Assembly: GCF_900176365.1 (NCBI RefSeq)
Contig: NZ_FWXY01000004.1
Location: forward strand, 186,001-250,000
Source of the DNA: Desulfocicer vacuolatum DSM 3385
GTDB lineage: Bacteria; Desulfobacterota; Desulfobacteria; Desulfobacterales; Desulfobacteraceae
Direction: 5' to 3'
Length of the DNA: 64,000 nt
The translations under genes were made by a program, and so were the position numbers. Below, piece by piece: positions 1 through 64,000 of this stretch. Below the pieces are notes generated by a model, which did not search any database, was not told where the DNA came from, and was given only the letters and a program-made list of their open reading frames with translations. Every line of letters begins with the position of its first letter. Within the stretch, counting starts at the first letter, position 1.

Positions 1-252
1 CAGGTGCTTGAGCCCCCCCCGCATGAACCCGGGGTGTTGCCCAAATGGCTCCATGAAAAAGGCGTGAATGTTATTATAACCGGCGGCATGGGACAGATGG
101 CCAAGCAGCTTTTTGCCCAGGCCGGTATTGATGTGGTGACAGGTGCCCCGGCAGAAGCGCCGGAAACCCTTGTAAAGGCCTATCTTGAAAAAACATTGGT
201 CACCGGTGAAAATGCCTGTGGCCATGATCCCAATTCTCCTTGCCAGCATTGA
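1..252 (+). CDS. NifX/NifB-like iron-molybdenum cofactor domain protein (3' part)
   Basis: This is the C-terminal part of a reading frame that is already open at the first base, so the start lies outside the window. The peptide carries PPPHEPGVLPKWL followed by a glycine-rich VIITGGMGQMAKQLF segment. That is the pattern of the dinitrogenase iron-molybdenum cofactor family (PF02579: NifX, NafY, the NifB C-terminus and small stand-alone relatives). Stand-alone members are widespread in sulfate reducers without any link to nitrogenase, so a nif role should not be assumed. The tail holds a Cys/His cluster (ENACGHDPNSPCQH) that could bind metal. The partner genes lie upstream of the window. Confidence 0.75.
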   Translation, partial: QVLEPPPHEPGVLPKWLHEKGVNVIITGGMGQMAKQLFAQAGIDVVTGAPAEAPETLVKAYLEKTLVTGENACGHDPNSPCQH

Positions 253-600
253 TAAAAATGTGTTGGGTTGTGGTTGGAAATCCCATCCATGATTTTGCAC
301 TCTAAAGTATGGTTTCGGGCAGACCCGGTGTTTTTACACGGGTTTGCCCCTGATATCAGATCCTGCCGTGATTTTGCATTCCTAAATCCTATTTCCAAAA
401 AGACCTTGCTGAAACGCTGGGAACAGTGCATATTTAAATATGATGTATCATTGTTTTCAGTCGCGTTGCTTCATAAAAATATATATCTGAATCTCAATGC
501 TCATGTTGTCTCCGGTTTTGGCTGCCATGGGTGCCTTTCAGCATACTGGATTTCAAGCCATGATTATCAAGGTGAAATGCATTGAGTGAACGGAGGGTAG
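253..600. other. Intergenic, no supported gene
   Basis: About 350 bases separate the NifX-like gene from galU. The open frames here lack ribosome-binding sites and recognisable protein character. The only functional element I can support is the galU ribosome-binding site (GGAGGG) at the right edge. I do not see a clear terminator or repeat-family copy. Confidence 0.5.
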
Positions 601-1497
601 ATGAAAATCAAAAAAGCGGTATTTCCTGTGGCAGGCCTTGGCACCCGGTTTCTTCCGGCAACCAAGGCCATGGCCAAGGAGATGCTCCCGGTTGTGGATA
701 AACCCATTATTCAATATGCTGTGGAAGAGGCCTTTGCTGCTGGCATTGAACAGATTATTTTTGTCACCGGACGGGGGAAAAAAGCCCTGGAGGATCATTT
801 TGATCGATCCTTTGAGCTGGAAATGACCCTGAAGAACAAGCACAAGGATGAAACTCTGGGGCAGATTAAAAAACTGGTTCCCCCCACCGGAACCATTGTC
901 TATACCCGTCAGCATGAACCCCGGGGGCTGGGCCATGCCATCTGGTGCGCCCGGGACATTGTGGGGGATGAACCCTTTGCCGTGCTCCTGGCCGATGATT
1001 TGATTAAGTCAAAGGTGTCGGTGCTCTCCCAGATGATTAACCGCTTTGATCGGTTACGGGCCACCATTGCCGCTGTCATGGAGGTTCCCAAAGAGCAAAC
1101 CAATCGGTATGGTATCCTTGATGCCCAGGAGATAGAGGACAATGTGGTGCGGGTCAGGGGCATGATAGAAAAGCCGGATCCTGAAGATGCGCCCTCCAAT
1201 CTGGCCATTGTGGGCCGATATATTTTAACCCCTAAAATTTTTGATTATCTGGGGGAAAAAGAATTGGGGGCAGGGGGGGAAATCCAGCTCACAGATGCCA
1301 TGGAAAAATTGCTCAGCGATCAGCCGGTTTTCGGGTATAAATTTGAGGGGGAGCGTTTTGACTGCGGGGATAAGGCAGGATTTCAGATGGCCAATCTGGC
1401 CTTTGCCATGGAGCGGCCGGATATAAGGGGGAAATTATCCCATTTTATCAGAAATATGGACTATGATTTATCTCCTGGAAACAAAGATACATATTAA
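601..1497 (+). CDS. galU: UTP--glucose-1-phosphate uridylyltransferase
   Basis: GalU makes UDP-glucose from UTP and glucose-1-phosphate in the cytoplasm and feeds cell-envelope polysaccharide synthesis. The nucleotidyltransferase signature GLGTRFLPATKAMAKEMLP is at residues 12-30, followed by the conserved VVDKPIIQYAVEEA. The EKP motif (MIEKPDP), the GRYILTP segment and GGEIQLTDAM of bacterial GalU are all present. The length of 298 residues is normal. The ATG has a strong GGAGGG ribosome-binding site 5 bases upstream. The gene converges with the lytic transglycosylase gene, leaving about 47 bases between the stops. It seems to be a single-gene unit. Confidence 0.95.
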   Translation: MKIKKAVFPVAGLGTRFLPATKAMAKEMLPVVDKPIIQYAVEEAFAAGIEQIIFVTGRGKKALEDHFDRSFELEMTLKNKHKDETLGQIKKLVPPTGTIVYTRQHEPRGLGHAIWCARDIVGDEPFAVLLADDLIKSKVSVLSQMINRFDRLRATIAAVMEVPKEQTNRYGILDAQEIEDNVVRVRGMIEKPDPEDAPSNLAIVGRYILTPKIFDYLGEKELGAGGEIQLTDAMEKLLSDQPVFGYKFEGERFDCGDKAGFQMANLAFAMERPDIRGKLSHFIRNMDYDLSPGNKDTY

Positions 1498-1544
1498 ATA
1501 TTTAAAAGCGATTGCATCTGGATAGTTGTACTTGTGATTTTGAA

Positions 1545-2144
1545 TTATGAGTTCGGGCGGTAGATGCGGTGTAATGCCATGACTTTTTGGACATAGTTTC
1601 GAGTTTCCTGGAAAGGGGGAACTCCATTGTATTTGTCCACATTTCCTGGTCCTGCATTATAGGCTGCCAGGGCGTGTTTAATATTACCTCTATATTGATG
1701 AAGCAGCTGATGGAGGTATCGGGTTCCTGCCATGATGTTTTGTGAGGGTTCAAACGGGTCTGACAGGTTGAGGCTTGTGAAATTAAAGGGCATTATCTGC
1801 ATGAGACCCCGGGCTCCCTTAGAGGATATGGCCCGGGGATTGTAAGCGGATTCTACCTCAATGACAGCTTTTATCAGTGAAAAATCCACTTTAAATTTTC
1901 GAGCAGCTTTTTTTATGAGGTGGTCATAACATTTTTTATTCAACGGAGCTTTGTAGCGTTTGGCTTTGCCTTTGATGAATATTCTGGATTTTGGAGATGT
2001 CGGGGTGTCAGAAAAATGCCTGGTCCCATTTTTGTCCACAAACATGTAAATAGTTGTGGCCATTATATTGGTTGGAGTTATCAGGGAAAATATCAATAAA
2101 ATTACTCCCCATTGTAAAAGCAGTTTATTGCAATTTTTTTTCAT
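1545..2144 (-). CDS. Secreted lytic transglycosylase (DUF4124 + SLT)
   Basis: This is a peptidoglycan lytic transglycosylase, probably periplasmic. Residues 8-29 form a hydrophobic signal segment. A short DUF4124-type beta motif (IYMFVDKNGTRHFSDTP) follows at 32-48. The Slt/MltE-like lysozyme-fold domain runs from about 78 to 190. The VESAYNP motif places the catalytic glutamate at residue 98. GLMQIMP is at 113-119 and AAYNAGPGNVDKY lies further on, both standard in the family. The ATG follows a GAGGAAAA ribosome-binding site. DUF4124 joined to an enzyme domain recurs in this window in the nuclease at 30065. The gene has no obvious operon partner. Confidence 0.88.
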   Translation of the reverse strand: MKKNCNKLLLQWGVILLIFSLITPTNIMATTIYMFVDKNGTRHFSDTPTSPKSRIFIKGKAKRYKAPLNKKCYDHLIKKAARKFKVDFSLIKAVIEVESAYNPRAISSKGARGLMQIMPFNFTSLNLSDPFEPSQNIMAGTRYLHQLLHQYRGNIKHALAAYNAGPGNVDKYNGVPPFQETRNYVQKVMALHRIYRPNS

Positions 2145-2360
2145 TTTATATTTTCCTCATATTCCTGTAATTTGAACAAATCAAGCGTAGGTATAAATGG
2201 TAATGTTTGATTGTGTGGTTGGCTTTAAATATGTTTTTTTATTCCCTTGTTAATTATGCTTTTTGAGTTTTCTTCATTCAGACCTTGATCCTCTTACAAC
2301 AAAGTTTGAGAAAATTTTGGCTCGCGTGGATTTTTTTGAAAAAAGTTAGAAAAACAATAA

Positions 2361-2723
2361 TCATTGCATATAGCATTTTAAAATATATTTTCTCGGAAAA
2401 GAAGGTTTAGAAACATAGGGTAAAAGGGTCCCCTCAAAGGAGGCCACCAGCTGGTCAAACACCGTGTCTTTATCTGGAGCCATGATAAAATTGCGTTCCT
2501 TTTTATGTTCATAGGTGGTGGTGGTCCCCACTTTACTGATGATGTTTTCCAAGGAAAAATTTGTAAAACTTTCCGGTGTAAAAATGGACTCTTTTACAGG
2601 TATGGTTACCCTGGCTGTCATTTTTACCTGAAAGGCATCTGAACTTATTTTTCTTGACAGATCAAGGATTTCCAGAGTGAGGTCGTGGGCAAGGGGAATG
2701 GTCTTTACAATTTTTTCTTCCAT
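2361..2723 (-). CDS. Conserved-looking protein of unknown function
   Basis: I do not recognise this 120-residue protein. It is soluble, with no signal or membrane segment, and mixed alpha/beta in composition (KIVKTIPLAHDLTLEILDLS, then EKIISKVG-like and KDTVFDQLVASF segments). It begins 2 bases after the stop of the EndoQ-UvrD gene, so the two are almost certainly cotranscribed and translationally coupled. The ATG used here is preceded by AGGATG. A TTG two codons earlier would overlap the upstream stop. A role linked to the helicase/nuclease is possible but rests only on position. The AT-rich stretch after it towards the transglycosylase holds nothing I can name. Confidence 0.6.
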   Translation of the reverse strand: MEEKIVKTIPLAHDLTLEILDLSRKISSDAFQVKMTARVTIPVKESIFTPESFTNFSLENIISKVGTTTTYEHKKERNFIMAPDKDTVFDQLVASFEGTLLPYVSKPSFPRKYILKCYMQ

Positions 2724-2725
2724 GA

Positions 2726-5700
2726 TCAAGCATCCTGAAACAGCTCAAGTTGTCTGTTTTTTTCTTTTTTGGGTTGGGGTTTAAATCGGTTTTGGCTCTG
2801 TGCCTTTAATTTTTCTTCTATATCATAGACAAAGGGCGATTTTGAAGTTTTTATTGTTTTTCCATAGATTCGCCGTTTGTCTGCATGGGAAACGCATAAA
2901 ATACTTTGGGCCCGGGTCATTGCCACATAAAAAAGACGTCTCTCTTCGGCCAGGGCCAGGGCGGAAAGCGGTGTGGGGGCACCGTTTTTATCCGGCCGGG
3001 AAAAGGGAATGAGTCCGGTTTCACATCCGGTGATGAACACCACTTTAAATTCAAGGCCTTTGGAGGCATGCATGGTCATGAGTGCCACCTTTTCTGCCTG
3101 GGGGGCCAGTGTATCCACATCCCCCACCAGGCACACATGATCCAGAAAAGCAGCAGGATCCGGAATGGCTTGGGCCTCCATGAGAAGTCGTTCCAGGGTA
3201 TCTGTTCGTTTTTTCTCGGCCTTGATGAGGTGGGAAAGATCCCACAGATTGGAAAAATGATCCAGAGCCCGGTGGCTGGATTGCTCTTTTGCCGCTTCAG
3301 CCGCAGTGAGAATTTTTGCGGTGCAGTGGCATATTTTTTCATGGATATCCCGGCGCATGCCCTTGGGCGGCAAGGATGTTAAGCGACCAAGGGCTGTGTT
3401 CAAAGGGCAGTTCTGCTCCTGGAACCAGCGTTTGAGGTGTTCTCGGCTTTTTTTCCCGGTACCGGTCTTGAAATAATCCAGCAGCAGCTCAAAGTCTGTG
3501 AGGGTGCCTTTTTGACAGCCTATTTTCATGAGAGCAAGGGGCTCTTTGATGCCCGGTTGTAAAAGGGTGTTTTCCCGGTGGGCCATGTGGCAGGGGATTC
3601 CCGCTTTTTCAAGAACCTCGGCAAAAACTGCCCCCTGTTTTCTGGTGCGGTAGAGAACGGCAAAATCAGAAAAGGAAAAGTCCTCTTCTTGGGAGGCATC
3701 AATTCTGTTGGTATCCATGGAAAAGAGTGAAAGTCCGCCAGTGAGTTTTTCAATGGTTTTTCCCACGGCCACGGCCTCGGCCCGTTCCGAAGCAGACTTG
3801 AGTATCATAACGGTGTCCTTGCCGTGGATGTTGGAGAATAATTTTACACGGCTCTCTTTTTCATCCCTTTGCTTTCCGCGTTGGGTGAGCATCTGGTGGG
3901 AGGCCTCAAGAATGGTTTCTGTGGATCGATAATTTTGTTTCAAGGAAATGTTAAGTGCCCTGGGATAATCTTCTATGAATTGCCGGAAATAACGATTGTC
4001 TGATCCCCTGAATCCATAAATGGATTGATCCGGGTCCCCAATGACACAAAGCGTGTCTCCATTTCCGGCAAGGCATTTTGTCAGAAGATACTGGCCTTTG
4101 TTGACGTCCTGGTATTCGTCCACAAACAGGTGTTGAAACCGCTTCTGCAGGGTGGTGACAAGACTGGGATCATGGGTTAAAAGGGCCAGCACCTTATTAA
4201 TCAGATCTTCAAAATCCACCAGATCAAGAGATTCCAGACGCTTCTGGTACTCTTGCCACACCTGGTTCACCATCTTTTCCATGGCAATGTCTTGGATAAA
4301 ATCAAGGGGGTCTCCCGGTTGAAGCCCCTGTTGTTTGGCCCGGGAAATAAGGGTATCTGCCTGGTCAAGGGAGAGGGCCTGCCGGGAAAATGCCTGGTGG
4401 GTCAGTGTCTCTTCCAAAAGGGACAGGCGCAGAGTGTCATCCACAATGGCCGATGAAAAATCGGTGTACTCTTTAAGAATCATGAGGCCAAAAGCATGAA
4501 AGGTACAGGCACACACCTGGGCCGGAGATTCCGGGAGAAGGGTTTGTATTCTTTCTTTCATTTCCCGGGCGGCTCTGTTGGTGAAAGTCAGAGCCAGAAT
4601 GGCATCTGGAGAAATTTTTTGCTCTTTGATGAGCCAGGCGATTTTTGCTGTGATGGTGCGGGTTTTGCCGGTGCCGGGGCCTGCTGCCATGATAAGGGGG
4701 CGGTTGTGACATAAAAGGGCCTGGTGCTGCTCTTTATTTAAAGAGCCCAGGAGGTCTGCCGGTGGGGGAGATGGTGATCCTTTTATTTTTCTTTTCACCG
4801 GAGCAGGATTTTTTTCGGGCATGGGTCTTGCCCCCACCGGCACAGGTTTGCTTGGGACGCGTTTTGTTTTTTTCGGCGCAAACAGCTCCTGTTCGCCCTT
4901 GAGACGTTTTTTTTCATCGTCAGTAAACAGGCATACCCGGCCGTACTCCCCATCAAAACCCGGAGCCACATCCACCCGGTCGGTGCGCATTTTTTCAATG
5001 GCCGGTGCCAGAAGGGGGATACCCAGGGCATCAATTTCATCCAGGGGGCGCTTTAAAAGGATATCCAGTTCCGGCCCCGAGGATTCCAGAGCCCTTTCAT
5101 AAAAGGTGTTCACCTTTTTTGTTTTGGGGCCCACATTGAAAATTTCCGATAAAATATCGGTGAGGGGAATAATGCTTTGGTATCCCTGGCGGCCTGTGGG
5201 GGCATAGCCAGGGGGACGTGAAGCAAGTTCCTGGACCCGGTAGAGCACCCCAAGGGTCAAGGGCTTTCCACACACCGGGCAGATGCTGTCATGCCGAAGG
5301 GTTTCCACAGGATCAAATGAAATACCGCATTTTCGATGGCCGTCATGGTGGTATTTTCCCTCCTGGGGAAACATGTCTATGGTGCCCTTGTATTTTGTCA
5401 AATCCCCTGTTTTAAGGGCTTCTCTCACATGGTAATAGGAAAGCCCGGTGTTGAACATGGATGCATTCCTGCCAAGATACATGGGGGAGTGGGCATCGGA
5501 GCTTGCCACCAGTCGCACATGGTCCAGGTCGGCCACCCGCCAGTTCATGGGCGGGTCTGATGAGAGGCCGGTTTCCACGGCAAAGATGTGGCGGGAAAGA
5601 TTTCCAAAGCACTCTTCGATGGTGTCAAAACCTGATTTGGAACCTAACATGGAAAACCAGGGGGTCCATATATGGGCCGGGATGAGAAAGGCTTCATCTG

Positions 5701-6163
5701 AGATATCCAGCATGATTTCAAGGAGTTTTTCCGCATCAAGGCCCAGTATGGGCCGTCCGTCCGAGGCAATGTTGCCGATTTTATCCAGCTGGACATTGAA
5801 TCTTTTTACTTCTTCTAAATCCGGAAAGTAGATGAGATTATGGTTTTTTCTCACCCGGTTGTTTTTTTTATATATGGAGCTGATTTCACATTGTAGAATG
5901 AATCTGACCTTGTTTTTGCAGCTGCCTGGGATCTGGGCATCCAGGGGAGCTGTAAATTTTTTCTTTAATTTAAATAATCCCGGGGCTGCGGGTTCCAGTT
6001 TTTCTTCAATCTCTTTGATCCATCCGGGGTGGGTGAAGTCCCCTGTTCCCACCAGAGTAACGCCTTTTTTCTGGGCCCAGATGTACAGACTTTCAAGGGT
6101 AAGGTTTTTGGCAGTGGCTCTGGAAAAGTGAGAGTGGAGATGTAAATCTGCTATGAATTCCAT
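2726..6163 (-). CDS. PHP/endonuclease Q-like domain fused to UvrD-family helicase
   Basis: This 1145-residue protein joins two DNA-repair modules. Residues 1 to about 390 are a PHP metallophosphoesterase domain starting with DLHLHSHFSRAT (metal ligands H8 and H10). A zinc-binding insert with paired CxxC-type cysteines (CGISF...CPVCG) lies near residues 280-303, followed by a helix-hairpin-helix-like LGIPLLAPAIEKM segment. That order matches the TIGR00375/endonuclease Q family, which cuts DNA next to deaminated bases. After a basic, proline-rich linker comes a complete SF1A helicase: Walker A AGPGTGKT near 490, Walker B FVDEYQDVN near 680, MHASKGLEF, and RRLFYVAMTRAQ near 1075. The ATG chosen sits directly before the PHP motif. 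A 19-codon upstream extension is possible but has no better ribosome-binding site. I infer nicking of damaged DNA followed by unwinding. Confidence 0.88.
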   Translation of the reverse strand: MEFIADLHLHSHFSRATAKNLTLESLYIWAQKKGVTLVGTGDFTHPGWIKEIEEKLEPAAPGLFKLKKKFTAPLDAQIPGSCKNKVRFILQCEISSIYKKNNRVRKNHNLIYFPDLEEVKRFNVQLDKIGNIASDGRPILGLDAEKLLEIMLDISDEAFLIPAHIWTPWFSMLGSKSGFDTIEECFGNLSRHIFAVETGLSSDPPMNWRVADLDHVRLVASSDAHSPMYLGRNASMFNTGLSYYHVREALKTGDLTKYKGTIDMFPQEGKYHHDGHRKCGISFDPVETLRHDSICPVCGKPLTLGVLYRVQELASRPPGYAPTGRQGYQSIIPLTDILSEIFNVGPKTKKVNTFYERALESSGPELDILLKRPLDEIDALGIPLLAPAIEKMRTDRVDVAPGFDGEYGRVCLFTDDEKKRLKGEQELFAPKKTKRVPSKPVPVGARPMPEKNPAPVKRKIKGSPSPPPADLLGSLNKEQHQALLCHNRPLIMAAGPGTGKTRTITAKIAWLIKEQKISPDAILALTFTNRAAREMKERIQTLLPESPAQVCACTFHAFGLMILKEYTDFSSAIVDDTLRLSLLEETLTHQAFSRQALSLDQADTLISRAKQQGLQPGDPLDFIQDIAMEKMVNQVWQEYQKRLESLDLVDFEDLINKVLALLTHDPSLVTTLQKRFQHLFVDEYQDVNKGQYLLTKCLAGNGDTLCVIGDPDQSIYGFRGSDNRYFRQFIEDYPRALNISLKQNYRSTETILEASHQMLTQRGKQRDEKESRVKLFSNIHGKDTVMILKSASERAEAVAVGKTIEKLTGGLSLFSMDTNRIDASQEEDFSFSDFAVLYRTRKQGAVFAEVLEKAGIPCHMAHRENTLLQPGIKEPLALMKIGCQKGTLTDFELLLDYFKTGTGKKSREHLKRWFQEQNCPLNTALGRLTSLPPKGMRRDIHEKICHCTAKILTAAEAAKEQSSHRALDHFSNLWDLSHLIKAEKKRTDTLERLLMEAQAIPDPAAFLDHVCLVGDVDTLAPQAEKVALMTMHASKGLEFKVVFITGCETGLIPFSRPDKNGAPTPLSALALAEERRLFYVAMTRAQSILCVSHADKRRIYGKTIKTSKSPFVYDIEEKLKAQSQNRFKPQPKKEKNRQLELFQDA

Positions 6164-6599
6164 GCTTGTCTCTGTTGCTCGATGATATATTATGGGGCTT
6201 GGTTTCTGGGAATTTCCCAATATTTAGGTCAACATAAAAAAACGTGTCATCAAGTCTTTTTGTCTGGTTTTAATGTTGCCGTCCTCGGAATGGGAGCATG
6301 GGTGAAAATATCAATAACAAGGAGTGAATTCAAGGGGAATTTCCGGGAGAACAGGGGGGAAAGCTGTAAAGTTGTCTGTTTTTCCAGCTCTTGCTTGACA
6401 AGGTGTGTCCAATAGTGTGATGTGGGGTGATCTGTTTTTAAACTGATTTTAAGTGGTGGGACATAAATTTTTTTCTCTTGACGCATCAATAATTGTCTTC
6501 ATGGTAGGTGTTATTTAAAACCTTAACAAGGAAAAATTTTAGTCCATGTATTTAAGTGCGTAACCGTATGAGCATTAACAGGAAACAGGGGGATGGATA
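6164..6599. other. Divergent intergenic region without a supported gene
   Basis: This 436-base spacer separates two divergent genes, so it should hold promoters for both. A 78-codon minus-strand frame inside it has no ribosome-binding site and no recognisable motif, and I left it out. AT-rich stretches near the right end are plausible promoter sequence for the thioredoxin/HEAT gene. Its ribosome-binding site is the GGGGGATGG just before that ATG. No repeat-family copy is present. Confidence 0.4.
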
Positions 6600-7571
6600 T
6601 TGAATGATAAGGATCGTGCCGGCATTGAGATGTGGGTAAAACAAAGAAAAGACAACATTGAACTGGGAACGGTGCTTTTGGGAACCCCCGAAGATGCTGT
6701 TTTGGAAAAATTTTGTGGTTCTCTCATGGAAACAGCGCCTTTTATAACTGTGAAATCTCTGGAAAATAAGGGAAAACTGCTCCCGGAAATCCAGGTGATG
6801 GAAAATGTTTCTTTTTCCGCCCTTCCCCTGGAAAAACTGCTGCCCCCTTTTCTGGAAAGTCTGGACCTTGCCGGAGGGAGCCCTGCGGTGATGGAACAAG
6901 GGGTTAAAGCGCTGCTTTCAAACATTGACATGCCCGTGGACCTGAAACTTTATGTGGCAAGCCAATGCCCCCACTGTCCCGGGGTGATTCGTTCCATGGT
7001 TCACCTGGCCGCCGCCTCAAAACAGGTGCATCTCCATGTCATTGACGGTACATGGTTTGACAAAGCAGCTGCCGATGACGGTGTTTTATCAGCCCCCTGT
7101 TTAATTTTGGACAATGATTTCCGGTGGACGGGTGATGTGTCCATGAAAGAAGTGGTGGAGATGATGATCCGTCGTGATCCTGCAACCCTTACCACGGCCT
7201 CTTTGAGGAGAGTTCTGGAAGAGGGTAATGCGGCCTGGATTTTTGAAAAAATGAAAGCCGCCAATGTCATTTTTCCCGGTTTTATCGGCCTTCTCATCCA
7301 TGAAATATGGTCTGTTCGTCTGGGGGCCATGGTGGTGGTGGAGGAGCTGGCCCAGGATGTCCCTGATCTGGCACTGCAACTGGTACCCCTTATTTTGCCC
7401 GGATTTGAGGGTGCCGATGTCACTGTAAAGGGAGATATTCTTTATGCCCTGGGGGAAGTGGGGGATCTGTCTGTGGCAGACACCATTGCCCGGATGATGG
7501 CAACATTTGAAGATGAAGCCCTTGTGGAGGCTGCTGAAGATGCCCTGGCTGCCATAAAAGAGAGGGCGTGA
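6600..7571 (+). CDS. Thioredoxin-fold protein with C-terminal HEAT-like repeats
   Basis: This is a 323-residue soluble protein. The first half resembles the doubled thioredoxin fold of glutaredoxin-like protein disulfide oxidoreductases, with a redox-type CPHC motif at residues 123-126 in the context LKLYVASQCPHCPGVIR. The cis-proline region may be LSAPCLIL. From about residue 210 the sequence turns to helical repeats (RLGAMVVVEELAQ, DILYALGEVGDLSVADTIARMM, EALVEAAEDALAAIK). These look like HEAT or PBS-lyase-type repeats used for protein contacts. The stop is followed after one base by the next gene, so the two form an operon. A redox or chaperone role on the partner is a guess. The CPHC motif itself is clear. 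Confidence 0.7.
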   Translation: MNDKDRAGIEMWVKQRKDNIELGTVLLGTPEDAVLEKFCGSLMETAPFITVKSLENKGKLLPEIQVMENVSFSALPLEKLLPPFLESLDLAGGSPAVMEQGVKALLSNIDMPVDLKLYVASQCPHCPGVIRSMVHLAAASKQVHLHVIDGTWFDKAAADDGVLSAPCLILDNDFRWTGDVSMKEVVEMMIRRDPATLTTASLRRVLEEGNAAWIFEKMKAANVIFPGFIGLLIHEIWSVRLGAMVVVEELAQDVPDLALQLVPLILPGFEGADVTVKGDILYALGEVGDLSVADTIARMMATFEDEALVEAAEDALAAIKERA

Positions 7572-7572
7572 A

Positions 7573-9210
7573 ATGCAGAAAAAAGAAATAAAAGAGCTTC
7601 GCACCTGTGTGACCGGGGAGGGTGTTTTTAAAATTGGAATTCACACCCCTTCTTTTTTTGTGGATAATTTCAGAGAGCACGACTACGTTACTTCCCTTGG
7701 GAGTTCTCCAGATGGCCGGGTGGTCACCAATCATGTAAATTTTCCCAAAGAGGGTGTCAGTGCGCCCCATGCCGACACTATTTATGAAATTCCCAACGCT
7801 TTTCCCTTTAAGGGAACCACTTATATTAATTCCCGGTGGGCCGATGCCACTGCCGAAAACATTGAAAACATAGCGCTTTCCCCCAGACAAGACACCTCCC
7901 TGTGGGGTACCCTGGACGGCTGGGGCCGGGAAAACAGGGTGGCAAAAAAAAATATTGAAGCACTTTTCAAGAAGATGCCGGGGACGCTTCAAATTGCCCT
8001 TGCAGAATCAAGCACCGATCCCCATGATCTTGTCAGGCTGGCACAAATATCGTGTACCTTTGAATTTGATACCAACGGTATTCCCCTGGGACTTGTGTAT
8101 GAAAGAAAACAGGGCAAAATGGTTCCTGCCATCAAAAAAAATGAACTTTTTGAGGTGGTGGCCAACAACCCCCATCTGCCGGACCCATACAAGCGGGCCA
8201 TGGTGCTTTGTCCCGGTGTACAGGGAGACAGTGCCATCACAGCAGAATGGCACCACAAAAAGGATCAAAGTCACGTATTTGAATATTTAAGACAGAATAG
8301 TTACATTCCCTGGGGACATTTTGCAGCCAACACCGCCGATGATACCGTGCGGTATTGCATTGCCGATTTGAGTCTTACAGACATGGAAGGCATGCGCCAT
8401 CTGTGTTACCAGAGGATTTACGTGATGCTGGCCCGGCAGATGGGCATTGATATTCCCCGGACCCGGCAGCGGATATCCCGGGAAGAGCTTGAAAAATTGC
8501 GGATAAAGCTCATGGCATCCATTGAATCAATGGACAGCAACAACCCCTTGGGGTTTAACGGCAGTTTGTGGGGATGGAATTTTGGGTTCAGCTGCTCCCA
8601 GTCAGGATACCGTCTCCATGCTTCCCACCAGCAGATCCACCAGCAGTATGCCATGATTCCCTGTGAGGTGCCCGGAAAAGACCATGGGCGTTTTCTTTCC
8701 TCCTATGCCTGTGGGGATATGGTGGCAGATTTTATCAAGGATTACCGGAACTGCACCCAACGCAGTTTTTTTGAAAATTATCTTGCCGCCATTCGCACCA
8801 ACGGGAGGGTGGATGGTAATGAAAACGGGCCCCGGCGTCTGGAGGTGTTTGAAGATGAAAATATATTGCTTTTTGTTCCCAAGGCCCAGACATCCCAATG
8901 GGAGCTTCAGATGATGCCCCTGCGGCCCTGTGGTAACATTCTGGAGGCAGATGATGCCATGCGAAAATCCCTGGACCGGGGAATTTTTATCGCCCTGAAT
9001 GTCTTGGAAAAACTGGGTGCCCGCATGGTCACCTGTCTGGAGTATGCCAAGCGTTTTGATGACAGTTCAGCGGATCAGCAGCTGTTGTATGCCTTTTTAC
9101 CAAGACTCCCCCATTCCCCCGGCGCGTTCAGTGAAGCCCAGCTGCGGTGGATAACAGGACATTATCCCGAAGATTTTGCCTTGGCGTGTCGCAATAAACT
9201 TACTCCTTGA
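7573..9210 (+). CDS. Large protein of unknown function, possible GalT/HIT-like C-terminal half
   Basis: I do not recognise this 545-residue cytoplasmic protein as a named family. Near residues 330-365 it has NPLGFNGSLWGWNFGFS followed by a histidine-rich RLHASHQQIHQQYAMIP. The 'glycine/asparagine strand then H-x-x-H-x-x-x-H-Q' layout recalls the active-site region of GalT and other HIT-superfamily enzymes, but the spacing is not canonical. There are several conserved-looking Cys and His residues but no signal peptide or membrane span. It follows the thioredoxin/HEAT gene by one base, with a GAGAGGG ribosome-binding site, so the two products probably act together. Nucleotide-sugar or nucleotidyl chemistry is only a suggestion. 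Confidence 0.65.
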   Translation: MQKKEIKELRTCVTGEGVFKIGIHTPSFFVDNFREHDYVTSLGSSPDGRVVTNHVNFPKEGVSAPHADTIYEIPNAFPFKGTTYINSRWADATAENIENIALSPRQDTSLWGTLDGWGRENRVAKKNIEALFKKMPGTLQIALAESSTDPHDLVRLAQISCTFEFDTNGIPLGLVYERKQGKMVPAIKKNELFEVVANNPHLPDPYKRAMVLCPGVQGDSAITAEWHHKKDQSHVFEYLRQNSYIPWGHFAANTADDTVRYCIADLSLTDMEGMRHLCYQRIYVMLARQMGIDIPRTRQRISREELEKLRIKLMASIESMDSNNPLGFNGSLWGWNFGFSCSQSGYRLHASHQQIHQQYAMIPCEVPGKDHGRFLSSYACGDMVADFIKDYRNCTQRSFFENYLAAIRTNGRVDGNENGPRRLEVFEDENILLFVPKAQTSQWELQMMPLRPCGNILEADDAMRKSLDRGIFIALNVLEKLGARMVTCLEYAKRFDDSSADQQLLYAFLPRLPHSPGAFSEAQLRWITGHYPEDFALACRNKLTP

Positions 9211-9330
9211 CACTTTGATGGGCTTATCTTATAGATATATTTATATTTTATAGCGTTTTTGTCACATAAGGATGCATTTTTATCTTCTTTTCTGGTGATT
9301 TTTGGGGGGGCGTATGTGGAGGTTTTTTGT

Positions 9331-9421
9331 ATGAAATACTCCGCAAACCAGGGATGTATTTTAAGCTTTGTTGTGGGTAGACCGGGATCAGAATTAAAAT
9401 CTGCCCATGGCAGTTATGCAA
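9331..9421 (+). repeat. R1 repeat copy (upstream of minC)
   Basis: This is an R1 element: ATGAAATACTCCGC, then GTATTTT closing the first hairpin, then TTGTTGTGGG and a degenerate second hairpin ending GGCAGTTAT. The right stem has decayed here (GGGTAGA against TCTGCCC). The copy ends about 16 bases before the minC start codon, so the minC leader includes the element. Confidence 0.8.
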
Positions 9422-9436
9422 ATATGGAAAGGATTT

Positions 9437-10123
9437 ATGGGAACAAATGACATGCCACCGGTGAAGTTAAAGGGAGTGGGGGACGGTTTCTGGATCACAG
9501 TGGACCCCCAGGCACCGGAAGAGACAATAGAAGAACAATTAACCCTGCTGTTTCAGCGTCTTCGGCATCTGGCCATCAATGCCAGAATAACCCTGGACAT
9601 GGGGGGGGCAACGGGATGTGATGAGTTGGTGACCCGCTTGACCGCTTTTTTAAAGGAAACATTCCAAGTTGGAGTGGTAACGCTGCCTCCGGAAAAAAGG
9701 TCCATTCCTGTGGAACGTACCCGTCAGCGGGACCTCTCCAGGGGTTGGAAACACCATAGAAGTGATGTGTTGATGTTACGGGGACGGGTACGATCCGGCC
9801 AGAAAATTGAATCCAGAAAACACATTGTCATCATGGGTAATGTGAATCCCGGTGCTGAAATTCTGGCCGGTGGTCATGTGATTGTTCTGGGACAGCTCCG
9901 GGGCCGGGTGCATGCAGGTATATCAGAGGATGAAACAGCCACGGTTGTTGCCCTTGAGTTTCGTCCAACCCATGTACAGATTGGAGGAGTGGCTGCAGCG
10001 GGGCTGGACAGTGCTGGAAATGGAAAGGCTGAAATTGCCGTTGTTGAGAAAGGGCGTATTGTGGTACAAAGCTATCTGGAATCCAATCTCTTTGACGCTC
10101 TGCCATGGCCGGAGGTTATGTAG
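9437..10123 (+). CDS. minC: Septum site-determining protein MinC
   Basis: MinC is the FtsZ-ring inhibitor recruited to the membrane by MinD and blocks division at the poles. The 228-residue product has an N-terminal FtsZ-binding domain (about 1-100). The C-terminal beta-helix domain has the family signature SGQKIESRKHIVIMGNVNPGAEILAGG and LRGRVHAG, ending FRPTHVQIGG. I use the ATG preceded by GGAAAGG with a 4-base gap. An upstream ATG in the same frame lies inside the R1 repeat and has no ribosome-binding site. minD and minE follow on the same strand. The 114-base gap before minD is AT-rich. Confidence 0.92.
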   Translation: MGTNDMPPVKLKGVGDGFWITVDPQAPEETIEEQLTLLFQRLRHLAINARITLDMGGATGCDELVTRLTAFLKETFQVGVVTLPPEKRSIPVERTRQRDLSRGWKHHRSDVLMLRGRVRSGQKIESRKHIVIMGNVNPGAEILAGGHVIVLGQLRGRVHAGISEDETATVVALEFRPTHVQIGGVAAAGLDSAGNGKAEIAVVEKGRIVVQSYLESNLFDALPWPEVM

Positions 10124-10237
10124 CTGTTTTGTTAAAGTGACTTTTGTTTTTATTATTTGGAAAAGCAATGTCGGGTGGCTGATTTTGTCATCAAACATTT
10201 TATATTAATAATACTTAGGGGGATATGAGGTGTAAAT

Positions 10238-11035
10238 TTGGAAGGAAGAATTATTGTTGTTACTTCGGGAAAGGGAGGGGTAGGGAAAACCACGGCCACG
10301 GCTTCCATTGGCGCTGCCCTTGCGTTGGAGGGGAAACGGGTGGCCGTCATTGACATGGACATCGGTCTTAGAAACCTGGATGTGGTCCTGGGGCTTGAAA
10401 ATAGAATTGTATTTAACATTGTAGATGTGGTTAACGGAAAGTGTAAGCTTAGACAGGCCGCCATTCGGGATCGTCGCATTGAAAATTTGTTTTTAATCCC
10501 TGCATCCCAGAGTGACAATAAAGATATTCTTACCCCTGCCGGAGTGGAGCGGGTGGGAAGATTGCTTAAAAAAGAATTTGATTATGTGTTGATGGACAGC
10601 CCTGCCGGCATTGAGAGGGGGTTTGAAAACTCCATTGCCAGTGCTGATGAAGCCGTTGTGATCTGCACTCCGGATGTATCCTCGGTGAGGGATGCCGATC
10701 GTGTCATCGGATTGTTGTATGCCCGTTCCATTACCCCCAAGCTTGTGGTGAACCGCATTGTACCGGAAATGGTGGCCAAGGGGGACATGCTCAGTCATGA
10801 AGATGTCATTGATGTGCTTTCTGTGCCTTTGGTGGGGCTGGTTCCCATGGATCAGCAGGTGGTCATCTCCAGCAATGTGGGACTGCCCCTGGTCATGCAG
10901 AATGACTCCACAGCCGGTCAGGCTTTTCGTCGCATTGCCCGGCGGTTAAACGGCGAGTCTGATCTTCCCATCCAGGTACCGTCCCACAAAAAGGGAATGT
11001 GGGGCATGTTAACCCGTAAATTCGGTAAAAAATAG
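10238..11035 (+). CDS. minD: Septum site-determining ATPase MinD
   Basis: MinD is the ParA-family ATPase that binds the membrane in its ATP form, carries MinC and oscillates or is positioned through MinE. The deviant Walker A SGKGGVGKTTA is at residues 10-20, and VAVIDMDIGLRNLDVVLGLENR follows as in all MinD. The C-terminal amphipathic membrane-targeting helix is present (KKGMWGMLTRKFGKK). The length is 265 residues. The start is a TTG, set by a GAGG ribosome-binding site a few bases upstream and by the fixed distance to the Walker motif. No ATG precedes it in frame. minE starts 14 bases after the stop. Confidence 0.95.
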   Translation: MEGRIIVVTSGKGGVGKTTATASIGAALALEGKRVAVIDMDIGLRNLDVVLGLENRIVFNIVDVVNGKCKLRQAAIRDRRIENLFLIPASQSDNKDILTPAGVERVGRLLKKEFDYVLMDSPAGIERGFENSIASADEAVVICTPDVSSVRDADRVIGLLYARSITPKLVVNRIVPEMVAKGDMLSHEDVIDVLSVPLVGLVPMDQQVVISSNVGLPLVMQNDSTAGQAFRRIARRLNGESDLPIQVPSHKKGMWGMLTRKFGKK

Positions 11036-11048
11036 TGAGGAAAATTCC

Positions 11049-11369
11049 ATGTTAAATGCGTTATTCAAACGATTTACGGGTCAAACCTCCACCAAAGATG
11101 CTGCCAAGAAAAGATTAAAGTTTACCTTGGTCTGCGACCAGCTGGAGGTGAATGATTCCACATTAAAGAACCTTCAAGGTGATATTATCCAGGTGATTTC
11201 CAGATATTTTGAGATTGATCGGGAAGCACTTCAGCTTGAGGTTCAAAGGGATAAAGAGGTTTCCGCCCTTGTATTTAATACCCCGATTCTCTGTGTTAAA
11301 AAAGAGATTGCCACGGCTGTACCCGGTAACAAAGGGGGGAAGAAAAGTTATAAAAAGAAAAAAAAATAA
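11049..11369 (+). CDS. minE: Cell division topological specificity factor MinE
   Basis: MinE stimulates the MinD ATPase and restricts MinCD away from midcell. The 106-residue protein starts with a short membrane-targeting helix (MLNALFKRF). It then has the anti-MinCD helix region (KDAAKKRLKFTLVCDQ) and the topological specificity domain (LKNLQGDIIQVISRYFEIDREALQLEV). It is slightly longer than the usual 80-90 residues because of a lysine-rich tail (GNKGGKKSYKKKKK). It is the last gene of minCDE and converges with the HD-domain gene. Confidence 0.93.
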   Translation: MLNALFKRFTGQTSTKDAAKKRLKFTLVCDQLEVNDSTLKNLQGDIIQVISRYFEIDREALQLEVQRDKEVSALVFNTPILCVKKEIATAVPGNKGGKKSYKKKKK

Positions 11370-11440
11370 TTGCCGGGATGTTGTAATGGACACGGGCAGC
11401 TCCTGTTATCATTGGGCTGAGACCTGTCATGATGTGGTGC

Positions 11441-12331
11441 TCACTGCATTGATTCAGAATTAATTTCTTTGAATAGATGTACCCCCGCTGCCATGCCGAT
11501 GTTGATAAAGTCAGGTCCAAACTGTTTGCCGGTATCGGTGCGAAAGGTTTGTCCGATCTGGGCCATTTTGTCCAGACCTGTGGGAAATTTGTTCAAAAAT
11601 TGTCTTGGGGGGACGTTCTTGTAGATCACCATATCCCAAACGGTGTGGGTTAAATTATCAGGACCCCACCGGAACTTATCTGCATCATAAAGGGCATCTG
11701 AAATCAAAGATGCAGTGGCAGCTTCCGGAGAGACTATCTGAAAGGCTTCGTGCTGTGCAATGGCGCTGCTGACAGTTTCAATCTCCAGGGATGTGATTCC
11801 AAATTCTTTGTTTTTTAAGAACTGCTGGGCAAATTCTGCCCCTTTTTCGGCATGATCCTGTTCTTTTCTTTTGGTATCGTGCAACAAGCCTGCAATTTGT
11901 ATAAGCTGCATGTTTCGAATGACTTCCCGGGGGAGTTCAGGGGCCTTTTCCGGAGAATTCATTTCCCGTTGTATAATGGCAGCACCATCCACGCAAACCA
12001 GTTCCGAATGGAGAATGCCATGGCCAAAGTCATTGTCCAGTAGTGGATAGATTCTGGCTTTTATTTGCTGGATAAGGGCATCTTGCTGTAGCATTTCCCG
12101 GGAAATCGATACCTGGCGGGCACAAACATGATGGAAATGGGGAGACGGGAGATTTTTTACGATTTGTCGTGCCCGGTTTCGCCATTTAAGATAAATTTCT
12201 GAGAATTTTTCCTTAGGGGATCGGTTAATATTTTTCCTCCCTGTGTGATACTCGATATTTTGGCGTCCTTCAGATCTCTTCAAAAGTACTTTGCACTTTT
12301 TAAGGACGAGCACTGAAAAATAGGCAATCAC
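11441..12331 (-). CDS. HD-domain metal-dependent phosphohydrolase
   Basis: This 296-residue soluble protein has the HD-superfamily metal ligands: GHGILHSELV with H104 and H108, LLHDTKR with the HD pair at 151-152, and a further histidine in AIAQHEAFQ. A DALYDADKFRWG segment supplies the last aspartate. Such proteins hydrolyse nucleotides or phosphoesters. The substrate cannot be read from the sequence, and no HD-GYP signature is present, so a c-di-GMP role is not implied. The start is a GTG with a weak ribosome-binding site and could lie further in, since the first 60 residues are basic and poorly conserved in appearance. The gene stands alone, with an R2 repeat upstream. Confidence 0.75.
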   Translation of the reverse strand: MIAYFSVLVLKKCKVLLKRSEGRQNIEYHTGRKNINRSPKEKFSEIYLKWRNRARQIVKNLPSPHFHHVCARQVSISREMLQQDALIQQIKARIYPLLDNDFGHGILHSELVCVDGAAIIQREMNSPEKAPELPREVIRNMQLIQIAGLLHDTKRKEQDHAEKGAEFAQQFLKNKEFGITSLEIETVSSAIAQHEAFQIVSPEAATASLISDALYDADKFRWGPDNLTHTVWDMVIYKNVPPRQFLNKFPTGLDKMAQIGQTFRTDTGKQFGPDFINIGMAAGVHLFKEINSESMQ

Positions 12332-12692
12332 CCCATGAAAGTGTAAAGTAGAAATGAAGGGTGCCGATATTTTTTATTAGAAAATAAAACTTCCGGGCAA
12401 CCTCGGCAGAGCCGCCCCCCGATGGGGAATAGGAACCGGATAATTGAGCTGTCTACAGTTCCGGTCCGGGCCCATTGCCCATCGGGGACGGCGGTATAAT
12501 ACCATTTTCAATATTCTATTCGTTGTGTCCACCGGGACATGGCAGTTATATTTTAAATGTACCTCTTCAGAATATATGTCAATATAAAAATTGATATTCT
12601 TTGTTTTTGCGAATTATTCACCCCACAAAAAAAATAGAAAAGTGGTTCCGGGGGAATCCAGCCAGGGCTTTGAACATAGCGTTTCTGTGAAA
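12332..12692. other. Intergenic region dominated by an R2 repeat
   Basis: The 361 bases between xpt and the HD gene contain a solitary R2 element (about 12395-12550) and AT-rich flanks. I see no gene or tRNA. A promoter for the HD gene would have to lie within or next to the repeat. Confidence 0.5.
12395..12550 (+). repeat. R2 repeat copy (decayed palindrome)
   Basis: The copy runs from GGCAACCTCGGCAGAGCCG through TTGAGCTGTCTACAGTTCCG to ATTCGTTGTGTCC and GGCAGTTATA. The long stem is damaged on both sides (GATGGGGAAT instead of GATGGGCAAT, and GGGGACGGC instead of GGGGGGCGGC), so this looks like an old copy. No intact R1 adjoins it. Confidence 0.75.
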
Positions 12693-13274
12693 TCAGGATA
12701 CAATGAATGATTTCCCCTGGTCCACAAGATCGATACAGGCAAGTGATATGATGGGAATATCAAGGGACGCCAGTTGTTCCCGCCCCCCTTCAAATGCCTT
12801 TTCAATGACGCATCCCACCCCGGCAAGCTGTGCACCGCTGTCCGCCACAATGGAAACCAGGGCCTTGAGGGTGGAAGCCGTTGCCAGAAAATCATCAATT
12901 ATAAGGACCTTATCCCCGGGTCCAAGAAATCTGTCGGAGATGTACAATGTTACTGCCTCTGCCTTGGTGCGACTCCGGGCATGGGCAGAGAACAGGCCGC
13001 CGGTCATGAATGCAGGTTTTTTTTTCCTTGCAAACACCATGGGCACATCCATGGCCTGGGCCACCACCAAGGCCGGGGCAATGCCGCTGACCTCGGCGGT
13101 GACAATGCGGGTGATGCCGGTGACCCCGGCGTTTTTGAACTTTTCAGCAAAGGCAAGGCCCATGTCTGTGGTTAATCCGGGAAGCAGCTGGTGATTGATA
13201 AAGGCATCAGCCTTTATGATGCCCTCTCCCAGGTATTGGGCATTGTTTTCTATTTCTGTCTTAAGTGCCTTCAT
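12693..13274 (-). CDS. xpt: Xanthine phosphoribosyltransferase
   Basis: Xpt salvages xanthine with PRPP to give XMP. The product has the type I PRTase PRPP loop VLIIDDFLATASTLKAL, and the Xpt-type N-terminus with FINHQLLPGLTTDMGLAFAEKF. The middle carries GITRIVTAEVSGIAPAL and MVFARKKKP, typical of the XPRT branch rather than the Hpt branch. From the ATG chosen the length is 193 residues, which is normal for the family. A TTG 14 codons upstream has AAGGAG directly adjacent, too close to serve well. The gene lies downstream of aspS on the same strand, separated by an R1 repeat, so a separate promoter is likely. Confidence 0.88.
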   Translation of the reverse strand: MKALKTEIENNAQYLGEGIIKADAFINHQLLPGLTTDMGLAFAEKFKNAGVTGITRIVTAEVSGIAPALVVAQAMDVPMVFARKKKPAFMTGGLFSAHARSRTKAEAVTLYISDRFLGPGDKVLIIDDFLATASTLKALVSIVADSGAQLAGVGCVIEKAFEGGREQLASLDIPIISLACIDLVDQGKSFIVS

Positions 13275-13360
13275 AAAAATATGGCAAGTTTCCCTGGGTA
13301 GGGGGTGGATTGCCAACTCCTTATTCGTTGTGGATGATGGTTACAGCCATGTATGTTTGT

Positions 13361-13446
13361 ATGAAATTCCCCGCAGATCAGGGATGTATTTCAAGCTTTG
13401 TTGTGGGCAGAGCCGGGTCAAAATACGGTCTGCCCGCAGCAGTTAT
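13361..13446 (+). repeat. R1 repeat copy overlapping the aspS stop codon
   Basis: This is a full R1 element in plus orientation, with GAAATTCCCCGC pairing to GTATTTC and GGGCAGA pairing to TCTGCCC. Its right end (AGCAGTTATT) overlaps the TAA stop of aspS read on the minus strand. It lies between aspS and xpt. Confidence 0.85.
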
Positions 13447-15242
13447 TCTTCTATTTTTACCACTTTAATGGCCAGTTCCTGGAGCTGGGCTACACCTGCC
13501 TGGGACGGGGCATCGGTGAGCAGACAGGAAGCCTTCTGGGTTTTGGGAAAGGCAATGACGTCCCGGATGGACTCTTCCTGGCACAGCAGCATGGCCAGTC
13601 GGTCAAACCCAAAGGCAAGTCCTCCATGGGGTGGTGTACCCGATGCCAGGGCATCCAGGAGAAACCCGAATTTCTCATGGGCCTCTTCCTCGCTGATTCC
13701 CAGGGTTTTTAATACCTTTTCCTGGAGTTCCTGGGAATGAATACGAATACTGCCGCCGCCGATTTCCGTTCCATTGAGCACCATGTCATAGGCCCGGGAA
13801 CGTACATTCAAGGGATCTGTATCCAGTTTGTCCAGATCTTCCTCCAGGGGGGCGGTGAAGGGGTGATGCAGGGCCTGGTATCTTTTTTCCATCTCATCAT
13901 ACTCCAGCAGGGGAAAATGGGTCACCCACACAAAGCGGTAAGTGTTGCTGTCAATGAGGTCAAGACGCCGGGCAAGCTCATTTCGGAGCTGTCCCAATGC
14001 TTCGTTGGTGATCTGGGGGGTATCTGCAACAAAGAAAATAAGGTCCCCTGTTTCCATATCAATGCGTTTTGCCAGAACGTCTTTTTCTTCCTGGGTGAAG
14101 AATTTCGCAATGGGGGACTGCCAGCCGTCTTCTTTTACCTTGATCCAGGCAAGACCCTTGGCCCGGTAGATGGCGGCAAAATCCGTCAGTGAATCAATTT
14201 CCTTGCGGGAGAAATTAATGCAGCCCTTGGCATTAATGGCCTTGACCATGCCTCCGTTTTTAACCACACTGGCAAAGACTTTAAAACCTGTGTCCTTAAC
14301 AATGTCAGACACATTGCAAAGCTCCATGCCAAATCGGAGATCAGGGCGATCCAGGCCGAATCGCTCCATGGCTTCCGCATAGGTGATGCGGTCAAAGGGG
14401 GTATTGACATCAATATCGCGCACTTTTTTAAACACGGTTTTGATCAACCCTTCGGTGATTTCCATGATGTCGTCCTCTCCCACAAAGGACAGTTCCATGT
14501 CTATCTGGGTGAACTCCGGCTGGCGGTCTGCCCTTAAATCTTCATCCCGGAAACAACGGACAATCTGGTAATACCGTTCAAATCCACTGATCATGAGCAT
14601 CTGTTTAAACAGCTGGGGGGATTGGGGCAGGGCATAGAAATTACCCTGGCTCACCCGGCTGGGAACCAGATAATCCCTGGCACCTTCCGGGGTGCTTTTG
14701 GTGAGAAAAGGGGTCTCAATGTCCAGAAACCCAAGGTCATTGAGATACTCTCTGATGGCCTGGGACGCGGTGTGTCTTGCCATGATATTTTTCTGGAGCT
14801 GGGGACGTCTCAGGTCCAGGTGGCGATGTTTTAACCGGATGCTTTCCGAGGCTTCCACCCGGTCTTCAACGGGAAATACAGGGGTTTCGGCATGGCTGAA
14901 AATTTTAAGCTCATCCACCATGATTTCAATGGCACCGGTGTCCATTTTGTCATTGAGCATGTCATCGGGACGAAGCAGAACCTTGCCCCGGACCCCCAGC
15001 ACATATTCACTGCGGATCACCTGGGCTTTTTCATGGGATGCCGGTGAATGTTCAGGATTAAAAACGATCTGGGTAATTCCTCCGCGGTCCCGGAAGTCTA
15101 TGAAAATAACCCCACCATGGTCCCGCCGGCGCTGGACCCATCCCATGAGTACAACCTCTTTTCCGGCATCTGTTGCCCTTAATTCACCACAGTTGTGGGT
15201 TCTTCTCATTTCTCCAAGTAAATCAGTCACGTTTGTCCTCAT
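13443..15242 (-). CDS. aspS: Aspartyl-tRNA synthetase
   Basis: AspS charges tRNA-Asp, and in many bacteria lacking AsnRS also tRNA-Asn. The 599-residue bacterial-type enzyme has an N-terminal OB fold (VVLMGWVQRRRDHGGVIFIDFRD), class II motif 2 (FRDEDLRADRQPEFTQIDME), the GAD insertion domain, and motif 3 (GLAFGFDRLAMLLC). I cannot tell discriminating from non-discriminating type by eye. The ATG listed has no clear ribosome-binding site. A GTG four codons further in follows AGGACAAAC and may be the real start. It lies 18 bases downstream of hisS and is cotranscribed with it. The last codon and stop touch an R1 repeat. Confidence 0.95.
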   Translation of the reverse strand: MRTNVTDLLGEMRRTHNCGELRATDAGKEVVLMGWVQRRRDHGGVIFIDFRDRGGITQIVFNPEHSPASHEKAQVIRSEYVLGVRGKVLLRPDDMLNDKMDTGAIEIMVDELKIFSHAETPVFPVEDRVEASESIRLKHRHLDLRRPQLQKNIMARHTASQAIREYLNDLGFLDIETPFLTKSTPEGARDYLVPSRVSQGNFYALPQSPQLFKQMLMISGFERYYQIVRCFRDEDLRADRQPEFTQIDMELSFVGEDDIMEITEGLIKTVFKKVRDIDVNTPFDRITYAEAMERFGLDRPDLRFGMELCNVSDIVKDTGFKVFASVVKNGGMVKAINAKGCINFSRKEIDSLTDFAAIYRAKGLAWIKVKEDGWQSPIAKFFTQEEKDVLAKRIDMETGDLIFFVADTPQITNEALGQLRNELARRLDLIDSNTYRFVWVTHFPLLEYDEMEKRYQALHHPFTAPLEEDLDKLDTDPLNVRSRAYDMVLNGTEIGGGSIRIHSQELQEKVLKTLGISEEEAHEKFGFLLDALASGTPPHGGLAFGFDRLAMLLCQEESIRDVIAFPKTQKASCLLTDAPSQAGVAQLQELAIKVVKIEE

Positions 15243-15260
15243 TATATATATTAAATATTA

Positions 15261-16523
15261 TTATATGTTCGATATCAGTTTTGTTATCTCAGCCACCGGA
15301 TCATCCATGGAAATGGTGGTCTGGGTCCGGGTTTCCATGTTTCGCAGCACCAGTGCATCGGTTTTAATCTCTTCATCCCCGACAATGAGCACATTGCGGG
15401 CATTGCGTTTATCTGCCCGTTTCATTAAACTTTTCAGGCTTTTTCCACTGTAATCCATCTCAGCTTTTAAGCCGGACAGGTTTAGTTGTGATAACCACAA
15501 ATGACAATTTTCCATGGCCTTGTCCCCCAATGCCACCAGAAAGAGATCCGGTCCATCCTTGGGTTTTTCCTGTTCCAGCTGTTCCACAATGTGGACCAGT
15601 CGGTCAAATCCAATGGCAAATCCAATGGCTGGAATCTGGGGGCCTCCCAGTTCCTGAACCAGGGCATCGTAGCGGCCGCCACCGGCCACGGCGCTCTGGG
15701 CCCCCAGTGCAGTGGTCAGGATTTCAAAGGCAGTGCGGGAGTAATAATCCAGCCCCCGGACCAGGGTATTGTCCACAACAAATTCCACATTCTGGGCCTT
15801 TAAGGTGGACTGTACGGTGTCAAAGTGGGTGCTGCAGTCCGGGCAGAGATGATTCAGGGTTGTGGGGGCACCCTCCAGGGCCTTGCGGCAGGCCGGAACC
15901 TTGCAGTCCAGGGTCCTTAAAGGATTCTTTTCCATGCGGCGGAGGCAGTTGTCACAAAGTACATCTTTTCTGGCAGATAGAAATTCCAGCAGGGCTTTTT
16001 GAAAACCGGGTCGACATTCCGGGCAGCCAAGGGAGTTGATATGGGCTTTTAGGCCTGACAATCCCAGACGTTTAAAAAGTTCGTTAAGTATCTGGATGAG
16101 CTGGGCGTCAATATAGGGGGATGCAATGCCGAATACCTCGGCATCAATTTGATAAAATTGTCTGTATCGTCCTTTCTGGGGGCGCTCCCGGCGAAACATG
16201 GGACCCACGGTGTAGAATTTCCGGACAGGATCTGCTGCATACATCTTGTGCTGGATGTAAGAGCGTACAATGGAGGCGGTGGCTTCGGGTCTCAGGGTGA
16301 GTTTATCGCCCTTTCGATCAGGAAATGTGTACATCTCCTTTTCAACAATGTCTGTGGCTTCGCCAATGCTCCTTGCAAAGAGCTCTGTTTTTTCCATGAT
16401 GGGAATACGGATTTCCTGGAACCCGAAATTCCTGAAAATTTCAGCGGCGATGGTTTCAATTTTTTGCCACATTGGCGTTTCTTCCGGCAATATATCCCTG
16501 AATCCTCTGATGGTCTGTATCAT
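15261..16523 (-). CDS. hisS: Histidyl-tRNA synthetase
   Basis: HisS attaches histidine to tRNA-His. All class II motifs are present in 420 residues: the N-terminal RGFRDILPEE, motif 2 (FRRERPQKGRYRQFYQID), the histidine-specific signature RGLDYYSRTAFEI, and motif 3 (GGRYDALVQELGG then GFAIGFDRL). The C-terminal anticodon-binding domain ends the protein. A cysteine-rich insertion with two CxxC pairs (CPECRPGF, LCDNCLRR) and further cysteines (CRKAL, CPDC) could bind zinc, as in some delta-proteobacterial HisRS. The gene starts the hisS-aspS operon. Nothing supported lies between its start and panB except leader sequence. Confidence 0.95.
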   Translation of the reverse strand: MIQTIRGFRDILPEETPMWQKIETIAAEIFRNFGFQEIRIPIMEKTELFARSIGEATDIVEKEMYTFPDRKGDKLTLRPEATASIVRSYIQHKMYAADPVRKFYTVGPMFRRERPQKGRYRQFYQIDAEVFGIASPYIDAQLIQILNELFKRLGLSGLKAHINSLGCPECRPGFQKALLEFLSARKDVLCDNCLRRMEKNPLRTLDCKVPACRKALEGAPTTLNHLCPDCSTHFDTVQSTLKAQNVEFVVDNTLVRGLDYYSRTAFEILTTALGAQSAVAGGGRYDALVQELGGPQIPAIGFAIGFDRLVHIVEQLEQEKPKDGPDLFLVALGDKAMENCHLWLSQLNLSGLKAEMDYSGKSLKSLMKRADKRNARNVLIVGDEEIKTDALVLRNMETRTQTTISMDDPVAEITKLISNI

Positions 16524-16883
16524 TTACCTCTTGCCTGCCTGTCTTTTAAAAGTCTTAAATTGGGAGTGAAAAATGCCTGATCCCGTCCAATGTCTGGGCC
16601 TGTCCCCGGGCCTTCAGGCCATAAAGTTAAACCTTATATATATCCGCTGTGGTGCTCAATAGTCAATAATTAAAATTGAGATTTACATTCGGTGCCATGC
16701 GATTTTCCTGGCTTTAAAATGGTTGAAGGCTTATAAAATCAATGATACGTTGACCGACACAGGGAATTTTAACCTGACTTGACCGATGGGAAAAAAATAT
16801 ACCACCTTCATATGCTCTTAAAACTCCCTGGTTATTTTAATTTATTTCTTAACTCAATACATTTGAACCTTAAGGGGAATGAT
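16524..16883. other. Divergent intergenic region hisS/panB
   Basis: This 360-base region separates two divergent genes and should contain both promoters. A GC-rich patch near 16595-16625 has an internal GGCCTG/CAGGCC pair but no T-run. The panB ribosome-binding site (AAGGGGAA) is at the right edge. I see no repeat-family copy and no small gene. Confidence 0.4.
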
Positions 16884-17675
16884 ATGACATCAAAAATAAC
16901 CACCACCAGCTTGTTCCAGATGAAAAAAGAAGGGAAAAAAATAACCGCATTAACCGCCTATGACTATCCTTTTGCAAGGATGGTTGATGCCTCGGGCATT
17001 GAAATGATTCTGGTGGGGGACTCCCTTGGCATGGTGGTCCAGGGAAAGGAAAACACACTGCCTGTGACCATGGATGAAATGCTTTACCACACCGCCATGG
17101 TCACCCGGGCCTGTGAAACAGCCATGGTGGTGGGGGATATGCCTTTTATGTCCTATCAATCTTCCCTGGATCAGGCAGTGGACAATGCCGGTCGGTTTTT
17201 AAAAGAAGCCGGGGCCGGGGCTGTGAAGCTTGAGGGCGGGGCAGATGTGTGTGATGTGATCAAGGCTGTGGCATCTGCCGGAATCCCTGTGCAGGCACAC
17301 ATCGGACTGACCCCCCAGAGTGTCCATCAAATGGGTGGATTTAAAGTGCAGCGGGATGAAGATCGACTCATGGCAGATGCCATGGAGGTGCAGTCTGCAG
17401 GGGCTTTTTCCGTTGTGCTGGAGGGTATACCCTCCCCCATTGCAGAGAAGATCACAAAGGCTTTAACCATTCCCACCATCGGTATCGGTGCCGGTGCCCA
17501 TTGTGACGGTCAAATCCTTGTGCTCCATGACATGCTGGGTATCAATGACAGGCATCTTCCCAAATTTGTCAAAAAATTTGCCGATGTCCATGCCGTGGCT
17601 GCAAAGGGACTGGAAGATTATCTCAATGCGGTGCGTAAGGGGGAATTCCCCACTTCTGAGTTCGAATATAAATAA
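16884..17675 (+). CDS. panB: 3-methyl-2-oxobutanoate hydroxymethyltransferase (ketopantoate hydroxymethyltransferase)
   Basis: PanB adds a one-carbon unit from methylene-tetrahydrofolate to 2-oxoisovalerate, the first step to pantothenate and CoA. The 263-residue product has [22 protein letters not shown] with the magnesium-binding DS pair, YHTAMVTRA, the VKLEGGADV segment with the active-site glutamate, [15 protein letters not shown], and [22 protein letters not shown] chose the internal ATG preceded by AAGGGGAA. The frame is open 35 codons upstream, but that extension is not PanB-like. No panC or panD is nearby. An R3 repeat follows 6 bases after the stop. Confidence 0.95.
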
Positions 17676-17680
17676 TTGTC

Positions 17681-17897
17681 TCAACTTTCGGTGTTCGCAT
17701 TTCGTGGTGGGGTCAGGCTTTCGTTATTGACATTATCGAGGCTTTTTTCGTTGGCAAAGGCCTTGGTCGATAACATTAATAACAAAAGCCTGACTCCGTC
17801 GGCACATGATCCCGTCGGCACACTGACCCCGTCGGCACACTGAGCCATCGGTACATTTAAAAATACCGGCTTTGAAATGAAGCCCGAAAGTTGAGTA
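17681..17897 (+). repeat. R3 MITE-like element, copy 1 (with internal tandem repeat)
   Basis: The 217-base element has terminal inverted repeats (CTCAACTTTCGG at the left, CCGAAAGTTGAG at the right read inward). It also has a long internal imperfect hairpin built from GGCTTTCGTTATTGAC...TTATCGAGGC and its complement. It matches, in inverse orientation, the copy at 50667-50837. This copy carries an extra block of three 16-17 base units, CCGTCGGCACACTGACC and variants, at 17796-17845. It contains no gene. The minus-strand frame through it is discussed under findings. Confidence 0.8.
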
Positions 17898-17951
17898 ACT
17901 GTCACGGCAGAAAATATTGAAAGCAACGTTTAATCAGGAGGAACATAGAAC

Positions 17952-18956
17952 ATGACAAAAAAAGAGACCTTTACAGCGCTTGTGGTGGAAAGAGAAGATA
18001 AAAACCTGGTGGCGGAGCTGAAACAGCTTAAGATTGAGGACTTGCCTGATGAAGATGTGCTGATCAAAGTGGATTATTCCACCTTGAATTATAAAGAAGG
18101 GCTTGGATTTGCCAATCGCAATAAGATATTTCGTATTTTTCCCATGGTACCCGGGGTGGATCTTGCCGGTACGGTGGTGGAATCAAAATCTGAAGATTTC
18201 AAGCCCGGGGATCAGGTTATTTTAAACGGCTGGAGCGTGGGGGAAAGGTATTGGGGCGGCTATGCCCAGATGGCCAGGATTAAGTCTGATTTTTTGATTC
18301 CCCTGCCCAAGGGTATGGATACAAAAAAAGCCATGGCCCTTGGTACCGCCGGCTACACTGCCATGCTCCAGGTTATGGCCCTTGAAGAGGCCGGTATAAC
18401 AAATGACAAAGGTCCCATTATTGTGACCGGTGCTTCCGGGGGGGTTGGCAGCAATGCTGTGGCCATCCTTGCCGGGCTTGGCTATGAGGTGACAGCCCTT
18501 ACCCGGTCCAGGGAAGCTTCCATACACGATTATTTAAAAAAGATCGGAGCCCGGGATATTGCCTGCGGTGATGAATGGACCCAAAAGCCTGCCCCCCTTG
18601 AATCCCAGAAATGGGCAGGGGCCGTTGATACGGTGGGCAGTGTGGTGCTTTCCCGGTTATTGTCTGAAATGAAATATGGTGGATGTGTGGCGGCCTGTGG
18701 ACTGGCAGGCGGATTTGAACTCAATGCCACGGTGATGCCTTTTATCTTGAGGGGGGTGAGTTTAAAAGGAGTGGATTCGGTGTCCTGCCCCACCCCACAA
18801 CGCATTGCCGCCTGGGATCGGCTGGTCACTGATATTTCCCATGAGGCTTTGGATCATATCAATAAAATCATCCCCCTTAAAGAGGTGCCCCGGTATGCCG
18901 GTGAAATTCTACAGGGCAATATCACAGGCCATATCGTGGTGGATGTTAATGCATGA
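17952..18956 (+). CDS. acuI: YhdH/AcuI-family NADPH-dependent acrylyl-CoA reductase
   Basis: This is a 334-residue medium-chain reductase of the YhdH/YhfP branch (TIGR02823), which includes AcuI. AcuI reduces acryloyl-CoA to propionyl-CoA with NADPH in propionate and DMSP-derived acrylate metabolism. Family marks are DYSTLNYKEGLGFANRNKI, PMVPGVDLAGTVVES, and the NADPH-binding TGASGGVGSNAVAIL near residues 159-173. It also has AVDTVGSVVLSRLLSEMKYGG and GLAGGFELNATVMPFILRGVSLKGVDS. The catalytic zinc ligands of alcohol dehydrogenases are absent, as expected. A strong AGGAGG ribosome-binding site precedes the ATG. An R3 element separates it from panB. The assignment to acryloyl-CoA is by family, and other enoyl or quinone substrates remain possible. 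Confidence 0.85.
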   Translation: MTKKETFTALVVEREDKNLVAELKQLKIEDLPDEDVLIKVDYSTLNYKEGLGFANRNKIFRIFPMVPGVDLAGTVVESKSEDFKPGDQVILNGWSVGERYWGGYAQMARIKSDFLIPLPKGMDTKKAMALGTAGYTAMLQVMALEEAGITNDKGPIIVTGASGGVGSNAVAILAGLGYEVTALTRSREASIHDYLKKIGARDIACGDEWTQKPAPLESQKWAGAVDTVGSVVLSRLLSEMKYGGCVAACGLAGGFELNATVMPFILRGVSLKGVDSVSCPTPQRIAAWDRLVTDISHEALDHINKIIPLKEVPRYAGEILQGNITGHIVVDVNA

Positions 18957-19135
18957 CCAGTGAATAAGCCCCCAAATGCAAAAGGAGCAACGGGACAAAT
19001 CAAAATCAGACATGTCCACGACAAAACTTTAAAATTTTTCGGTTTTGCGAAGATTTTTTATAAAAACTATTTTCAGGGAGGAGGCAGGCTTTTTAAGGAC
19101 TTAGATATCCGGGAAAGTTTTTGCCGTTATTTTAT

Positions 19136-20011
19136 ATGAAACCAGATATTACCATCATCGGTTGCGGTCGGGTGGGCACGGCCTTGGCCGTATTTCTTTC
19201 CCGGGCAGGATATCCTGTCACAGGCTTTTTCAGCAGACATCTTGAATCGGCTGAAAAAGCGGCAAAAGCAGCAGGCACAGGCAAGGTGTATGACACCCTG
19301 CAAGGGGCCGTGACAGTGGCAGACATTGTATTTATCACCACACCGGATCAGCTCATTGAAGGGGTTTGTGAAGAACTTGCTGCCATTGAAGGGCTGCTGG
19401 ACAAGCGCATGGTCATGCATTGCAGCGGGGCCCTTTCTTCTGAAATTTTATCTGCTGCCCGGGCCTGCGGGGCAGATGTGGGATCAATCCATCCCCTCCA
19501 GAGCTTTGCCCCCTATGTGCCTGGACAGGCATCTCCTTTTCAGGGCATTCACATTTCCGTTGAGGGCTCTGACCGGGCAGTGACGGCGGGAAAAGAGATG
19601 GCAGTGAACCTTGGAGGGGCCTGCTTTACCCTTCCCACCCATGCCAAAACCCTGTACCACGCATCCGCAGTGGTGGCGTCCAATTATCTGGTGACTCTGG
19701 AGCATTTTGCCCTGGATTTGCTTAAAGCTGCCAATCTATCGGAAAAAGAAGCCTATCCCATACTGGAGCCTTTGATCACAGGTACCTTGAATAATATTAA
19801 AAACCGGGGCACCCAAGGGGCCTTGACCGGTCCGGTGGCCCGGGGGGATGCGGCTGTGGTGGCGGATCATCTGGGGGATCTTGAAAAGAAAATGCCGGAG
19901 TATGTGGCACTTTATAAGATGATGGGTAAATACACCCTAAAGCTGGCCCAAAAAGGGGGAACACTGGACAAAGAGGCCATCCAGAGTCTGTCAAAACTTT
20001 TTGCCCAGTAG
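19136..20011 (+). CDS. Rossmann-like/DUF2520 oxidoreductase-like protein
   Basis: The 291-residue protein starts straight into a dinucleotide-binding fold (DITIIGCGRVGTALAVFLSRAGY). A helical DUF2520 domain follows, with SIHPLQSFAPY and HASAVVASNYLVTLEHFALDLL. This family looks like F420- or NADP-dependent reductases and ketopantoate reductase but has no proven activity. In several bacteria it sits beside pantothenate genes. Here it lies 1.5 kb after panB on the same strand, so it might be a PanE stand-in; that is inference. A TTG five codons upstream has a better-placed GGGAAAG, so the true start could be there. A strong terminator follows the gene. Confidence 0.8.
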   Translation: MKPDITIIGCGRVGTALAVFLSRAGYPVTGFFSRHLESAEKAAKAAGTGKVYDTLQGAVTVADIVFITTPDQLIEGVCEELAAIEGLLDKRMVMHCSGALSSEILSAARACGADVGSIHPLQSFAPYVPGQASPFQGIHISVEGSDRAVTAGKEMAVNLGGACFTLPTHAKTLYHASAVVASNYLVTLEHFALDLLKAANLSEKEAYPILEPLITGTLNNIKNRGTQGALTGPVARGDAAVVADHLGDLEKKMPEYVALYKMMGKYTLKLAQKGGTLDKEAIQSLSKLFAQ

Positions 20012-20089
20012 ACTGCCATGGGTGGACCTTGTCCGGGCCTTGGGCCGTCCATAACAGATATTAAAAATTTTTTCGGGTTTATTTTAAAT

Positions 20090-20153
20090 GCAGGGGGCAG
20101 AGTCTATTTTTTTCAACATAGAACAAGATAGATTTTGCCCCTGCGTTTTTTTT
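20090..20153 (+). terminator. Rho-independent terminator after the DUF2520 gene
   Basis: GCAGGGGGCAGAGTCTAT pairs with ATAGATTTTGCCCCTGC, giving a stem of about 17 pairs with few mismatches. A run of eight T follows at once. It sits about 80 bases after the stop codon, on the same strand as the gene, and ends the panB-acuI-DUF2520 region. Confidence 0.85.
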
Positions 20154-20160
20154 ATAAGAA

Positions 20161-20256
20161 ACTCCGTCCAAAGCCTCGTAATGATTGGAGTTTCAAATTT
20201 CGTTGTGGGCAGGCCAAATTCTAATAAGATCTGCCCGTGGCAGTTATATGAAAAGG
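20161..20256 (+). repeat. R1 repeat, variant subtype (R1b)
   Basis: The right half matches R1 (TTTCGTTGTGGGCAGG ... ATCTGCCCGTGGCAGTTATA). The left hairpin is a different one: ACTCCGTCCAA pairs with TGATTGGAGT instead of GAAATAC with GTATTTC. The same alternative left hairpin occurs at 59325-59406. It joins directly to an R2 element. Confidence 0.7.
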
Positions 20257-20428
20257 CAGCCTCCAAGGCAACCTCAGCAGAGCCGCCCCCCGACGGGCAA
20301 TAGGAACCGGATAATTGAGCTGTCTACAGTTCCGGTCCGGGCCCATTGCCCATCGGGGGGCGGCGGTATAATACCGGTTGGCTCCGCGTCTACGACCCTA
20401 TATTCGTTGTGTCCGGCAGGACAATGGG
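20257..20428 (+). repeat. R2 repeat copy, abutting the M16C stop codon
   Basis: This is a full R2 element: GGCAGCCTCCAAGGCAACC, then CCGCCCCCCGACGGGCAAT pairing with ATTGCCCATCGGGGGGCGG (one mismatch in 19), then TTGGCTCCGCGTCTACGACC and TTCGTTGTGTCC. It ends against the TAA of the M16C protease gene on the other strand. Confidence 0.85.
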
Positions 20429-20429
20429 G

Positions 20430-23400
20430 TTAAATTTTTATCAACTTAAGGGATTTACCTTCCTGTTCAAGGGCGTTGTTGGCAGCCTCCAGGCTTTCCC
20501 GGCTGGAGATGACGGCGGTGCCTTTATTTTTATCATCTGCCTTGAAATATTTCCGGGCCACCTCAGCCACCTTTTGCCGATTCACAGCCAACAGCGCTTT
20601 TTTAAATTGTTGTCTGATTTCATCGGTAAGGCCCACTTTCTCCCGGTAAAAAGCCTTTATGGATGCCGGCCCCGGTGTTTCAGGTTTATCAATTTCCGAG
20701 CACACCTGCAAAATAGCCTCTTTGACATCCTCATCTGTCACCACATCACCGGCGATGAATTCACAGGCATTGGTGTACACATCCAGGGTTCTTTCAATGT
20801 TGGGATCCCGGTAGGACCCAAAGGAGAAGGTGCCTTCTTCGGGACTGTAAACGGCAAAACCGCCATAGGCGCCTCCCTTTTCCCTGATTTCCCGGTGAAG
20901 ATACATGGAGCGCAGAAGTTTGGCAATGACACTTAGACAGGGGGCATCTTCATGGCCCATGCGTACAGTGGTAAAGGCCTGGGCCACAAAGGACACCGAG
21001 GTGCTGGTGCTCCACCCTTCCCGGGGAAATTCATTTTTTACAGGAATACTCAATGGAGCACCCGGGGCGGTATCCCCTTGGGGCACAAGGCTGAGCAGCC
21101 GGGCAATGTTTTTATCCCCCTGTTTCAGACCTTCTTTATCCCCCACAATGGCAGGAGAAAGGTTCTCCCGTTTGAAAAGGCATTTAACCATGGTGTCAAG
21201 GTCATGGGCAAGTTGTTCCAGGTGGGTCTGTCCCTCTTTTGCATCTCCTATTTTTTCGGTGAGGCCTTTGATGAACTGGAATTGGGAGATTCCATGCCAC
21301 ATCTCTCCCAGGGTGGCTGCCGGGCTGAAGTTCCGACCCGCCAGGGACATGGCATATCGATGACCATTGCCCACAATGGAGGATTCAAGTCCGGCTCTGT
21401 ATTGAAATAAAAGACTTTTCAGTCGGGTGAGATCTTTAAAACTTGCGCTGGATACAAGCTCTGCAATGATGTCAAACATTTTGTCAATGTTATGGTTCAG
21501 TGCTTTGCCATGGAGGGACATAAAGGTGATGAGCTTTTTGTCATGATTAAACCCGCTGCCGGAAAAGGCGGAAAGACCGATTCCCCCGGTGTAAAGATCC
21601 ATGAGGGCTGCAAGATCGGCATAATCGCGTTTTTCTGTACCTGTGCCGGTAAAGGCCATGCAGAAAAAGGGCACCAGGGGAATCAGGGCGTCAGGCAGAT
21701 CCGTGGGCACCATGGGACAGGTAAAATAGAGAATGTCCGATGTGGCCTTGTTGTAGCAGGTGGCAGACGTGGTGGTGCTGATGCTGTCAGGACGGATGAT
21801 TTCCGTGTCCGGGGGGATATCTTCCAGGGCCAGGGTGGGCAGTACAGAAAGATCCTCCTCGCTCTCCTGGAGTTTTTTGAGCATGGCTGCATCGGAGTTG
21901 ATTTTATCCAGCTCTTCCGGAGTCAGGCGGGCCTGTATCTGGGCAAGCTCTTTTTTCACTCTTTTGGCTTCGGCAGCTTCCATTTCCGTGTCCGGGGCCA
22001 GGGTAAAGAGTACCCTGTGGGGATTATCAAGAAAATATTCCCTTATTTTACCCTCCAGAAATCCCTTTTGTTTAACGTCTTCTTTTAACCGGGTGAGATC
22101 CTCATTGAGGTTCAGGCAGGACACAGGATTACCGTCATGTATCCATGGACCTGCAAAGGCCATAACAAGTTTGATGCCAAAGGGGTAGGGGGTGTTGGTC
22201 ATCTCTTTTTTATTGAACTCTATCTGGTGGATGGCCGAGGCCACGGATCTTGGATCAATACCCTTTTCAACGATCCCTTCCAATGTTTCCAGCACAAGGG
22301 TTTCCACTTTTTTAACAGCGGACTTTTCAATTTCCTTGAGTCCGCAGGCAAACATGGTGTCCCTCAGGTCCAGATCAAATCCGCTGGCGTCACTCAGGGC
22401 GGTTCCAAGGCCGGAATCAATGAGTTTCTGTCTTAACGGGGATGAGGCATTGCCCAGCAATATCTCTTCCAGAACAGAGGCAATGAGAACTTCATAAGAG
22501 TCCTGGATGTCTTTGGTGAGCCATCCCACACAGGCCTGATATTTTTTATCCGGTGCTTCGTCCACGGACAGGGGGTATCGGGCCGTGAATTCCCTTGGTT
22601 TGTCCCACCGGGGCTGGGGGGATACGGCAGAGTTGGGATCAATGCGGGAGAAACGGTTGAGCACCTTGTCCTGGATAAATTTAAGATGTGCCTCCAAAGG
22701 AAGGTTTCCATAGGTGTAAAAATAGGCATTGGAGGGGTGATAATACCTTGCATGGAAGGCTTTGAGTTGCTCATGGGTCAAGGTGGGAATCACCGAGGGT
22801 TCTCCTCCGGAGTTAAAACCATAAGTGGTATCAGGGTAAAGGGCCTGCATCAATGCCCGGCCCATGACCTGACCCGGAGAGGACATGGCGCCCTTCATCT
22901 CATTGTACACCACCCCTTTGTACTCCAGGGTGGTTTCTTTATTTTCAGATGTCACGGTTTCCAGGCGATGGCCTTCCTGCTTGAAGCTCAGCTCATCAAT
23001 GTGGGGGAAAAAGGCAGCATCTAAGTACACTGACATGAGATTATAGTAATCTTTTCGGTTCTGGGTGGAAAAGGGATACATGGTCCAGTCCGATGCGGTA
23101 AAGGCATTCATAAAAGTGGACAGGCCCCTTTTTAGCATGGAAAAAAAGGGATCTCTGACATTGAACTGTTCTGATCCGCATAAAACCGTATGTTCAAGGA
23201 TATGGGCAACACCGGTGGAGTCGGTGGGCACCGTTCTAAAGGCCACCCCAAAGGTGTTTTCTTTATCTTTGTTGCTGATGTGGATATGCCTGGCACCTGT
23301 GGGTGTATGTTCCAGCAGGTAGAAAACGCCGTCAATATCCTCCAGGGATTCCATTTGAACAATGGTGTAGTTAAGCAGGGAGTCTCCTGTTTTCATTTCT

Positions 23401-23465
23401 GGATTGTTGTCATCCCGGGGGATGTTTGTGTTCTCTGTGGTGTTATGCTTTTTTGTAGATGCCAC
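20430..23465 (-). CDS. M16C-family zinc peptidase (presequence protease-like)
   Basis: This is a 1011-residue insulinase-type peptidase that clips small unfolded peptides inside a closed chamber. The inverted zinc motif HILEH is at residues 88-92, in the context STGVAHILEHTVLCGS. It continues as FNVRDPFFSMLKRGLSTFMNAFTASDWTMYPFSTQN, the exact layout of the PreP/Cym1 (M16C) branch. The usual second glutamate is in the VYNEMKGAM segment. No signal peptide is present, so it should be cytoplasmic. The GTG start has AAGGAT 6 bases upstream. It overlaps the end of the preceding small gene by 23 bases, indicating coupling. Its stop abuts an R2 repeat. Confidence 0.92.
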   Translation of the reverse strand: MASTKKHNTTENTNIPRDDNNPEMKTGDSLLNYTIVQMESLEDIDGVFYLLEHTPTGARHIHISNKDKENTFGVAFRTVPTDSTGVAHILEHTVLCGSEQFNVRDPFFSMLKRGLSTFMNAFTASDWTMYPFSTQNRKDYYNLMSVYLDAAFFPHIDELSFKQEGHRLETVTSENKETTLEYKGVVYNEMKGAMSSPGQVMGRALMQALYPDTTYGFNSGGEPSVIPTLTHEQLKAFHARYYHPSNAYFYTYGNLPLEAHLKFIQDKVLNRFSRIDPNSAVSPQPRWDKPREFTARYPLSVDEAPDKKYQACVGWLTKDIQDSYEVLIASVLEEILLGNASSPLRQKLIDSGLGTALSDASGFDLDLRDTMFACGLKEIEKSAVKKVETLVLETLEGIVEKGIDPRSVASAIHQIEFNKKEMTNTPYPFGIKLVMAFAGPWIHDGNPVSCLNLNEDLTRLKEDVKQKGFLEGKIREYFLDNPHRVLFTLAPDTEMEAAEAKRVKKELAQIQARLTPEELDKINSDAAMLKKLQESEEDLSVLPTLALEDIPPDTEIIRPDSISTTTSATCYNKATSDILYFTCPMVPTDLPDALIPLVPFFCMAFTGTGTEKRDYADLAALMDLYTGGIGLSAFSGSGFNHDKKLITFMSLHGKALNHNIDKMFDIIAELVSSASFKDLTRLKSLLFQYRAGLESSIVGNGHRYAMSLAGRNFSPAATLGEMWHGISQFQFIKGLTEKIGDAKEGQTHLEQLAHDLDTMVKCLFKRENLSPAIVGDKEGLKQGDKNIARLLSLVPQGDTAPGAPLSIPVKNEFPREGWSTSTSVSFVAQAFTTVRMGHEDAPCLSVIAKLLRSMYLHREIREKGGAYGGFAVYSPEEGTFSFGSYRDPNIERTLDVYTNACEFIAGDVVTDEDVKEAILQVCSEIDKPETPGPASIKAFYREKVGLTDEIRQQFKKALLAVNRQKVAEVARKYFKADDKNKGTAVISSRESLEAANNALEQEGKSLKLIKI

Positions 23466-23820
23466 GTTTTATCCTTTTTATTTTGTCTGTCCTGTCCAGG
23501 CGAAAGATAATATTTCGTAATTTTTTGTCATTGAACCCGGTCTTTTCTTTGATGCTTTTAAAATCGGTGCCATGGGGGTGCGCAGCTATGATTTCCAGCA
23601 CAACCGTGGAAGCGATTCTACTTCTGGGGGGCGGTTCATGGACCGTCCCATGGGAGGTAAAACCATGTCCAGATTGTTTTTGATAAAGGAGTTTCTCCAC
23701 TCTGTCAAGTTTTGCATTAAGGTGGTTTATTTCTTTGCGTGTGGGGATATCAAGGCGTTTCATAAGGGATTGGAAAATGTTTTCCCAGACAAATACCGGG
23801 GAAGTCTGTTTTTGTGCCAT
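23443..23820 (-). CDS. Small coiled-coil/winged-helix protein of unknown function
   Basis: The 125-residue protein has an N-terminal amphipathic, coiled-coil-prone stretch (MKRLDIPTRKEINHLNAKLDRVEKLLYQ) that resembles phasin or granule-associated proteins. After a short Pro/Ser linker a compact C-terminal domain looks like a winged helix (STVVLEIIAAHPHGTDFKSIKEKTGFNDKKLRNIIFRLDRTDKIKRIKRGIYKK). It is basic at the C-terminus, so DNA binding is possible. It precedes the M16C gene on the same strand and overlaps it by 23 bases. I cannot name the family with confidence. No hydrophobic segment is present. Confidence 0.65.
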   Translation of the reverse strand: MAQKQTSPVFVWENIFQSLMKRLDIPTRKEINHLNAKLDRVEKLLYQKQSGHGFTSHGTVHEPPPRSRIASTVVLEIIAAHPHGTDFKSIKEKTGFNDKKLRNIIFRLDRTDKIKRIKRGIYKKA

Positions 23821-24143
23821 GGTCTCCTCCAGATGGGTTGTGGATCTGGAAAATGGAACAGGTGGGCAAAACCCTTTGGTTGAAAATCTGCCAGGGACAT
23901 GCTAAGTTCCTTTTCCTTATATTGATTCAGTTGGTTTAACCTGATATGTGTACATGGTGCTGCATGTTTTTTGTGGCGGTTTCAGCAGTGGAAAATGGGC
24001 AGTTTAATTATGTTCCAGGTGGGCAGGTTGGTGATGATTTTCACCACTGTTGTGGGGCACCATGGGTATCATTACTTCATAATTACTTGTAGTAAAAGTG
24101 AAAGTCAAGTGATGATCCGTAAAAATGTGGAGAAAAAGATGTT
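23821..24143. other. Divergent intergenic region upstream of rsmA
   Basis: This 323-base region separates the small minus-strand gene and rsmA. The plus-strand rsmA leader contains GGAGAAAAAG just before the ATG. I see no repeat copy, terminator or small gene. Promoters for both directions are expected here. Confidence 0.4.
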
Positions 24144-24989
24144 ATGACGACCTATCCGGGAGTACTTTTAAAATCATCCAGCCTGTTTGCCAAAAAAGAG
24201 CTGGGGCAGAATTTTCTGGCAGATCCCCAGGCCGCGGCCATGATTGTCCAGCGTGCCGGTATTAAAAAAGAGGACACTGTGCTGGAGATCGGGCCTGGAC
24301 TTGGGGCACTCACTGTGCACATTGCCAGACAGGCTCACAAGGTGTATGCCGTGGAAAAGGATACCCGGCTGATTCCCCTGATCACAGGGGAACTGGAACA
24401 GGAAGGGGTGGATAATGTCACCTTGATCAATAAAGATATTTTTAAGGTGGACATCAGACAATTGGCCGGGGACGGGAAGCTTCTGGTCATTGGAAATCTG
24501 CCCTATAATATCTCTTCCCAGGTGCTTTTTCAGCTGGTGGAAAACAGAGATGTTGTTCCCCGGGCCATCCTGATGTTCCAGAAAGAGCTGGCCCAGAGAA
24601 TTGTGGCCCCCCCGGGGGGGCGGGATTATGGACGACTTTCCGTGGTGATGCAGTACTGCTCCCGGGTGTCCACGGTCACCGATGTGGGAGGACAGCTTTT
24701 TTTCCCTAAACCTGAAGTGGAATCCCGGGTGGTGGCGGTTGATTTTTTTGATACCATCCAGTTTCCACAGGATCAGGAAAAATATCTGTTTCGGGTGGTG
24801 AAGGCTGCTTTTTCCAAACGCCGGAAAACCCTTAGAAACTCACTGGCCGGGGCAGAGCTGGGTATTAACACCACCCAGGCGGCCCAGGCCCTGGAAGGGG
24901 CAGGCATTGATCCTGTGCGACGGGCAGAAACCCTCACTGTTGAAGAATTTATTGCTCTTTTTAAGGTGTGTCGAGACAGTTTCATATAA
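24144..24989 (+). CDS. rsmA: 16S rRNA (adenine1518/1519-N6)-dimethyltransferase
   Basis: RsmA (KsgA) dimethylates two adjacent adenines in helix 45 of 16S rRNA late in 30S assembly. The protein has LGQNFLADPQAAAMIV, the SAM-binding VLEIGPGLGALTVHIA (residues 46-61), and the catalytic NLPYNISS (118-125). The C-terminal region has KAAFSKRRKTLRNSL. The length of 281 residues is typical. The ATG is preceded by GGAGAAAAAG. The stop codon lies in the first bases of an R1 element, so the 3' untranslated region is made of repeat sequence. Confidence 0.95.
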   Translation: MTTYPGVLLKSSSLFAKKELGQNFLADPQAAAMIVQRAGIKKEDTVLEIGPGLGALTVHIARQAHKVYAVEKDTRLIPLITGELEQEGVDNVTLINKDIFKVDIRQLAGDGKLLVIGNLPYNISSQVLFQLVENRDVVPRAILMFQKELAQRIVAPPGGRDYGRLSVVMQYCSRVSTVTDVGGQLFFPKPEVESRVVAVDFFDTIQFPQDQEKYLFRVVKAAFSKRRKTLRNSLAGAELGINTTQAAQALEGAGIDPVRRAETLTVEEFIALFKVCRDSFI

Positions 24990-25078
24990 AACCGCCACGG
25001 GCGGACCGTATTCTGATCCGGCGCTGCCCACAACAAAGCTTGAAATACGCCTTATATTTTCGGAGTATTTTATATAAA
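24985..25078 (-). repeat. R1 repeat copy joined to the rsmA stop codon
   Basis: This is an R1 element in minus orientation: TATAAAACCGCCACGGGCGGACC at the left, then CCCACAACAAAGCTTGAAATAC, then GGAGTATTTTATATAA. The second stem pairs imperfectly here (GGGCAGC against TCCGCCC). The rsmA stop TAA is part of the element's terminal TATAA. An R2 element in the same orientation follows. Confidence 0.85.
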
Positions 25079-25085
25079 ACGGGCA

Positions 25086-25265
25086 TCTCCTGTCGGACAC
25101 AACAAATATAGGGTCGTAGACGCGGAGTCAAATGGTATTATACCGCCGTCCCCCCCGATGGGCAATGGGCCCGGACCGGAACTGTAGACAGCTCAATTGT
25201 CCGGTTCCTATTGCCCATCGGGGGGGCGGCTCTGCTGAGGTAGACCTGGAGGCTACCTTGTCATA
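25086..25265 (-). repeat. R2 repeat copy upstream of dapL
   Basis: This is a full-length R2 element in minus orientation: GGACACAACAAATATAGGG, CGTAGACGCGGAGTC, then a long stem (CCCCCCGATGGGCAAT with ATTGCCCATCGGGGGG) around ACTGTAGACAGCTCAATTG. It occupies nearly the whole spacer before dapL, ending about 32 bases from the start codon. Confidence 0.85.
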
Positions 25266-25296
25266 TAAAAAAATATAAAAATTCAGGAAAAAAATT

Positions 25297-26523
25297 ATGA
25301 TACGAGCAAATAGACATTATGAAAAATTAAAAGCATCTTACCTTTTTTCAGACATTGCCAAACGCGTGGCAGCCTACCAGGAAGAAAATCCCGATAAAGA
25401 GGTGATCCGTCTTGGCATCGGAGATGTGACAAGGGCATTGCCCAATGCCTGCATTGAAGGCTTTCACAAAGGCGTGGATGAGATGGCAGATGATGCCACT
25501 TTCCGGGGATATGGACCGGAGCAGGGATATGATTTCTTGCGGGAAAAAATTGCCAAATTTGATTTCCACAGCCGTGGAGCCGACATTGATGCTGATGAGA
25601 TTTTTGTCAGTGACGGGGCCAAATGTGATTGCGGTAATTTCCAGGAGCTGTTTGCCCAGGATATTAAAATAGCCATCCCCGATCCCGTGTATCCTGTATA
25701 TCTCGATACCAATGTCATGGCAGGCCGCACCGGTATTTTTGAGGACGGCAGGTATCAGGGCATTGTTTATCTGGAATCCACCCGGGAAAATAATTTTCTG
25801 CCGGAGTTGCCCAAAGAGCCTGTGGATCTTATCTATCTTTGCTTTCCCAACAACCCCACCGGCACCACCATCACCAAGGCAGGCCTTAAAGAGTGGGTGG
25901 ATTATGCCAGGGATAATAAGGCCTTGATTCTCTTTGATGCCGCCTATGAAGCCTTTATCCGGGATGAGGACCTGCCCCATTCCATCTATGAAATTGAAGG
26001 GGCAGAACAAGTGGCTGTGGAGTTTAGAAGTTATTCCAAAACAGCGGGTTTCACCGGCACCAGATGCGCCTACACCGTGGTACCAAAGGCGTGCATGGTT
26101 TATGATGATGCCGGAGAAAAGGTCTCCTTGCACGCCCTGTGGAATCGACGTCACTGCACCAAGTTTAATGGGGTCTCCTACCCCGTGCAAAAGGCAGTGG
26201 AAGCGGTGTATTCCCAGGAAGGTCAGATCCAGGTCAAAGCTTTGGTTTCCTATTATCTGAAAAATGCCGAACTCATCCGCATGGCCATGGAAGAACTGGG
26301 CTTTACCTTTGTGGGGGGGGATAACTCTCCTTACATCTGGGTTGACGGCCAGGGTCGGGACTCCTGGGAGTTTTTTGATCTTTTGCTTTCCAAGGCAGGC
26401 GTTGTGTGCACCCCGGGTGCCGGGTTTGGCCGTTGTGGTCAGGGGTATATCCGTATCAGTGCCTTTAACAGCCGTGAAAATGTGGAAAAGGCAATGGTTC
26501 GCATTGCCGAGGCTTTAAAATGA
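25297..26523 (+). CDS. dapL: LL-diaminopimelate aminotransferase
   Basis: DapL converts tetrahydrodipicolinate directly to LL-diaminopimelate with glutamate as amino donor, the short lysine/peptidoglycan route found in many Desulfobacterota. The 408-residue PLP enzyme (fold type I) shows [63 protein letters not shown] and DAAYEAFI. The PLP-lysine motif is [22 protein letters not shown], with the lysine near residue 248. All are DapL-type. The ATG follows CAGGAAAAAAATT. The stop overlaps the moeA start by 4 bases (ATGA), so dapL and moeA are cotranscribed. Confidence 0.95.
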
Positions 26524-27749
26524 ACCATTTTTTCAAGGTGATGGGGCTGGACCGGGTGATGGGGCTGGTCCCCGGTTTTCCGGCCGTGCCTTTGGAAACG
26601 CTTTCCTTGTCCCGGGCATCTGCCCGGATACTGGGGGAGGATATCACTGCGGATCAAGACCTGCCGGGGTTTCGCAGATCCACCATGGATGGCTATGCTG
26701 TGCAGTCCAGGGCTACTTTTGGGGCTTCCGAGGCCAATCCTGCCTGGTTGCGCATGACAGATACCATTGCCATGGGGCAGACCCCTACCTTTTCCCTGGC
26801 ATCGGATGAGGCGGCCCCCATTTCCACCGGGGGGATGCTGCCCGACGGGGCCGATAGTGTTGTTATGGTGGAGCACACCGAGCCCGTTGATGATGCCACT
26901 GTGGAAATTTATAAAAGCGTGGCACCTTTGCAGCATGTGGTGGACCGGGCCGAAGATTATGGGAAGGGGCAGGAGATCATAACGGCCGGAACCCTGATTC
27001 GTCCCCAGGAAAGTGGTGTTTTGGCAGCCCTTGGCATGACAGATGTAAAGGTGTTTAAACGTCCTGTTGTGGCCATTATTTCCACGGGGGATGAGATTGT
27101 ACCGGTGGAAGAGACCCCGGCTCCGGGTAAAATCCGGGACATGAATTCCCATACCCTGGCAGGTCTTATCTCTGATGCCGGTGGCATTCCCATGCAACTG
27201 GGTATTGTCAAGGACAACAGGGATGATCTTTTTGAGGCCTGTAGCCGGGCCGTGGCCCAGGCGGACATGGTGTTGATTTCCGGGGGCAGCTCCGTGGGCA
27301 TGAGGGATTTTACAGTGGATGTACTTTCTGATCTTCCCCAGACAGAGCTTTTGGTCCATGGTATTTCCATCAGTCCGGGGAAACCCACCATTCTGGCCCG
27401 TGCCGGGCAAAAACCGGTGTGGGGACTTCCCGGCCATGTGGTGTCTGCCATGGTGGTGTTCAAGGTGGTGGTGTTGCCATTTTTAAAAAAAATAATGGGA
27501 AAAAAGGACTGGGCCGACCAGGGCCTTACCATACCTGCCACGCTCACCCGCAATGTGGCTTCAGCCCAGGGGCGCACGGATTTTGTTCGGGTGGATTTAC
27601 AGGAAAGAGACGGCAAGCTTTATGCGGTTCCGGTGCTGGGTAAGTCCGGTCTTATTCGCACCATGGTCATGGCCCGGGCCCTTCTTGAAATTGGAGAAAA
27701 TGTGGAAGGTGTGGAAAAGGACACCAGGGTCAATGTGCTGCCCATGTGA
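26520..27749 (+). CDS. moeA: Molybdopterin molybdotransferase MoeA
   Basis: MoeA inserts molybdate (or tungstate) into adenylated molybdopterin. The 409-residue protein has [30 protein letters not shown], the central MoaB/MogA-like domain with [11 protein letters not shown] and [13 protein letters not shown], and [12 protein letters not shown] then [17 protein letters not shown]-terminal domain IV completes it. Its start overlaps dapL by 4 bases. A second moeA fused to a binding domain follows 204 bases later. Two MoeA proteins are common in bacteria with several molybdenum or tungsten enzymes. Confidence 0.93.
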
Positions 27750-27799
27750 TAGAGGGCTTGAATAAATTTTCATCGTGCCTGCCGGGGCATGCTCCAAAA

Positions 27800-27850
27800 T
27801 AACGGTTTTGTCCCGGCGAACACAACGAATATTGAAAATGGTATTATACC
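27800..27850 (-). repeat. R2 fragment lacking the palindrome
   Basis: Only the outer end of R2 is present (GTCCCGGCGAACACAACGAATATTGAAAATGGTATTATACCGCC). The 100-base palindromic core is missing and the sequence runs straight into R1. Either the core was lost by hairpin deletion or this is an ancestral arrangement. Confidence 0.6.
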
Positions 27851-27935
27851 GCCACAGGCGGACCATATTCTGATCCGGTTCCACCCACAACAAAGCTTGA
27901 AATACGCCTCTGATTCACGGAGTATTTCATATAAG
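27849..27935 (-). repeat. R1 repeat copy between the two moeA genes
   Basis: This is a complete R1 in minus orientation: CCGCCACAGGCGGACC, ATTCTGATCCGGTTCCACCC, ACAACAAAGCTTGAAATACG, ACGGAGTATTTCATATAAG. It ends about 18 bases before the start of the MoeA-PBP gene. Confidence 0.8.
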
Positions 27936-27953
27936 AAAAGTGTAGAGAAAAAA

Positions 27954-29888
27954 ATGACTGTAAAACGAAATGTATATCTGGACATGAAATCCGTTGAAAC
28001 GGCGAAAAACATTCTCTTTGATGCCTTTCCTCCCACAGGAGAGGTGGCGTGGGAGGAGATTAACTCCTGCGATGCCCTGGGCAGGGTTCTGGCTGAGCCT
28101 GCAGTGGCAGGTCTGTCTTCACCCAATTTCCATGCAGCTGCCATGGACGGCATTGCCGTGGATGCCATAAATACCTTTGGGGCCAGTGAAGAATCCCCCA
28201 GATCCCTGGTGCCGGGTAAGGATATGTTCTGGATCAATACCGGTCATGTGATGCCCGAAGGCACCAATGCGGTGATCATGATTGAGTATGTTCATAAAAT
28301 GGATGAGAACTTGGTGGAGATTGAGGTTCCGGCGTTTCCATGGCAGAATGTGAGAAAAATGGGTGAAGACATTGTGGCCACAGAACTTCTTTTCCCCCGG
28401 GGGCATCAGATTTCTCCCTATTCAGTGGGGGCGCTTATTGCAGGTGGGGTGTTTTCCGTTAAGGTTCGCAAACAACCCAAGGTAATGATTATTCCCACAG
28501 GGAATGAATTGGTTACCTGGGAAACAGCCAGGGACAAGGGGCTTACCCCGGGGGATGTCATTGAGTCCAACTCCTCGGTGCTTCTTTCCCTTTGCAAAGA
28601 GTATGGCTGCCGGGCCGAAAGCCGTCCCATGGTGGAAGATAAGCTTGAATGGATCACCACAGCGGTGGATGAAGCCACAAAATCCGATTATGACATGATC
28701 ATGATTATTGGCGGCTCTTCTGCCGGTTCCATGGATTTTGCCCGGCCGGTGATCTCCACCCTGGGGGAGGTGTTTGTCCATGGGGTGACCATGATGCCTG
28801 GAAAACCCGTGCTTTTTGGAAAGGTGAACCAAAAACCGGTGTTTGGTATTCCAGGCTACCCTGTGTCTGCCATTGTGGCCTTTGAACAGCTGGCAGGTCC
28901 TCTGCTTTTGACAATGCAGGGCCGGGGAGTCATGGATCGGGATATTGTGAAGGTACAGCCAGCCCGGAAGATGGCCTCAAAACTTGGCATGGAAGAATTT
29001 TTACGGGTGAAAATCGGTGCTGTGGATGATCGCCTCATTGCCTCCCAGCTTCCCCGGGGGGCTGGCAGTATCACCACCATCACCGAGGCGGACGGTATTA
29101 TCCGTATTCCCACCCATGTGGAGGGCATTGCCGAGGGAGAAATCGTCACAGCAGAGCTGTTAAGACCCCTGGAATCCATTAAAAATACAGTGGTGATCAC
29201 CGGCTCCCATGACAACACACTGGATGTTCTGGCCGATCACATCCGTCGAACCAATCCGGAAGTCAGTATTTCCTCAAGCCATGTGGGCAGCATGGGGGGG
29301 CTCATGGCCATTAAAAAAGGCAGCTGCCACATGGGCGGTGCCCATCTGCTTGCCCCGGAGGACGGCTCCTATAATATTTCCTATCTTAAAAAATATTTGC
29401 CTGATACCAAGGTGCATCTGGTCAATCTTGTGATGAGAGAGCAGGGATTGATCGTGCCCAGGGGCAATCCTCAAGAAATCAAAGGGGTGTTGGATGTGGC
29501 GGAAAAGTCTCTTGCTTTCATCAATCGTCAGCCCGGTTCCGGCACCCGGATTCTGTTTGATTACCAGCTTGATAAGCTTGGCCTTACCCGGGATCAGATC
29601 AAGGGATATACCAACGAAGAGTACACCCACATGTCCGTGGCTGTGGCGGTGCTGTCCGGCCGGGCAGATGCCGGTCTTGGTATCTATGCGGCGGCCAAGG
29701 CCCTGGATCTGGATTTTATCCCGGTGATTACTGAATCCTATGATCTGGTGATTCCGGATCGGTTTTTTGCCACAGACAAGGTGCAGGTGTTGCTCAATAC
29801 CATTGCTTCCAGTCAGTTTAAAAAACGGGTGGCGGCCCTTGGCGGATACGGTACGGAAAAAACCGGGGATGTCCTTTGGAAAAATTGA
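27954..29888 (+). CDS. MoeA fused to a C-terminal periplasmic-binding-like domain
   Basis: The 644-residue protein has a full MoeA part in about the first 410 residues (AAMDGIAVDAINTFG, IPTGNELVTWE, IIGGSSAGSMDFARPV, MMPGKPVLFGKVNQKPVFGIPGYPVSAIVAFEQ). The C-terminal 220 residues (from VVITGSHDNTLDVLADHIRR) form a PBP_like/LysR-substrate-type domain (PF12727) with HMGGAHLLAPEDGSYN and INRQPGSGTRILFDY. In solute-binding relatives this domain binds molybdate or tungstate. Here there is no signal peptide, so it is cytoplasmic and may present or sense the oxyanion for insertion. The start is the ATG after GAGAAAAAA. The frame is open upstream only through repeat sequence. Confidence 0.9.
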   Translation: MTVKRNVYLDMKSVETAKNILFDAFPPTGEVAWEEINSCDALGRVLAEPAVAGLSSPNFHAAAMDGIAVDAINTFGASEESPRSLVPGKDMFWINTGHVMPEGTNAVIMIEYVHKMDENLVEIEVPAFPWQNVRKMGEDIVATELLFPRGHQISPYSVGALIAGGVFSVKVRKQPKVMIIPTGNELVTWETARDKGLTPGDVIESNSSVLLSLCKEYGCRAESRPMVEDKLEWITTAVDEATKSDYDMIMIIGGSSAGSMDFARPVISTLGEVFVHGVTMMPGKPVLFGKVNQKPVFGIPGYPVSAIVAFEQLAGPLLLTMQGRGVMDRDIVKVQPARKMASKLGMEEFLRVKIGAVDDRLIASQLPRGAGSITTITEADGIIRIPTHVEGIAEGEIVTAELLRPLESIKNTVVITGSHDNTLDVLADHIRRTNPEVSISSSHVGSMGGLMAIKKGSCHMGGAHLLAPEDGSYNISYLKKYLPDTKVHLVNLVMREQGLIVPRGNPQEIKGVLDVAEKSLAFINRQPGSGTRILFDYQLDKLGLTRDQIKGYTNEEYTHMSVAVAVLSGRADAGLGIYAAAKALDLDFIPVITESYDLVIPDRFFATDKVQVLLNTIASSQFKKRVAALGGYGTEKTGDVLWKN

Positions 29889-30064
29889 TGGCTTTAAGCG
29901 TCTGTTTAAGAATTATTTCCAAGGGGTGGATTTGAGCAATTTTGCCGGAGATATGTCTGCTTTAAGCCAGATCAGCCCTTTTAAAATGCTTTTTAAGCAC
30001 AATGTGGTATTTTATTAAACCGATCTTAAGATGGTTTTGTACAAACAAGGGCAGGGGAGCTCAC

Positions 30065-30739
30065 ATGACCGGTCACATCAACAAAATAAAAACGTATCTG
30101 CTGCTCTTGTTTGTTTTTTTTGTCGTCATTGCAGGGGGATCTGTTTGCCTGGGTGCCGGGGGGATTTATTCCTGGATCGATAAGCAGGGGATTAGACATT
30201 ACAGCAATGTGGCCCCTTCCACCTCCGGTGTAAATGTGGAATCGTTTCCGGAAGATGGCGCAAAATATCAAAGCCTTCCCAGCGGTACCCGGGATGGGAT
30301 TCTTTTTAAGGCTGTAAAAATATATGATGGCGATTCTTTAAAAGTCTCCGGCGCAGGTTTAACGCTCATGGTTCGTCTGGTGGGCATTGATGCCCCGGAG
30401 ACCGGTGGGGGAAAACATTCTCCCCAGCCCTTCAGCCGCAAGGCAAAAAATGCCTTTTCCCGGATGATCTCCCATACCCCTTTTACCCTGAAAAGTTATG
30501 GCACCGGAGGATATAACAGGGTTCTGGCAGAGCTGTTTGTGGGAAATCAAAACATTAATCTTCAATTGATTCGCCAGGGACTTGCCGAGGTGTACCGGGG
30601 AAAAATGCAGCCGGGGCTTGATAAAAAAGCGTACCTTGCTGCACAGAAAGAAGCAAGATTACACCGCAGGGGAATTTGGTCCCTGGGAAAAGCCTATGAA
30701 AGCCCGCGCTTGTGGCGAAGAAAACACCCCAGAAATTAG
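30065..30739 (+). CDS. Secreted thermonuclease-family protein (DUF4124 + SNase)
   Basis: The 224-residue protein has an N-terminal signal segment (YLLLLFVFFVVIAGGSVCLGA), a DUF4124 motif (IYSWIDKQGIRHYSNVAPS) and a staphylococcal-nuclease OB fold. Nuclease marks are VKIYDGDSLKVSG, VRLVGIDAPETGGG with the calcium/arginine region, and LAELFVGNQNINLQLIRQGLAEVYRGK near the C-terminus. It is probably exported and degrades DNA or RNA outside the cytoplasm. The ATG is preceded by GGGGAGC. The DUF4124 domain is shared with the lytic transglycosylase near the start of the window. A 10-bp hairpin follows the gene. Confidence 0.88.
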   Translation: MTGHINKIKTYLLLLFVFFVVIAGGSVCLGAGGIYSWIDKQGIRHYSNVAPSTSGVNVESFPEDGAKYQSLPSGTRDGILFKAVKIYDGDSLKVSGAGLTLMVRLVGIDAPETGGGKHSPQPFSRKAKNAFSRMISHTPFTLKSYGTGGYNRVLAELFVGNQNINLQLIRQGLAEVYRGKMQPGLDKKAYLAAQKEARLHRRGIWSLGKAYESPRLWRRKHPRN

Positions 30740-30797
30740 AACCGCAGATGAAATAATTCGAACGAAACAGCTTGCCTTTTGGCCCATCTACTGAGTT

Positions 30798-30827
30798 GCA
30801 TTAAAGGCCAAATTAAACCTTTAATGC
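30798..30827. terminator. Perfect hairpin between convergent genes
   Basis: GCATTAAAGG and CCTTTAATGC form a perfect 10-bp stem around a 10-base loop between the nuclease gene and the oppositely oriented RND gene. There is no T-run, so Rho-independent termination is not certain. Position suggests a bidirectional terminator or mRNA-stability stem. Confidence 0.45.
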
Positions 30828-30885
30828 GCCTTGTGGATGAACCAAAATTTTGCGTTATTTCTGTAGTCCTTAGTAATTTGAAAAT

Positions 30886-33800
30886 TTAGGTTTTGGGTTG
30901 AATCGCTCCAACGCCTGCATCCTCGTTCATTCTGTCCAGTCGGCGGTTCCGGGCCGGTTCCACATCCTCCCGGGAAGGCCAGGTGCCAAACCGTACCTTG
31001 GAAACAAGGCGGCGAAAATCATTTAAAATCATCAATAGATTGGGAATCAACACCAGGGTCAACAGCGTGGCAAAGGCCACCCCCCCAGCCAGGGACAGGG
31101 CCATGGGGATGAGAAATTTTGCCTGGAGGTCCGTCTCCATGATCAACGGGGCAAGCCCCCCCACTGTACTCAGGGTGGTGAGCAAAATGGCCCGGAATCG
31201 TCGTCTTCCCCCCATCAGCAGAGCCTCTTCAAAGGGCATGCCTTCAGCAAGGTTTTCATTGATGCGTTCAATGAGCACAATGGCATCATTGACCACCACC
31301 CCGGTGAGGGCCACCATGCCGAAAATACTCATCAAAGACAGATCATATCCCAATGCCAGATGCCCCAGAATGGCTCCGATAATGCCAAAGGGTACGGTGA
31401 TCAGGATCACAAAGGGTTGAACATAGGAGCGAAACATGGTGGCAATGATGATAAAAATACCCACTATGGCCATGGGAAAGCCCACCATGAGGCTGGAAAA
31501 GGACTCCCGCATTTTTTTCTTTTCCCCCTGAAGGGAAATGTATAGCCCGGGATATTTTTTATTCAGGGATTTAAAATAGCCGGAGGAGAGCTCTGCCATG
31601 ATTTCATTGGCATTGGCCCGGTTGTTGTCCACATCTGCACTCACCGCCACCCGGCGCATGCCGTTGGTACGGGTGATGGTGGAATAGCCCGGTCCGAATG
31701 CCACGGTGGCAACAGATAATAAAGGCACTTCCCGGCCCTGGGGGGTGCGGATGCGAATTTTTTTAAAATCCGATAAACGGCTGCGCTCTTTTTCGGTGTA
31801 TCGCACCATGATTTTAACATCATCCCGGCCCCGTTGGAGACGCACCGCCTCCTGGCCGAAATATCCGGCATACACCTGGCGGGCCAGTGCTTCCACTGTA
31901 AGGCCAAGGCTCCGGGCCTCGGGTTTTAATGCCAGGCGCAGCTCATTTTTACCCGGTGAAAAATCCGATCGAATCTGAAAAACTCCGTCAAAGGAGGCCA
32001 GTCGGTCCTGGAGATCCCGGGAGGCCTTTCGAATGGCATCCATGTCATGGCCTTGTATCCACACCTCAATGGGGGCCCCGGGGGGGCCTGCTGCCATGCC
32101 CTCAAAGGTGAGGGATTTTACACCGGCAATGGTCCCCACCTCTTTTTCCCACATCACCATAATCTCTTTTGAGTGGATGCCCCGCTTTTCCGAGGGCAGT
32201 AGCACGGCGTGCATGCTTCCGTAATTGGGACCGAAGCTTGGCATCTCCCCGGCGGTGACCCCCACCAGCACCAGGCTTTTTTTCAGCAGGGGTTCTCCGG
32301 AAAGGGTATTGATTTTTCCATTGAGACGAATCATGGCCGCCTCCACCTGTTCCATGGCCGCCTGGGTCACTTCCGGCGGGGTGCCATTGGGGAATTCCAC
32401 GGTGGAGGTAATGATAAAACCGTCCAGATCGGAAAATACCTTGAATTTAAGCAGCCCCCCCTGCATGAATCCCAATATCACCATGAAAAGGGCAAGGGCA
32501 GAACACAAGGATAGATATCGCCAGCGAAGGGCCTTGGTCAAAAAGGGAGAATACACCCTGAGCACAAACCACTCAAGCCCCCGGGCCACAGCGCTGTGAA
32601 GTTTTGTGATCCATGAAAAAAGAAATATCCGGGTTGTTTTTTTAGGAGCATTGGGGTCGGGCAAATGGCTTAAATGGGCAGGTAATAGAACAAGACACTC
32701 CACAAGGGAGATCACAAGGCAGGCAATGACCACCACCGGAAGAATGGAGATGAATTTTCCCATGATGCCGCTGATGTAGGCCAGGGGTGAAAATGCCACA
32801 ATGGTGGTGATAACAGCCGCCACCACAGGCATACCCACCTCCCACACCCCTTCAACTGCAGCTTTTAAAGGAGGTTCTCCATGTTTGCGATGGACAAAGA
32901 TCGCCTCTCCCACCACAATGGCATCATCCACCACAATCCCCAGCACCATGATAAGTCCGAACAGGGAGATCATGTTAATGGTCCCCCCCAGGAGCCACAG
33001 AATCACCACACCGCCCCCAAGGGATATGGGAATACCCATGCCGGCCCAGAAACTGAGACGAATATCCAGAAACAGCCACAACAGAAAAAATACCAGGCCA
33101 AGGCCGATGATGCCGTTTTTCATCAAAAGATCAATGCGGTCCTGGAGCATGTCTGTGGCATCATAAATCACGGAGATTTCAGCGCCGGGGGGAAGAATTT
33201 TTTGTTTTTCAATGACAAATTTGTGAACGGCCCGGGAAATCACCAGGGCATCTTCTGCCTGGGTTTTCAGCACATTGATGAGCACCGCAGGCCTTCCATC
33301 CACCCTGGCCCTGATGGGGTCCTGGGCAAATCCGTCATCAATTTTTGCCAGCCGGTCCAGTGTGATGCGTTCCCCATCCGGACCTGCCAGCACCACAATG
33401 TCGGCAAGATCCCGGCCGGTGTATTTTCGACCCAGGGTGCGCACCCGGATCTCTTCTCCCTGGGTGCGAAGGGTGCCCCCGGCCAGGTTTATATTGCTTT
33501 TTTGCACCGCAGACACCACCCGGTCAAAGGTGAGACCATATTCCCGCAAGCGTGATTCCGACACCTCAATGCCGATCTCATAGTCCCGGGTGCCGGAGAT
33601 GGTGGCCTGGGACACCTGGGGCAGCTGCTGGATTTCGTCCTCCATGCCATAGGCCCACTCCTTGAGGCGTCGTTCAGACATATCTGCGGACAAGGCCAGC
33701 ATGAGCACCGATTCTTTCAGGGTGATTTCTGAAATAACGGGCTCTTCGGCATCCACGGGAAAGGTGGAGATACCGTCCACCTTGCTTCGGACTTTGTCCA

Positions 33801-34116
33801 GCACCTCCTGGACATCATAATTTTCATCCACCTCTATCTGGGCCGTGGCAATGTTTTCTGAGGAGCGGGTGGTGTATTGATCAATGCCCTCAATTTCTTC
33901 AATGGCCTCTTCTATCTTGCGACTGATGCCCTCTTCGGTCTCTTCTGGATCAGCCCCGGGGTAGGGTACGGAGATGGAGATCATATCCAGGGAGAATTCG
34001 GGAAAAATTTCCCGGATCATGGAATTAAGGGCAAAGCCCGCAGCAAGAAAAATCAACAACAGTAAAATATTGGCAAAAACAGTGTTAGCGGCAAAGGCGG
34101 CAAGTATTTTTTTCAT
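30886..34116 (-). CDS. RND-family efflux transporter (AcrB/HAE1-type)
   Basis: This inner-membrane proton-driven pump of 1076 residues has the two-fold repeat of six-helix bundles and large periplasmic loops. The first helix is FANILLLLIFLAAGFALNSM. The TM4 segment IMVLGIVVDDAIVVGEAIFVH and its counterpart LTGVVVNDAIVLIERINENL mark the two halves. The TM4 aspartate pair (VVDDAIVVGE) fits a proton relay. The substrate is unknown. Its start overlaps the stop of the fusion-protein gene by 4 bases (ATGA). No outer-membrane TolC-like gene is in the window. The upstream GntR gene may or may not control it. Confidence 0.93.
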   Translation of the reverse strand: MKKILAAFAANTVFANILLLLIFLAAGFALNSMIREIFPEFSLDMISISVPYPGADPEETEEGISRKIEEAIEEIEGIDQYTTRSSENIATAQIEVDENYDVQEVLDKVRSKVDGISTFPVDAEEPVISEITLKESVLMLALSADMSERRLKEWAYGMEDEIQQLPQVSQATISGTRDYEIGIEVSESRLREYGLTFDRVVSAVQKSNINLAGGTLRTQGEEIRVRTLGRKYTGRDLADIVVLAGPDGERITLDRLAKIDDGFAQDPIRARVDGRPAVLINVLKTQAEDALVISRAVHKFVIEKQKILPPGAEISVIYDATDMLQDRIDLLMKNGIIGLGLVFFLLWLFLDIRLSFWAGMGIPISLGGGVVILWLLGGTINMISLFGLIMVLGIVVDDAIVVGEAIFVHRKHGEPPLKAAVEGVWEVGMPVVAAVITTIVAFSPLAYISGIMGKFISILPVVVIACLVISLVECLVLLPAHLSHLPDPNAPKKTTRIFLFSWITKLHSAVARGLEWFVLRVYSPFLTKALRWRYLSLCSALALFMVILGFMQGGLLKFKVFSDLDGFIITSTVEFPNGTPPEVTQAAMEQVEAAMIRLNGKINTLSGEPLLKKSLVLVGVTAGEMPSFGPNYGSMHAVLLPSEKRGIHSKEIMVMWEKEVGTIAGVKSLTFEGMAAGPPGAPIEVWIQGHDMDAIRKASRDLQDRLASFDGVFQIRSDFSPGKNELRLALKPEARSLGLTVEALARQVYAGYFGQEAVRLQRGRDDVKIMVRYTEKERSRLSDFKKIRIRTPQGREVPLLSVATVAFGPGYSTITRTNGMRRVAVSADVDNNRANANEIMAELSSGYFKSLNKKYPGLYISLQGEKKKMRESFSSLMVGFPMAIVGIFIIIATMFRSYVQPFVILITVPFGIIGAILGHLALGYDLSLMSIFGMVALTGVVVNDAIVLIERINENLAEGMPFEEALLMGGRRRFRAILLTTLSTVGGLAPLIMETDLQAKFLIPMALSLAGGVAFATLLTLVLIPNLLMILNDFRRLVSKVRFGTWPSREDVEPARNRRLDRMNEDAGVGAIQPKT

Positions 34117-35441
34117 GACCCCTCCCGGGAAGAGACAATATCAAGCAGGGTGTTTTCAAGGGGGGCCACCAGACGGGTGATGATAATTTCCTGCCCCGGA
34201 GAAATACCATGGGACACATAGGTCTCTTCCCCCTGGGTCCGGGCCACGCTCACCGGCAGGGTTTTAAGACGTCCGTTTTTTACGGCATAAACGGTATTTT
34301 CAAAGGTGACGGCCCACCTGGGAAGGGCCACCACATTGTGCAATTGCTTCCCCGGTATGGCAACCCTGCAAAACATCCCCTCCACCAAAGGCAGATTTTT
34401 ACCGGCCATGGCGTTCCGGGCTGGTATCCGCACAGCCACGGTGACGGTGCGGCTGGCCGGATCAAAGGCCACGGTGCGGTGCAGGTGGCCCACCCAGGCA
34501 GCTCCCCGGGGGTTTTCAGTCCAATGGATCTCCACATCAACGGGACGGATGCCGGAAAACCATGCCTGGTCAAGGGCGGTATCCTTTGTGTCAAATTCCA
34601 GCCAGTCGTTCACATCCCGGCTGTCCAGGGGAACATGGATTTCCAGCAAAGAATCATCAGCCAGGGTAAGGAGGGTTACTCCGGGGGTGGCATGGGCACC
34701 CTGTTCCACAGATACCGATTTTAATCGTCCTTTGAAGGGGGCTGTCACCCGGCATCGTTTTACATTGGCAAGGGCTGTGGAAAGGGCCGCTCTGGCCCCG
34801 GCCAGGGCGCTTTTGTTTTCCTGGATCTGAATGGGATAAATGGCCAGCATGCGGGTCATCTGATCCACAAGATCCCGGGTGGTGTTATAGGTCTGTTCTG
34901 CCCTGTCCACACTGGAACGGGTTCCCACCCGATCGTTACGAAACAAGGATGCCACCCGTTGAAATTCAGTCCCGGCCAGATCACGGTTTCGTTCCAGGGT
35001 GGCAAGGCGTTTTTTTTCCAGTTTCAGTTCTGTTGTGAGGCGGGAGATGGTTTGCTCCTGCTTTTTTACCGTGGCCCGGGCCTGGTCCAGGGCCGATTGA
35101 TAGTTCACCGGGTCCACGGTGAAAAGAAGATCGCCTTTTTCAACAATTTCCCCCACCTCCAGACGGGGGTGGACGGAAACAATTTTGCCGGATACCTCCG
35201 GTGCAATGTCCAGGGTATTGAGGCAGCGTACCTCCCCAAACCCCTGGATCAATACTGCCACATTCCGGGGTTGGGCCATGAGGGTTTTAACCCGCATGAT
35301 CTTTTCCGGTCGCACTGCTTCCCGGGGGGGGACCTTCATGGCTTTCAGACCCATCATGGCCCCGGCCCCGGCAATGAGAATCAATATACTGAAAAAAAAC
35401 CGTACCCTTACTTTGGGAGATTTTATTTTTTCCTGCGCCAT
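34113..35441 (-). CDS. RND efflux membrane fusion protein (HlyD/AcrA family)
   Basis: The 442-residue periplasmic adaptor links the RND pump to an outer-membrane channel. It has one N-terminal membrane anchor (VRFFFSILILIAGAGAMMGLKAM), a lipoyl/beta-barrel half (VSGKIVSVHPRLEVGEIVEKGDLLFTVDP), and a long coiled-coil hairpin (about residues 110-215, rich in K/E/R/L). The second half carries APFKGRLKSVSVEQGAHATPGVTLLTLAD. I chose the ATG with AAGAGGTG at good spacing. A GTG three codons earlier sits inside that ribosome-binding site. It is the first gene of the two-gene pump operon. Confidence 0.92.
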   Translation of the reverse strand: MAQEKIKSPKVRVRFFFSILILIAGAGAMMGLKAMKVPPREAVRPEKIMRVKTLMAQPRNVAVLIQGFGEVRCLNTLDIAPEVSGKIVSVHPRLEVGEIVEKGDLLFTVDPVNYQSALDQARATVKKQEQTISRLTTELKLEKKRLATLERNRDLAGTEFQRVASLFRNDRVGTRSSVDRAEQTYNTTRDLVDQMTRMLAIYPIQIQENKSALAGARAALSTALANVKRCRVTAPFKGRLKSVSVEQGAHATPGVTLLTLADDSLLEIHVPLDSRDVNDWLEFDTKDTALDQAWFSGIRPVDVEIHWTENPRGAAWVGHLHRTVAFDPASRTVTVAVRIPARNAMAGKNLPLVEGMFCRVAIPGKQLHNVVALPRWAVTFENTVYAVKNGRLKTLPVSVARTQGEETYVSHGISPGQEIIITRLVAPLENTLLDIVSSREGS

Positions 35442-35625
35442 GAACTGCACCTCTTCATTTTTAATTGATCATCCACTGCCAGCACCCGGCAGTCAGAATT
35501 CAGTACCATAAATTCAGTGCAATGTCATATTTGGGTTTTGGGAAGATTGATTTTTAACAGGCAGGTGATGCAAAGCACCTGGGGATGTATCTCTTTGAAT
35601 ACCGGTTTTGACTATGCACTTTATT

Positions 35626-36276
35626 TCAAATACCCAGGAATTTTGTTTTAATTCTGTCAAAATGATCCACCAGCAATGATTTTCTCAAATCATAGGCTTG
35701 CTGGGTATTGCCCGACAAAAGTACGTCATTGACAGCACCAAATTCCTGGATAACGGAGGCGATTTCATTTTGCCAGTCGCCGCTGGCAAGGGTGATGTAC
35801 CAGAGTCGAAATGTCTGTTCGTAGAGCCCCTGGGAAACTTCTGTCACCACGGGATTATTAACGGCATCGTAAAGAATGCTCCTGTATTCATGATCCAGCA
35901 GCACCAGCTTTTTTTTGTCTTTTTCCCGATTGTTGTTTTTTTCCAAAACGCCGCATGCTGCCCTTAGTTTTTCGATCTTCCGGCCATGTTCAGGGGTAAA
36001 CCCTTCTGCGGCAAGTCGTCCGGCAAGCCCCTCAATTTCAAATCTTGCCCGGTAAAGGTTCATCATCTGCTGAAATTCAATTTCTGTTATCATGGTTCCG
36101 GTGCGGGCAATCACCCGGGCCAGCTTTTCCCATTCCAGACGGTTAAGGATTTCCCGCATGGGGGTCCGGCTGACGCCAAACTCCTTGGCCAGAACATTTT
36201 CGTTGAGAATTTCTCCCGGTTTGTACTCAAGGAATAAAATTCTTTCTTTTAATATTGTATAGATGGATTGGTTCAT
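35626..36276 (-). CDS. GntR-family transcriptional regulator (FadR/FCD type)
   Basis: The 216-residue regulator has an N-terminal winged helix (SIYTILKERILFLEYKPGEILNENVLAKEFGVSRTPMREILNRLEWEKLARV). A helical FCD ligand-binding domain follows, with LYRARFEIEGLAGRLAAEGF, VLLDHEYRSILYDAVNNP and LLVDHFDRI. The Asp/His pattern (D-x3-H-like, then a late H) fits the metal-dependent FCD pocket, which usually binds carboxylates. The internal ATG has AAGGAT upstream. It lies between the hydrogenase/c-di-GMP operon and the RND operon on the same strand, 185 bases before the fusion-protein gene. It could control the pump, but this is positional only. Confidence 0.88.
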   Translation of the reverse strand: MNQSIYTILKERILFLEYKPGEILNENVLAKEFGVSRTPMREILNRLEWEKLARVIARTGTMITEIEFQQMMNLYRARFEIEGLAGRLAAEGFTPEHGRKIEKLRAACGVLEKNNNREKDKKKLVLLDHEYRSILYDAVNNPVVTEVSQGLYEQTFRLWYITLASGDWQNEIASVIQEFGAVNDVLLSGNTQQAYDLRKSLLVDHFDRIKTKFLGI

Positions 36277-36426
36277 TAACTTATTATCCTTGATATGTGT
36301 ATTTATTTTTTTTGTATACCATAAAAACACTACTGAAAAACAAAAGACATACCAAGCCCTCTTCTCCCTGTCAATGTCTTTATCCAATCGAAACCACTCC
36401 ACTTCTTGGATTGGCAGGCGCTTTTT

Positions 36427-37392
36427 TCAATACACTTGATTTCTGCCATTTTGTTTGGCTCTGTACAGGTTTTGATCTGCCATTTCGATAAGAAATTCCG
36501 GTGTATATTCAATGTTGCCGTTTTCCGGGGCTGTGGTGGAAGGTATGACACCCACAGCATGATGCTGTGGAAAATCAATGGTACCCATGCCGATGCTCAC
36601 GGAAATATGGGGAAATATTGTGGAGTCAATATGGGGGATTTTTTCTTTCAACACTGCTTTCCTGGCCATTTCCCCCACTTGAAGGGAGGAACGGTGGCCT
36701 GTGTCCGGCAGAATCAGAGCAAATTCTTCCCCGCCATACCGGGCCACCATATCACCGGGACGTTTTATGCTTTTTACAAGGGCCGAGGCAATGCGATACA
36801 ATGTTTTATCTCCCATGGCATGGCCGTAATGGTCATTGTATTGTTTAAAAAAATCCACATCCACCATGCCAAGGGACAAGGGGGTGGCATTTCGTCTGGC
36901 CCTGGCAAATTCATTTTTCAGAACTTCATCAAACCGTCGGCGATTGGGGATTTCTGTTAGGGCATCAAGGTAGGCCAGCTTGTCCAGTAGTTTGTGCTGA
37001 TGGACAAAGCGGATATAGTTGTGGATTCGCATTTTAACAATGGGGGGAGAAAAGGGTTTGGCAATATAATCCACTGCCCCCAGTTTCAGACCATGTTCTT
37101 CATCTTCCATGGAGTTCAGGGCTGTGATGAAAATCACGGGGATATCCTTTGTTTTTTCATTTTCCTTGAGTTGCTTAATTACCTCATAGCCCCCCATTTC
37201 AGGCATGATAACGTCCAGTAATATCAGATCCGGTGGCGGTTCCTGAAAGGCAAACTTAAGGGCCTGTTTGCCATTCCTGGCCAGAATTAGTGCATAGGTT
37301 TCTTTTAAAAGGTCCGCCAGTACCTTCAGGTTCATCTTTTCGTCATCCACAATCAAAATGCGCGATTTTTTATCAGTTTCCAAGGTTTCCAC
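36427..37392 (-). CDS. Response regulator diguanylate cyclase (REC-GGDEF)
   Basis: This 321-residue cytoplasmic protein makes c-di-GMP in response to phosphorylation. The receiver domain (about 10-125) has DDEKMN near the acidic pocket, the phospho-acceptor D60 in LLDVIMPEMGG, and the conserved lysine in YIAKPFSP. The GGDEF domain (about 140-318) has an active GGEEF at 220-224 and a complete inhibitory site RPGD at 211-214, five residues before it. It is the last gene of the hydrogenase operon, 42 bases after the hybrid kinase, whose phosphorelay is its likely input. I infer that H2 or redox state is converted into c-di-GMP. Confidence 0.93.
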   Translation of the reverse strand: METLETDKKSRILIVDDEKMNLKVLADLLKETYALILARNGKQALKFAFQEPPPDLILLDVIMPEMGGYEVIKQLKENEKTKDIPVIFITALNSMEDEEHGLKLGAVDYIAKPFSPPIVKMRIHNYIRFVHQHKLLDKLAYLDALTEIPNRRRFDEVLKNEFARARRNATPLSLGMVDVDFFKQYNDHYGHAMGDKTLYRIASALVKSIKRPGDMVARYGGEEFALILPDTGHRSSLQVGEMARKAVLKEKIPHIDSTIFPHISVSIGMGTIDFPQHHAVGVIPSTTAPENGNIEYTPEFLIEMADQNLYRAKQNGRNQVY

Positions 37393-37434
37393 CTTTCATT
37401 GTTTTTACATCCGGGCTTCATGGCGTTGGGCTTT

Positions 37435-40400
37435 TTATTTTGCATATGGGTACTTTTTAATGCATTGTTTCATTTTGTCTGCAGCCTGTTCAAACTCAAT
37501 ATCATCCAGAAGGTCCATGATTTCCCGGAACAGATTCCCATGACCCCATTCATTCAAGATTTTTTCCACATCCGGCGCAAGATCCATGGCCATGAATTCT
37601 CCTTTAAGCAGAAGGGCATGGAATTCTTTGAGAATACTATGGCTTTGTTCGTCCATATCTGAGATATTCCGACCGGTTTGTCCAAGAGTATCTTTTTTTT
37701 CTTTGGAGGGATTCACACAGATAACTCTTTTTTTATCAGGCAGCTGTTCCAGGTTTTTTAGCATGATTTCAATTTCATGGATAAACCCATGAACCGGGGA
37801 AACATCCACCACCCCGGGGGATGATGGATTGTTGGGGGGTGTTTGACTCTCAGCTTCAATGCGTTTCAGGTGATTTTCCAGAGCTGAGGCTTTGTGGAAC
37901 AGTTCATCTGCCGCCATATATCCGGATATACCTTTTATGGTGTGGGCGCACTCCCTGATTTTTTTGAACTTTTTTTGTTTAAGTAATTCATCCAGGTAAT
38001 TGCCATGGTTTCCATAATTTTTCTTAAAATCCCGGAGAATAGTGAGCAACAGTTCCGGTTTCTGTCCCAGATTTTCAAGGGCTTTGGACAGATTGATTCC
38101 CTGTATGGAGTCCAGGATGGAATTTGGATATTCTTCCTGAGATATGTGTGTACTTTTGGGGGTATTCTCTTTGGTTGGCCCATCATTTATGCCGGGGGAT
38201 GCGCTTTTTGATGTATTTTTTCGAGAAGGGGGGTGCTCCGTTTTTTTAGGGATGAAATGCTGGAGGATCTGGTATAGTTTTTGAGGGTTAACCGGTTTGT
38301 TTAAATGACCGTTCATGCCGGCTTTAAGACTTTTTTCCCGATCCCCTGCCATGGCATGGGCCGTCATGGCAATGATGGGAATCTGGTGCAGTTTTTTTTT
38401 GTTTCGAATGATTCTGGTGGTTTCCAGGCCGTCCAGTACCGGCATCTGAATATCCATGAAGATCAGATCATAGGATTTTTTTTCCATCATATCAAGGCAG
38501 GTTTGGCCATTTTCTGCAATGTCCACCTGCATACCCACATCTTCAAGAAATATACGTGCCACCTCCTGGTTGATGGCATTGTCTTCCACCAGGAGAATAT
38601 GGGCTTTTCGGATGTTTTTTTGGGCGGACGCTGCAAAAGAGGCCTTGGATGGTGACCGGGATGATATGTCATGGGGCATGGGGGGGATGCCAAGGGTTTC
38701 CTGGAGGGTATTGTACATCACCGATGGATACACCGGTTTTAATAAAAAGGCTTTGATCCCGGTTTTTTGGGCTGCCATACGTGCCTCATCTCTTCCATTG
38801 GCTGTCACCATGAGCATGGCAGGAGTTTTGGCCAGAGCTCCGTTGGCTTTGATGCGGCGTGCTGTTTCAATGCCGTCCATTCCGGGCATGATCCAGTCCA
38901 GCAGTACCACATCATAGGGCATATTAGCTTTAAGGGCCTGTCCCAGGCAGTCCAGTGCCCTTTGTCCCCCGGGTGCGCTGTCCACCTGCATGCCAAAGGA
39001 TTCCAGCATGGAAACCAGTAATTCCCGTGCAGAGCGATTATCATCCACCACAAGGGCCCGGTGTCCAAGCAGTCGCTTTTGCTCAGTGGCGGGGGAAGAG
39101 ATCCGGTTTTGGGAGTACTGGAGTTTTACCGTAAAAATAAAGGTGGAGCCCTCCCCGGGTGTGCTCTCCACCCAGATGTTGCCCCCCATCATCCGGGTGA
39201 GCTGACTGCATATGGAAAGACCCAGGCCGGTACCCCCATATTTCCGGGTGATGGAGTCATCTGCCTGACTGAAAGCATCAAAAAGAGAATCGATTTGTTC
39301 CGAACGTAGCCCCACCCCACTGTCTTTGACGGAAAATTTTAATATAACCTGTGAATTTTGGGACAGGGAACAAGGGGACGGTTCATGGTGTTTTTCTTTT
39401 TCCAGGGGGCTTTTAATCCCCGGCCCGGGCATTGCGGTGGTGTCAAAATCATCGTGCTCTTCAAGAGTGACAGAGATAATTATTTCTCCGGATTCGGTGA
39501 ATTTAATGGCATTCCCTGCCAGATTCATCAAAATTTGCCCTAAACGCAGGGGATCTCCCTTGAGACGGGAGGGAATTTTTTTGTCCAGCCGGAATAGAAA
39601 TTCCAGGCCCTTGTCTTCGGCCTGGAAACCAATGGTGTTGACCAGGTTGGCCATCACCTCTTCCAGGCGAAAATCAATGGATTCAAGGGTCAATTTTCCG
39701 GCATCAATTTTGGAAAAGTCAAGTATATCATTGATCAGATTGAGAAGGGTCCGGGCAGAGGTTTGAATTTTATCAAGGTAATTTTTCTGGGTGGTGTTCA
39801 GGGATGTGTTTGCCATAAGATGGGCCATGCCGATGATGCCGTTCATGGGGGTTCTGATTTCATGGCTCATGCGGGCCAGAAAATCACCTTTGGAGGCATT
39901 GGCAGACTCTGCCGATTCCATGGCCTGGATCAATTCCTGCTTCATCTGCTTCTGGCGGCTCATGTCCATGGCTGTGAATAAATATCCCCGCATGATACCC
40001 CGGACATTGTAAAAGGGGGTGATGGATAGATTCACAGGAAGAAGTGTGCCGTTTTTACACACATAGGTCCATTCGTGGGTTTTGAAAATCTGCTGTTTTA
40101 CATGCTGGGCAAAAATATCAATGGCAACGGGTTCCACGGGCATGACACCGGTTAACACATGGGCATATTGCCTTAACTCTTTTTTATCATGGATGGCTGA
40201 GATGTTTTGTGTGCCCACCATTTCTTCCCGGGAGAAGCCCAGAAGGTTGGTGGCACCGCTGTTGAAAAGGGTAATATTCCCCTCAAGGTCGGTGGATATG
40301 ATGGACAACTGGGTGGCGGCATCCAGAACTGCCCGGCGCTGGGCGTTGGCGGCTTCCAGATGGTGCAGGGTTTGGTCGGTTTTTTCAAATTGTTTTACCA

Positions 40401-40533
40401 CCAGACGGGCTGTTATGGCTGCAGCTTCCCGGGCCACTTTGATTTCCCGGCGCAGCATCTGGTTTTCTGCTTCAAGTTCTGCATTGGTTTTTTTTGTTTC
40501 CATGTACATATGCATGAACGGGTTCCCTGACAT
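37435..40533 (-). CDS. Soluble hybrid histidine kinase (PAS-HisKA-HATPase-REC-REC-HPt)
   Basis: The 1032-residue kinase has no membrane segment, so it works in the cytoplasm. After an N-terminal coiled coil (about 15-65) come a PAS domain (about 66-190) and HisKA with FLARMSHEIRTPMNG (phospho-His 224). HATPase_c follows (VKDSGVGL, GGTGLGLSIC). Two receivers have VVLLDWIMPGMDG and DLIFMDIQMPVLDG. A C-terminal HPt domain has CAHTIKGISGYM. This gives a full four-step phosphorelay that can hand the phosphate to the next gene's receiver. It follows the hydrogenase protease gene by 26 bases. The listed ATG has a weak ribosome-binding site. An ATG six codons on follows AGGGAACC and may be used. The soluble PAS layout recalls HoxJ, the kinase partnered with regulatory hydrogenases. 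Confidence 0.92.
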   Translation of the reverse strand: MSGNPFMHMYMETKKTNAELEAENQMLRREIKVAREAAAITARLVVKQFEKTDQTLHHLEAANAQRRAVLDAATQLSIISTDLEGNITLFNSGATNLLGFSREEMVGTQNISAIHDKKELRQYAHVLTGVMPVEPVAIDIFAQHVKQQIFKTHEWTYVCKNGTLLPVNLSITPFYNVRGIMRGYLFTAMDMSRQKQMKQELIQAMESAESANASKGDFLARMSHEIRTPMNGIIGMAHLMANTSLNTTQKNYLDKIQTSARTLLNLINDILDFSKIDAGKLTLESIDFRLEEVMANLVNTIGFQAEDKGLEFLFRLDKKIPSRLKGDPLRLGQILMNLAGNAIKFTESGEIIISVTLEEHDDFDTTAMPGPGIKSPLEKEKHHEPSPCSLSQNSQVILKFSVKDSGVGLRSEQIDSLFDAFSQADDSITRKYGGTGLGLSICSQLTRMMGGNIWVESTPGEGSTFIFTVKLQYSQNRISSPATEQKRLLGHRALVVDDNRSARELLVSMLESFGMQVDSAPGGQRALDCLGQALKANMPYDVVLLDWIMPGMDGIETARRIKANGALAKTPAMLMVTANGRDEARMAAQKTGIKAFLLKPVYPSVMYNTLQETLGIPPMPHDISSRSPSKASFAASAQKNIRKAHILLVEDNAINQEVARIFLEDVGMQVDIAENGQTCLDMMEKKSYDLIFMDIQMPVLDGLETTRIIRNKKKLHQIPIIAMTAHAMAGDREKSLKAGMNGHLNKPVNPQKLYQILQHFIPKKTEHPPSRKNTSKSASPGINDGPTKENTPKSTHISQEEYPNSILDSIQGINLSKALENLGQKPELLLTILRDFKKNYGNHGNYLDELLKQKKFKKIRECAHTIKGISGYMAADELFHKASALENHLKRIEAESQTPPNNPSSPGVVDVSPVHGFIHEIEIMLKNLEQLPDKKRVICVNPSKEKKDTLGQTGRNISDMDEQSHSILKEFHALLLKGEFMAMDLAPDVEKILNEWGHGNLFREIMDLLDDIEFEQAADKMKQCIKKYPYAK

Positions 40534-40559
40534 GTTGTTTTTTTTGTGATGGGGGATTA

Positions 40560-41039
40560 TTAGTAAATTTTACCTGTTTGGTAATGTAAATGTTTGGGCA
40601 GTGCCCCATATTTACCTGTTTGAACCATGTCTTGGGCAATATCTGCGGCATGTTCAATGGTCTTTTCACTGCATTGCCCTTCCAGACCCACCAGAAAAAT
40701 ATCCCGGGGCAAGGGGGGGGTACATACCCGGGGCATCATGGCCAGAAGATAGGCCACACCGGCATCATGGCCGTAATGGAGGCACTGGGATGCTGTTTCT
40801 ATCTGGTGCCGGGTGAGGACCACCACCCCGTCGGGGTGGGTGAATCCCGAAATTGCATCCACAAACACCACAGTTGCGACATTTTCCAGAAAACAGAGCA
40901 GATTAAGCCCTGAAATTCCCCCTTCAATGAGTTCTATTTGTTGGGGTAATTTTCTCTTAAACAGACGATCATACACTTGAAGACCGGCCCGGTCCTCTTG
41001 TTTGAGCCGATTTCCCAGACAGATGATTCTGTCTTGCAT
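40560..41039 (-). CDS. Hydrogenase maturation endopeptidase (HyaD/HycI family)
   Basis: This protease trims the C-terminal peptide of the [NiFe] large subunit once nickel is inserted. The 159-residue product has IICLGNRLKQEDRAGLQVYDRL, with an acidic residue at the nickel-sensing position. It also has VVFVDAISG with the second aspartate, and HYGHDAGVAYLLAMM with the histidine ligand. It starts 3 bases after the large-subunit stop. Its last 15 or so residues are encoded by an R4 repeat and its flank, so the C-terminus differs from what the family usually shows. The catalytic region is intact. Confidence 0.88.
   Translation of the reverse strand: MQDRIICLGNRLKQEDRAGLQVYDRLFKRKLPQQIELIEGGISGLNLLCFLENVATVVFVDAISGFTHPDGVVVLTRHQIETASQCLHYGHDAGVAYLLAMMPRVCTPPLPRDIFLVGLEGQCSEKTIEHAADIAQDMVQTGKYGALPKHLHYQTGKIY
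40586..40615. repeat. R4 hairpin, copy A (inside the protease gene end)
   Basis: The 30-base near-palindrome has an outer stem GTAAAT/ATTTAC and an inner stem GGGCA/TGCCC around a single base. It matches copies at 43894 and 57294 at most positions. It encodes the peptide YGALPKHL near the C-terminus of the hydrogenase protease. Confidence 0.65.
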
Positions 41040-41042
41040 GGA

Positions 41043-42635
41043 TTAGAATGTCCATCCGGTGTGGAATTTTTTGTGGGGGGTGCCGTCTTTTTTCAGGGTA
41101 TGTACGGCACACACCATGCATGGATCAAAGGAACGAATAACATGTCCTGCTTCCACAGGGTTTTCCAGATTTTTTAACGCCACACCCTTTAACGCTTTTT
41201 CCCAGGGGCCTGGGTGTTTGTTTTTGTCCCGGGGAGAACCGTTCCAGGCTGTGGGGGTGATGATCTGATAGTGGCTGATTTTTCGGTTTTTTATTTTTAC
41301 CCAATGACCCAGGGCCCCCCGGGGGGCTTGCACCATGCCTGCGCCCTCACCGTCGGGGATGCTTTTAACAGAGGTGTAAAAAGGCGCGTCACGATGGGTC
41401 ATAAGTTCATTGAGCCAGGTGCCCATGGCCGGAAGCAATGAGGCAGGACGTACCATGCGGGCCAGCTGGCGAATGAGTGCGCTGGCCCCTTTTTGTTGGA
41501 TCATGTCATGGAACAACGGCACTTTGTCCATGATCATCTCTGCCAGGGGGCCGGTTTCGGCGGGAACACTGTTATACCGGGGCGCTTTGACCCAGGAGTA
41601 TTTTTCACCGCTGCTGCCCGAAGCATAGGGCCGGGTGATGCCGTCAAAGGGGTGGAGGGTGGTTTTTTCCTGTTCAAACCAGGCCGCAGACACATCTTCC
41701 GTTATTTTGGTTGGGTCCAGGGGCCGGGGGGTGATACCTGTGGCAAATCCGGGTGCGGTGAGAACAAGATTTTGCCTTTTTCCCGGCTCATCTTTATCAT
41801 TGATTTGATTCAGGGGAACCACACCGGTGTGCCGGGGAAAGGGAAAATTACCAAAGGAAATATAATTGTCCGTTCCCCTGCCAAAGGTGTCAAGGCCGGC
41901 TTTCCAGGCAAATCGCAGAAAAAAGCCCACTTCGCTGTTCCGGTGGCAGGGGGATTCCCCAAGCCAGTTTTCAAGGTCCTTGAAGCTACTTACGGCCTGC
42001 CATCGTTCCATGGTGCAGCCCAGAACCCGGGATTCAAACCACTCTTTGAATTGCTCAATGATGAGACGGCACTGCATGAGTTTGGCCGTATCAGGAATGG
42101 AGGTAACTCCGCCGGGTACCATAAAGGAGGTGTGGGGCCACTGGCCTCCGATGATGGCAATGACCTCAATGAGACGTTTGGTTTTTCGGATGACTTCCAA
42201 TACGCTGGTACCTTTGAGCATCTGGTAGCGATCCACGGCCTCTTTAAAAAGGGGATGGTGGCGGTAGGCCTGGGCATTGGTGAAATCGGCCATGTACATG
42301 AGAATGGCCTGGCGCATATCGCTTTGGATGGTTTCTGCAATAAGCGCAATATTGCGAAGGCGAATGGCATTGTCCGGCGGGGTGATACCGGTGATGCTAT
42401 CCAGGGCTGTTACCGCCGCAGAAAGATGGGTCAGGCTGCAGATACCACAGATGCGGGGGGTGATGACAAGGCCGTCCAAGGGGCCCCTTCCCACCATCAT
42501 GGATTCAAATCCCCGGAACATGGTGCCAGCACTCCAGGCGTTGTCTATGCGGTGATCAACAACATCCACCCGGACTTCAAGATCTCCTTCCACCCGGTTC
42601 ACAGGGATGTTTAAACCTTTAATAATTTGGGACAT
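41043..42635 (-). CDS. [NiFe] hydrogenase large subunit (group 2-like)
   Basis: The 530-residue catalytic subunit carries the Ni-Fe-CO-CN2 site. The N-terminal L1 motif RICGICSLTH gives C63 and C66. The C-terminal L2 motif DPCMVCAVH gives C506 and C509. An 18-residue extension (starting TLKKDGTPH) after the terminal histidine is the kind removed by the maturation protease encoded next. Other landmarks are NRVEGDLEVRVDV, GTMFRGFE and APRGALGHWVKI. There is no export signal. It starts 11 bases after the small subunit. The neighbourhood (kinase, diguanylate cyclase, no cytochrome b, no diaphorase) fits a sensory or cytoplasmic group 2 enzyme better than a membrane uptake enzyme. Confidence 0.93.
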   Translation of the reverse strand: MSQIIKGLNIPVNRVEGDLEVRVDVVDHRIDNAWSAGTMFRGFESMMVGRGPLDGLVITPRICGICSLTHLSAAVTALDSITGITPPDNAIRLRNIALIAETIQSDMRQAILMYMADFTNAQAYRHHPLFKEAVDRYQMLKGTSVLEVIRKTKRLIEVIAIIGGQWPHTSFMVPGGVTSIPDTAKLMQCRLIIEQFKEWFESRVLGCTMERWQAVSSFKDLENWLGESPCHRNSEVGFFLRFAWKAGLDTFGRGTDNYISFGNFPFPRHTGVVPLNQINDKDEPGKRQNLVLTAPGFATGITPRPLDPTKITEDVSAAWFEQEKTTLHPFDGITRPYASGSSGEKYSWVKAPRYNSVPAETGPLAEMIMDKVPLFHDMIQQKGASALIRQLARMVRPASLLPAMGTWLNELMTHRDAPFYTSVKSIPDGEGAGMVQAPRGALGHWVKIKNRKISHYQIITPTAWNGSPRDKNKHPGPWEKALKGVALKNLENPVEAGHVIRSFDPCMVCAVHTLKKDGTPHKKFHTGWTF

Positions 42636-42646
42636 CTATATTTTCC

Positions 42647-43582
42647 TCAGACTTTGGAACTTCGTTTTTTCAAGCGATCCGGGGCAGCTTCGGCCGCCAT
42701 TCCCTTGTAGACCATGTAGTGCGCCCGGTTCACCCCCCGGGGAAGTTCCAGGGGAATTCCTTCGATGTTTGGGGTGTGAAAAAAGGAAATCGCCCGGGGG
42801 AAATCAGGGTCTGTGCATCCAAAACAGGGAACCCCGGCCCGGGGTTTTGAGGAATGGCGATTCCAGAGCAATTTATTGCAGGGACCGGGAACCAGGGGAC
42901 CGGCACAACCCATGTGAAAAAAAAGGCACCCCATTTCGCCAAAATCCGATTCTTCAATGCGATATTCGTGGTATTCATTGCGCGTACATCCCTGGTGAAC
43001 CATGGTGCTGTACCACTCCAGGGGGCGCTGGAATTTGTCAAGTTCCAGTGGGGTATCCCCGGCCAGGGCCATGAGGGTCCCGGCAATGACATCGTGATGA
43101 CAGGGACAGCCTGCAAGGTTGATCACCGGAAGGCCTGATTTTGCCCTGAATCCGGCACCCAGGGCACCGCCTTTTTCTTTTTTTCGAAATTGCAGGCCTG
43201 TGGCTTCAATGGCATGGTCCACACCAAACCCTCCAAAGGCGGCACAGGTGCCCAGGGCCACCACCACTTGGGCCTGGTGGGCAAGGAGGTGGAACAGCTC
43301 TTTCTTGGCCCGCCCATTGAGGGTGTCAAACATGCCGGTGCCGGCAGGTCCACAGATAATGGCACCCTCCACCACCAGAATATCCAGCTCAATCTTTCCA
43401 GATGTGATTTGATCCACCATTTTCCGGTGGGAGGTATGGGAAAGGCTGGAAAGGGAAGGGTGCCACAGCAGATCAATGTTAAGGGTGTTAAACAGCGCAT
43501 TGACATCCAGAAAATCACTGCTTAAAAGCGAATAGGTGTCTCCGCCACATCCGCCTGCCTGAAGCCAGTAAACTGTTTTCAT
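42647..43582 (-). CDS. [NiFe] hydrogenase small subunit, cytoplasmic group 2 type
   Basis: The 311-residue electron-transfer subunit lacks a Tat signal and a membrane anchor. It starts MKTVYWLQAGGCGGDTYSLL, where the second proximal-cluster cysteine of the usual CxxC is an aspartate (C12-x-x-D15). The group 2 landmarks DLLWHPSLS, VVEGAI and GTCAAFGGFG follow. The remaining proximal cysteine is in LAGCPCHHD, and distal and medial cluster ligands are in HQGCTRNEYH, GCLFFHMGCAGPL, GPCNKLLW and PCFGCTDPDFP. I use the ATG with GGGGGAAAG upstream. The frame extends 58 codons further, but only through repeat sequence. It is the first gene of the operon. Confidence 0.92.
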   Translation of the reverse strand: MKTVYWLQAGGCGGDTYSLLSSDFLDVNALFNTLNIDLLWHPSLSSLSHTSHRKMVDQITSGKIELDILVVEGAIICGPAGTGMFDTLNGRAKKELFHLLAHQAQVVVALGTCAAFGGFGVDHAIEATGLQFRKKEKGGALGAGFRAKSGLPVINLAGCPCHHDVIAGTLMALAGDTPLELDKFQRPLEWYSTMVHQGCTRNEYHEYRIEESDFGEMGCLFFHMGCAGPLVPGPCNKLLWNRHSSKPRAGVPCFGCTDPDFPRAISFFHTPNIEGIPLELPRGVNRAHYMVYKGMAAEAAPDRLKKRSSKV

Positions 43583-43680
43583 GGGCTTTCCCCCATTTGT
43601 TGATGGTGTTTTTCGAGTTTGTGTCGGCAGCATATTGGGGTTTGCCAAAGGCTGAGTTCCAAGGCTAAACCGCATTTTAC

Positions 43681-43766
43681 ATGAAATACTCCGCAGATGA
43701 GAGTGTATTTCAAGTTTTGTTTTGGGCAGAGCCGGATCACAATACGGCCCGCCCATGGCGGTTATA
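43681..43766 (+). repeat. R1 repeat copy upstream of the hydrogenase operon
   Basis: Full R1 in plus orientation: GAAATACTCCGC with GTATTTC, then TTTTGGGCAGAGCCGG and ACGGCCCGCCCATGGCGGTTATAG. The second stem is imperfect (GGGCAGA against GCCCGCCC). It sits between the operon start and the R4 copy. Confidence 0.85.
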
Positions 43767-43893
43767 GCATGTGGTTTTTTTCAAGTCACGGACAAAAGTA
43801 AAAGAGGAGTGCATGGGCCTGACAAAAGATAGCCCTTTGATTTTCAAAGCCCGGATGCATACCGTTCCAAGCCCAAGCCTGCTTTTATCTGCC

Positions 43894-43922
43894 GTAAATG
43901 TGAGCACTGCCCAAACATTTAC
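43894..43922. repeat. R4 hairpin, copy B
   Basis: The inverse orientation copy reads GTAAATGTGAGCACTGCCC then AAACATTTAC. It lies about 30 bases after the stop of the triple-domain diguanylate cyclase gene. The TGAGCA/TGCCCA inner stem is weaker than in copy A. Confidence 0.6.
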
Positions 43923-43952
43923 ATAACCAAGCCGAATACTTATTATCTGCCT

Positions 43953-46946
43953 TCATGTTTCAGCGGGTATTGTGGAAAAGGCATATTGATTTCTGCCTTG
44001 TTTTTTTGCCCGGTACAGCAACCGGTCTGCTGAATCCACGATGTGCATGGGAGCAAGGGTGGCAATGGGTACCATGGAAGCCACTCCCATGCTCACGGAA
44101 ACATATTTTTTCACCAGGGAGGTTTCATGGGGGATTTCAAGGGCCTTAATGTCAGCCATGATTTTTTCTGCCACGGCTTGGCCGCCCTTTTCATCGGTGT
44201 CCGGCAAAATGACGGCAAACTCTTCTCCACCGTATCGTGCCGCAAAATCTGCTGCCCGTCCCGATGCCTGGCTTAATGTCCGAGCCACTTTTTTTAGACA
44301 GTCATCACCGGCAAGGTGGCCATAACGGTCATTGTAAAGTTTGAAATAATCAATGTCTATCATGATCAGAGTCAGCGGGTGTCGATTGCGTTCACATCGT
44401 TGCCACTCCATTGAAAGAACCATGTCAAATCGTCTGCGGTTGGAAATCTGGGTGAGTCCATCTATGTATGACATGGTTTCAAGTTTTCTGTTGGCCTGGA
44501 GAAGTTCATGGTTTAAGGTGGCAAGTTTTTCATTGTACTGGGACATGTAGCGTTGGCGGTAAATTAAAAATGTCCCTGCCAGCACCCCCAGTGCCCCCAG
44601 TTTCCATATAAGAGCATAATCAATTCCTGTCTGGTAATTTAGCTGCATCCAGTTCTGGAACAGTCGGTGGTGCTCTTCCCGGGTCAATGAGTTGTTTGCC
44701 TTTTCCAGGATGGCAGATAGGACGGCATTGTCACCTCTTACCCCGGATTTGAAATGAATTTTCATGGGAATTTCGCCGGATATTTTGATGTCAAGAATTT
44801 GTTGCTTTTGAATATAATAACCGATTTCAGGGGCGGTGTGGATGAATCCGAAAAGGGATTGTTTCTGGACCATGGCAAGGCCTTGTTCAACGCTATCCAC
44901 GGGAACGAATTGCATTTCCGGGTATTTTCCCCGGAGGATTGAATAGAAAGATGTGTTGCGACAAATACCGATTTTTTTCTGGGAAAGTCCTTCAAGGGTG
45001 TTGATGTAAAGGGCTTTGTTGTCCGTGGCAATGACCAGGGGATATGCGACATAGGGCAGCGTTGTCTGGACGTCAGCAGACACCACATCCCCTGTCTGTA
45101 TCATGGAAATAATATCGCAATGCCGGTATCTACCTTCGGAATGGTTTTTGGGGGTGTCATGTTGTATATACCATTTAAAGGGCAGACCTATTTTGTCTGA
45201 AAGATGTTTGTAATATTCTGCAACAATTCCCCGGTAATCTCCCTCCTTGGTAATGTATTCATAGGGAGGATGATGGGGGTTTGCAACGCAGACGGTAAAT
45301 TCTTTTTTTTGTTGAAGATATTTTTTTTCCGCCAGGGACAGATTCTTTATTGTTGCCGAATCTTCCTGGGGGGCCATCCATTTGGAGGTAAGTTCATTGA
45401 ACTGCTCCGGTGTAATGATTGCAATGGCTTTGTTAAGGATATTTTGCATCATTGGCCAGTCATTTCTCACGGCCATTTGCAGGGGCAGTTCCCGGGAGAC
45501 TTCAACTTCCATGATTACCTTGATGTCATTAATGAAATGGCTTTTTATAATGTGATTAATGACGCCAAGGGTTCCCACAAATCCGTCAACCATGCCCAAA
45601 GCCAGCTGATTTAAGCCCTGGGTGGTGTTGTTTACGATGATGTACTCGGGGCCTGGATGTTCCTGAATGATAAGTTCGGTGAGGGCATATCCTTTGGGCA
45701 GGGCAATTTTTTTGTTTTTTAATTCAGACAGCGATTTAAAACGATTCCATGTGGAATCCTTGGACACCAGTACTTTGACAAGCTTCATATAAGGCTGGGT
45801 GAATATTAAAAAAGATTCTCTCTCCCGGGTTTTCCAGATTCCTGGAAAAAGATCAATCTGTTTTTGCCTGCCCATTTCAAGGAGTTGGGGCCATGAAAAA
45901 CCGTTGATGATGTCAAATTTGATTCCAATGGTTTCTCCGATGAGATCCAGGTAATCCATGACAAATCCTGCAGGTTTTCCGTTTCTCATGTAGTCAAAAG
46001 GGGGCCAGTCCATTTCATTGGCAACCCGGATAAGGGGATTTTTTTGTAGAAAAGATACCTCTTCCGGAGCCAGGGAGAGTTTTTGACTGGGATGAATGTT
46101 TCGATATCCCAGCCATTTTTTTTCAAGTTCGATGAGTTCGCCGGGGGGAATGGAGGCCAGGGCTTTTTCCAACATGCCGTGGAGCAGGGGGAATTTTTTG
46201 GGGACCATCAGGTGGAGGGATCTTTTTTTTCCCTGATCATATTCTTTGAACCAACCTGAAATTTTAAGAGCGTCCACATAGTTTTTTTCAAACATGAATC
46301 GGGCCACAGCAAAAAGTTCAATGGTTCCGTCTGCCCGTCCGTCAATGACTGCCTGGAAGGCTTCTTCCATATTTGTCAGCCTCAGTATATGGATATCAGG
46401 GTGATGTTTTTTTAGAAAATGTTCATGGGCATATCCTGTGGGGACAGCCATAATTTTTCCCCGGAATTGATTGATGCCGGAAACGGCCTGGGCATATCTT
46501 GGTATGATAAAAACCGTTTTATCTTTGTAATAGGGGCTGCTGAAAAGAGCAAAGGTTTCCCTTTTGGGGGTTTTGTATGCAGATTGGATGATGTCAATGT
46601 GGCCGTTTTTGAACCGGTTTATCAATTCTGTCCAGGAATATCCGTTGATGTATTTAATTTCTACTCCCAGGCGTTGTCCCACAATATTCATAAGGTCAAT
46701 GCTGAACCCAAATGGCTGATTCCCAATGGCAAAGTCAAAGGGGGGCCAATCGAGCTCGTTGCTCACCCGGATCACTGGATGTTTCCAGATAAACGCCTGC
46801 TCTTCCGGGGATAAGTTCAATTTCACCGGGGGCTGTTTTGCCCATGCCATGGGTTTTATCCCAAAAATAAAGGACAGTAGACACAGCAGGAACAAAATAT
46901 GGGGCCACTTGCCATGAAAGCGGTTGACCTGCCTGGAGGTTGTCAT
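43953..46946 (-). CDS. Membrane diguanylate cyclase with three tandem solute-binding domains
   Basis: The 997-residue protein has a signal/anchor (HILFLLCLLSFIFGIKPMAWA) and three consecutive SBP_bac_3 domains in the periplasm. They begin at VIRVSNELDWPPFDFAIGN (about 58), LIRVANEMDWPPFDYMRNG (about 305) and FTVCVANPHHPPYEYITKEG (about 565). A membrane span follows (LIWKLGALGVLAGTFLIYRQ, near 795), then a GGDEF domain with active GGEEF and the inhibitory RAAD site five residues before it. The WPPFD motifs recur in amino-acid/amine-sensing BvgS-like proteins, so a small nitrogenous ligand is plausible. It lies upstream of the hydrogenase operon on the same strand, 370 bases away. Whether it shares its output is unknown. 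Confidence 0.92.
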   Translation of the reverse strand: MTTSRQVNRFHGKWPHILFLLCLLSFIFGIKPMAWAKQPPVKLNLSPEEQAFIWKHPVIRVSNELDWPPFDFAIGNQPFGFSIDLMNIVGQRLGVEIKYINGYSWTELINRFKNGHIDIIQSAYKTPKRETFALFSSPYYKDKTVFIIPRYAQAVSGINQFRGKIMAVPTGYAHEHFLKKHHPDIHILRLTNMEEAFQAVIDGRADGTIELFAVARFMFEKNYVDALKISGWFKEYDQGKKRSLHLMVPKKFPLLHGMLEKALASIPPGELIELEKKWLGYRNIHPSQKLSLAPEEVSFLQKNPLIRVANEMDWPPFDYMRNGKPAGFVMDYLDLIGETIGIKFDIINGFSWPQLLEMGRQKQIDLFPGIWKTRERESFLIFTQPYMKLVKVLVSKDSTWNRFKSLSELKNKKIALPKGYALTELIIQEHPGPEYIIVNNTTQGLNQLALGMVDGFVGTLGVINHIIKSHFINDIKVIMEVEVSRELPLQMAVRNDWPMMQNILNKAIAIITPEQFNELTSKWMAPQEDSATIKNLSLAEKKYLQQKKEFTVCVANPHHPPYEYITKEGDYRGIVAEYYKHLSDKIGLPFKWYIQHDTPKNHSEGRYRHCDIISMIQTGDVVSADVQTTLPYVAYPLVIATDNKALYINTLEGLSQKKIGICRNTSFYSILRGKYPEMQFVPVDSVEQGLAMVQKQSLFGFIHTAPEIGYYIQKQQILDIKISGEIPMKIHFKSGVRGDNAVLSAILEKANNSLTREEHHRLFQNWMQLNYQTGIDYALIWKLGALGVLAGTFLIYRQRYMSQYNEKLATLNHELLQANRKLETMSYIDGLTQISNRRRFDMVLSMEWQRCERNRHPLTLIMIDIDYFKLYNDRYGHLAGDDCLKKVARTLSQASGRAADFAARYGGEEFAVILPDTDEKGGQAVAEKIMADIKALEIPHETSLVKKYVSVSMGVASMVPIATLAPMHIVDSADRLLYRAKKQGRNQYAFSTIPAET

Positions 46947-46982
46947 TTTAGATTTGTCCTTATGCTTAATGTGTTTGTTTTT

Positions 46983-47741
46983 TTATGCAATGCCTCCATT
47001 GACACCGAGAACCTGACCTGTGATGTAAGACGCCTGGTGGGAACAAAAAAAGGTGACGGCTGAAGCAACCTCCCGGGGCGTTCCTGCCCGTTTCATGGGA
47101 ATGGTTTTTGCTATTTCTTCCAGGGAGAGGTTTTTCACCATTTCGGTGTCAATGAAACCCGGAGAAACTGCATTCACCGTTATATTCCTTGATGAGACTT
47201 CCCTGGAAAGCGCTTTGGTGGCACCGATGAGCCCCGCTTTGGAAGCTGAGTAGTTAACCTGACCTGCCTGGCCCATTTGTCCCGAGGTCGAGGTGATATT
47301 TACAATTCTGCCAAAATTTTTTCGAATCATTGATTTTACCACAAACCGGGTGACATTGTAAAATCCTGTGAGGTTTGTATCCAGAACCCTTTGCCATTTC
47401 TCCGGTTTCATCCGTACCATGAGGGTGTCGTCTGTGATTCCGGCATTGTTCACCAGAATATCAATTTTTTTATGTTTTTCCAGAATATTTTTTACAGTTG
47501 TTTCTGTCTGATCCCGGTCTGCCACATCAAAGCAGATGATTTCTCCACTTCCTCCGGCATTTTCAATGCTGCATAAGGTATCTTTTGCTGCGGCTTCATT
47601 CTTGATATAATTAATGAGTATATGTCTGCCTGTTGCTGCAAGATCCAATGCAACAAAGCGCCCTATTCCCCGGCTGGCACCTGTTACCAGGGCAATTTCA
47701 CTGCATTCGACGGTTTTTTGTGAATTTAAAGATGAATTCAT
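46983..47741 (-). CDS. FabG-like short-chain dehydrogenase/reductase
   Basis: This 252-residue SDR has the NAD(P) motif TGASRGIGR, NNAG in ILVNNAGITDDTLM, the catalytic serine in INITSTSGQMGQ, and the YSASK active site. The C-terminal GFIDTEMVKNL and ITGQVLGVNGGIA are like 3-oxoacyl-ACP reductase. The internal ATG has AAGGAA upstream. It is not beside other fatty-acid genes, so acetoacetyl-CoA reductase or another 3-oxoacyl reductase role is equally possible. The gene's leader runs into an R1/R2 composite repeat. Confidence 0.88.
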   Translation of the reverse strand: MNSSLNSQKTVECSEIALVTGASRGIGRFVALDLAATGRHILINYIKNEAAAKDTLCSIENAGGSGEIICFDVADRDQTETTVKNILEKHKKIDILVNNAGITDDTLMVRMKPEKWQRVLDTNLTGFYNVTRFVVKSMIRKNFGRIVNITSTSGQMGQAGQVNYSASKAGLIGATKALSREVSSRNITVNAVSPGFIDTEMVKNLSLEEIAKTIPMKRAGTPREVASAVTFFCSHQASYITGQVLGVNGGIA

Positions 47742-47778
47742 GTGCTTAAATTTCCTTTTTTGAGACCATTGTTTTTTT

Positions 47779-47831
47779 ATAACTGCCACGGGCAGACCTT
47801 ATCAAAATACGGTCCGCCCGTGGCGGTTTTA
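47779..47831 (+). repeat. R1 end fragments joined head to head
   Basis: AACTGCCACGGGCAGACC is followed after 10 bases by GGTCCGCCCGTGGCGGTT. The two arms pair over about 18 bases with two mismatches. Each arm is the outer end of an R1 element, so this is a junction of two opposed R1 ends, or an R1 whose left hairpin was deleted. R2 follows directly. Confidence 0.65.
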
Positions 47832-47835
47832 TATT

Positions 47836-48000
47836 AAAAGGCAGCCTCCAAAGCAACCTCAGCAGAGCCGCCCCCCCGATGGGCAATAGGAACCGGACAA
47901 TTGAGCTGTCTACAGTTCCGGTCCGGGCCCATTGCCCATCGGGGGGGCGGCGGCATAATACCATTTGGCTCCGCGTCTACGACCCTATATTTGTTGTGGC
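47836..48000 (+). repeat. R2 repeat copy (part of R1-R2-R1 composite)
   Basis: This is an intact R2 with CCGCCCCCCCGATGGGCAAT and its exact complement flanking TTGAGCTGTCTACAG. It ends in TTGGCTCCGCGTCTACGACC and TATTTGTTGTGGC. It sits between R1 fragments in the FabG/amt spacer. Confidence 0.85.
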
Positions 48001-48024
48001 TGGAGATTACAGCCATGTGGGTTT

Positions 48025-48115
48025 TATATGAAATACTCTGCAAATCAGGGACGTATTTCAAGTTTTGTTGTGGGTAAAGCCGGATCAGAATACAGTCTGC
48101 CCGTGGCAATTATAG
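48025..48115 (+). repeat. R1 repeat copy (right part of composite)
   Basis: This R1 has an intact left hairpin (GAAATACTCTGC with GTATTTC) but a broken right stem (GGGTAAA opposite TCTGCCC). It ends GGCAATTATAG and is followed by 145 bases of sequence before the amt stop codon. No gene lies in that stretch. Confidence 0.8.
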
Positions 48116-48260
48116 CAAAAATAAAGAAATTTTAATAACAATAACTGTTCTTTTTGAGCAGGTCATTTGGTCTGTTTCACCGGTTGTTATGGAATGGAGA
48201 AGTATTGTTCAATGTGGGACTCAGGGATGGATATTTGCATCGCATGGGGAAAGTGACATG

Positions 48261-49790
48261 TTATGCGTGGTTATCTATGGGAAATCCGCAGTAAGCCTCA
48301 TTACCGTGTTCTGTGATATCAAGACCGGTGACTTCTTCTTCCTGGGAGGCCCTGAGACCAATGGTATGTTTGATGGCAAGAAAAAGAACCATACCCGTAC
48401 CAAATGCCCAGACAAATCCCACGCCGATGCCCATGAGTTGGGCCATGAGAGTGGTGGTGCTGAATGTTTCCACACCAAAGAAGGCGTAGGCAAGGGTTCC
48501 CCAGGCACCACAGACACCATGGACACTGATGCAGCCGACAGGATCATCGATCTTTAATATCCGCTCGATGAAAAGAACACTGTATACCACCAGAACACCT
48601 GCCACACCGCCGATGATCACGGAATCCCACACACCTACCACATCAACAGCTGCGCAGATGGAAACCATACCGGCCAGGAATCCATTGACGGTCATGCCCA
48701 CATCGGGTTTCTTAAATGCCATCCATACAGCTGCCATGGCTGCAATACCGCCGGCGGCCCCTGCAATGTTGGTCATGACGGCAATGCGGGCAAGGTTACC
48801 GTCAAAGGTGGTGGTGCTGCCCGGGTTGAATCCAAACCACCCAAGCCACAGGAGGAATCCGCCGATGACGGCAAAGGGAAGATTATGCCCGGGGATGGCC
48901 CGGGGTTTACCGTCAGCGTCAAATTTCCCAATTCTGGGACCAATGACAATGGCACCGGCCAGGGCCAGCCATCCGCCAATGGAGTGTACAACAGTGGAAC
49001 CTGCAAAATCATAGAAACCAACGCCAAGAACACTTTCCAGCCAGCCCTCCCCGTCCAGGAGGCTGCCCCAGGCCCAGCTGCCAAATGTGGGGTAGATAAA
49101 GGCGCATATGATGGCACTGTAAACAAGATAACTGGTGAATTTGGTGCGTTCTGCCACGCCGCCTGAAACAATGGTGGCAGTGGTGGCGGCAAATACACAC
49201 TGGAACAGCCAAAAGGCAAACCCCCACTGGGTGGCACCGGTGCTACCAAGGAAAAACAAAGACTCATCCGGACCTGCAAACATGATATGAAATCCCACGG
49301 CCAGGAATGCGATGGTTCCCATGCAAAAATCCATGATGTTTTTCATCATAATATTCACAGCGTTTTTAGCCCGGGTGAATCCCGATTCCACCATGGCAAA
49401 CCCTGCCTGCATTAAAAAAACAAGAAAAGCAGCCATGCAGGTCCACAATACATCCCCTCTGTACTGAAAAATTTCCATGTCTGTGAGGTACCGTACAATG
49501 GTGGTGCTTGTGGGAACACCGTTTATGTTTATCTCCACCTCCTCTTCAATGGGGCTGGTCTCATCCCGGTAAGCTCCGGATACGGGCAGCTCCCTGCGGA
49601 TCTCTTCCTGGGTTTTTCCCTGGAACAGGTAAACCGGATAGGTGGCTACGGCTTTGTTTAAGGTGGCGTTGTCATTGGCACAGGCCATGGAGGCGGATGT
49701 GACTGACCACAACATACACAAATAAAGACTCATCAATAAAAAAAATTTTTTAACCCCTGGGGTTACGGGGAAGTGGGCTTTGGGTTTCAT
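48261..49790 (-). CDS. amt: Ammonium transporter Amt
   Basis: Amt brings ammonium across the inner membrane. The 509-residue protein has a cleavable-looking signal (residues 12-35). It then has a roughly 75-residue periplasmic stretch not found in E. coli AmtB, and eleven membrane segments from ILWTCMAAFLVFLMQAGFAMVESGF-type TM1 onward. The Amt landmarks NIMMKNIMDFCMGTIAF, DFAGSTVVHSIGGWLALAGAIVIGPR with the first pore histidine, GFNPGST and ISVHGVCGAWGTLA with the second pore histidine are present. glnK lies 135 bases upstream on the same strand, the usual pair in which GlnK plugs the channel when nitrogen is plentiful. Confidence 0.93.
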   Translation of the reverse strand: MKPKAHFPVTPGVKKFFLLMSLYLCMLWSVTSASMACANDNATLNKAVATYPVYLFQGKTQEEIRRELPVSGAYRDETSPIEEEVEININGVPTSTTIVRYLTDMEIFQYRGDVLWTCMAAFLVFLMQAGFAMVESGFTRAKNAVNIMMKNIMDFCMGTIAFLAVGFHIMFAGPDESLFFLGSTGATQWGFAFWLFQCVFAATTATIVSGGVAERTKFTSYLVYSAIICAFIYPTFGSWAWGSLLDGEGWLESVLGVGFYDFAGSTVVHSIGGWLALAGAIVIGPRIGKFDADGKPRAIPGHNLPFAVIGGFLLWLGWFGFNPGSTTTFDGNLARIAVMTNIAGAAGGIAAMAAVWMAFKKPDVGMTVNGFLAGMVSICAAVDVVGVWDSVIIGGVAGVLVVYSVLFIERILKIDDPVGCISVHGVCGAWGTLAYAFFGVETFSTTTLMAQLMGIGVGFVWAFGTGMVLFLAIKHTIGLRASQEEEVTGLDITEHGNEAYCGFPIDNHA

Positions 49791-49925
49791 GTTTCGGGTC
49801 TCCTTGAATTAGAATTTTGTCAATGATAACTTTTTGTATTTATTAATTGTATCGGCAGTTAATTTTGGTTCTGGTTCTGGGTCACATTGTTATGTCAGGT
49901 GGGGATTCACGGGTGCCTGGGAAAA

Positions 49926-50291
<366 letters not shown>

Positions 50292-50408
50292 TTAACGTTA
50301 AGTTGTTTTCATTGCCTGGTTTGTTTACTTAAAAGGAAGCAAGATTTCAGACTGTGAATCCCTTGCTCTCTTTTGCCTATTGCTTTTTTGTTCTTGTAAA
50401 TCTTTAAA

Positions 50409-50425
50409 AGCATAATAGATGCCAT
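50409..50425 (-). promoter_or_regulatory. Candidate sigma-54 promoter of glnK-amt
   Basis: Read on the minus strand, this is ATGGCATCTATTATGCT: the -24 GG and -12 GC dinucleotides have exactly 10 bases between them. Two positions differ from TGGCAC-N5-TTGC (T for C, A for T). It is about 145 bases before glnK. Sigma-54/NtrC control of glnK-amt is well established in proteobacteria. I did not find a clear NtrC site nearby. Confidence 0.45.
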
Positions 50426-50666
50426 GTGTTGTGTTTTTGTTTTTAATTTTTATATATTATTGAAATAATAGTAAAATTTGGGGTTGGTTTTTGAATTGAT
50501 TTTGCTGTAGATAAATTCTATTTTCTATTTAATTGCAAAAAAGTATCACTTTGTATTTATAATTACTTTTTTGTTGTTATATAAAAGCGTAGGTATGAAT
50601 TTGGTGTTTAATGGCGTGTATTACATTGGCTGGATGGGAAAAATATAATGGGTCAGGGTAGGGGTA

Positions 50667-50837
50667 AGAAACTCAACGGGCTTCATTTCAAAGCCGGCAT
50701 TTTTAAATGTACCGATGGGTTCAGGCTTTTGTTATTGATGTTATCGACCAAGGCCTTTGCCAACGAAAAAAGCCTCGATAATGTCAATAACGAAAGCCTG
50801 AACCCACCACGAAATGCGAACACCGAAAGTTGAGTAA
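50667..50837 (-). repeat. R3 MITE-like element, copy 2
   Basis: The 171-base element is inverted relative to copy 1 and matches it closely apart from lacking the tandem block and five bases of one end (TTTCG). Its ends are ACTCAAC and GTTGAGT. The flanks read AAGAA on both sides, which may be a 5-bp target duplication. It contains the same imperfect hairpin. No transposase is present. Confidence 0.8.
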
Positions 50838-50957
50838 GAAAGTAACTGGAAATTGACAGGGAGAAGTAAAATGTTGGAAATATTTATAAAAGGCTTGACT
50901 GAAAGGTGTTTATGGTTGATAAATTAAATATAGTTAAGGACTAATAAAAGGACTGAC

Positions 50958-51935
50958 ATGTCTATCTACGAAAATGCGGGTACATTGTTTCTGGGAAGTC
51001 GTTTAAAAAGATTGAGTGATCAGTTTTTATCTGATCTGGGCAAAATTTATGAAGGGGCGGGAATTTCCTTTGAACCCACCTGGTTTCCCATTTTTTATCT
51101 TTTGGATACCACAGAGGATGTGACCATTTCACGCATTGCAAAACAGTTGGAGATAACCCATTCCGGGGCAAGTCAGATGGTGACCTCCCTGAAAAAAAAG
51201 GGCTTTGTTGAGATATCCCGGATTTGCCAAGACAGGCGTTTGAAAACCGTGGCATTCACGGCCCGGGGAAAGGCCAAATTAAAAGAGATCAAACCGGTGT
51301 GGAGAGCACTTCGGGAAAGTATGGATGATCTGCTTTCACCCAAAGGGCAGCGATCCAGGGTTTTGGGCCTTCTGGAAGAGTTGGAGGCAGGCATGGCCCG
51401 CATGGATCTTGTTATGACCGTGGAAAAAAGGCTTTTATTTAATCAGTTTCTGGATGAGATTGAAATTGTGCCTTACCTGGCTGAACTGCATGATGCGCTT
51501 ATGGCTCTGGTGCTGGGATGGATTGCTGACAATCCCCACACCCTTCACCGGGATGTCAACTGGATGCATCAGATGCCTTTTACGGTTTCCGGGGGAAAAA
51601 TGCCCCTGATTCTCATGGCAGTTCATCAAAAAGAGGTAATATGTGCCTGTGTTGCCATGCCTGATTCCCGGAATCACAGTGCTGAACTTTCCCTTGTTTT
51701 TAAAGTTGACCGGTTTTCCACCCATCTTGTTCAGGCTCTTTGGGATCAGATGAATGAACAACTGGAAAAAAAAGGGATTTTTCATGCAATCATACGGACT
51801 GACATCACCCATTCTTCCTTGTTAAAAATATTGCAGAAAAACGGGTTTAAATTAAGAGAAGTGGAAAAGAGTGCCGCAGGCCATGGCACCTGCATGTGTT
51901 TATCCAGAAATTTTAAAAAAGGAATAAAATCATGA
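50958..51935 (+). CDS. MarR-type regulator with a GNAT-like C-terminal domain, candidate hut regulator
   Basis: The 325-residue protein has an N-terminal MarR winged helix (about 20-145, with ITHSGASQMVTSLKKKGFVEISRICQDRRLKTVAFTARGK). Its C-terminal half (about 170-320) resembles a degenerate GNAT acyltransferase fold (LILMAVHQKEVICACVAMP, then IIRTDITHSSLLKILQKNGFKLRE). I cannot see an intact acetyl-CoA P-loop. It overlaps the hutU start by 4 bases (ATGA), so it is the first gene of the hutU-hutI operon and probably controls it. A ligand such as urocanate, histidine or an acyl-CoA is a guess. An R3 element lies upstream. Confidence 0.78.
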   Translation: MSIYENAGTLFLGSRLKRLSDQFLSDLGKIYEGAGISFEPTWFPIFYLLDTTEDVTISRIAKQLEITHSGASQMVTSLKKKGFVEISRICQDRRLKTVAFTARGKAKLKEIKPVWRALRESMDDLLSPKGQRSRVLGLLEELEAGMARMDLVMTVEKRLLFNQFLDEIEIVPYLAELHDALMALVLGWIADNPHTLHRDVNWMHQMPFTVSGGKMPLILMAVHQKEVICACVAMPDSRNHSAELSLVFKVDRFSTHLVQALWDQMNEQLEKKGIFHAIIRTDITHSSLLKILQKNGFKLREVEKSAAGHGTCMCLSRNFKKGIKS

Positions 51936-53968
51936 TGCAAAATATGGATGTATCCAATGCAATGACCATCAAAATGGATGAAATATTTACAACACTTCCA
52001 GACATGCCTGATTTTGTGGAGGGGATTAGAAGAGCTCCTAAGAGGCCCCTGCATCTGAATAAGTCTGAAATTGCCCTGGCCCTGAAAAACGCCTTAAGAT
52101 ACCTCCCCGAAGCCTGGCATAAAAAACTGGCACCGGAGTTTCTGGATGAACTTCTCACCTGGGGTCGTATCTATGGATACCGTTTTCGACCGGCGGGACG
52201 TATCCGGGGAAAATCCATTGATGAGTACAGGGGAAAATGTGTGGAAGGACGGGCCTTTCAGGTGATGATTGAAAATAATCTGGATTTTGACATTGCCCTT
52301 TATCCCTATGAGCTTGTCACCTATGGGGAAACCGGCCAGGTGTGCCAAAATTGGATGCAATACCGTATCATTAAAAAATACCTTGAACATGTCACCCGGG
52401 ATCAGACCCTGGTGGTGGAATCAGGTCATCCCCTGGGACTTTTTAAATCATCCCCCACATCCCCCCGGGCCATCATCACCAACGCCATGATGTTGGGGCT
52501 TTTTGATGATCAGGAAAACTGGGAACGGGCCACGTCTCTTGGGGTTGCCAATTATGGACAGATGACCGCCGGTGGCTGGATGTACATAGGTCCCCAGGGC
52601 ATAGTTCACGGAACCTACGGCACCCTTTTAAATGCGGCCCGCATGGAGCTTGGGGTGCCGGAAGACGGGAATATGACAGGAAAACTTTTTGTCACCTCGG
52701 GTCTTGGCGGCATGAGCGGAGCCCAGGGCAAGGCCATTGAGATTGCCAACGGAGTGGGCATCATTGCCGAGGTGGATGCTTCCAGAATCAAGACCCGTCA
52801 TGACCAGGGCTGGGTGAGCCAAGTCACCCGGGAACCGGCTGAGACCTTTGCTGCGGCAGAAAAAGCCGTGGCAGCAAAAAAGGCTGTGGCCATTGCCTTT
52901 CATGGCAATGTGGTGGACCTTCTGGAATATGCTGTTGACAACAATATTTCCATTGATCTTCTATCGGACCAGACATCCTGCCATGTGGCCCATGGCGGTG
53001 GATATTGTCCCCAGGGGCTTACCTTTGAACAGCGTACGGAAATGTTGCGTTGTGATCCTGATGAATTTACAAAAAGGGTGGATCTCTCCCTTGTGCACCA
53101 TTATAAATTGATTAAAACCCTGGTGGAGCGGGGAACCTATTTCTTTGATTACGGCAATGCTTTTATGCGGGCGGTTTTTGATGCCGGGGTGAAAGAGATC
53201 TGTAAAAACGGTGAAAACACACTGGATGGATTTATCTTTCCTTCCTATGTGGAGGATATCATGGGGCCGTTGATGTTTGACTATGGGTATGGGCCTTTCA
53301 GGTGGGTGTGTCTTTCCGGCAAGGAATCAGACCTTTTAAAGACCGATCAGGCGGCCATGAACTGCATTGACCCGGACAGGAGATTCCAGGACAGAGATAA
53401 TTATATCTGGATAAGGGATGCCCAAAAGAACAAGCTGGTGGTGGGCACCCAGGCCAGGATTTTGTATCAGGACGCCATGGGCCGGGTGAACATTGCCTTG
53501 AAATTCAATGATATGGTAAGAAAAGGAGAAATAGGCCCTGTGATGTTGGGAAGAGACCACCACGACACCGGAGGCACAGATTCTCCCTTCCGGGAAACGG
53601 CCAACATAAAGGACGGCAGTAACATCATGGCGGACATGGCCATCCAGTGTTTTGCCGGGAACTGTGCCCGGGGCATGAGCCTTGTGGCCCTGCACAACGG
53701 CGGCGGGGTTGGTATTGGCAAGGCCATCAACGGCGGGTTCGGTCTGGTTCTGGACGGCAGTTCCCGGGTGGATGACATCATTCGACGGGCCATGCTCTGG
53801 GATGTCATGGGCGGGGTGGCCAGGCGCTCCTGGGCCAGGAACGAAAATTCCATGGCCACTTGTGCAGAGTTCAATGACATGTGCCGGGGGGAGGCCCACA
53901 TCACAATTCCCTATCTCACCGATGAAAAAATGATTGATGATCTTGTGGACGACAAATATAAAAAATAG
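51932..53968 (+). CDS. hutU: Urocanate hydratase, long form
   Basis: HutU adds water to urocanate to give 4-imidazolone-5-propionate, the second step of histidine breakdown, using tightly bound NAD+. Conserved parts include TWGRIYGYRFRPAGRIRG, VVESGHPLGLFKSSPTSPRAIITNAMMLG, ANYGQMTAGGWMYIGPQGIVHGTYGT, the Rossmann-type TSGLGGMSGAQGKAIEIANG, SDQTSCHVAHGGGY and GRDHHDTGGTDSPFRETANIKDGS. At 678 residues it is the long form like vertebrate UROC1, rather than the roughly 555-residue E. coli/Pseudomonas type. It overlaps the regulator gene and precedes hutI by 56 bases. hutH is not in the window. Confidence 0.94.
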   Translation: MMQNMDVSNAMTIKMDEIFTTLPDMPDFVEGIRRAPKRPLHLNKSEIALALKNALRYLPEAWHKKLAPEFLDELLTWGRIYGYRFRPAGRIRGKSIDEYRGKCVEGRAFQVMIENNLDFDIALYPYELVTYGETGQVCQNWMQYRIIKKYLEHVTRDQTLVVESGHPLGLFKSSPTSPRAIITNAMMLGLFDDQENWERATSLGVANYGQMTAGGWMYIGPQGIVHGTYGTLLNAARMELGVPEDGNMTGKLFVTSGLGGMSGAQGKAIEIANGVGIIAEVDASRIKTRHDQGWVSQVTREPAETFAAAEKAVAAKKAVAIAFHGNVVDLLEYAVDNNISIDLLSDQTSCHVAHGGGYCPQGLTFEQRTEMLRCDPDEFTKRVDLSLVHHYKLIKTLVERGTYFFDYGNAFMRAVFDAGVKEICKNGENTLDGFIFPSYVEDIMGPLMFDYGYGPFRWVCLSGKESDLLKTDQAAMNCIDPDRRFQDRDNYIWIRDAQKNKLVVGTQARILYQDAMGRVNIALKFNDMVRKGEIGPVMLGRDHHDTGGTDSPFRETANIKDGSNIMADMAIQCFAGNCARGMSLVALHNGGGVGIGKAINGGFGLVLDGSSRVDDIIRRAMLWDVMGGVARRSWARNENSMATCAEFNDMCRGEAHITIPYLTDEKMIDDLVDDKYKK

Positions 53969-54024
53969 GGATGCAGTGGCAGGCTTGACCCCAGTGCTGC
54001 CGACCCCGGAATCGGGAGGAAAAA

Positions 54025-55278
54025 ATGAATGGAAATTTGATTGTAAAAAATGCTGCGCAAGTGGTCACCTGCAGTGGTTTTAAGGCAAAACAGGGCCCGG
54101 AAATGTCCGATCTTTCCATCATTGACAATGGTGCTGTGATTATTGAGGCGGGCAAAATTAAAGCTGTGGGGGACTCCTTTGACTTGTTAAAAGGATTTGA
54201 TACCCGGGAATTTGAGGTGATTGATGCCACAAGAAAGGCGGTGCTACCCGGGTTTGTGGATTCCCACACCCATTTTGTCTTTGGGGGATATCGTCCCGAT
54301 GAATTTGCCTGGCGCCTCCGGGGGGACAGCTATATGGATATCATGAACCGGGGGGGAGGCATTGCCAATTCTGTACAGGCCACCAGAAACGCCTCCCCAG
54401 AGGAGCTCATGCAGGTGGGGCAAAAGCGCCTGGACTCCATGCTCAGTTTCGGGGTGACCACGGTGGAGGGAAAAAGCGGATATGGCCTGGATCTGGGCAC
54501 GGAAATAAAGCAGCTTAAAGTAATGAAAGAACTTGGAAAAATCCATCCCATGGATATTATACCCACTTTCTTAGGGGCCCATGCCACCCCCCCTGAATTC
54601 AAAGGACGAACAGATCAGTTCATTGATCTTGTCATGGAGATGCTCCCTGAAATTGAAAAACAGCAGTTGGCGGAATTTTGCGATATTTTTTGTGAAAAAA
54701 ATGTTTTCTCAGTGGAACAATCCAGAAAACTGCTGTCAAGGGCCAAAGAGCTTGGCTTTAAGCTCAAGATCCATGCCGATGAGATTGTTCAGTTTGGCGG
54801 GGCAGAACTTGCCGCCGAGCTGGGGGCGGTTTCTGCGGATCACCTTCTCCAGGCATCGGATCAGGGGATAAAGGATATGGCCGGGAGCGGTGTTGTGACA
54901 ACCCTTTTGCCGGGAACCGCATTCAGTTTAAAGGAACCCTATGCCCGGGGACGATATATGATTGACAATGGATGTGCCGTGGCCCTGGCAACGGATTTAA
55001 ATCCCGGCAGCTGTTTTTCTGAATCCATTCCCCTTATTGTTGCCCTTGCCACATTGTACATGCACCTGACCCCTGAGGAGGCCATCACGGCCCTTACCAT
55101 TAACGGGGCTGCCGCTGTGGACCGTGCTGACAGAATTGGCAGTATTGATAAAGGAAAACAGGGCGATCTGGTTATTTTGGAATTTCCATCTTATCGCTTC
55201 ATTCCCTATCATGTGGGTGTTAACACCGTTGAGACGGTTATCAAAAAAGGGGATGTGGTTTTTTCCAGGAATTTATAA
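54025..55278 (+). CDS. hutI: Imidazolonepropionase
   Basis: HutI opens imidazolone-propionate to N-formimino-glutamate, the third step of histidine degradation. The 417-residue metal-dependent amidohydrolase has DSHTHFVFGGYRPDEFAWRL (first two metal histidines), GVTTVEGKSGYGLD, FLGAHATPPEF, LKIHADEIVQFGGAELAAELGAVSADHL and ALATDLNPGSCFSES with the metal aspartate. It follows hutU with GGGAGGAAAAA as ribosome-binding site. Completion of the pathway needs a formiminoglutamate enzyme that is not in the window. Confidence 0.94.
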   Translation: MNGNLIVKNAAQVVTCSGFKAKQGPEMSDLSIIDNGAVIIEAGKIKAVGDSFDLLKGFDTREFEVIDATRKAVLPGFVDSHTHFVFGGYRPDEFAWRLRGDSYMDIMNRGGGIANSVQATRNASPEELMQVGQKRLDSMLSFGVTTVEGKSGYGLDLGTEIKQLKVMKELGKIHPMDIIPTFLGAHATPPEFKGRTDQFIDLVMEMLPEIEKQQLAEFCDIFCEKNVFSVEQSRKLLSRAKELGFKLKIHADEIVQFGGAELAAELGAVSADHLLQASDQGIKDMAGSGVVTTLLPGTAFSLKEPYARGRYMIDNGCAVALATDLNPGSCFSESIPLIVALATLYMHLTPEEAITALTINGAAAVDRADRIGSIDKGKQGDLVILEFPSYRFIPYHVGVNTVETVIKKGDVVFSRNL

Positions 55279-55317
55279 GTTTTTTGGGCTCGGTTTTCTG
55301 ATCTTAGCTTTTTCGTG

Positions 55318-55371
55318 CGTTGTTGTGGGCAGAGCCGGGTCAGAATACGGCCTGCCCGCGGCAATTTTATA
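55318..55371 (+). repeat. R1 fragment (right half) of composite
   Basis: Only the right half of R1 is present (TTGTTGTGGGCAGAGCCGGG ... GGCCTGCCCGCGGCAATTTTATA). It adjoins the R2 copy that follows, giving an R1half-R2-R1 composite between hutI and the BCCT gene. Confidence 0.75.
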
Positions 55372-55375
55372 AGAA

Positions 55376-55545
55376 AAGGCAGCCTCCAAGCCAAGCTAAG
55401 GCAGAGCCGCCCCCCGATGGGTAATAGGAACCGGACAATTGAGCTGTCTACAGTTCCGGTCCGGGCCCATTGCCCATCGGGGGGCGGCGGTATAATACCA
55501 TTTGGCTCCGCGTCTACGACCCTATATTTGTTGTGTCCGAAAAGA
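55376..55545 (+). repeat. R2 repeat copy (hutI/BCCT spacer)
   Basis: This R2 reads GGCAGCCTCCAAGCC, then CCGCCCCCCGATGGGTAAT pairing with ATTGCCCATCGGGGGGCGG (one G-T type mismatch), then TTGGCTCCGCGTCTACGACC and TTGTTGTGTCCG. Flanked by R1 sequence on both sides. Confidence 0.85.
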
Positions 55546-55554
55546 CATGCCCGT

Positions 55555-55643
55555 TATATGAAATACTCCGCAACCCCGGGGAGTATTTCTAACTTTGTTG
55601 TGGGCGGAACCGAATCAGAATACGATCCGCCCGTGGCGGTTAT
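55555..55643 (+). repeat. R1 repeat copy abutting the BCCT stop codon
   Basis: Full R1: GAAATACTCCGC with GAGTATTTC, then GGGCGGAACCGAATC and GATCCGCCC, where both stem arms carry the GGCGGA/TCCGCC version instead of GGCAGA/TCTGCC. The right end GGCGGTTAT lies against the TAA of the BCCT gene on the other strand. Confidence 0.85.
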
Positions 55644-57203
55644 TTAGAAATTGAGCTTTTCGGCCTCGGGAGCAATTCCCGGCACTGTTTTTTCCTTGAG
55701 CAATGCCATGACAAGGGCCACGATACAAAGAAACATGATAATGATAAAAGGTACTGAGCCAATGATGGTGGCGGCTTTCAAACCGTTAAGACCACCTGAA
55801 AATGAAAATCCTATGGTGAGAACCCCTAAAAGCACTCCCCAGACAATGGTGAGCCGGTTGCCTGCCTTGGCATCGGAAGCATCCTGTCCTTTGGTGCAAA
55901 GCCGGGCCATGACATAGGTGGCGGAATCAGCAGATGTGATCACAAAAGAGGTGGCCAGCAAAACCCCCACAATGGACATGGGTATGCTAAGGGGCATCTG
56001 TTTTAAGGTTTCATATAAAGAGAGCTCCAGGGCCACTTTACCGATGGCTGTGCCCTGGAACAGATCCAGGTATATGCCGGTACCGCCGATGACGGTGGAA
56101 AAAACAAATGAGAACACCGCCGGTGCAAATAATACCATGAAAATAAATTCACGGATGGTACGACCGCGGGAAACCCTGGCAATGAACCCACCCACAAAGG
56201 GTGCCCAGGCGATCCAGAACGCCCAGTAAAATACAGTCCAGCCCCGGGTCCAGCCTTCATTTTCAAACAATACAGTGGAAAAGGAAAGTTTGGGCAGGTC
56301 CATTAAATAGGCACTGATCGTGGCTCCGAAATTTTTGAACAAAAATGAGGTGGGGCCAAAAATCAGAAAAAAGACAAACAAAATGAGCATAAGAACGATG
56401 TTCAGGTTGGACAGAAACTTGATGCCCCGTCCAATGCCGGTTATGGCGGAAATAACAAAGCAGATGGTGATAAAGGTGATGACAACTGCAACTGCAGCCG
56501 GGGTATTGGCAAAACCGAACAGATAGGAGAGTCCACCGGTCATCTGCATGGCCCCGGTGCCAAGACCTGTCACCACCCCAAACAGAGTGGCCCAGACGGC
56601 AAAGGTATCCACTATTTTACCGAATAGACCGTTGCAGGCCTTTTCGCCGAAAATAGGGACCAGACAGCCGGAAACAAGGGAACCCCGATTTTTACGAAAG
56701 TTAAAATAGGCAAGGCAAAGGCCCACAACCGCATAAATGGCCCAGGCATGGAAACCCCAGTGGAAAAAGTAAATTTCCTGGGCCAGCTTTGCGGCTTCTC
56801 TGGTACCGGCTTCTCCCATGGGAGGATTGGCCATGTGGCTCATGGGTTCAGCAATGGACCAGAATAACAGGCCGATGCCCATGCCTGCGGAAAACAGCAT
56901 GGAAAACCAGCTTATGGTGGAAAATTCCGGTTTTTCGTCATCTTTGCCCAACTTGATTTTCCCCAGGGGGGACATTCCCAGGGCAATGCAGAACAAAAGA
57001 AAAGCAGTGACGCCTAAAAGATAGATGGACTGCATGTAGTGACAGATGCCACCCACCATGGCGTTGCTGACTTTGGCCAGCTGTTCCGGCATGAAAAGCC
57101 CCATGACTACAAAGGGTACGGTGAGGGCGATGGTGAGGTAAAAAACCATGGGATCCACTTCTTTACCGAACAGACGTTTCAGATAATTTTGATTTTCATC
57201 CAT
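55644..57203 (-). CDS. BCCT-family betaine/carnitine/choline transporter
   Basis: This is a 519-residue sodium- or proton-coupled transporter of quaternary amines with twelve membrane segments. The BCCT signature region is GWTRGWTVFYWAFWIAWAPFVGGFIARVSRGRTIREF, with the aromatic ligand box in GWTVFYWAFW. Near the N-terminus are STISWFSMLFSAGMGIGLLFWSIAEPMSHM, also typical. No long C-terminal osmosensing tail is visible. It follows mttB on the same strand after 175 bases that hold an R4 hairpin. The likely cargo is the methylated amine used by the MttB homolog, such as glycine betaine, carnitine or proline betaine. Confidence 0.93.
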   Translation of the reverse strand: MDENQNYLKRLFGKEVDPMVFYLTIALTVPFVVMGLFMPEQLAKVSNAMVGGICHYMQSIYLLGVTAFLLFCIALGMSPLGKIKLGKDDEKPEFSTISWFSMLFSAGMGIGLLFWSIAEPMSHMANPPMGEAGTREAAKLAQEIYFFHWGFHAWAIYAVVGLCLAYFNFRKNRGSLVSGCLVPIFGEKACNGLFGKIVDTFAVWATLFGVVTGLGTGAMQMTGGLSYLFGFANTPAAVAVVITFITICFVISAITGIGRGIKFLSNLNIVLMLILFVFFLIFGPTSFLFKNFGATISAYLMDLPKLSFSTVLFENEGWTRGWTVFYWAFWIAWAPFVGGFIARVSRGRTIREFIFMVLFAPAVFSFVFSTVIGGTGIYLDLFQGTAIGKVALELSLYETLKQMPLSIPMSIVGVLLATSFVITSADSATYVMARLCTKGQDASDAKAGNRLTIVWGVLLGVLTIGFSFSGGLNGLKAATIIGSVPFIIIMFLCIVALVMALLKEKTVPGIAPEAEKLNF

Positions 57204-57293
57204 TTTTGTTTCCTTTTAAAATTGATTGTGCGGGTTTAGAACCATTTCCTGACGGGAAAACAACAAAACCTGATTATTTTAAACCGAAAAAAT

Positions 57294-57323
57294 GTAAATA
57301 TTTGGACAGTGCCCCATAATCAC
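57294..57323. repeat. R4 hairpin, copy C
   Basis: GTAAATATTTGGACAGTGCCCC then ATAATCAC: the most diverged copy, with the stem partly broken. It lies about 55 bases after the mttB stop, between mttB and the BCCT gene, where it could attenuate or process the transcript. Confidence 0.55.
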
Positions 57324-57378
57324 GTAGAAACGGCTGGATAATTTGTTGCACAACGGGGTTCCTATCACCCGCAACGGG

Positions 57379-58800
57379 TTAAGCGTTTATCTTCTTATTG
57401 ACATAGGTCTTGAGGTCCTGTTCCATAGCTGGATCCATGTCCGGTTTTTTCCAGGCATCAATGCGTTCTTTTACATGTGCGGTGGCCCGGGCAACCATAT
57501 CACCGTTGTTTTTTGCCTCCCACTCTTCATAGGTGCATTTACGTGTGATTTTGGACGGGAAAAATGCAGTGCGGCAGTGCATTGCGGTTTCAGGCTGCAT
57601 CATAAAACTGCCTCCGGGGCCCACCCGCTCAATGAGATCTGTGTTTATGACTTCATCGGTGATTTCCAGGGGAGTCACCGCCTTTTTGATCATGCCGCAT
57701 ACCTCTTCATCAATAATGAATTTTTCAAAGCTGACAGCTGCATAGGAGCCAAGAATACCACAGGCCTGGTGGATGAAATGGGTTCCGGACAGCACAGGTG
57801 TTGCCATGAGCAGGGCTGATTCAATGCCGGACTGGGCATTAATGGAAAAGGAATCAGTGAGGTTACCGCCGTACCGACAGGGCAGACCGTAATGAGCCGC
57901 CATCTGGGTTGCAATGCCCATGAGCTGGAGTGATTCGGGCCCCCCCAGGCTGACACCGCCGGTACGCATGTCCGAGGCACATGAAGTTCCTCCGCAAACA
58001 CAGGGGACACCTGGATTGATGAGTTGGGCCAGGACAATTCCGGACAGACTTTCTGCCATTTCCAAAGCAGCTGTACCGGCAATATTGATGGGGCCTGTAA
58101 TACCGGCCAGAACCATGGAGGAAATCAATAGAGCCTGGCCCTGTTGGGCAAATTCAATAAGTCCCTGGAGGGTATCGTCGGCATAGGAGAGCGGAGACAG
58201 CGGATTCACAGACACGATGGAAATCGGATGATCCAGTTCAGCTGCGGGTTTTCCAAAAACAATGGATGCCATTTCCGTGATCTCTCTGCCGTTTTCCCGG
58301 CAGCAGGGGTTGGAAACCAAAGGCATGTCCGTAAGGGTAAAGGCCGCTTCCAGCATTTTTGTGGCTGCATTTTTCGGGGTTAATTCCGCAGGAATGGCAA
58401 TGGAACCGGCTGCAAAATCCAGATAAGGGGATGTCTGGAGCAGTTTACAAAAATTTTTCTGATCCGTCAGGGTCCCGGTGCGGCGGGTGCCGTCAGGATC
58501 AATCACAAATGGGGCAGCCCATGCAGGACCAAAGGCAAAATGCTCTCCACCTATTTTGATGTTTTTTCCCGGATTTCTGGCCTGGATGATAAATTCTGAG
58601 GGAACGCTTTTAAGGGCGTTGAAAATCTGGGATTCTTCAAAAAAAACCTTTTCCCCCTCTGTTTTAAAACCATGCTTTTTAAAGATCTCAATGGCTTTGG
58701 CCTCCTTGAATGCAACCCCCACCCGGTTGAGAATACGCATGGCTGCATTGTGAATGATCTGAATCTGTTCGCCTGTTAACGGCTGTAGTCTATTTTGCAT
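57379..58800 (-). CDS. MttB-family methyltransferase without pyrrolysine
   Basis: The 473-residue protein belongs to the trimethylamine methyltransferase (MttB/COG5598) family, which passes a methyl group from a methylamine to a corrinoid protein. Marks are IHNAAMRILNRVGVAF, FGPAWAAPFVIDPDGTRRTGTLTD, NPLSPLSYADDTLQGLIEFA and the glycine-rich GGTSCASDMRTGGVSLGGPESLQLMGIATQMAAHYGLPCRYGG. The frame has no internal TAG and ends with TAA, so it is the non-pyrrolysine type, related to MtgB, MtcB and MtpB that demethylate betaines. I use the ATG with AAGGGAGC upstream. A sigma-54 promoter and the BCCT gene frame it. No corrinoid protein gene is in the window. Confidence 0.92.
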   Translation of the reverse strand: MQNRLQPLTGEQIQIIHNAAMRILNRVGVAFKEAKAIEIFKKHGFKTEGEKVFFEESQIFNALKSVPSEFIIQARNPGKNIKIGGEHFAFGPAWAAPFVIDPDGTRRTGTLTDQKNFCKLLQTSPYLDFAAGSIAIPAELTPKNAATKMLEAAFTLTDMPLVSNPCCRENGREITEMASIVFGKPAAELDHPISIVSVNPLSPLSYADDTLQGLIEFAQQGQALLISSMVLAGITGPINIAGTAALEMAESLSGIVLAQLINPGVPCVCGGTSCASDMRTGGVSLGGPESLQLMGIATQMAAHYGLPCRYGGNLTDSFSINAQSGIESALLMATPVLSGTHFIHQACGILGSYAAVSFEKFIIDEEVCGMIKKAVTPLEITDEVINTDLIERVGPGGSFMMQPETAMHCRTAFFPSKITRKCTYEEWEAKNNGDMVARATAHVKERIDAWKKPDMDPAMEQDLKTYVNKKINA

Positions 58801-58921
58801 GGGCTGCTCCCTTAAAATGATTTTTTTGATATTAAACAGCAGTGTCACATCAGACACCGCCTTGAAATTCTTTGTTTTCCCTGGATTTTTTACCCTGTGG
58901 GGAACAATGGATATTTTGTTT

Positions 58922-58938
58922 AGCAATAGGTGTGCCAG
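58922..58938 (-). promoter_or_regulatory. Sigma-54 (-24/-12) promoter of mttB
   Basis: On the minus strand the sequence is CTGGCACACCTATTGCT, which matches TGGCAC-N5-TTGC with correct spacing and no mismatch in the core. The expected transcript start is near 58912, leaving a leader of about 110 bases before the mttB ATG. The neighbouring response regulator is a sigma-54 activator. Confidence 0.85.
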
Positions 58939-59109
58939 ATAAAATGTTTGTTTTAATATCTTTTTATTTTAAATGCTTATCTTTTTGTTGTAAAAGGATG
59001 ACATGGGGTTGATGTGGAAGGAAAAATAATAAATTTCTTAAATCAGGGGCTGTATTTTAAGAAAATTATCATATTCTAATTCTGGATGTTTGGTGGGGAT
59101 GGGGGCAGG

Positions 59110-59125
59110 CTGGCATCTTTGTTGT
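59110..59125 (+). promoter_or_regulatory. Weak sigma-54 promoter candidate for the kinase-regulator operon
   Basis: CTGGCATCTTTGTTGT has GG and the -12 G in the right register but TTGT for TTGC and T for C after TGGCA. It is about 315 bases before the kinase start. Autoregulation would be reasonable, but the match is poor. Confidence 0.25.
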
Positions 59126-59324
59126 GTTTGTGAGCATCTGTATTATGTTCAGTTGGTTATCAAAAGTGATGACAACACAATCCAGATTCCTTTTATCAAT
59201 TTTTAGTTTAAATATAGATTGTGGTATGATTATTGATTGTGAGAATGTTTCACAGGATTGTTTTTTGTACGAGAAGGCAGGCTTAAATCATAGACAGCAG
59301 AGCACCCGACGGCTGCCGGCCTGC

Positions 59325-59406
59325 GCAAATCATATTCTGATCCGGCCCTGCCCACAACGAAAAATGATACTCCAACAATTACAGGTCGTTGGATGGAGTG
59401 TCATAT
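59325..59406 (-). repeat. R1b repeat variant upstream of the sensor kinase
   Basis: In minus orientation it reads ACTCCATCCAACGACC ... TTGTTGGAGT followed by TTCGTTGTGGGCAGGGCCGG and ATCAGAATATGA. The left hairpin is the R1b type seen at 20161-20256. The right stem is replaced by unrelated sequence. It ends about 33 bases before the kinase start. Confidence 0.65.
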
Positions 59407-59438
59407 AAAAAAAATAATAACAATGATTTTCAAATTAA

Positions 59439-61964
59439 ATGAATAAATTTTTTAAAACAATATGCACTGGAATGCTCTTTTTATGGGCGGGATTATTCCT
59501 GTGCACCGGGTTGAACGCTGCAGTTCCAGATTTGACACCGGAAGAAAACCTATGGCTGATCACCCACGATCGCAAGGTTCGTCTGGCCCATACCCCGGAC
59601 TGGCCCCCCATGGATTTTCTGGGACAAGACGGTACCCCTTCGGGCATGGTGGCTGATTATATCCGTTTGATTGAAAAAAAGCTGAACTTCAGATTTAAAA
59701 TCGTCCGGGTTAATTCCTGGGATCAAATGCTTGAAATGGCAAAAGATGGAACCATTGATGTCATCAGCGCCGGCCAGGAAACCCGTGGGCGCAGGGAGTT
59801 CATGAGCTGGTCCACGCCGTTTCTAAATCTCAAAACCACTATTATTGTCAAAAAACAGCACAGGGGTGAACTCACCCTTGAAAAGATGAAGGGAATGAAA
59901 ATAGGTGTTGTCCACCAGTATGCAGTGGGCGAGTTTATCCGGGAATTTTATCCCCAGCTCACCATGATTGATGTGCCAAGTTCCGTAAAAGGCATTCGCA
60001 TGGTATGCTTTGGAGAACTGGATGCCATGATCACTGAATTGCCCAATGCCCTCCATATTATTGAAATGGAAAAAATTCCCAATCTTCACCTGGGAGGAGA
60101 TACCGGCTTTAAACTTCACCATGGCATGGGCATCCGAAAGGACTGGCCCCTTTTTAGCACCATCATTGAAAAAGCCCTGGCCACGGTCACTGAAGAGGAA
60201 CACAAGAACATATACAATAGGTGGATGCGGCTGGGTACCCCGGTTTTTTATCAGACCCGGGCTTTCTGGTACACCATGCTGGGGGTGGCTGGAGTGGCCT
60301 TTTTTCTCATCGGCTCTGTCCTGATTTGGAATATGCAGTTAAAACGTCAGGTACACCAGCGCACCGAGGCCCTTCGGATCAACGAGGTGGGGCTTGAAGC
60401 CTTGCTGGCTCTGAATGAAAGACCCCATGGTTCCATACGGGAGATCATTGAATTTGCATTTCAACAGATGTTGGAATTGACCCAAAGCCGCTTTGGATAC
60501 CTTGCCCTGGAGGATCAAGACGGCATCACCTATGTTGTGGATCACAGCCTTCCTGATGCCGGTCGACAATTCAGGGTTTTGAATCACGGAGGTGGTTTCA
60601 GTGGCGAAACAAAAGGATTCTGGGGAGAAGCCGTTAATCGTCGCAAGCCTATGATATCCAATGATTACCTTCGGTCAAACCCCCAATTAAAAGGGATACC
60701 TGCGGCCCACAAGAAGATTGTCCGCTATATGAACGTGCCTATTTTTAACCGGGGAGAAATAGTAGTGGTGGCCGGTATGGGGAACAAGGAAAGCGATTAT
60801 ACTTTGTCTGACCTTCGTCAGCTGAGCCTTCTGGCCCATGGGATGTGGCGTATGATTCAGCGTAAAAAAGCTGAATACGCCATGCAGAAAAGTGAAAAAA
60901 GATTTCATGATCTGCTGGAATATTCTCCCAACGGCATCGCCATCGTTCAGAACAATAAAGTTGTGTATGAGAACACCATCCAGCGAGAATTGATGGGAGA
61001 TCTCAATTTCCTGAATCCAGGTAGAACCCCCAGATTTCACCAGGATGATCTGGCCGGAGTCCAGGCGTTTTTCCGGCAAATTACAAAGGATGAACTGAAG
61101 CAATCTGAAGTGGCATTTCGTTTTTACGGCAAAGCCGCTGATGAATCCCGGTATCCCCCCACCTGGGTTACCTGCATTGCCACCCCCATTGATTATAATG
61201 ACCATGCAGCTTATCTGCTCATTTTCATTGATATGACCGAAGCCAAAAATCTGGAACATCTGCTCATTATTCAGGACAAGATGGCCTCACTGGGGCATGT
61301 GTCCGCCGGGATTGCTCATGAAATAAGAAATCCTTTGTCCGGTATCAACATTTATCTTGGCACCATTGAAAAATATTTCAGAAATCCGGATAAAGCAGAT
61401 AAAATAGATGCCTCCATCCAGGCTGTAAGATCCGCTTCGGGCAAAATAGAATCTGTGATCAAGCGGGTGATGAATTTTGCCAAACCCACGGAACCCAGAT
61501 TTGCCTTTATCCATATCAATGAACCGGTGCGGGAGGCAATCAAATTGACGAATTTTTCTTTGAATAAAAAAGGGATAAACATCACCCAGAACCTCGATGA
61601 TGAGCTTCCCCGCTGCCATGCAGAGCCCCATCTCATCGAAGAGGTGATGCTGAACCTTATCAACAATGCCGCCGATGCCCTTTCCCAGGTTCGCGATGGC
61701 GGTGAAATTACGATTTCAAGCCATTCCACCGGGGAGAGCATAGTGATTCAGGTGGCAGACAACGGGCCGGGCATTCCCCGGGATTTACGGGAAAAAATAT
61801 TTGATCCTTTTTTTACCACAAAAGCACACAGCACCGGTATTGGCTTGAGCCTGTGCCACCGCATCGTTACAGATCACAAGGGCAGGCTGGAGCTGAAGCA
61901 CTCCAGTCGGGATGGCGCGGCATTTATCATTAAATTGCCGGTGTCCCCTTCCGGGGCCCGGTAG
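59439..61964 (+). CDS. Sensor histidine kinase with periplasmic SBP3 domain (SBP3-TM-GAF-PAS-HisKA-HATPase)
   Basis: The 841-residue membrane kinase has a signal segment (residues 7-28) and an SBP_bac_3 ligand domain (about 45-265, with [32 protein letters not shown]). One membrane span follows ([22 protein letters not shown], about 272-293), then GAF (about 325-480), PAS (about 490-610), HisKA with [17 protein letters not shown], and HATPase_c ([30 protein letters not shown]). It should bind a periplasmic solute directly. It forms an operon with the sigma-54 activator 64 bases downstream and diverges from mttB-BCCT, so a methylated amine is a plausible ligand. The ATG has no obvious ribosome-binding site. 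Confidence 0.92.
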
Positions 61965-62028
61965 AGGGTTCACATTAAGGGGGGGACCTTTTTCATAACC
62001 GGTAGTACAAATTCCTTAAGGAAATATC

Positions 62029-63423
62029 ATGACTGATTATACCCTGTTTATTGTGGATGATGAACAAACCATCCGGGAAGGCATTACTGCATACCTGGAA
62101 GAAGAATATACCCTTTATTCCTACATAACTGCCGAGGATGCGTTGGATGATCTTGTCCGCCGTTCACCTGATCTGGTGCTGCTGGATATTGGGCTGCCGG
62201 GAATGAACGGTATTGAAGCTCTTGAGCGGTTCAGGGAAATACGTTCTGATTTGCTGGTGATAATGATTACAGCCTATGAGGATGTCAACTCCGTCATACA
62301 GTGCATGAAAAAGGGTGCCTACGACTATATTGTCAAGCCCATTCAGATGGAAGGGCTGGATGTCACCATCAGAAATGCCCTGGAAACCATCCGTCTTAAA
62401 AAAGAAATTAAACAACTCCAGGAAAAACAGATTCGCAAAAATATGCCCTGTTTTATCGGTGAAAGCCAGGTCATCCACGACATCATGGATTACATTGAGC
62501 GGGTGGCCAAAAGCCCTGACACACCTGTGCTCATCCTGGGGGAAACCGGCACCGGCAAAGAATTGATCGCTTCCTCCATTCATCACAGAAGCCCCAATTT
62601 TCAAGGGCCTTTTATTACGGTTAACTGCGCCGCCATCCCCAGGGATCTCATTGAAAGCGAACTGTTCGGCTATGAAAAAGGGGCTTTCAGCGGTGCGGCG
62701 GCCAACGGTAAAAAAGGGCTTATTGAAATGGCAGACAAAGGCACTCTATTCTTGGATGAAGTGGGTGATCTCAATCTGGAGGCCCAGGCCAAGCTGCTTC
62801 GGTTCATGGAAAACGGTGAATTCTATAAAGTGGGTGGTACGGAAAAACGCCATGTCACGGCCCGCATTGTATCGGCCACCAACAAAAATCTGGAAGAAAT
62901 GATCGAAAATGAGAAATACCGTAGTGATCTTTACTACCGTATTTCGGTGATCAAAATTCAGGTTCCATCATTGAACGAACGGGGGGGAGACGTATTAATT
63001 TTTGCCCGGTACTTTCTCCAGATGTTTAATGTTAAATTTGGCCGTGACCTCACCGGTATCAACAAGACAGCCAGGGTGATGCTGGAACGCTTTCAATGGA
63101 AAGGCAATGTCCGGGAGCTGAAAAATATGATGGAACGTGGGGTTCTCATGGCCAACGGACCGGAACTCACTCCAGAGGATCTGGGGTTGAGGGATCGAGG
63201 CGTCCCCGGGGGGAAAGATGAACCATTGGCGTTGCTCCCCCTTTCCCCGGAGGGTGTGGATTTAAACGCCATGAGATCATACATGGATAAATTTTACTTT
63301 TCCCAGGCCATGGAACTTGCCCAGGGTAATGAGACAAAGGCAGCCAGACTGCTGAAACTCAAGCACCATGCGTTCAGGTATCAATACAAAAAAAATATTA
63401 ATGATCAAGAGCACTTGGATTGA
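62029..63423 (+). CDS. Sigma-54-dependent response regulator (NtrC family)
   Basis: The 464-residue activator has a receiver (about 1-120, phospho-acceptor D53 in LLDIGLPGMNG, lysine in IVKPIQ). The AAA+ domain has Walker A GETGTGKE at 171-178, the sigma-54 contact loop GAFSGA at 218-223 (Ser where most have Thr), and Walker B LFLDEVGDL at 240-248. It ends in a Fis-type helix-turn-helix (AMELAQGNETKAARLLKLKHHAFRYQYKK). AAGGAAATATC precedes the ATG. The kinase gene is just upstream. The near-perfect sigma-54 promoter of the divergent mttB gene is its most likely target. Confidence 0.93.
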   Translation: MTDYTLFIVDDEQTIREGITAYLEEEYTLYSYITAEDALDDLVRRSPDLVLLDIGLPGMNGIEALERFREIRSDLLVIMITAYEDVNSVIQCMKKGAYDYIVKPIQMEGLDVTIRNALETIRLKKEIKQLQEKQIRKNMPCFIGESQVIHDIMDYIERVAKSPDTPVLILGETGTGKELIASSIHHRSPNFQGPFITVNCAAIPRDLIESELFGYEKGAFSGAAANGKKGLIEMADKGTLFLDEVGDLNLEAQAKLLRFMENGEFYKVGGTEKRHVTARIVSATNKNLEEMIENEKYRSDLYYRISVIKIQVPSLNERGGDVLIFARYFLQMFNVKFGRDLTGINKTARVMLERFQWKGNVRELKNMMERGVLMANGPELTPEDLGLRDRGVPGGKDEPLALLPLSPEGVDLNAMRSYMDKFYFSQAMELAQGNETKAARLLKLKHHAFRYQYKKNINDQEHLD

Positions 63424-63816
63424 TAACCAAGGAGAAGTGCCCATGTTGTGACTAAATTCGGCAGGTGAATGCAATGATGGACGAGATACTTGAAACAATT
63501 AGAATTCTGTTGATTAACTTGTCATTTAATTGCTGGGGGCGATTATCTCCATATTATTACATGCTCCATTTTATCCTTGGGGTTTGATTCCAGGCTTGGG
63601 CATTTTAACAACGTACATACGATAGCAAATAAGTATTGAATAAGTCCACAACTATTCAGGTGTTTACATTTGATCTGTAATTCATTTGCCGGAAGCAGGG
63701 CACGAGATGGCAAATATCCAAGAAAGTTTGATGGCATGGCCATGTATCCATCATCAATATCCATTTAACTCGACCATTGATCTTAAGATATGATATGGTT
63801 CTTTTTAATTTTTTTT
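63424..63816. other. Intergenic, no supported gene
   Basis: The 390 bases after the response regulator hold short open frames without ribosome-binding sites or family character. No terminator with a clear T-run is visible close to the stop. The stretch ends in a T-rich run before the R1 pair. Confidence 0.45.
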
Positions 63817-63992
63817 TATATGAAATACTCCGTGAATCAGGGGTGTATTTCAATCTTTGTTGTGGGTGGAACCGGATCAGAATACGGTCCGCCCGTGGCG
63901 GTTATATGAAATACTCCACAAATCAGAGGCGTATTTCAAGCTTCGTTGTGGGCAGAGCGAGATCAGTACAAGGTCTGCCTGTGGCAGTTATA
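63817..63992 (+). repeat. Two R1 repeats in direct tandem
   Basis: Two R1 copies follow each other with a period of about 85 bases and share the junction GGCGGTTATATGAAATAC. The first has a GGGTGGA/TCCGCCC stem and the second GGGCAGA/TCTGCCT, so they are not recent exact duplicates. The second ends GGCAGTTATA, eight bases before the window ends. Confidence 0.85.
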
Positions 63993-64000
63993 AAAGGAGA

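Follow-up and report, generated by a model that had tools for sequence, protein, structure and literature searches.

The window, a 64,000-nucleotide stretch of the genome of the sulfate reducer Desulfocicer vacuolatum DSM 3385 (contig NZ_FWXY01000004.1, positions 186,001 to 250,000), encodes on its minus strand a single intact ORF of 1145 amino acids in which an endonuclease Q (EndoQ) is fused to an SF1A helicase with a C-terminal β-clamp-type motif. The protein has the conserved catalytic residues of EndoQ, the helicase motifs and clamp-type motifs, and the fusion was probably preceded by an operon. We propose that this single chain, recruited by the sliding clamp, probably initiates alternative excision repair at deaminated bases, with its activities and their coupling predicted from sequence. 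Such a one-step start and drive of base repair is probable because a nuclease of a type that cuts next to deaminated bases, a strand-separating motor, and a clamp tag are combined in one protein. No description of this EndoQ, helicase, and clamp-tag design was found in the literature searched. The coordinates of the gene and its parts are summarized in Table 1.

Table 1. Features of the EndoQ-helicase fusion gene, in window coordinates.
Feature	Position	Strand	Comment
EndoQ-helicase fusion gene	2726..6163	-	1145 aa, start ATG at 6163, stop codon 2726-2728; homologues found
Endonuclease Q part, residues 1-412	4928..6163	-	PHP catalytic domain, zinc ribbon, C-terminal domain
Putative zinc ribbon H276-x2-C279...C295-x2-C298	5270..5338	-	His at first ligand position, not Cys
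Junction motif EQELF, residues 424-428	4880..4894	-	Degenerate GQxxLF clamp-type form
Linker, residues 413-469	4757..4927	-	Largely low model confidence
SF1A (PcrA/UvrD/Rep-type) helicase part, residues 470-1120	2804..4756	-	Sequence, motifs, fold
C-terminal β-clamp-type motif QLELF, residues 1138-1142	2738..2752	-	Sequence motif

The initial annotation had described an EndoQ-type PHP nuclease joined to a complete SF1A helicase, and this description holds: the reading frame is uninterrupted, both halves were matched by sequence and by fold, the residue map bears out the nuclease, and all seven motifs support the helicase. Its further suggestion, that the chain could nick beside uracil or hypoxanthine and then unwind the strand, is plausible. 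A local chimera or assembly join was ruled out, given that the same one-frame architecture occurs in 49 of the 53 fetched loci of the order as well as in the window, and again in other phyla. Purifying selection acts on both halves in eight pairs of relatives (dN/dS 0.07–0.14 for EndoQ, 0.11–0.31 for the helicase), and the linker exceeded both domains in all seven pairs for which its dN/dS could be computed. This selection and the recurrence of the fusion in dozens of other genomes disfavor chance or an assembly artifact. The structure model of the whole protein is of moderate confidence (pLDDT 66.9, pTM 0.44), with the mutual placement of the halves unreadable. A search upstream of the gene for regulatory palindromes returned nothing convincing.

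The N-terminal half aligns with EndoQ of Pyrococcus furiosus (PfuEndoQ; 5zb8, 7k30–7k33) over residues 5–412, i.e., the whole EndoQ length, with a best E-value of 4.6e-47. By predicted fold, it matches 5zb8 and 7k30, the latter a DNA-bound EndoQ, with TM(target) of 0.83–0.85. The TIGR00375 model covers residues 5–410 at 152.7 bits, below its curated cut-off of 326.6; this score is reached in 0 of 148 genomes examined across the phylum, stand-alone EndoQs included, so the cut-off is narrow. Residues E93, H108, H164, G199, S201, and D223 of the window protein correspond to Pfu E76, H84, H139, G169, S171, and D193, of which E76, H84, H139, and D193 are catalytic metal ligands. None of these six residues varies among the 70 aligned rows (the window and 69 loci), so the comparison with characterized EndoQ proposed in the initial annotation left no mapped catalytic residue missing. 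In PfuEndoQ, loss of E76, H84, or H139 is reported to abolish activity, and H139, G169, and S171 are described as the residues of steric selection (PMC8307549). The zinc-binding cysteines expected in the EndoQ order were recovered in part: C279, C295, and C298 are present, as is Cys at these three positions in 69/70 rows, but the first ligand position is His276 in the window protein and His in 69/70 rows (a gap in the other). Histidine can in principle ligate zinc, and zinc binding by the window ribbon is putative. Near the pocket, three positions are also substituted relative to Pfu throughout the 70 rows (A140 to I, F141 to W, L168 to T). Given these substitutions and the replacement of the first zinc cysteine by histidine, the substrate range may differ from that of PfuEndoQ. 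Overall, the half shares with endonuclease Q (PF1551/TK0887; TIGR00375/COG1379) its full-length alignment, catalytic and steric residues, PHP metal ligands, ribbon position, and a clamp-type motif following the domain; it differs in being fused to a helicase, in a ribbon that begins with His, and in a clamp motif of the QLxLF (β) type rather than a PIP box for PCNA. The familiar occurrence of EndoQ in Thermococcales and some bacteria, also noted in the initial annotation, agrees with the papers cited here.

Residues 470–1120 match the PcrA/UvrD/Rep helicases (1pjr, E-value 1e-80), with the UvrD structure 4c2t recovered by predicted fold at TM(target) of 0.78. The Q motif, Walker A, and motifs II, III, IV, V, and VI are all present (LNKEQ, GPGTGKT, DEYQD, GDPDQSIY, NYRS, HASKGLEF, and VAMTRA), and each motif pattern occurs in 71–75 of 75 fused proteins. 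Helicases of the PcrA/UvrD/Rep group have 3′–5′ polarity, and the window helicase would by family membership translocate and unwind in this direction. It shares all motifs and the overall fold with these SF1A helicases (1pjr, 2is1, 4c2t, 1uaa), but is not orthologous to any of PcrA, UvrD, and Rep: it falls in a clade of its own, carries an N-terminal EndoQ, and does not reach the equivalog cut-offs (TIGR01073, 411 bits against 911). The PcrA model match ends at position 648 of 725, and beyond it lies a variable tail bearing QLxLF.

This tail motif is a recurrent feature of the fusion. Q[LM]xLF was found at the C-terminus of 70/75 fused proteins, compared with 0/25 housekeeping helicase rows (23 distinct genes) and 0/710 neighboring ORFs. 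The β-clamp consensus is given as QLxLF, located mostly at protein C-termini (PMC4549789), and the QLELF tail of the window protein is thus a predicted DnaN-binding motif. A related motif, GQxxLF, lies at the C-terminus of EndoQs from operons and, in many fused proteins, at the junction; the window's own junction copy is a weaker form. Clamp motifs are less regular in stand-alone EndoQs, as the strict C-terminal motif was present in 12 of 33 such ORFs. Archaeal EndoQ is reported to bind PCNA through a C-terminal PIP box and to be stimulated by it, and the same source notes clamp motifs in bacterial EndoQ (PMC4858679). The window protein would share with this Thermococcales module a short C-terminal motif for the sliding clamp, but the archaeal EndoQ stands alone and binds PCNA, whereas here one polypeptide includes the helicase and carries β-type motifs. 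Clamp-type motifs, operon precursors, and a single origin of the fused helicases are features beyond those of the initial annotation.

EndoQ matches were detected in 54 of the 58 genomes sampled in the order, and in 50 of these 54 EndoQ and helicase lie in one frame. The same fusion also occurs in Bacteroidota and Chlorobiota, and neighboring genes recur around the locus within the window's family. In the helicase tree, the fused helicases form one clade (support 100/98) apart from housekeeping UvrD/PcrA, which rules out independent capture of a housekeeping UvrD in each lineage. Their sister clade consists of separate helicase genes directly downstream of stand-alone EndoQ, an arrangement seen at three loci (L119, L133, L135) and, within one class, in 6 of 20 additional genomes; an operon therefore probably preceded a single fusion event. 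None of the 25 housekeeping rows falls within the clade that unites fused with operon helicases; all 77 members of this clade were collected at EndoQ loci, so it may also occur elsewhere. The housekeeping rows came from a PF00580 search of relatives regardless of EndoQ, with length and cover filters, and every one of the 25 genomes searched contained two or more PF00580 matches. In the EndoQ tree, seven sequences that sit among the fused ones (L020, L084, L136–L140) had no helicase in the fetched flank, which indicates that the helicase is not always needed.

A few loci depart from the intact form. The locus L061 (genome G054) was dropped as a split operon and counted as a broken or misread fusion, because a stop codon lies within the helicase Q motif. 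In L103 (G027), the frame breaks inside the zinc ribbon; the frames were left unjoined, and the second one (the EndoQ end plus helicase) was kept among the 74 and 75 proteins in which tails and motifs were counted. A contig end truncates L099 (G002), with the remainder at the start of another contig, and just two short end pieces of the fusion are left in G024. A TGA in an alignment to a paralogue from the same genome does not mark a gene defect, the paralogue frame being 640 amino acids long and stop-free.

In the mechanism we favor, the QLxLF tail, accompanied in many relatives by the second motif at the junction, would bind the DnaN sliding clamp. The EndoQ half would flip out uracil or hypoxanthine, perhaps also xanthine or an AP site, and cut the phosphodiester bond 5′ of the lesion, leaving a 3′-OH and a 5′-phosphate on the lesion strand; on which side of a lesion EndoQ cuts, and which substrates it accepts, is established. 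The fused helicase would then load onto the intact strand at the nick and travel along it 3′ to 5′, displacing the lesion strand as a flap that starts at its 5′ end. A clamp-bound polymerase could extend the 3′-OH, with a flap nuclease and ligase completing repair. The same nick-unwinding geometry is used by a nickase with Rep or PcrA in rolling-circle replication. The proposed process would share with it the nick, an intact-strand SF1A helicase of 3′–5′ polarity, and 3′-OH extension, but would be lesion-specific, lack a covalent 5′ intermediate, and be carried out by a single chain. A helicase that takes away the excised fragment was already depicted in one model of a 2015 paper on EndoQ (PMC4357722, Figure 10). 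The fusion, operons, and clamp motifs name candidate partners for lesion-strand removal and polymerase arrival after the EndoQ nick, and allow the pathway to be tested on a single purified protein. If the proposal is true, the enzyme would be a self-contained lesion nickase-unwindase.

Other readings of the same architecture were weighed against this nick-then-unwind initiator. The helicase could instead serve replication-coupled surveillance as a searching motor behind the fork, on clamp-marked or single-stranded DNA, that presents uracil (misincorporated dUMP included) to EndoQ, with unwinding preceding the nick. The conserved clamp motif and the reported cleavage of U and Hx in single-stranded DNA by EndoQ (PMC11354406) are consistent with this order of action, but sequence does not distinguish it from the reverse, and the nick would sever the helicase's own track if both parts act on the lesion strand; we consider this unlikely. 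It appears decidedly unlikely that EndoQ has changed specificity, for example toward AP sites, mismatches, or another modified base, with the helicase serving an excision tract like that of mismatch repair: the substitutions near the pocket and in the zinc ribbon recur consistently across the rows, but every mapped catalytic and steric-selection residue is kept.

The halves might also be joined merely for dosage or recruitment, the helicase working in general repair while the nuclease acts alone, as the nested stand-alone EndoQs and the variable linker would allow. The exclusion of all housekeeping rows from the clade collected at EndoQ loci, together with the two or more PF00580 matches per genome, argues against this view and leaves it highly unlikely. 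We give very little credence to a defensive role resembling Gabija, in which a nuclease and a UvrD-type helicase would act against uracil-containing or modified phage DNA. The PADLOC models GajB and RTasHel match the helicase part, and antiviral roles have been suggested for bacillar EndoQ in a review (PMC8307549). However, the PADLOC matches listed (25 of 53) all lie at residues 471–1121, a generic UvrD region, and the prevalence of EndoQ across the order, with recurring neighbors in the family, is what an inherited core gene would show, not a patchy defense island. In addition, the nuclease partner in Gabija (GajAB), GajA, is an OLD-family protein, whereas the nuclease half of the window protein is EndoQ.

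We also surveyed uracil-DNA glycosylase (UDG) and EndoV in the window's family (f1). EndoV had no match in the window's genome or in any of the 35 family genomes, and the only UDG-like protein of the window's genome is without motif A. No UDG with a recognizable motif A was found in 28 of the 35 genomes, including that of the window; the other seven have UDG candidates that are possibly active (G007, G012, G019, G022) or uncertain (G008, G027, G032). Three family genomes (G009, G017, G024) contain neither an intact EndoQ-helicase nor a motif-A UDG, and G027, with its frame break, is a fourth without an intact fusion; the first three are many-contig drafts and G027 is not. A literature search on Desulfobacter and uracil-DNA glycosylase found nothing relevant. 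That intact UDG is scarce in this family, and EndoV not found, likewise goes beyond the initial annotation. It is conceivable, though rather doubtful, that the clamp-tethered nick-and-unwind chain is the sole dedicated initiator of U/Hx repair in the window's genome and most of its family, following decay of a family-4 UDG and in the absence of EndoV, and would thus represent an undescribed bacterial pathway. The findings suggest how bacteria without a recognizable active UDG or EndoV could cope with deamination. Elsewhere in the order, 17 of 23 genomes from other families encode a UDG whose motif A is intact, mostly alongside the fusion; replacement of UDG is thereby ruled out as a general explanation of the fusion, which is therefore not simply a substitute for UDG.

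Both halves of the EndoQ-helicase fusion lie in one intact open reading frame, whose coordinates are tabulated with those of its neighbors. A profile search of NCBIfam placed the EndoQ family TIGR00375 at residues 5–410, and phmmer against the PDB aligned residues 5–412 with the solved archaeal enzyme PfuEndoQ (E = 4.6e-47) and residues 470–1120 with PcrA, UvrD, and Rep (best E = 1e-80). Pfam and NCBIfam also identified a UvrD-type helicase, with TIGR01073 spanning residues 471–1132. All seven helicase motifs are present, and each simple motif pattern was found in 71–75 of the 75 fused proteins, a count that includes two partial rows (L101 and L103) whose Walker A precedes the tested stretch. 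These matches confirm the proposal of the initial annotation that an EndoQ-type PHP domain is joined to an SF1A helicase. In an AlphaFold model of moderate confidence, built on 16 aligned sequences (pLDDT 66.9, pTM 0.44), Foldseek matched the EndoQ half to 5zb8/7k30 (TM target 0.83–0.85) and the helicase half to UvrD 4c2t (TM target 0.78). Codon comparison of eight pairs of relatives indicates that purifying selection acts on both halves, with dN/dS of 0.07–0.14 for the EndoQ part and 0.11–0.31 for the helicase part; the linker exceeded both domains in all seven computable pairs.

The mapped residues of the EndoQ active site are conserved. In PfuEndoQ, E76, H84, and H139 ligate the catalytic zinc, and replacing them with alanine abolishes activity; H139, G169, and S171 keep out T and A (PMC8307549). 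The equivalents of these residues and of D193 in the window's protein are E93, H108, H164, G199, S201, and D223, and all six are identical in 70 of 70 aligned rows (the window and 69 loci, excluding PfuEndoQ and later-fetched stand-alone EndoQs); the suggested alignment check found every mapped metal and steric residue in place. Within the zinc ribbon, His276 occupies the position of PfuEndoQ Cys249, with His in 69 rows and a gap in one. At three pocket-adjacent positions (A140>I, F141>W, and L168>T) none of the 70 rows has the PfuEndoQ residue, and the substrate range of the fused EndoQ may therefore differ from that of the archaeal enzyme.

We surveyed the fusion at several taxonomic levels. 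Of 58 genomes sampled in the order, 35 of them members of the window's family, 54 have an EndoQ match. Besides the window, 53 loci were fetched, and 49 of these encode EndoQ and helicase as a single frame, truncated at a contig end in some cases (50 of 54 with the window). The exceptions are L084, where the helicase is missing, L099, which meets a contig end, and two otherwise ordinary fused genes: L061 (genome G054) has a stop codon within the helicase Q motif, and L103 (G027) has a frame break within the EndoQ zinc ribbon. Either decay or sequencing error could account for both of these. Across the phylum, 104 of 148 genomes at least 90% complete have EndoQ matches; by-eye counting in the table gave 42 of the 104 with frames of at least 850 aa, and all 11 long frames inspected contain the helicase. 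A search for close relatives in named genomes, through which the Bacteroidota were sampled, returned 19 loci, two of them cut by contig ends (L016 and L021); the 16 fused ones come from Bacteroidota, Prolixibacteraceae isolates among them, and from one MAG each of Chlorobiota and Aminicenantes. Two shorter fusions of family f56, L141 and L142 (G086 and G171; 978 and 992 aa), have the most diverged helicases, at 28% to the window and on a long branch inside the fused clade. We found no description of the fusion in the open-access listings and text passages searched. Homologues from Bacillus and Desulfovibrio appear in the EndoQ literature (PMC4357722; PMC4858679), and a long homologue may be among those whose domains are drawn with lengths in Figure 9A of PMC4357722.

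Phylogenetic analysis is most simply read as an EndoQ-helicase gene pair that underwent one fusion, followed by several later losses. Stand-alone EndoQ is directly followed by a separate helicase gene at L119 (G165), L133 (G123), and L135 (G196). In the class of G165, 36 genomes have an EndoQ match and none has a fused-length frame; in 20 further genomes of this class, the helicase gene adjoins EndoQ in six and lies ~3 kb away in a seventh, the flank of one locus (L234) being too short to tell. A careful helicase tree of 64 of 106 rows, omitting near-copies, many housekeeping rows, the long-branch L149, and the broken L061, resolved separate clades for 49 fused rows (100/98), three operon rows (98/83), and 12 housekeeping and PDB rows (100/99). 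In a quick tree of 105 rows, fused and operon helicases exclude the housekeeping ones (99) and L061 falls inside the fused clade. In a quick EndoQ tree (110 rows, some forks weak), fused forms lie inside the operon forms, and most stand-alone forms branch outside both. Seven stand-alone EndoQs are nested among the fused ones, and no helicase remnants were found beside them within the fetched flanks.

The fusion protein ends in RQLELFQDA, matching the published β-clamp consensus of QLxLF close to the C terminus (PMC4549789). Of the 74 fused proteins whose C terminus is complete, 69 have Q[LM]xLF within the last 20 residues (70 of 75 including the window), and in 50 of those 69 it forms the exact end; the five exceptions (L066, L142, L147, L149, and L150) have related tails. 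The strict C-terminal motif is present in 12 of 33 stand-alone EndoQ ORFs, and it was absent from all 25 rows (23 distinct) of housekeeping UvrD/Rep-type helicases from relatives and from 710 neighboring ORFs (mechanically called, at least 120 aa). PCNA binds and stimulates archaeal EndoQ via a C-terminal PIP box, and bacterial homologues have been noted to carry clamp motifs in their C-terminal region (PMC4858679). The EndoQ-helicase junction, located in 71 of 75 fused proteins and not found in four, carries QxxL[FW] in 25 of the 71, against a mean of 0.7 and a maximum of 5 across 500 shuffles. Its form, GQxTLF or GQxSLF, is that of the C termini of stand-alone operon EndoQs, and we read it from sequence as a probable leftover of the ancestral EndoQ end. 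The window's version, EQELF, is weak.

PcrA, UvrD, and Rep translocate 3'–5'. EndoQ cutting leaves 3'-OH and 5'-phosphate ends (PMC4357722). A 3'–5' motor that loads onto the intact strand at the nick would displace the strand 3' of the nick, with the lesion at its start, and the free 3'-OH could be used by a clamp-bound polymerase. The Figure 10 legend of the 2015 EndoQ paper has strand-displacement synthesis and, in its second model, EndoV cutting the other side and a helicase removing the cut piece (PMC4357722). The fusion protein would supply that helicase in cis, with a clamp contact in its tail; unwinding may follow or precede the nick, as the sequence is compatible with either order.

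We also examined the uracil and hypoxanthine repair context. Profile searches for EndoV (PF04493) gave no match in the 35 genomes of the window's family (f1) and matches in five of the 58 order genomes. The UDG superfamily (PF03167) gave 39 matches in 32 family genomes, all weak (at most 69.8 bits), and inspection of every sequence located the family-4 motif A, GE(A/G)PG (PMC10359453), in one, a different 136-aa frame of G012. A different protein in G019 carries AEAP, and G008, G027, and G032 have an AEALGYQGG type of uncertain assignment. G007 and G022 encode a superfamily protein with GMNPGP and HPSPAS, which we take to be SMUG1-like. No motif-A UDG was seen in the other 28 family genomes, the window's included: 24 have a family-4-like protein without motif A, G002, G005, and G014 have no match, and G001 has an 84-aa UDG-like piece that does not extend to the motif A position. 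The only superfamily match in the window's genome, L152 (G000:C63, 279262–279609, reverse strand), is of this family-4-like type without motif A and seems inactive; similar proteins recur in the family. Motif A is present in 17 of the 23 genomes of the order's other families; G040, G043, G045, G047, and G054 lack it and G041 has the SMUG1-like type only. Two patterns speak against a simple replacement of UDG by the fusion: G009, G017, and G024 of the window's family have neither an intact EndoQ-helicase nor a motif-A UDG, and most other-family genomes carry both. The window's genome has PF01261 and PF03372 matches, and some uracil incision by Nfo- or ExoIII-like enzymes may therefore occur.

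In 20 relative loci, a homologue of the small ORF downstream of the fusion likewise follows directly on the same strand; in three others it sits elsewhere. The window's copy matched no Pfam or NCBIfam family, and it is possibly a third operon member.

The fusion gene and its neighbors in the window
Feature	Position	Strand	Remarks
EndoQ-helicase fusion	2726–6163	-	1145 aa
Small ORF, about 120 aa	2361–2723	-	Starts 2 nt past fusion stop codon
Thioredoxin-domain protein (PF13192), divergent neighbor	6600–7571	+	Pfam
545-aa protein, divergent neighbor	7573–9210	+	No Pfam/NCBIfam match

On the same contig, ~6.6 kb before the window start, DsrA (dissimilatory sulfite reductase alpha) scores above its curated cut-off (G000:C41:178102–179382), and the organism is therefore probably a sulfate reducer.
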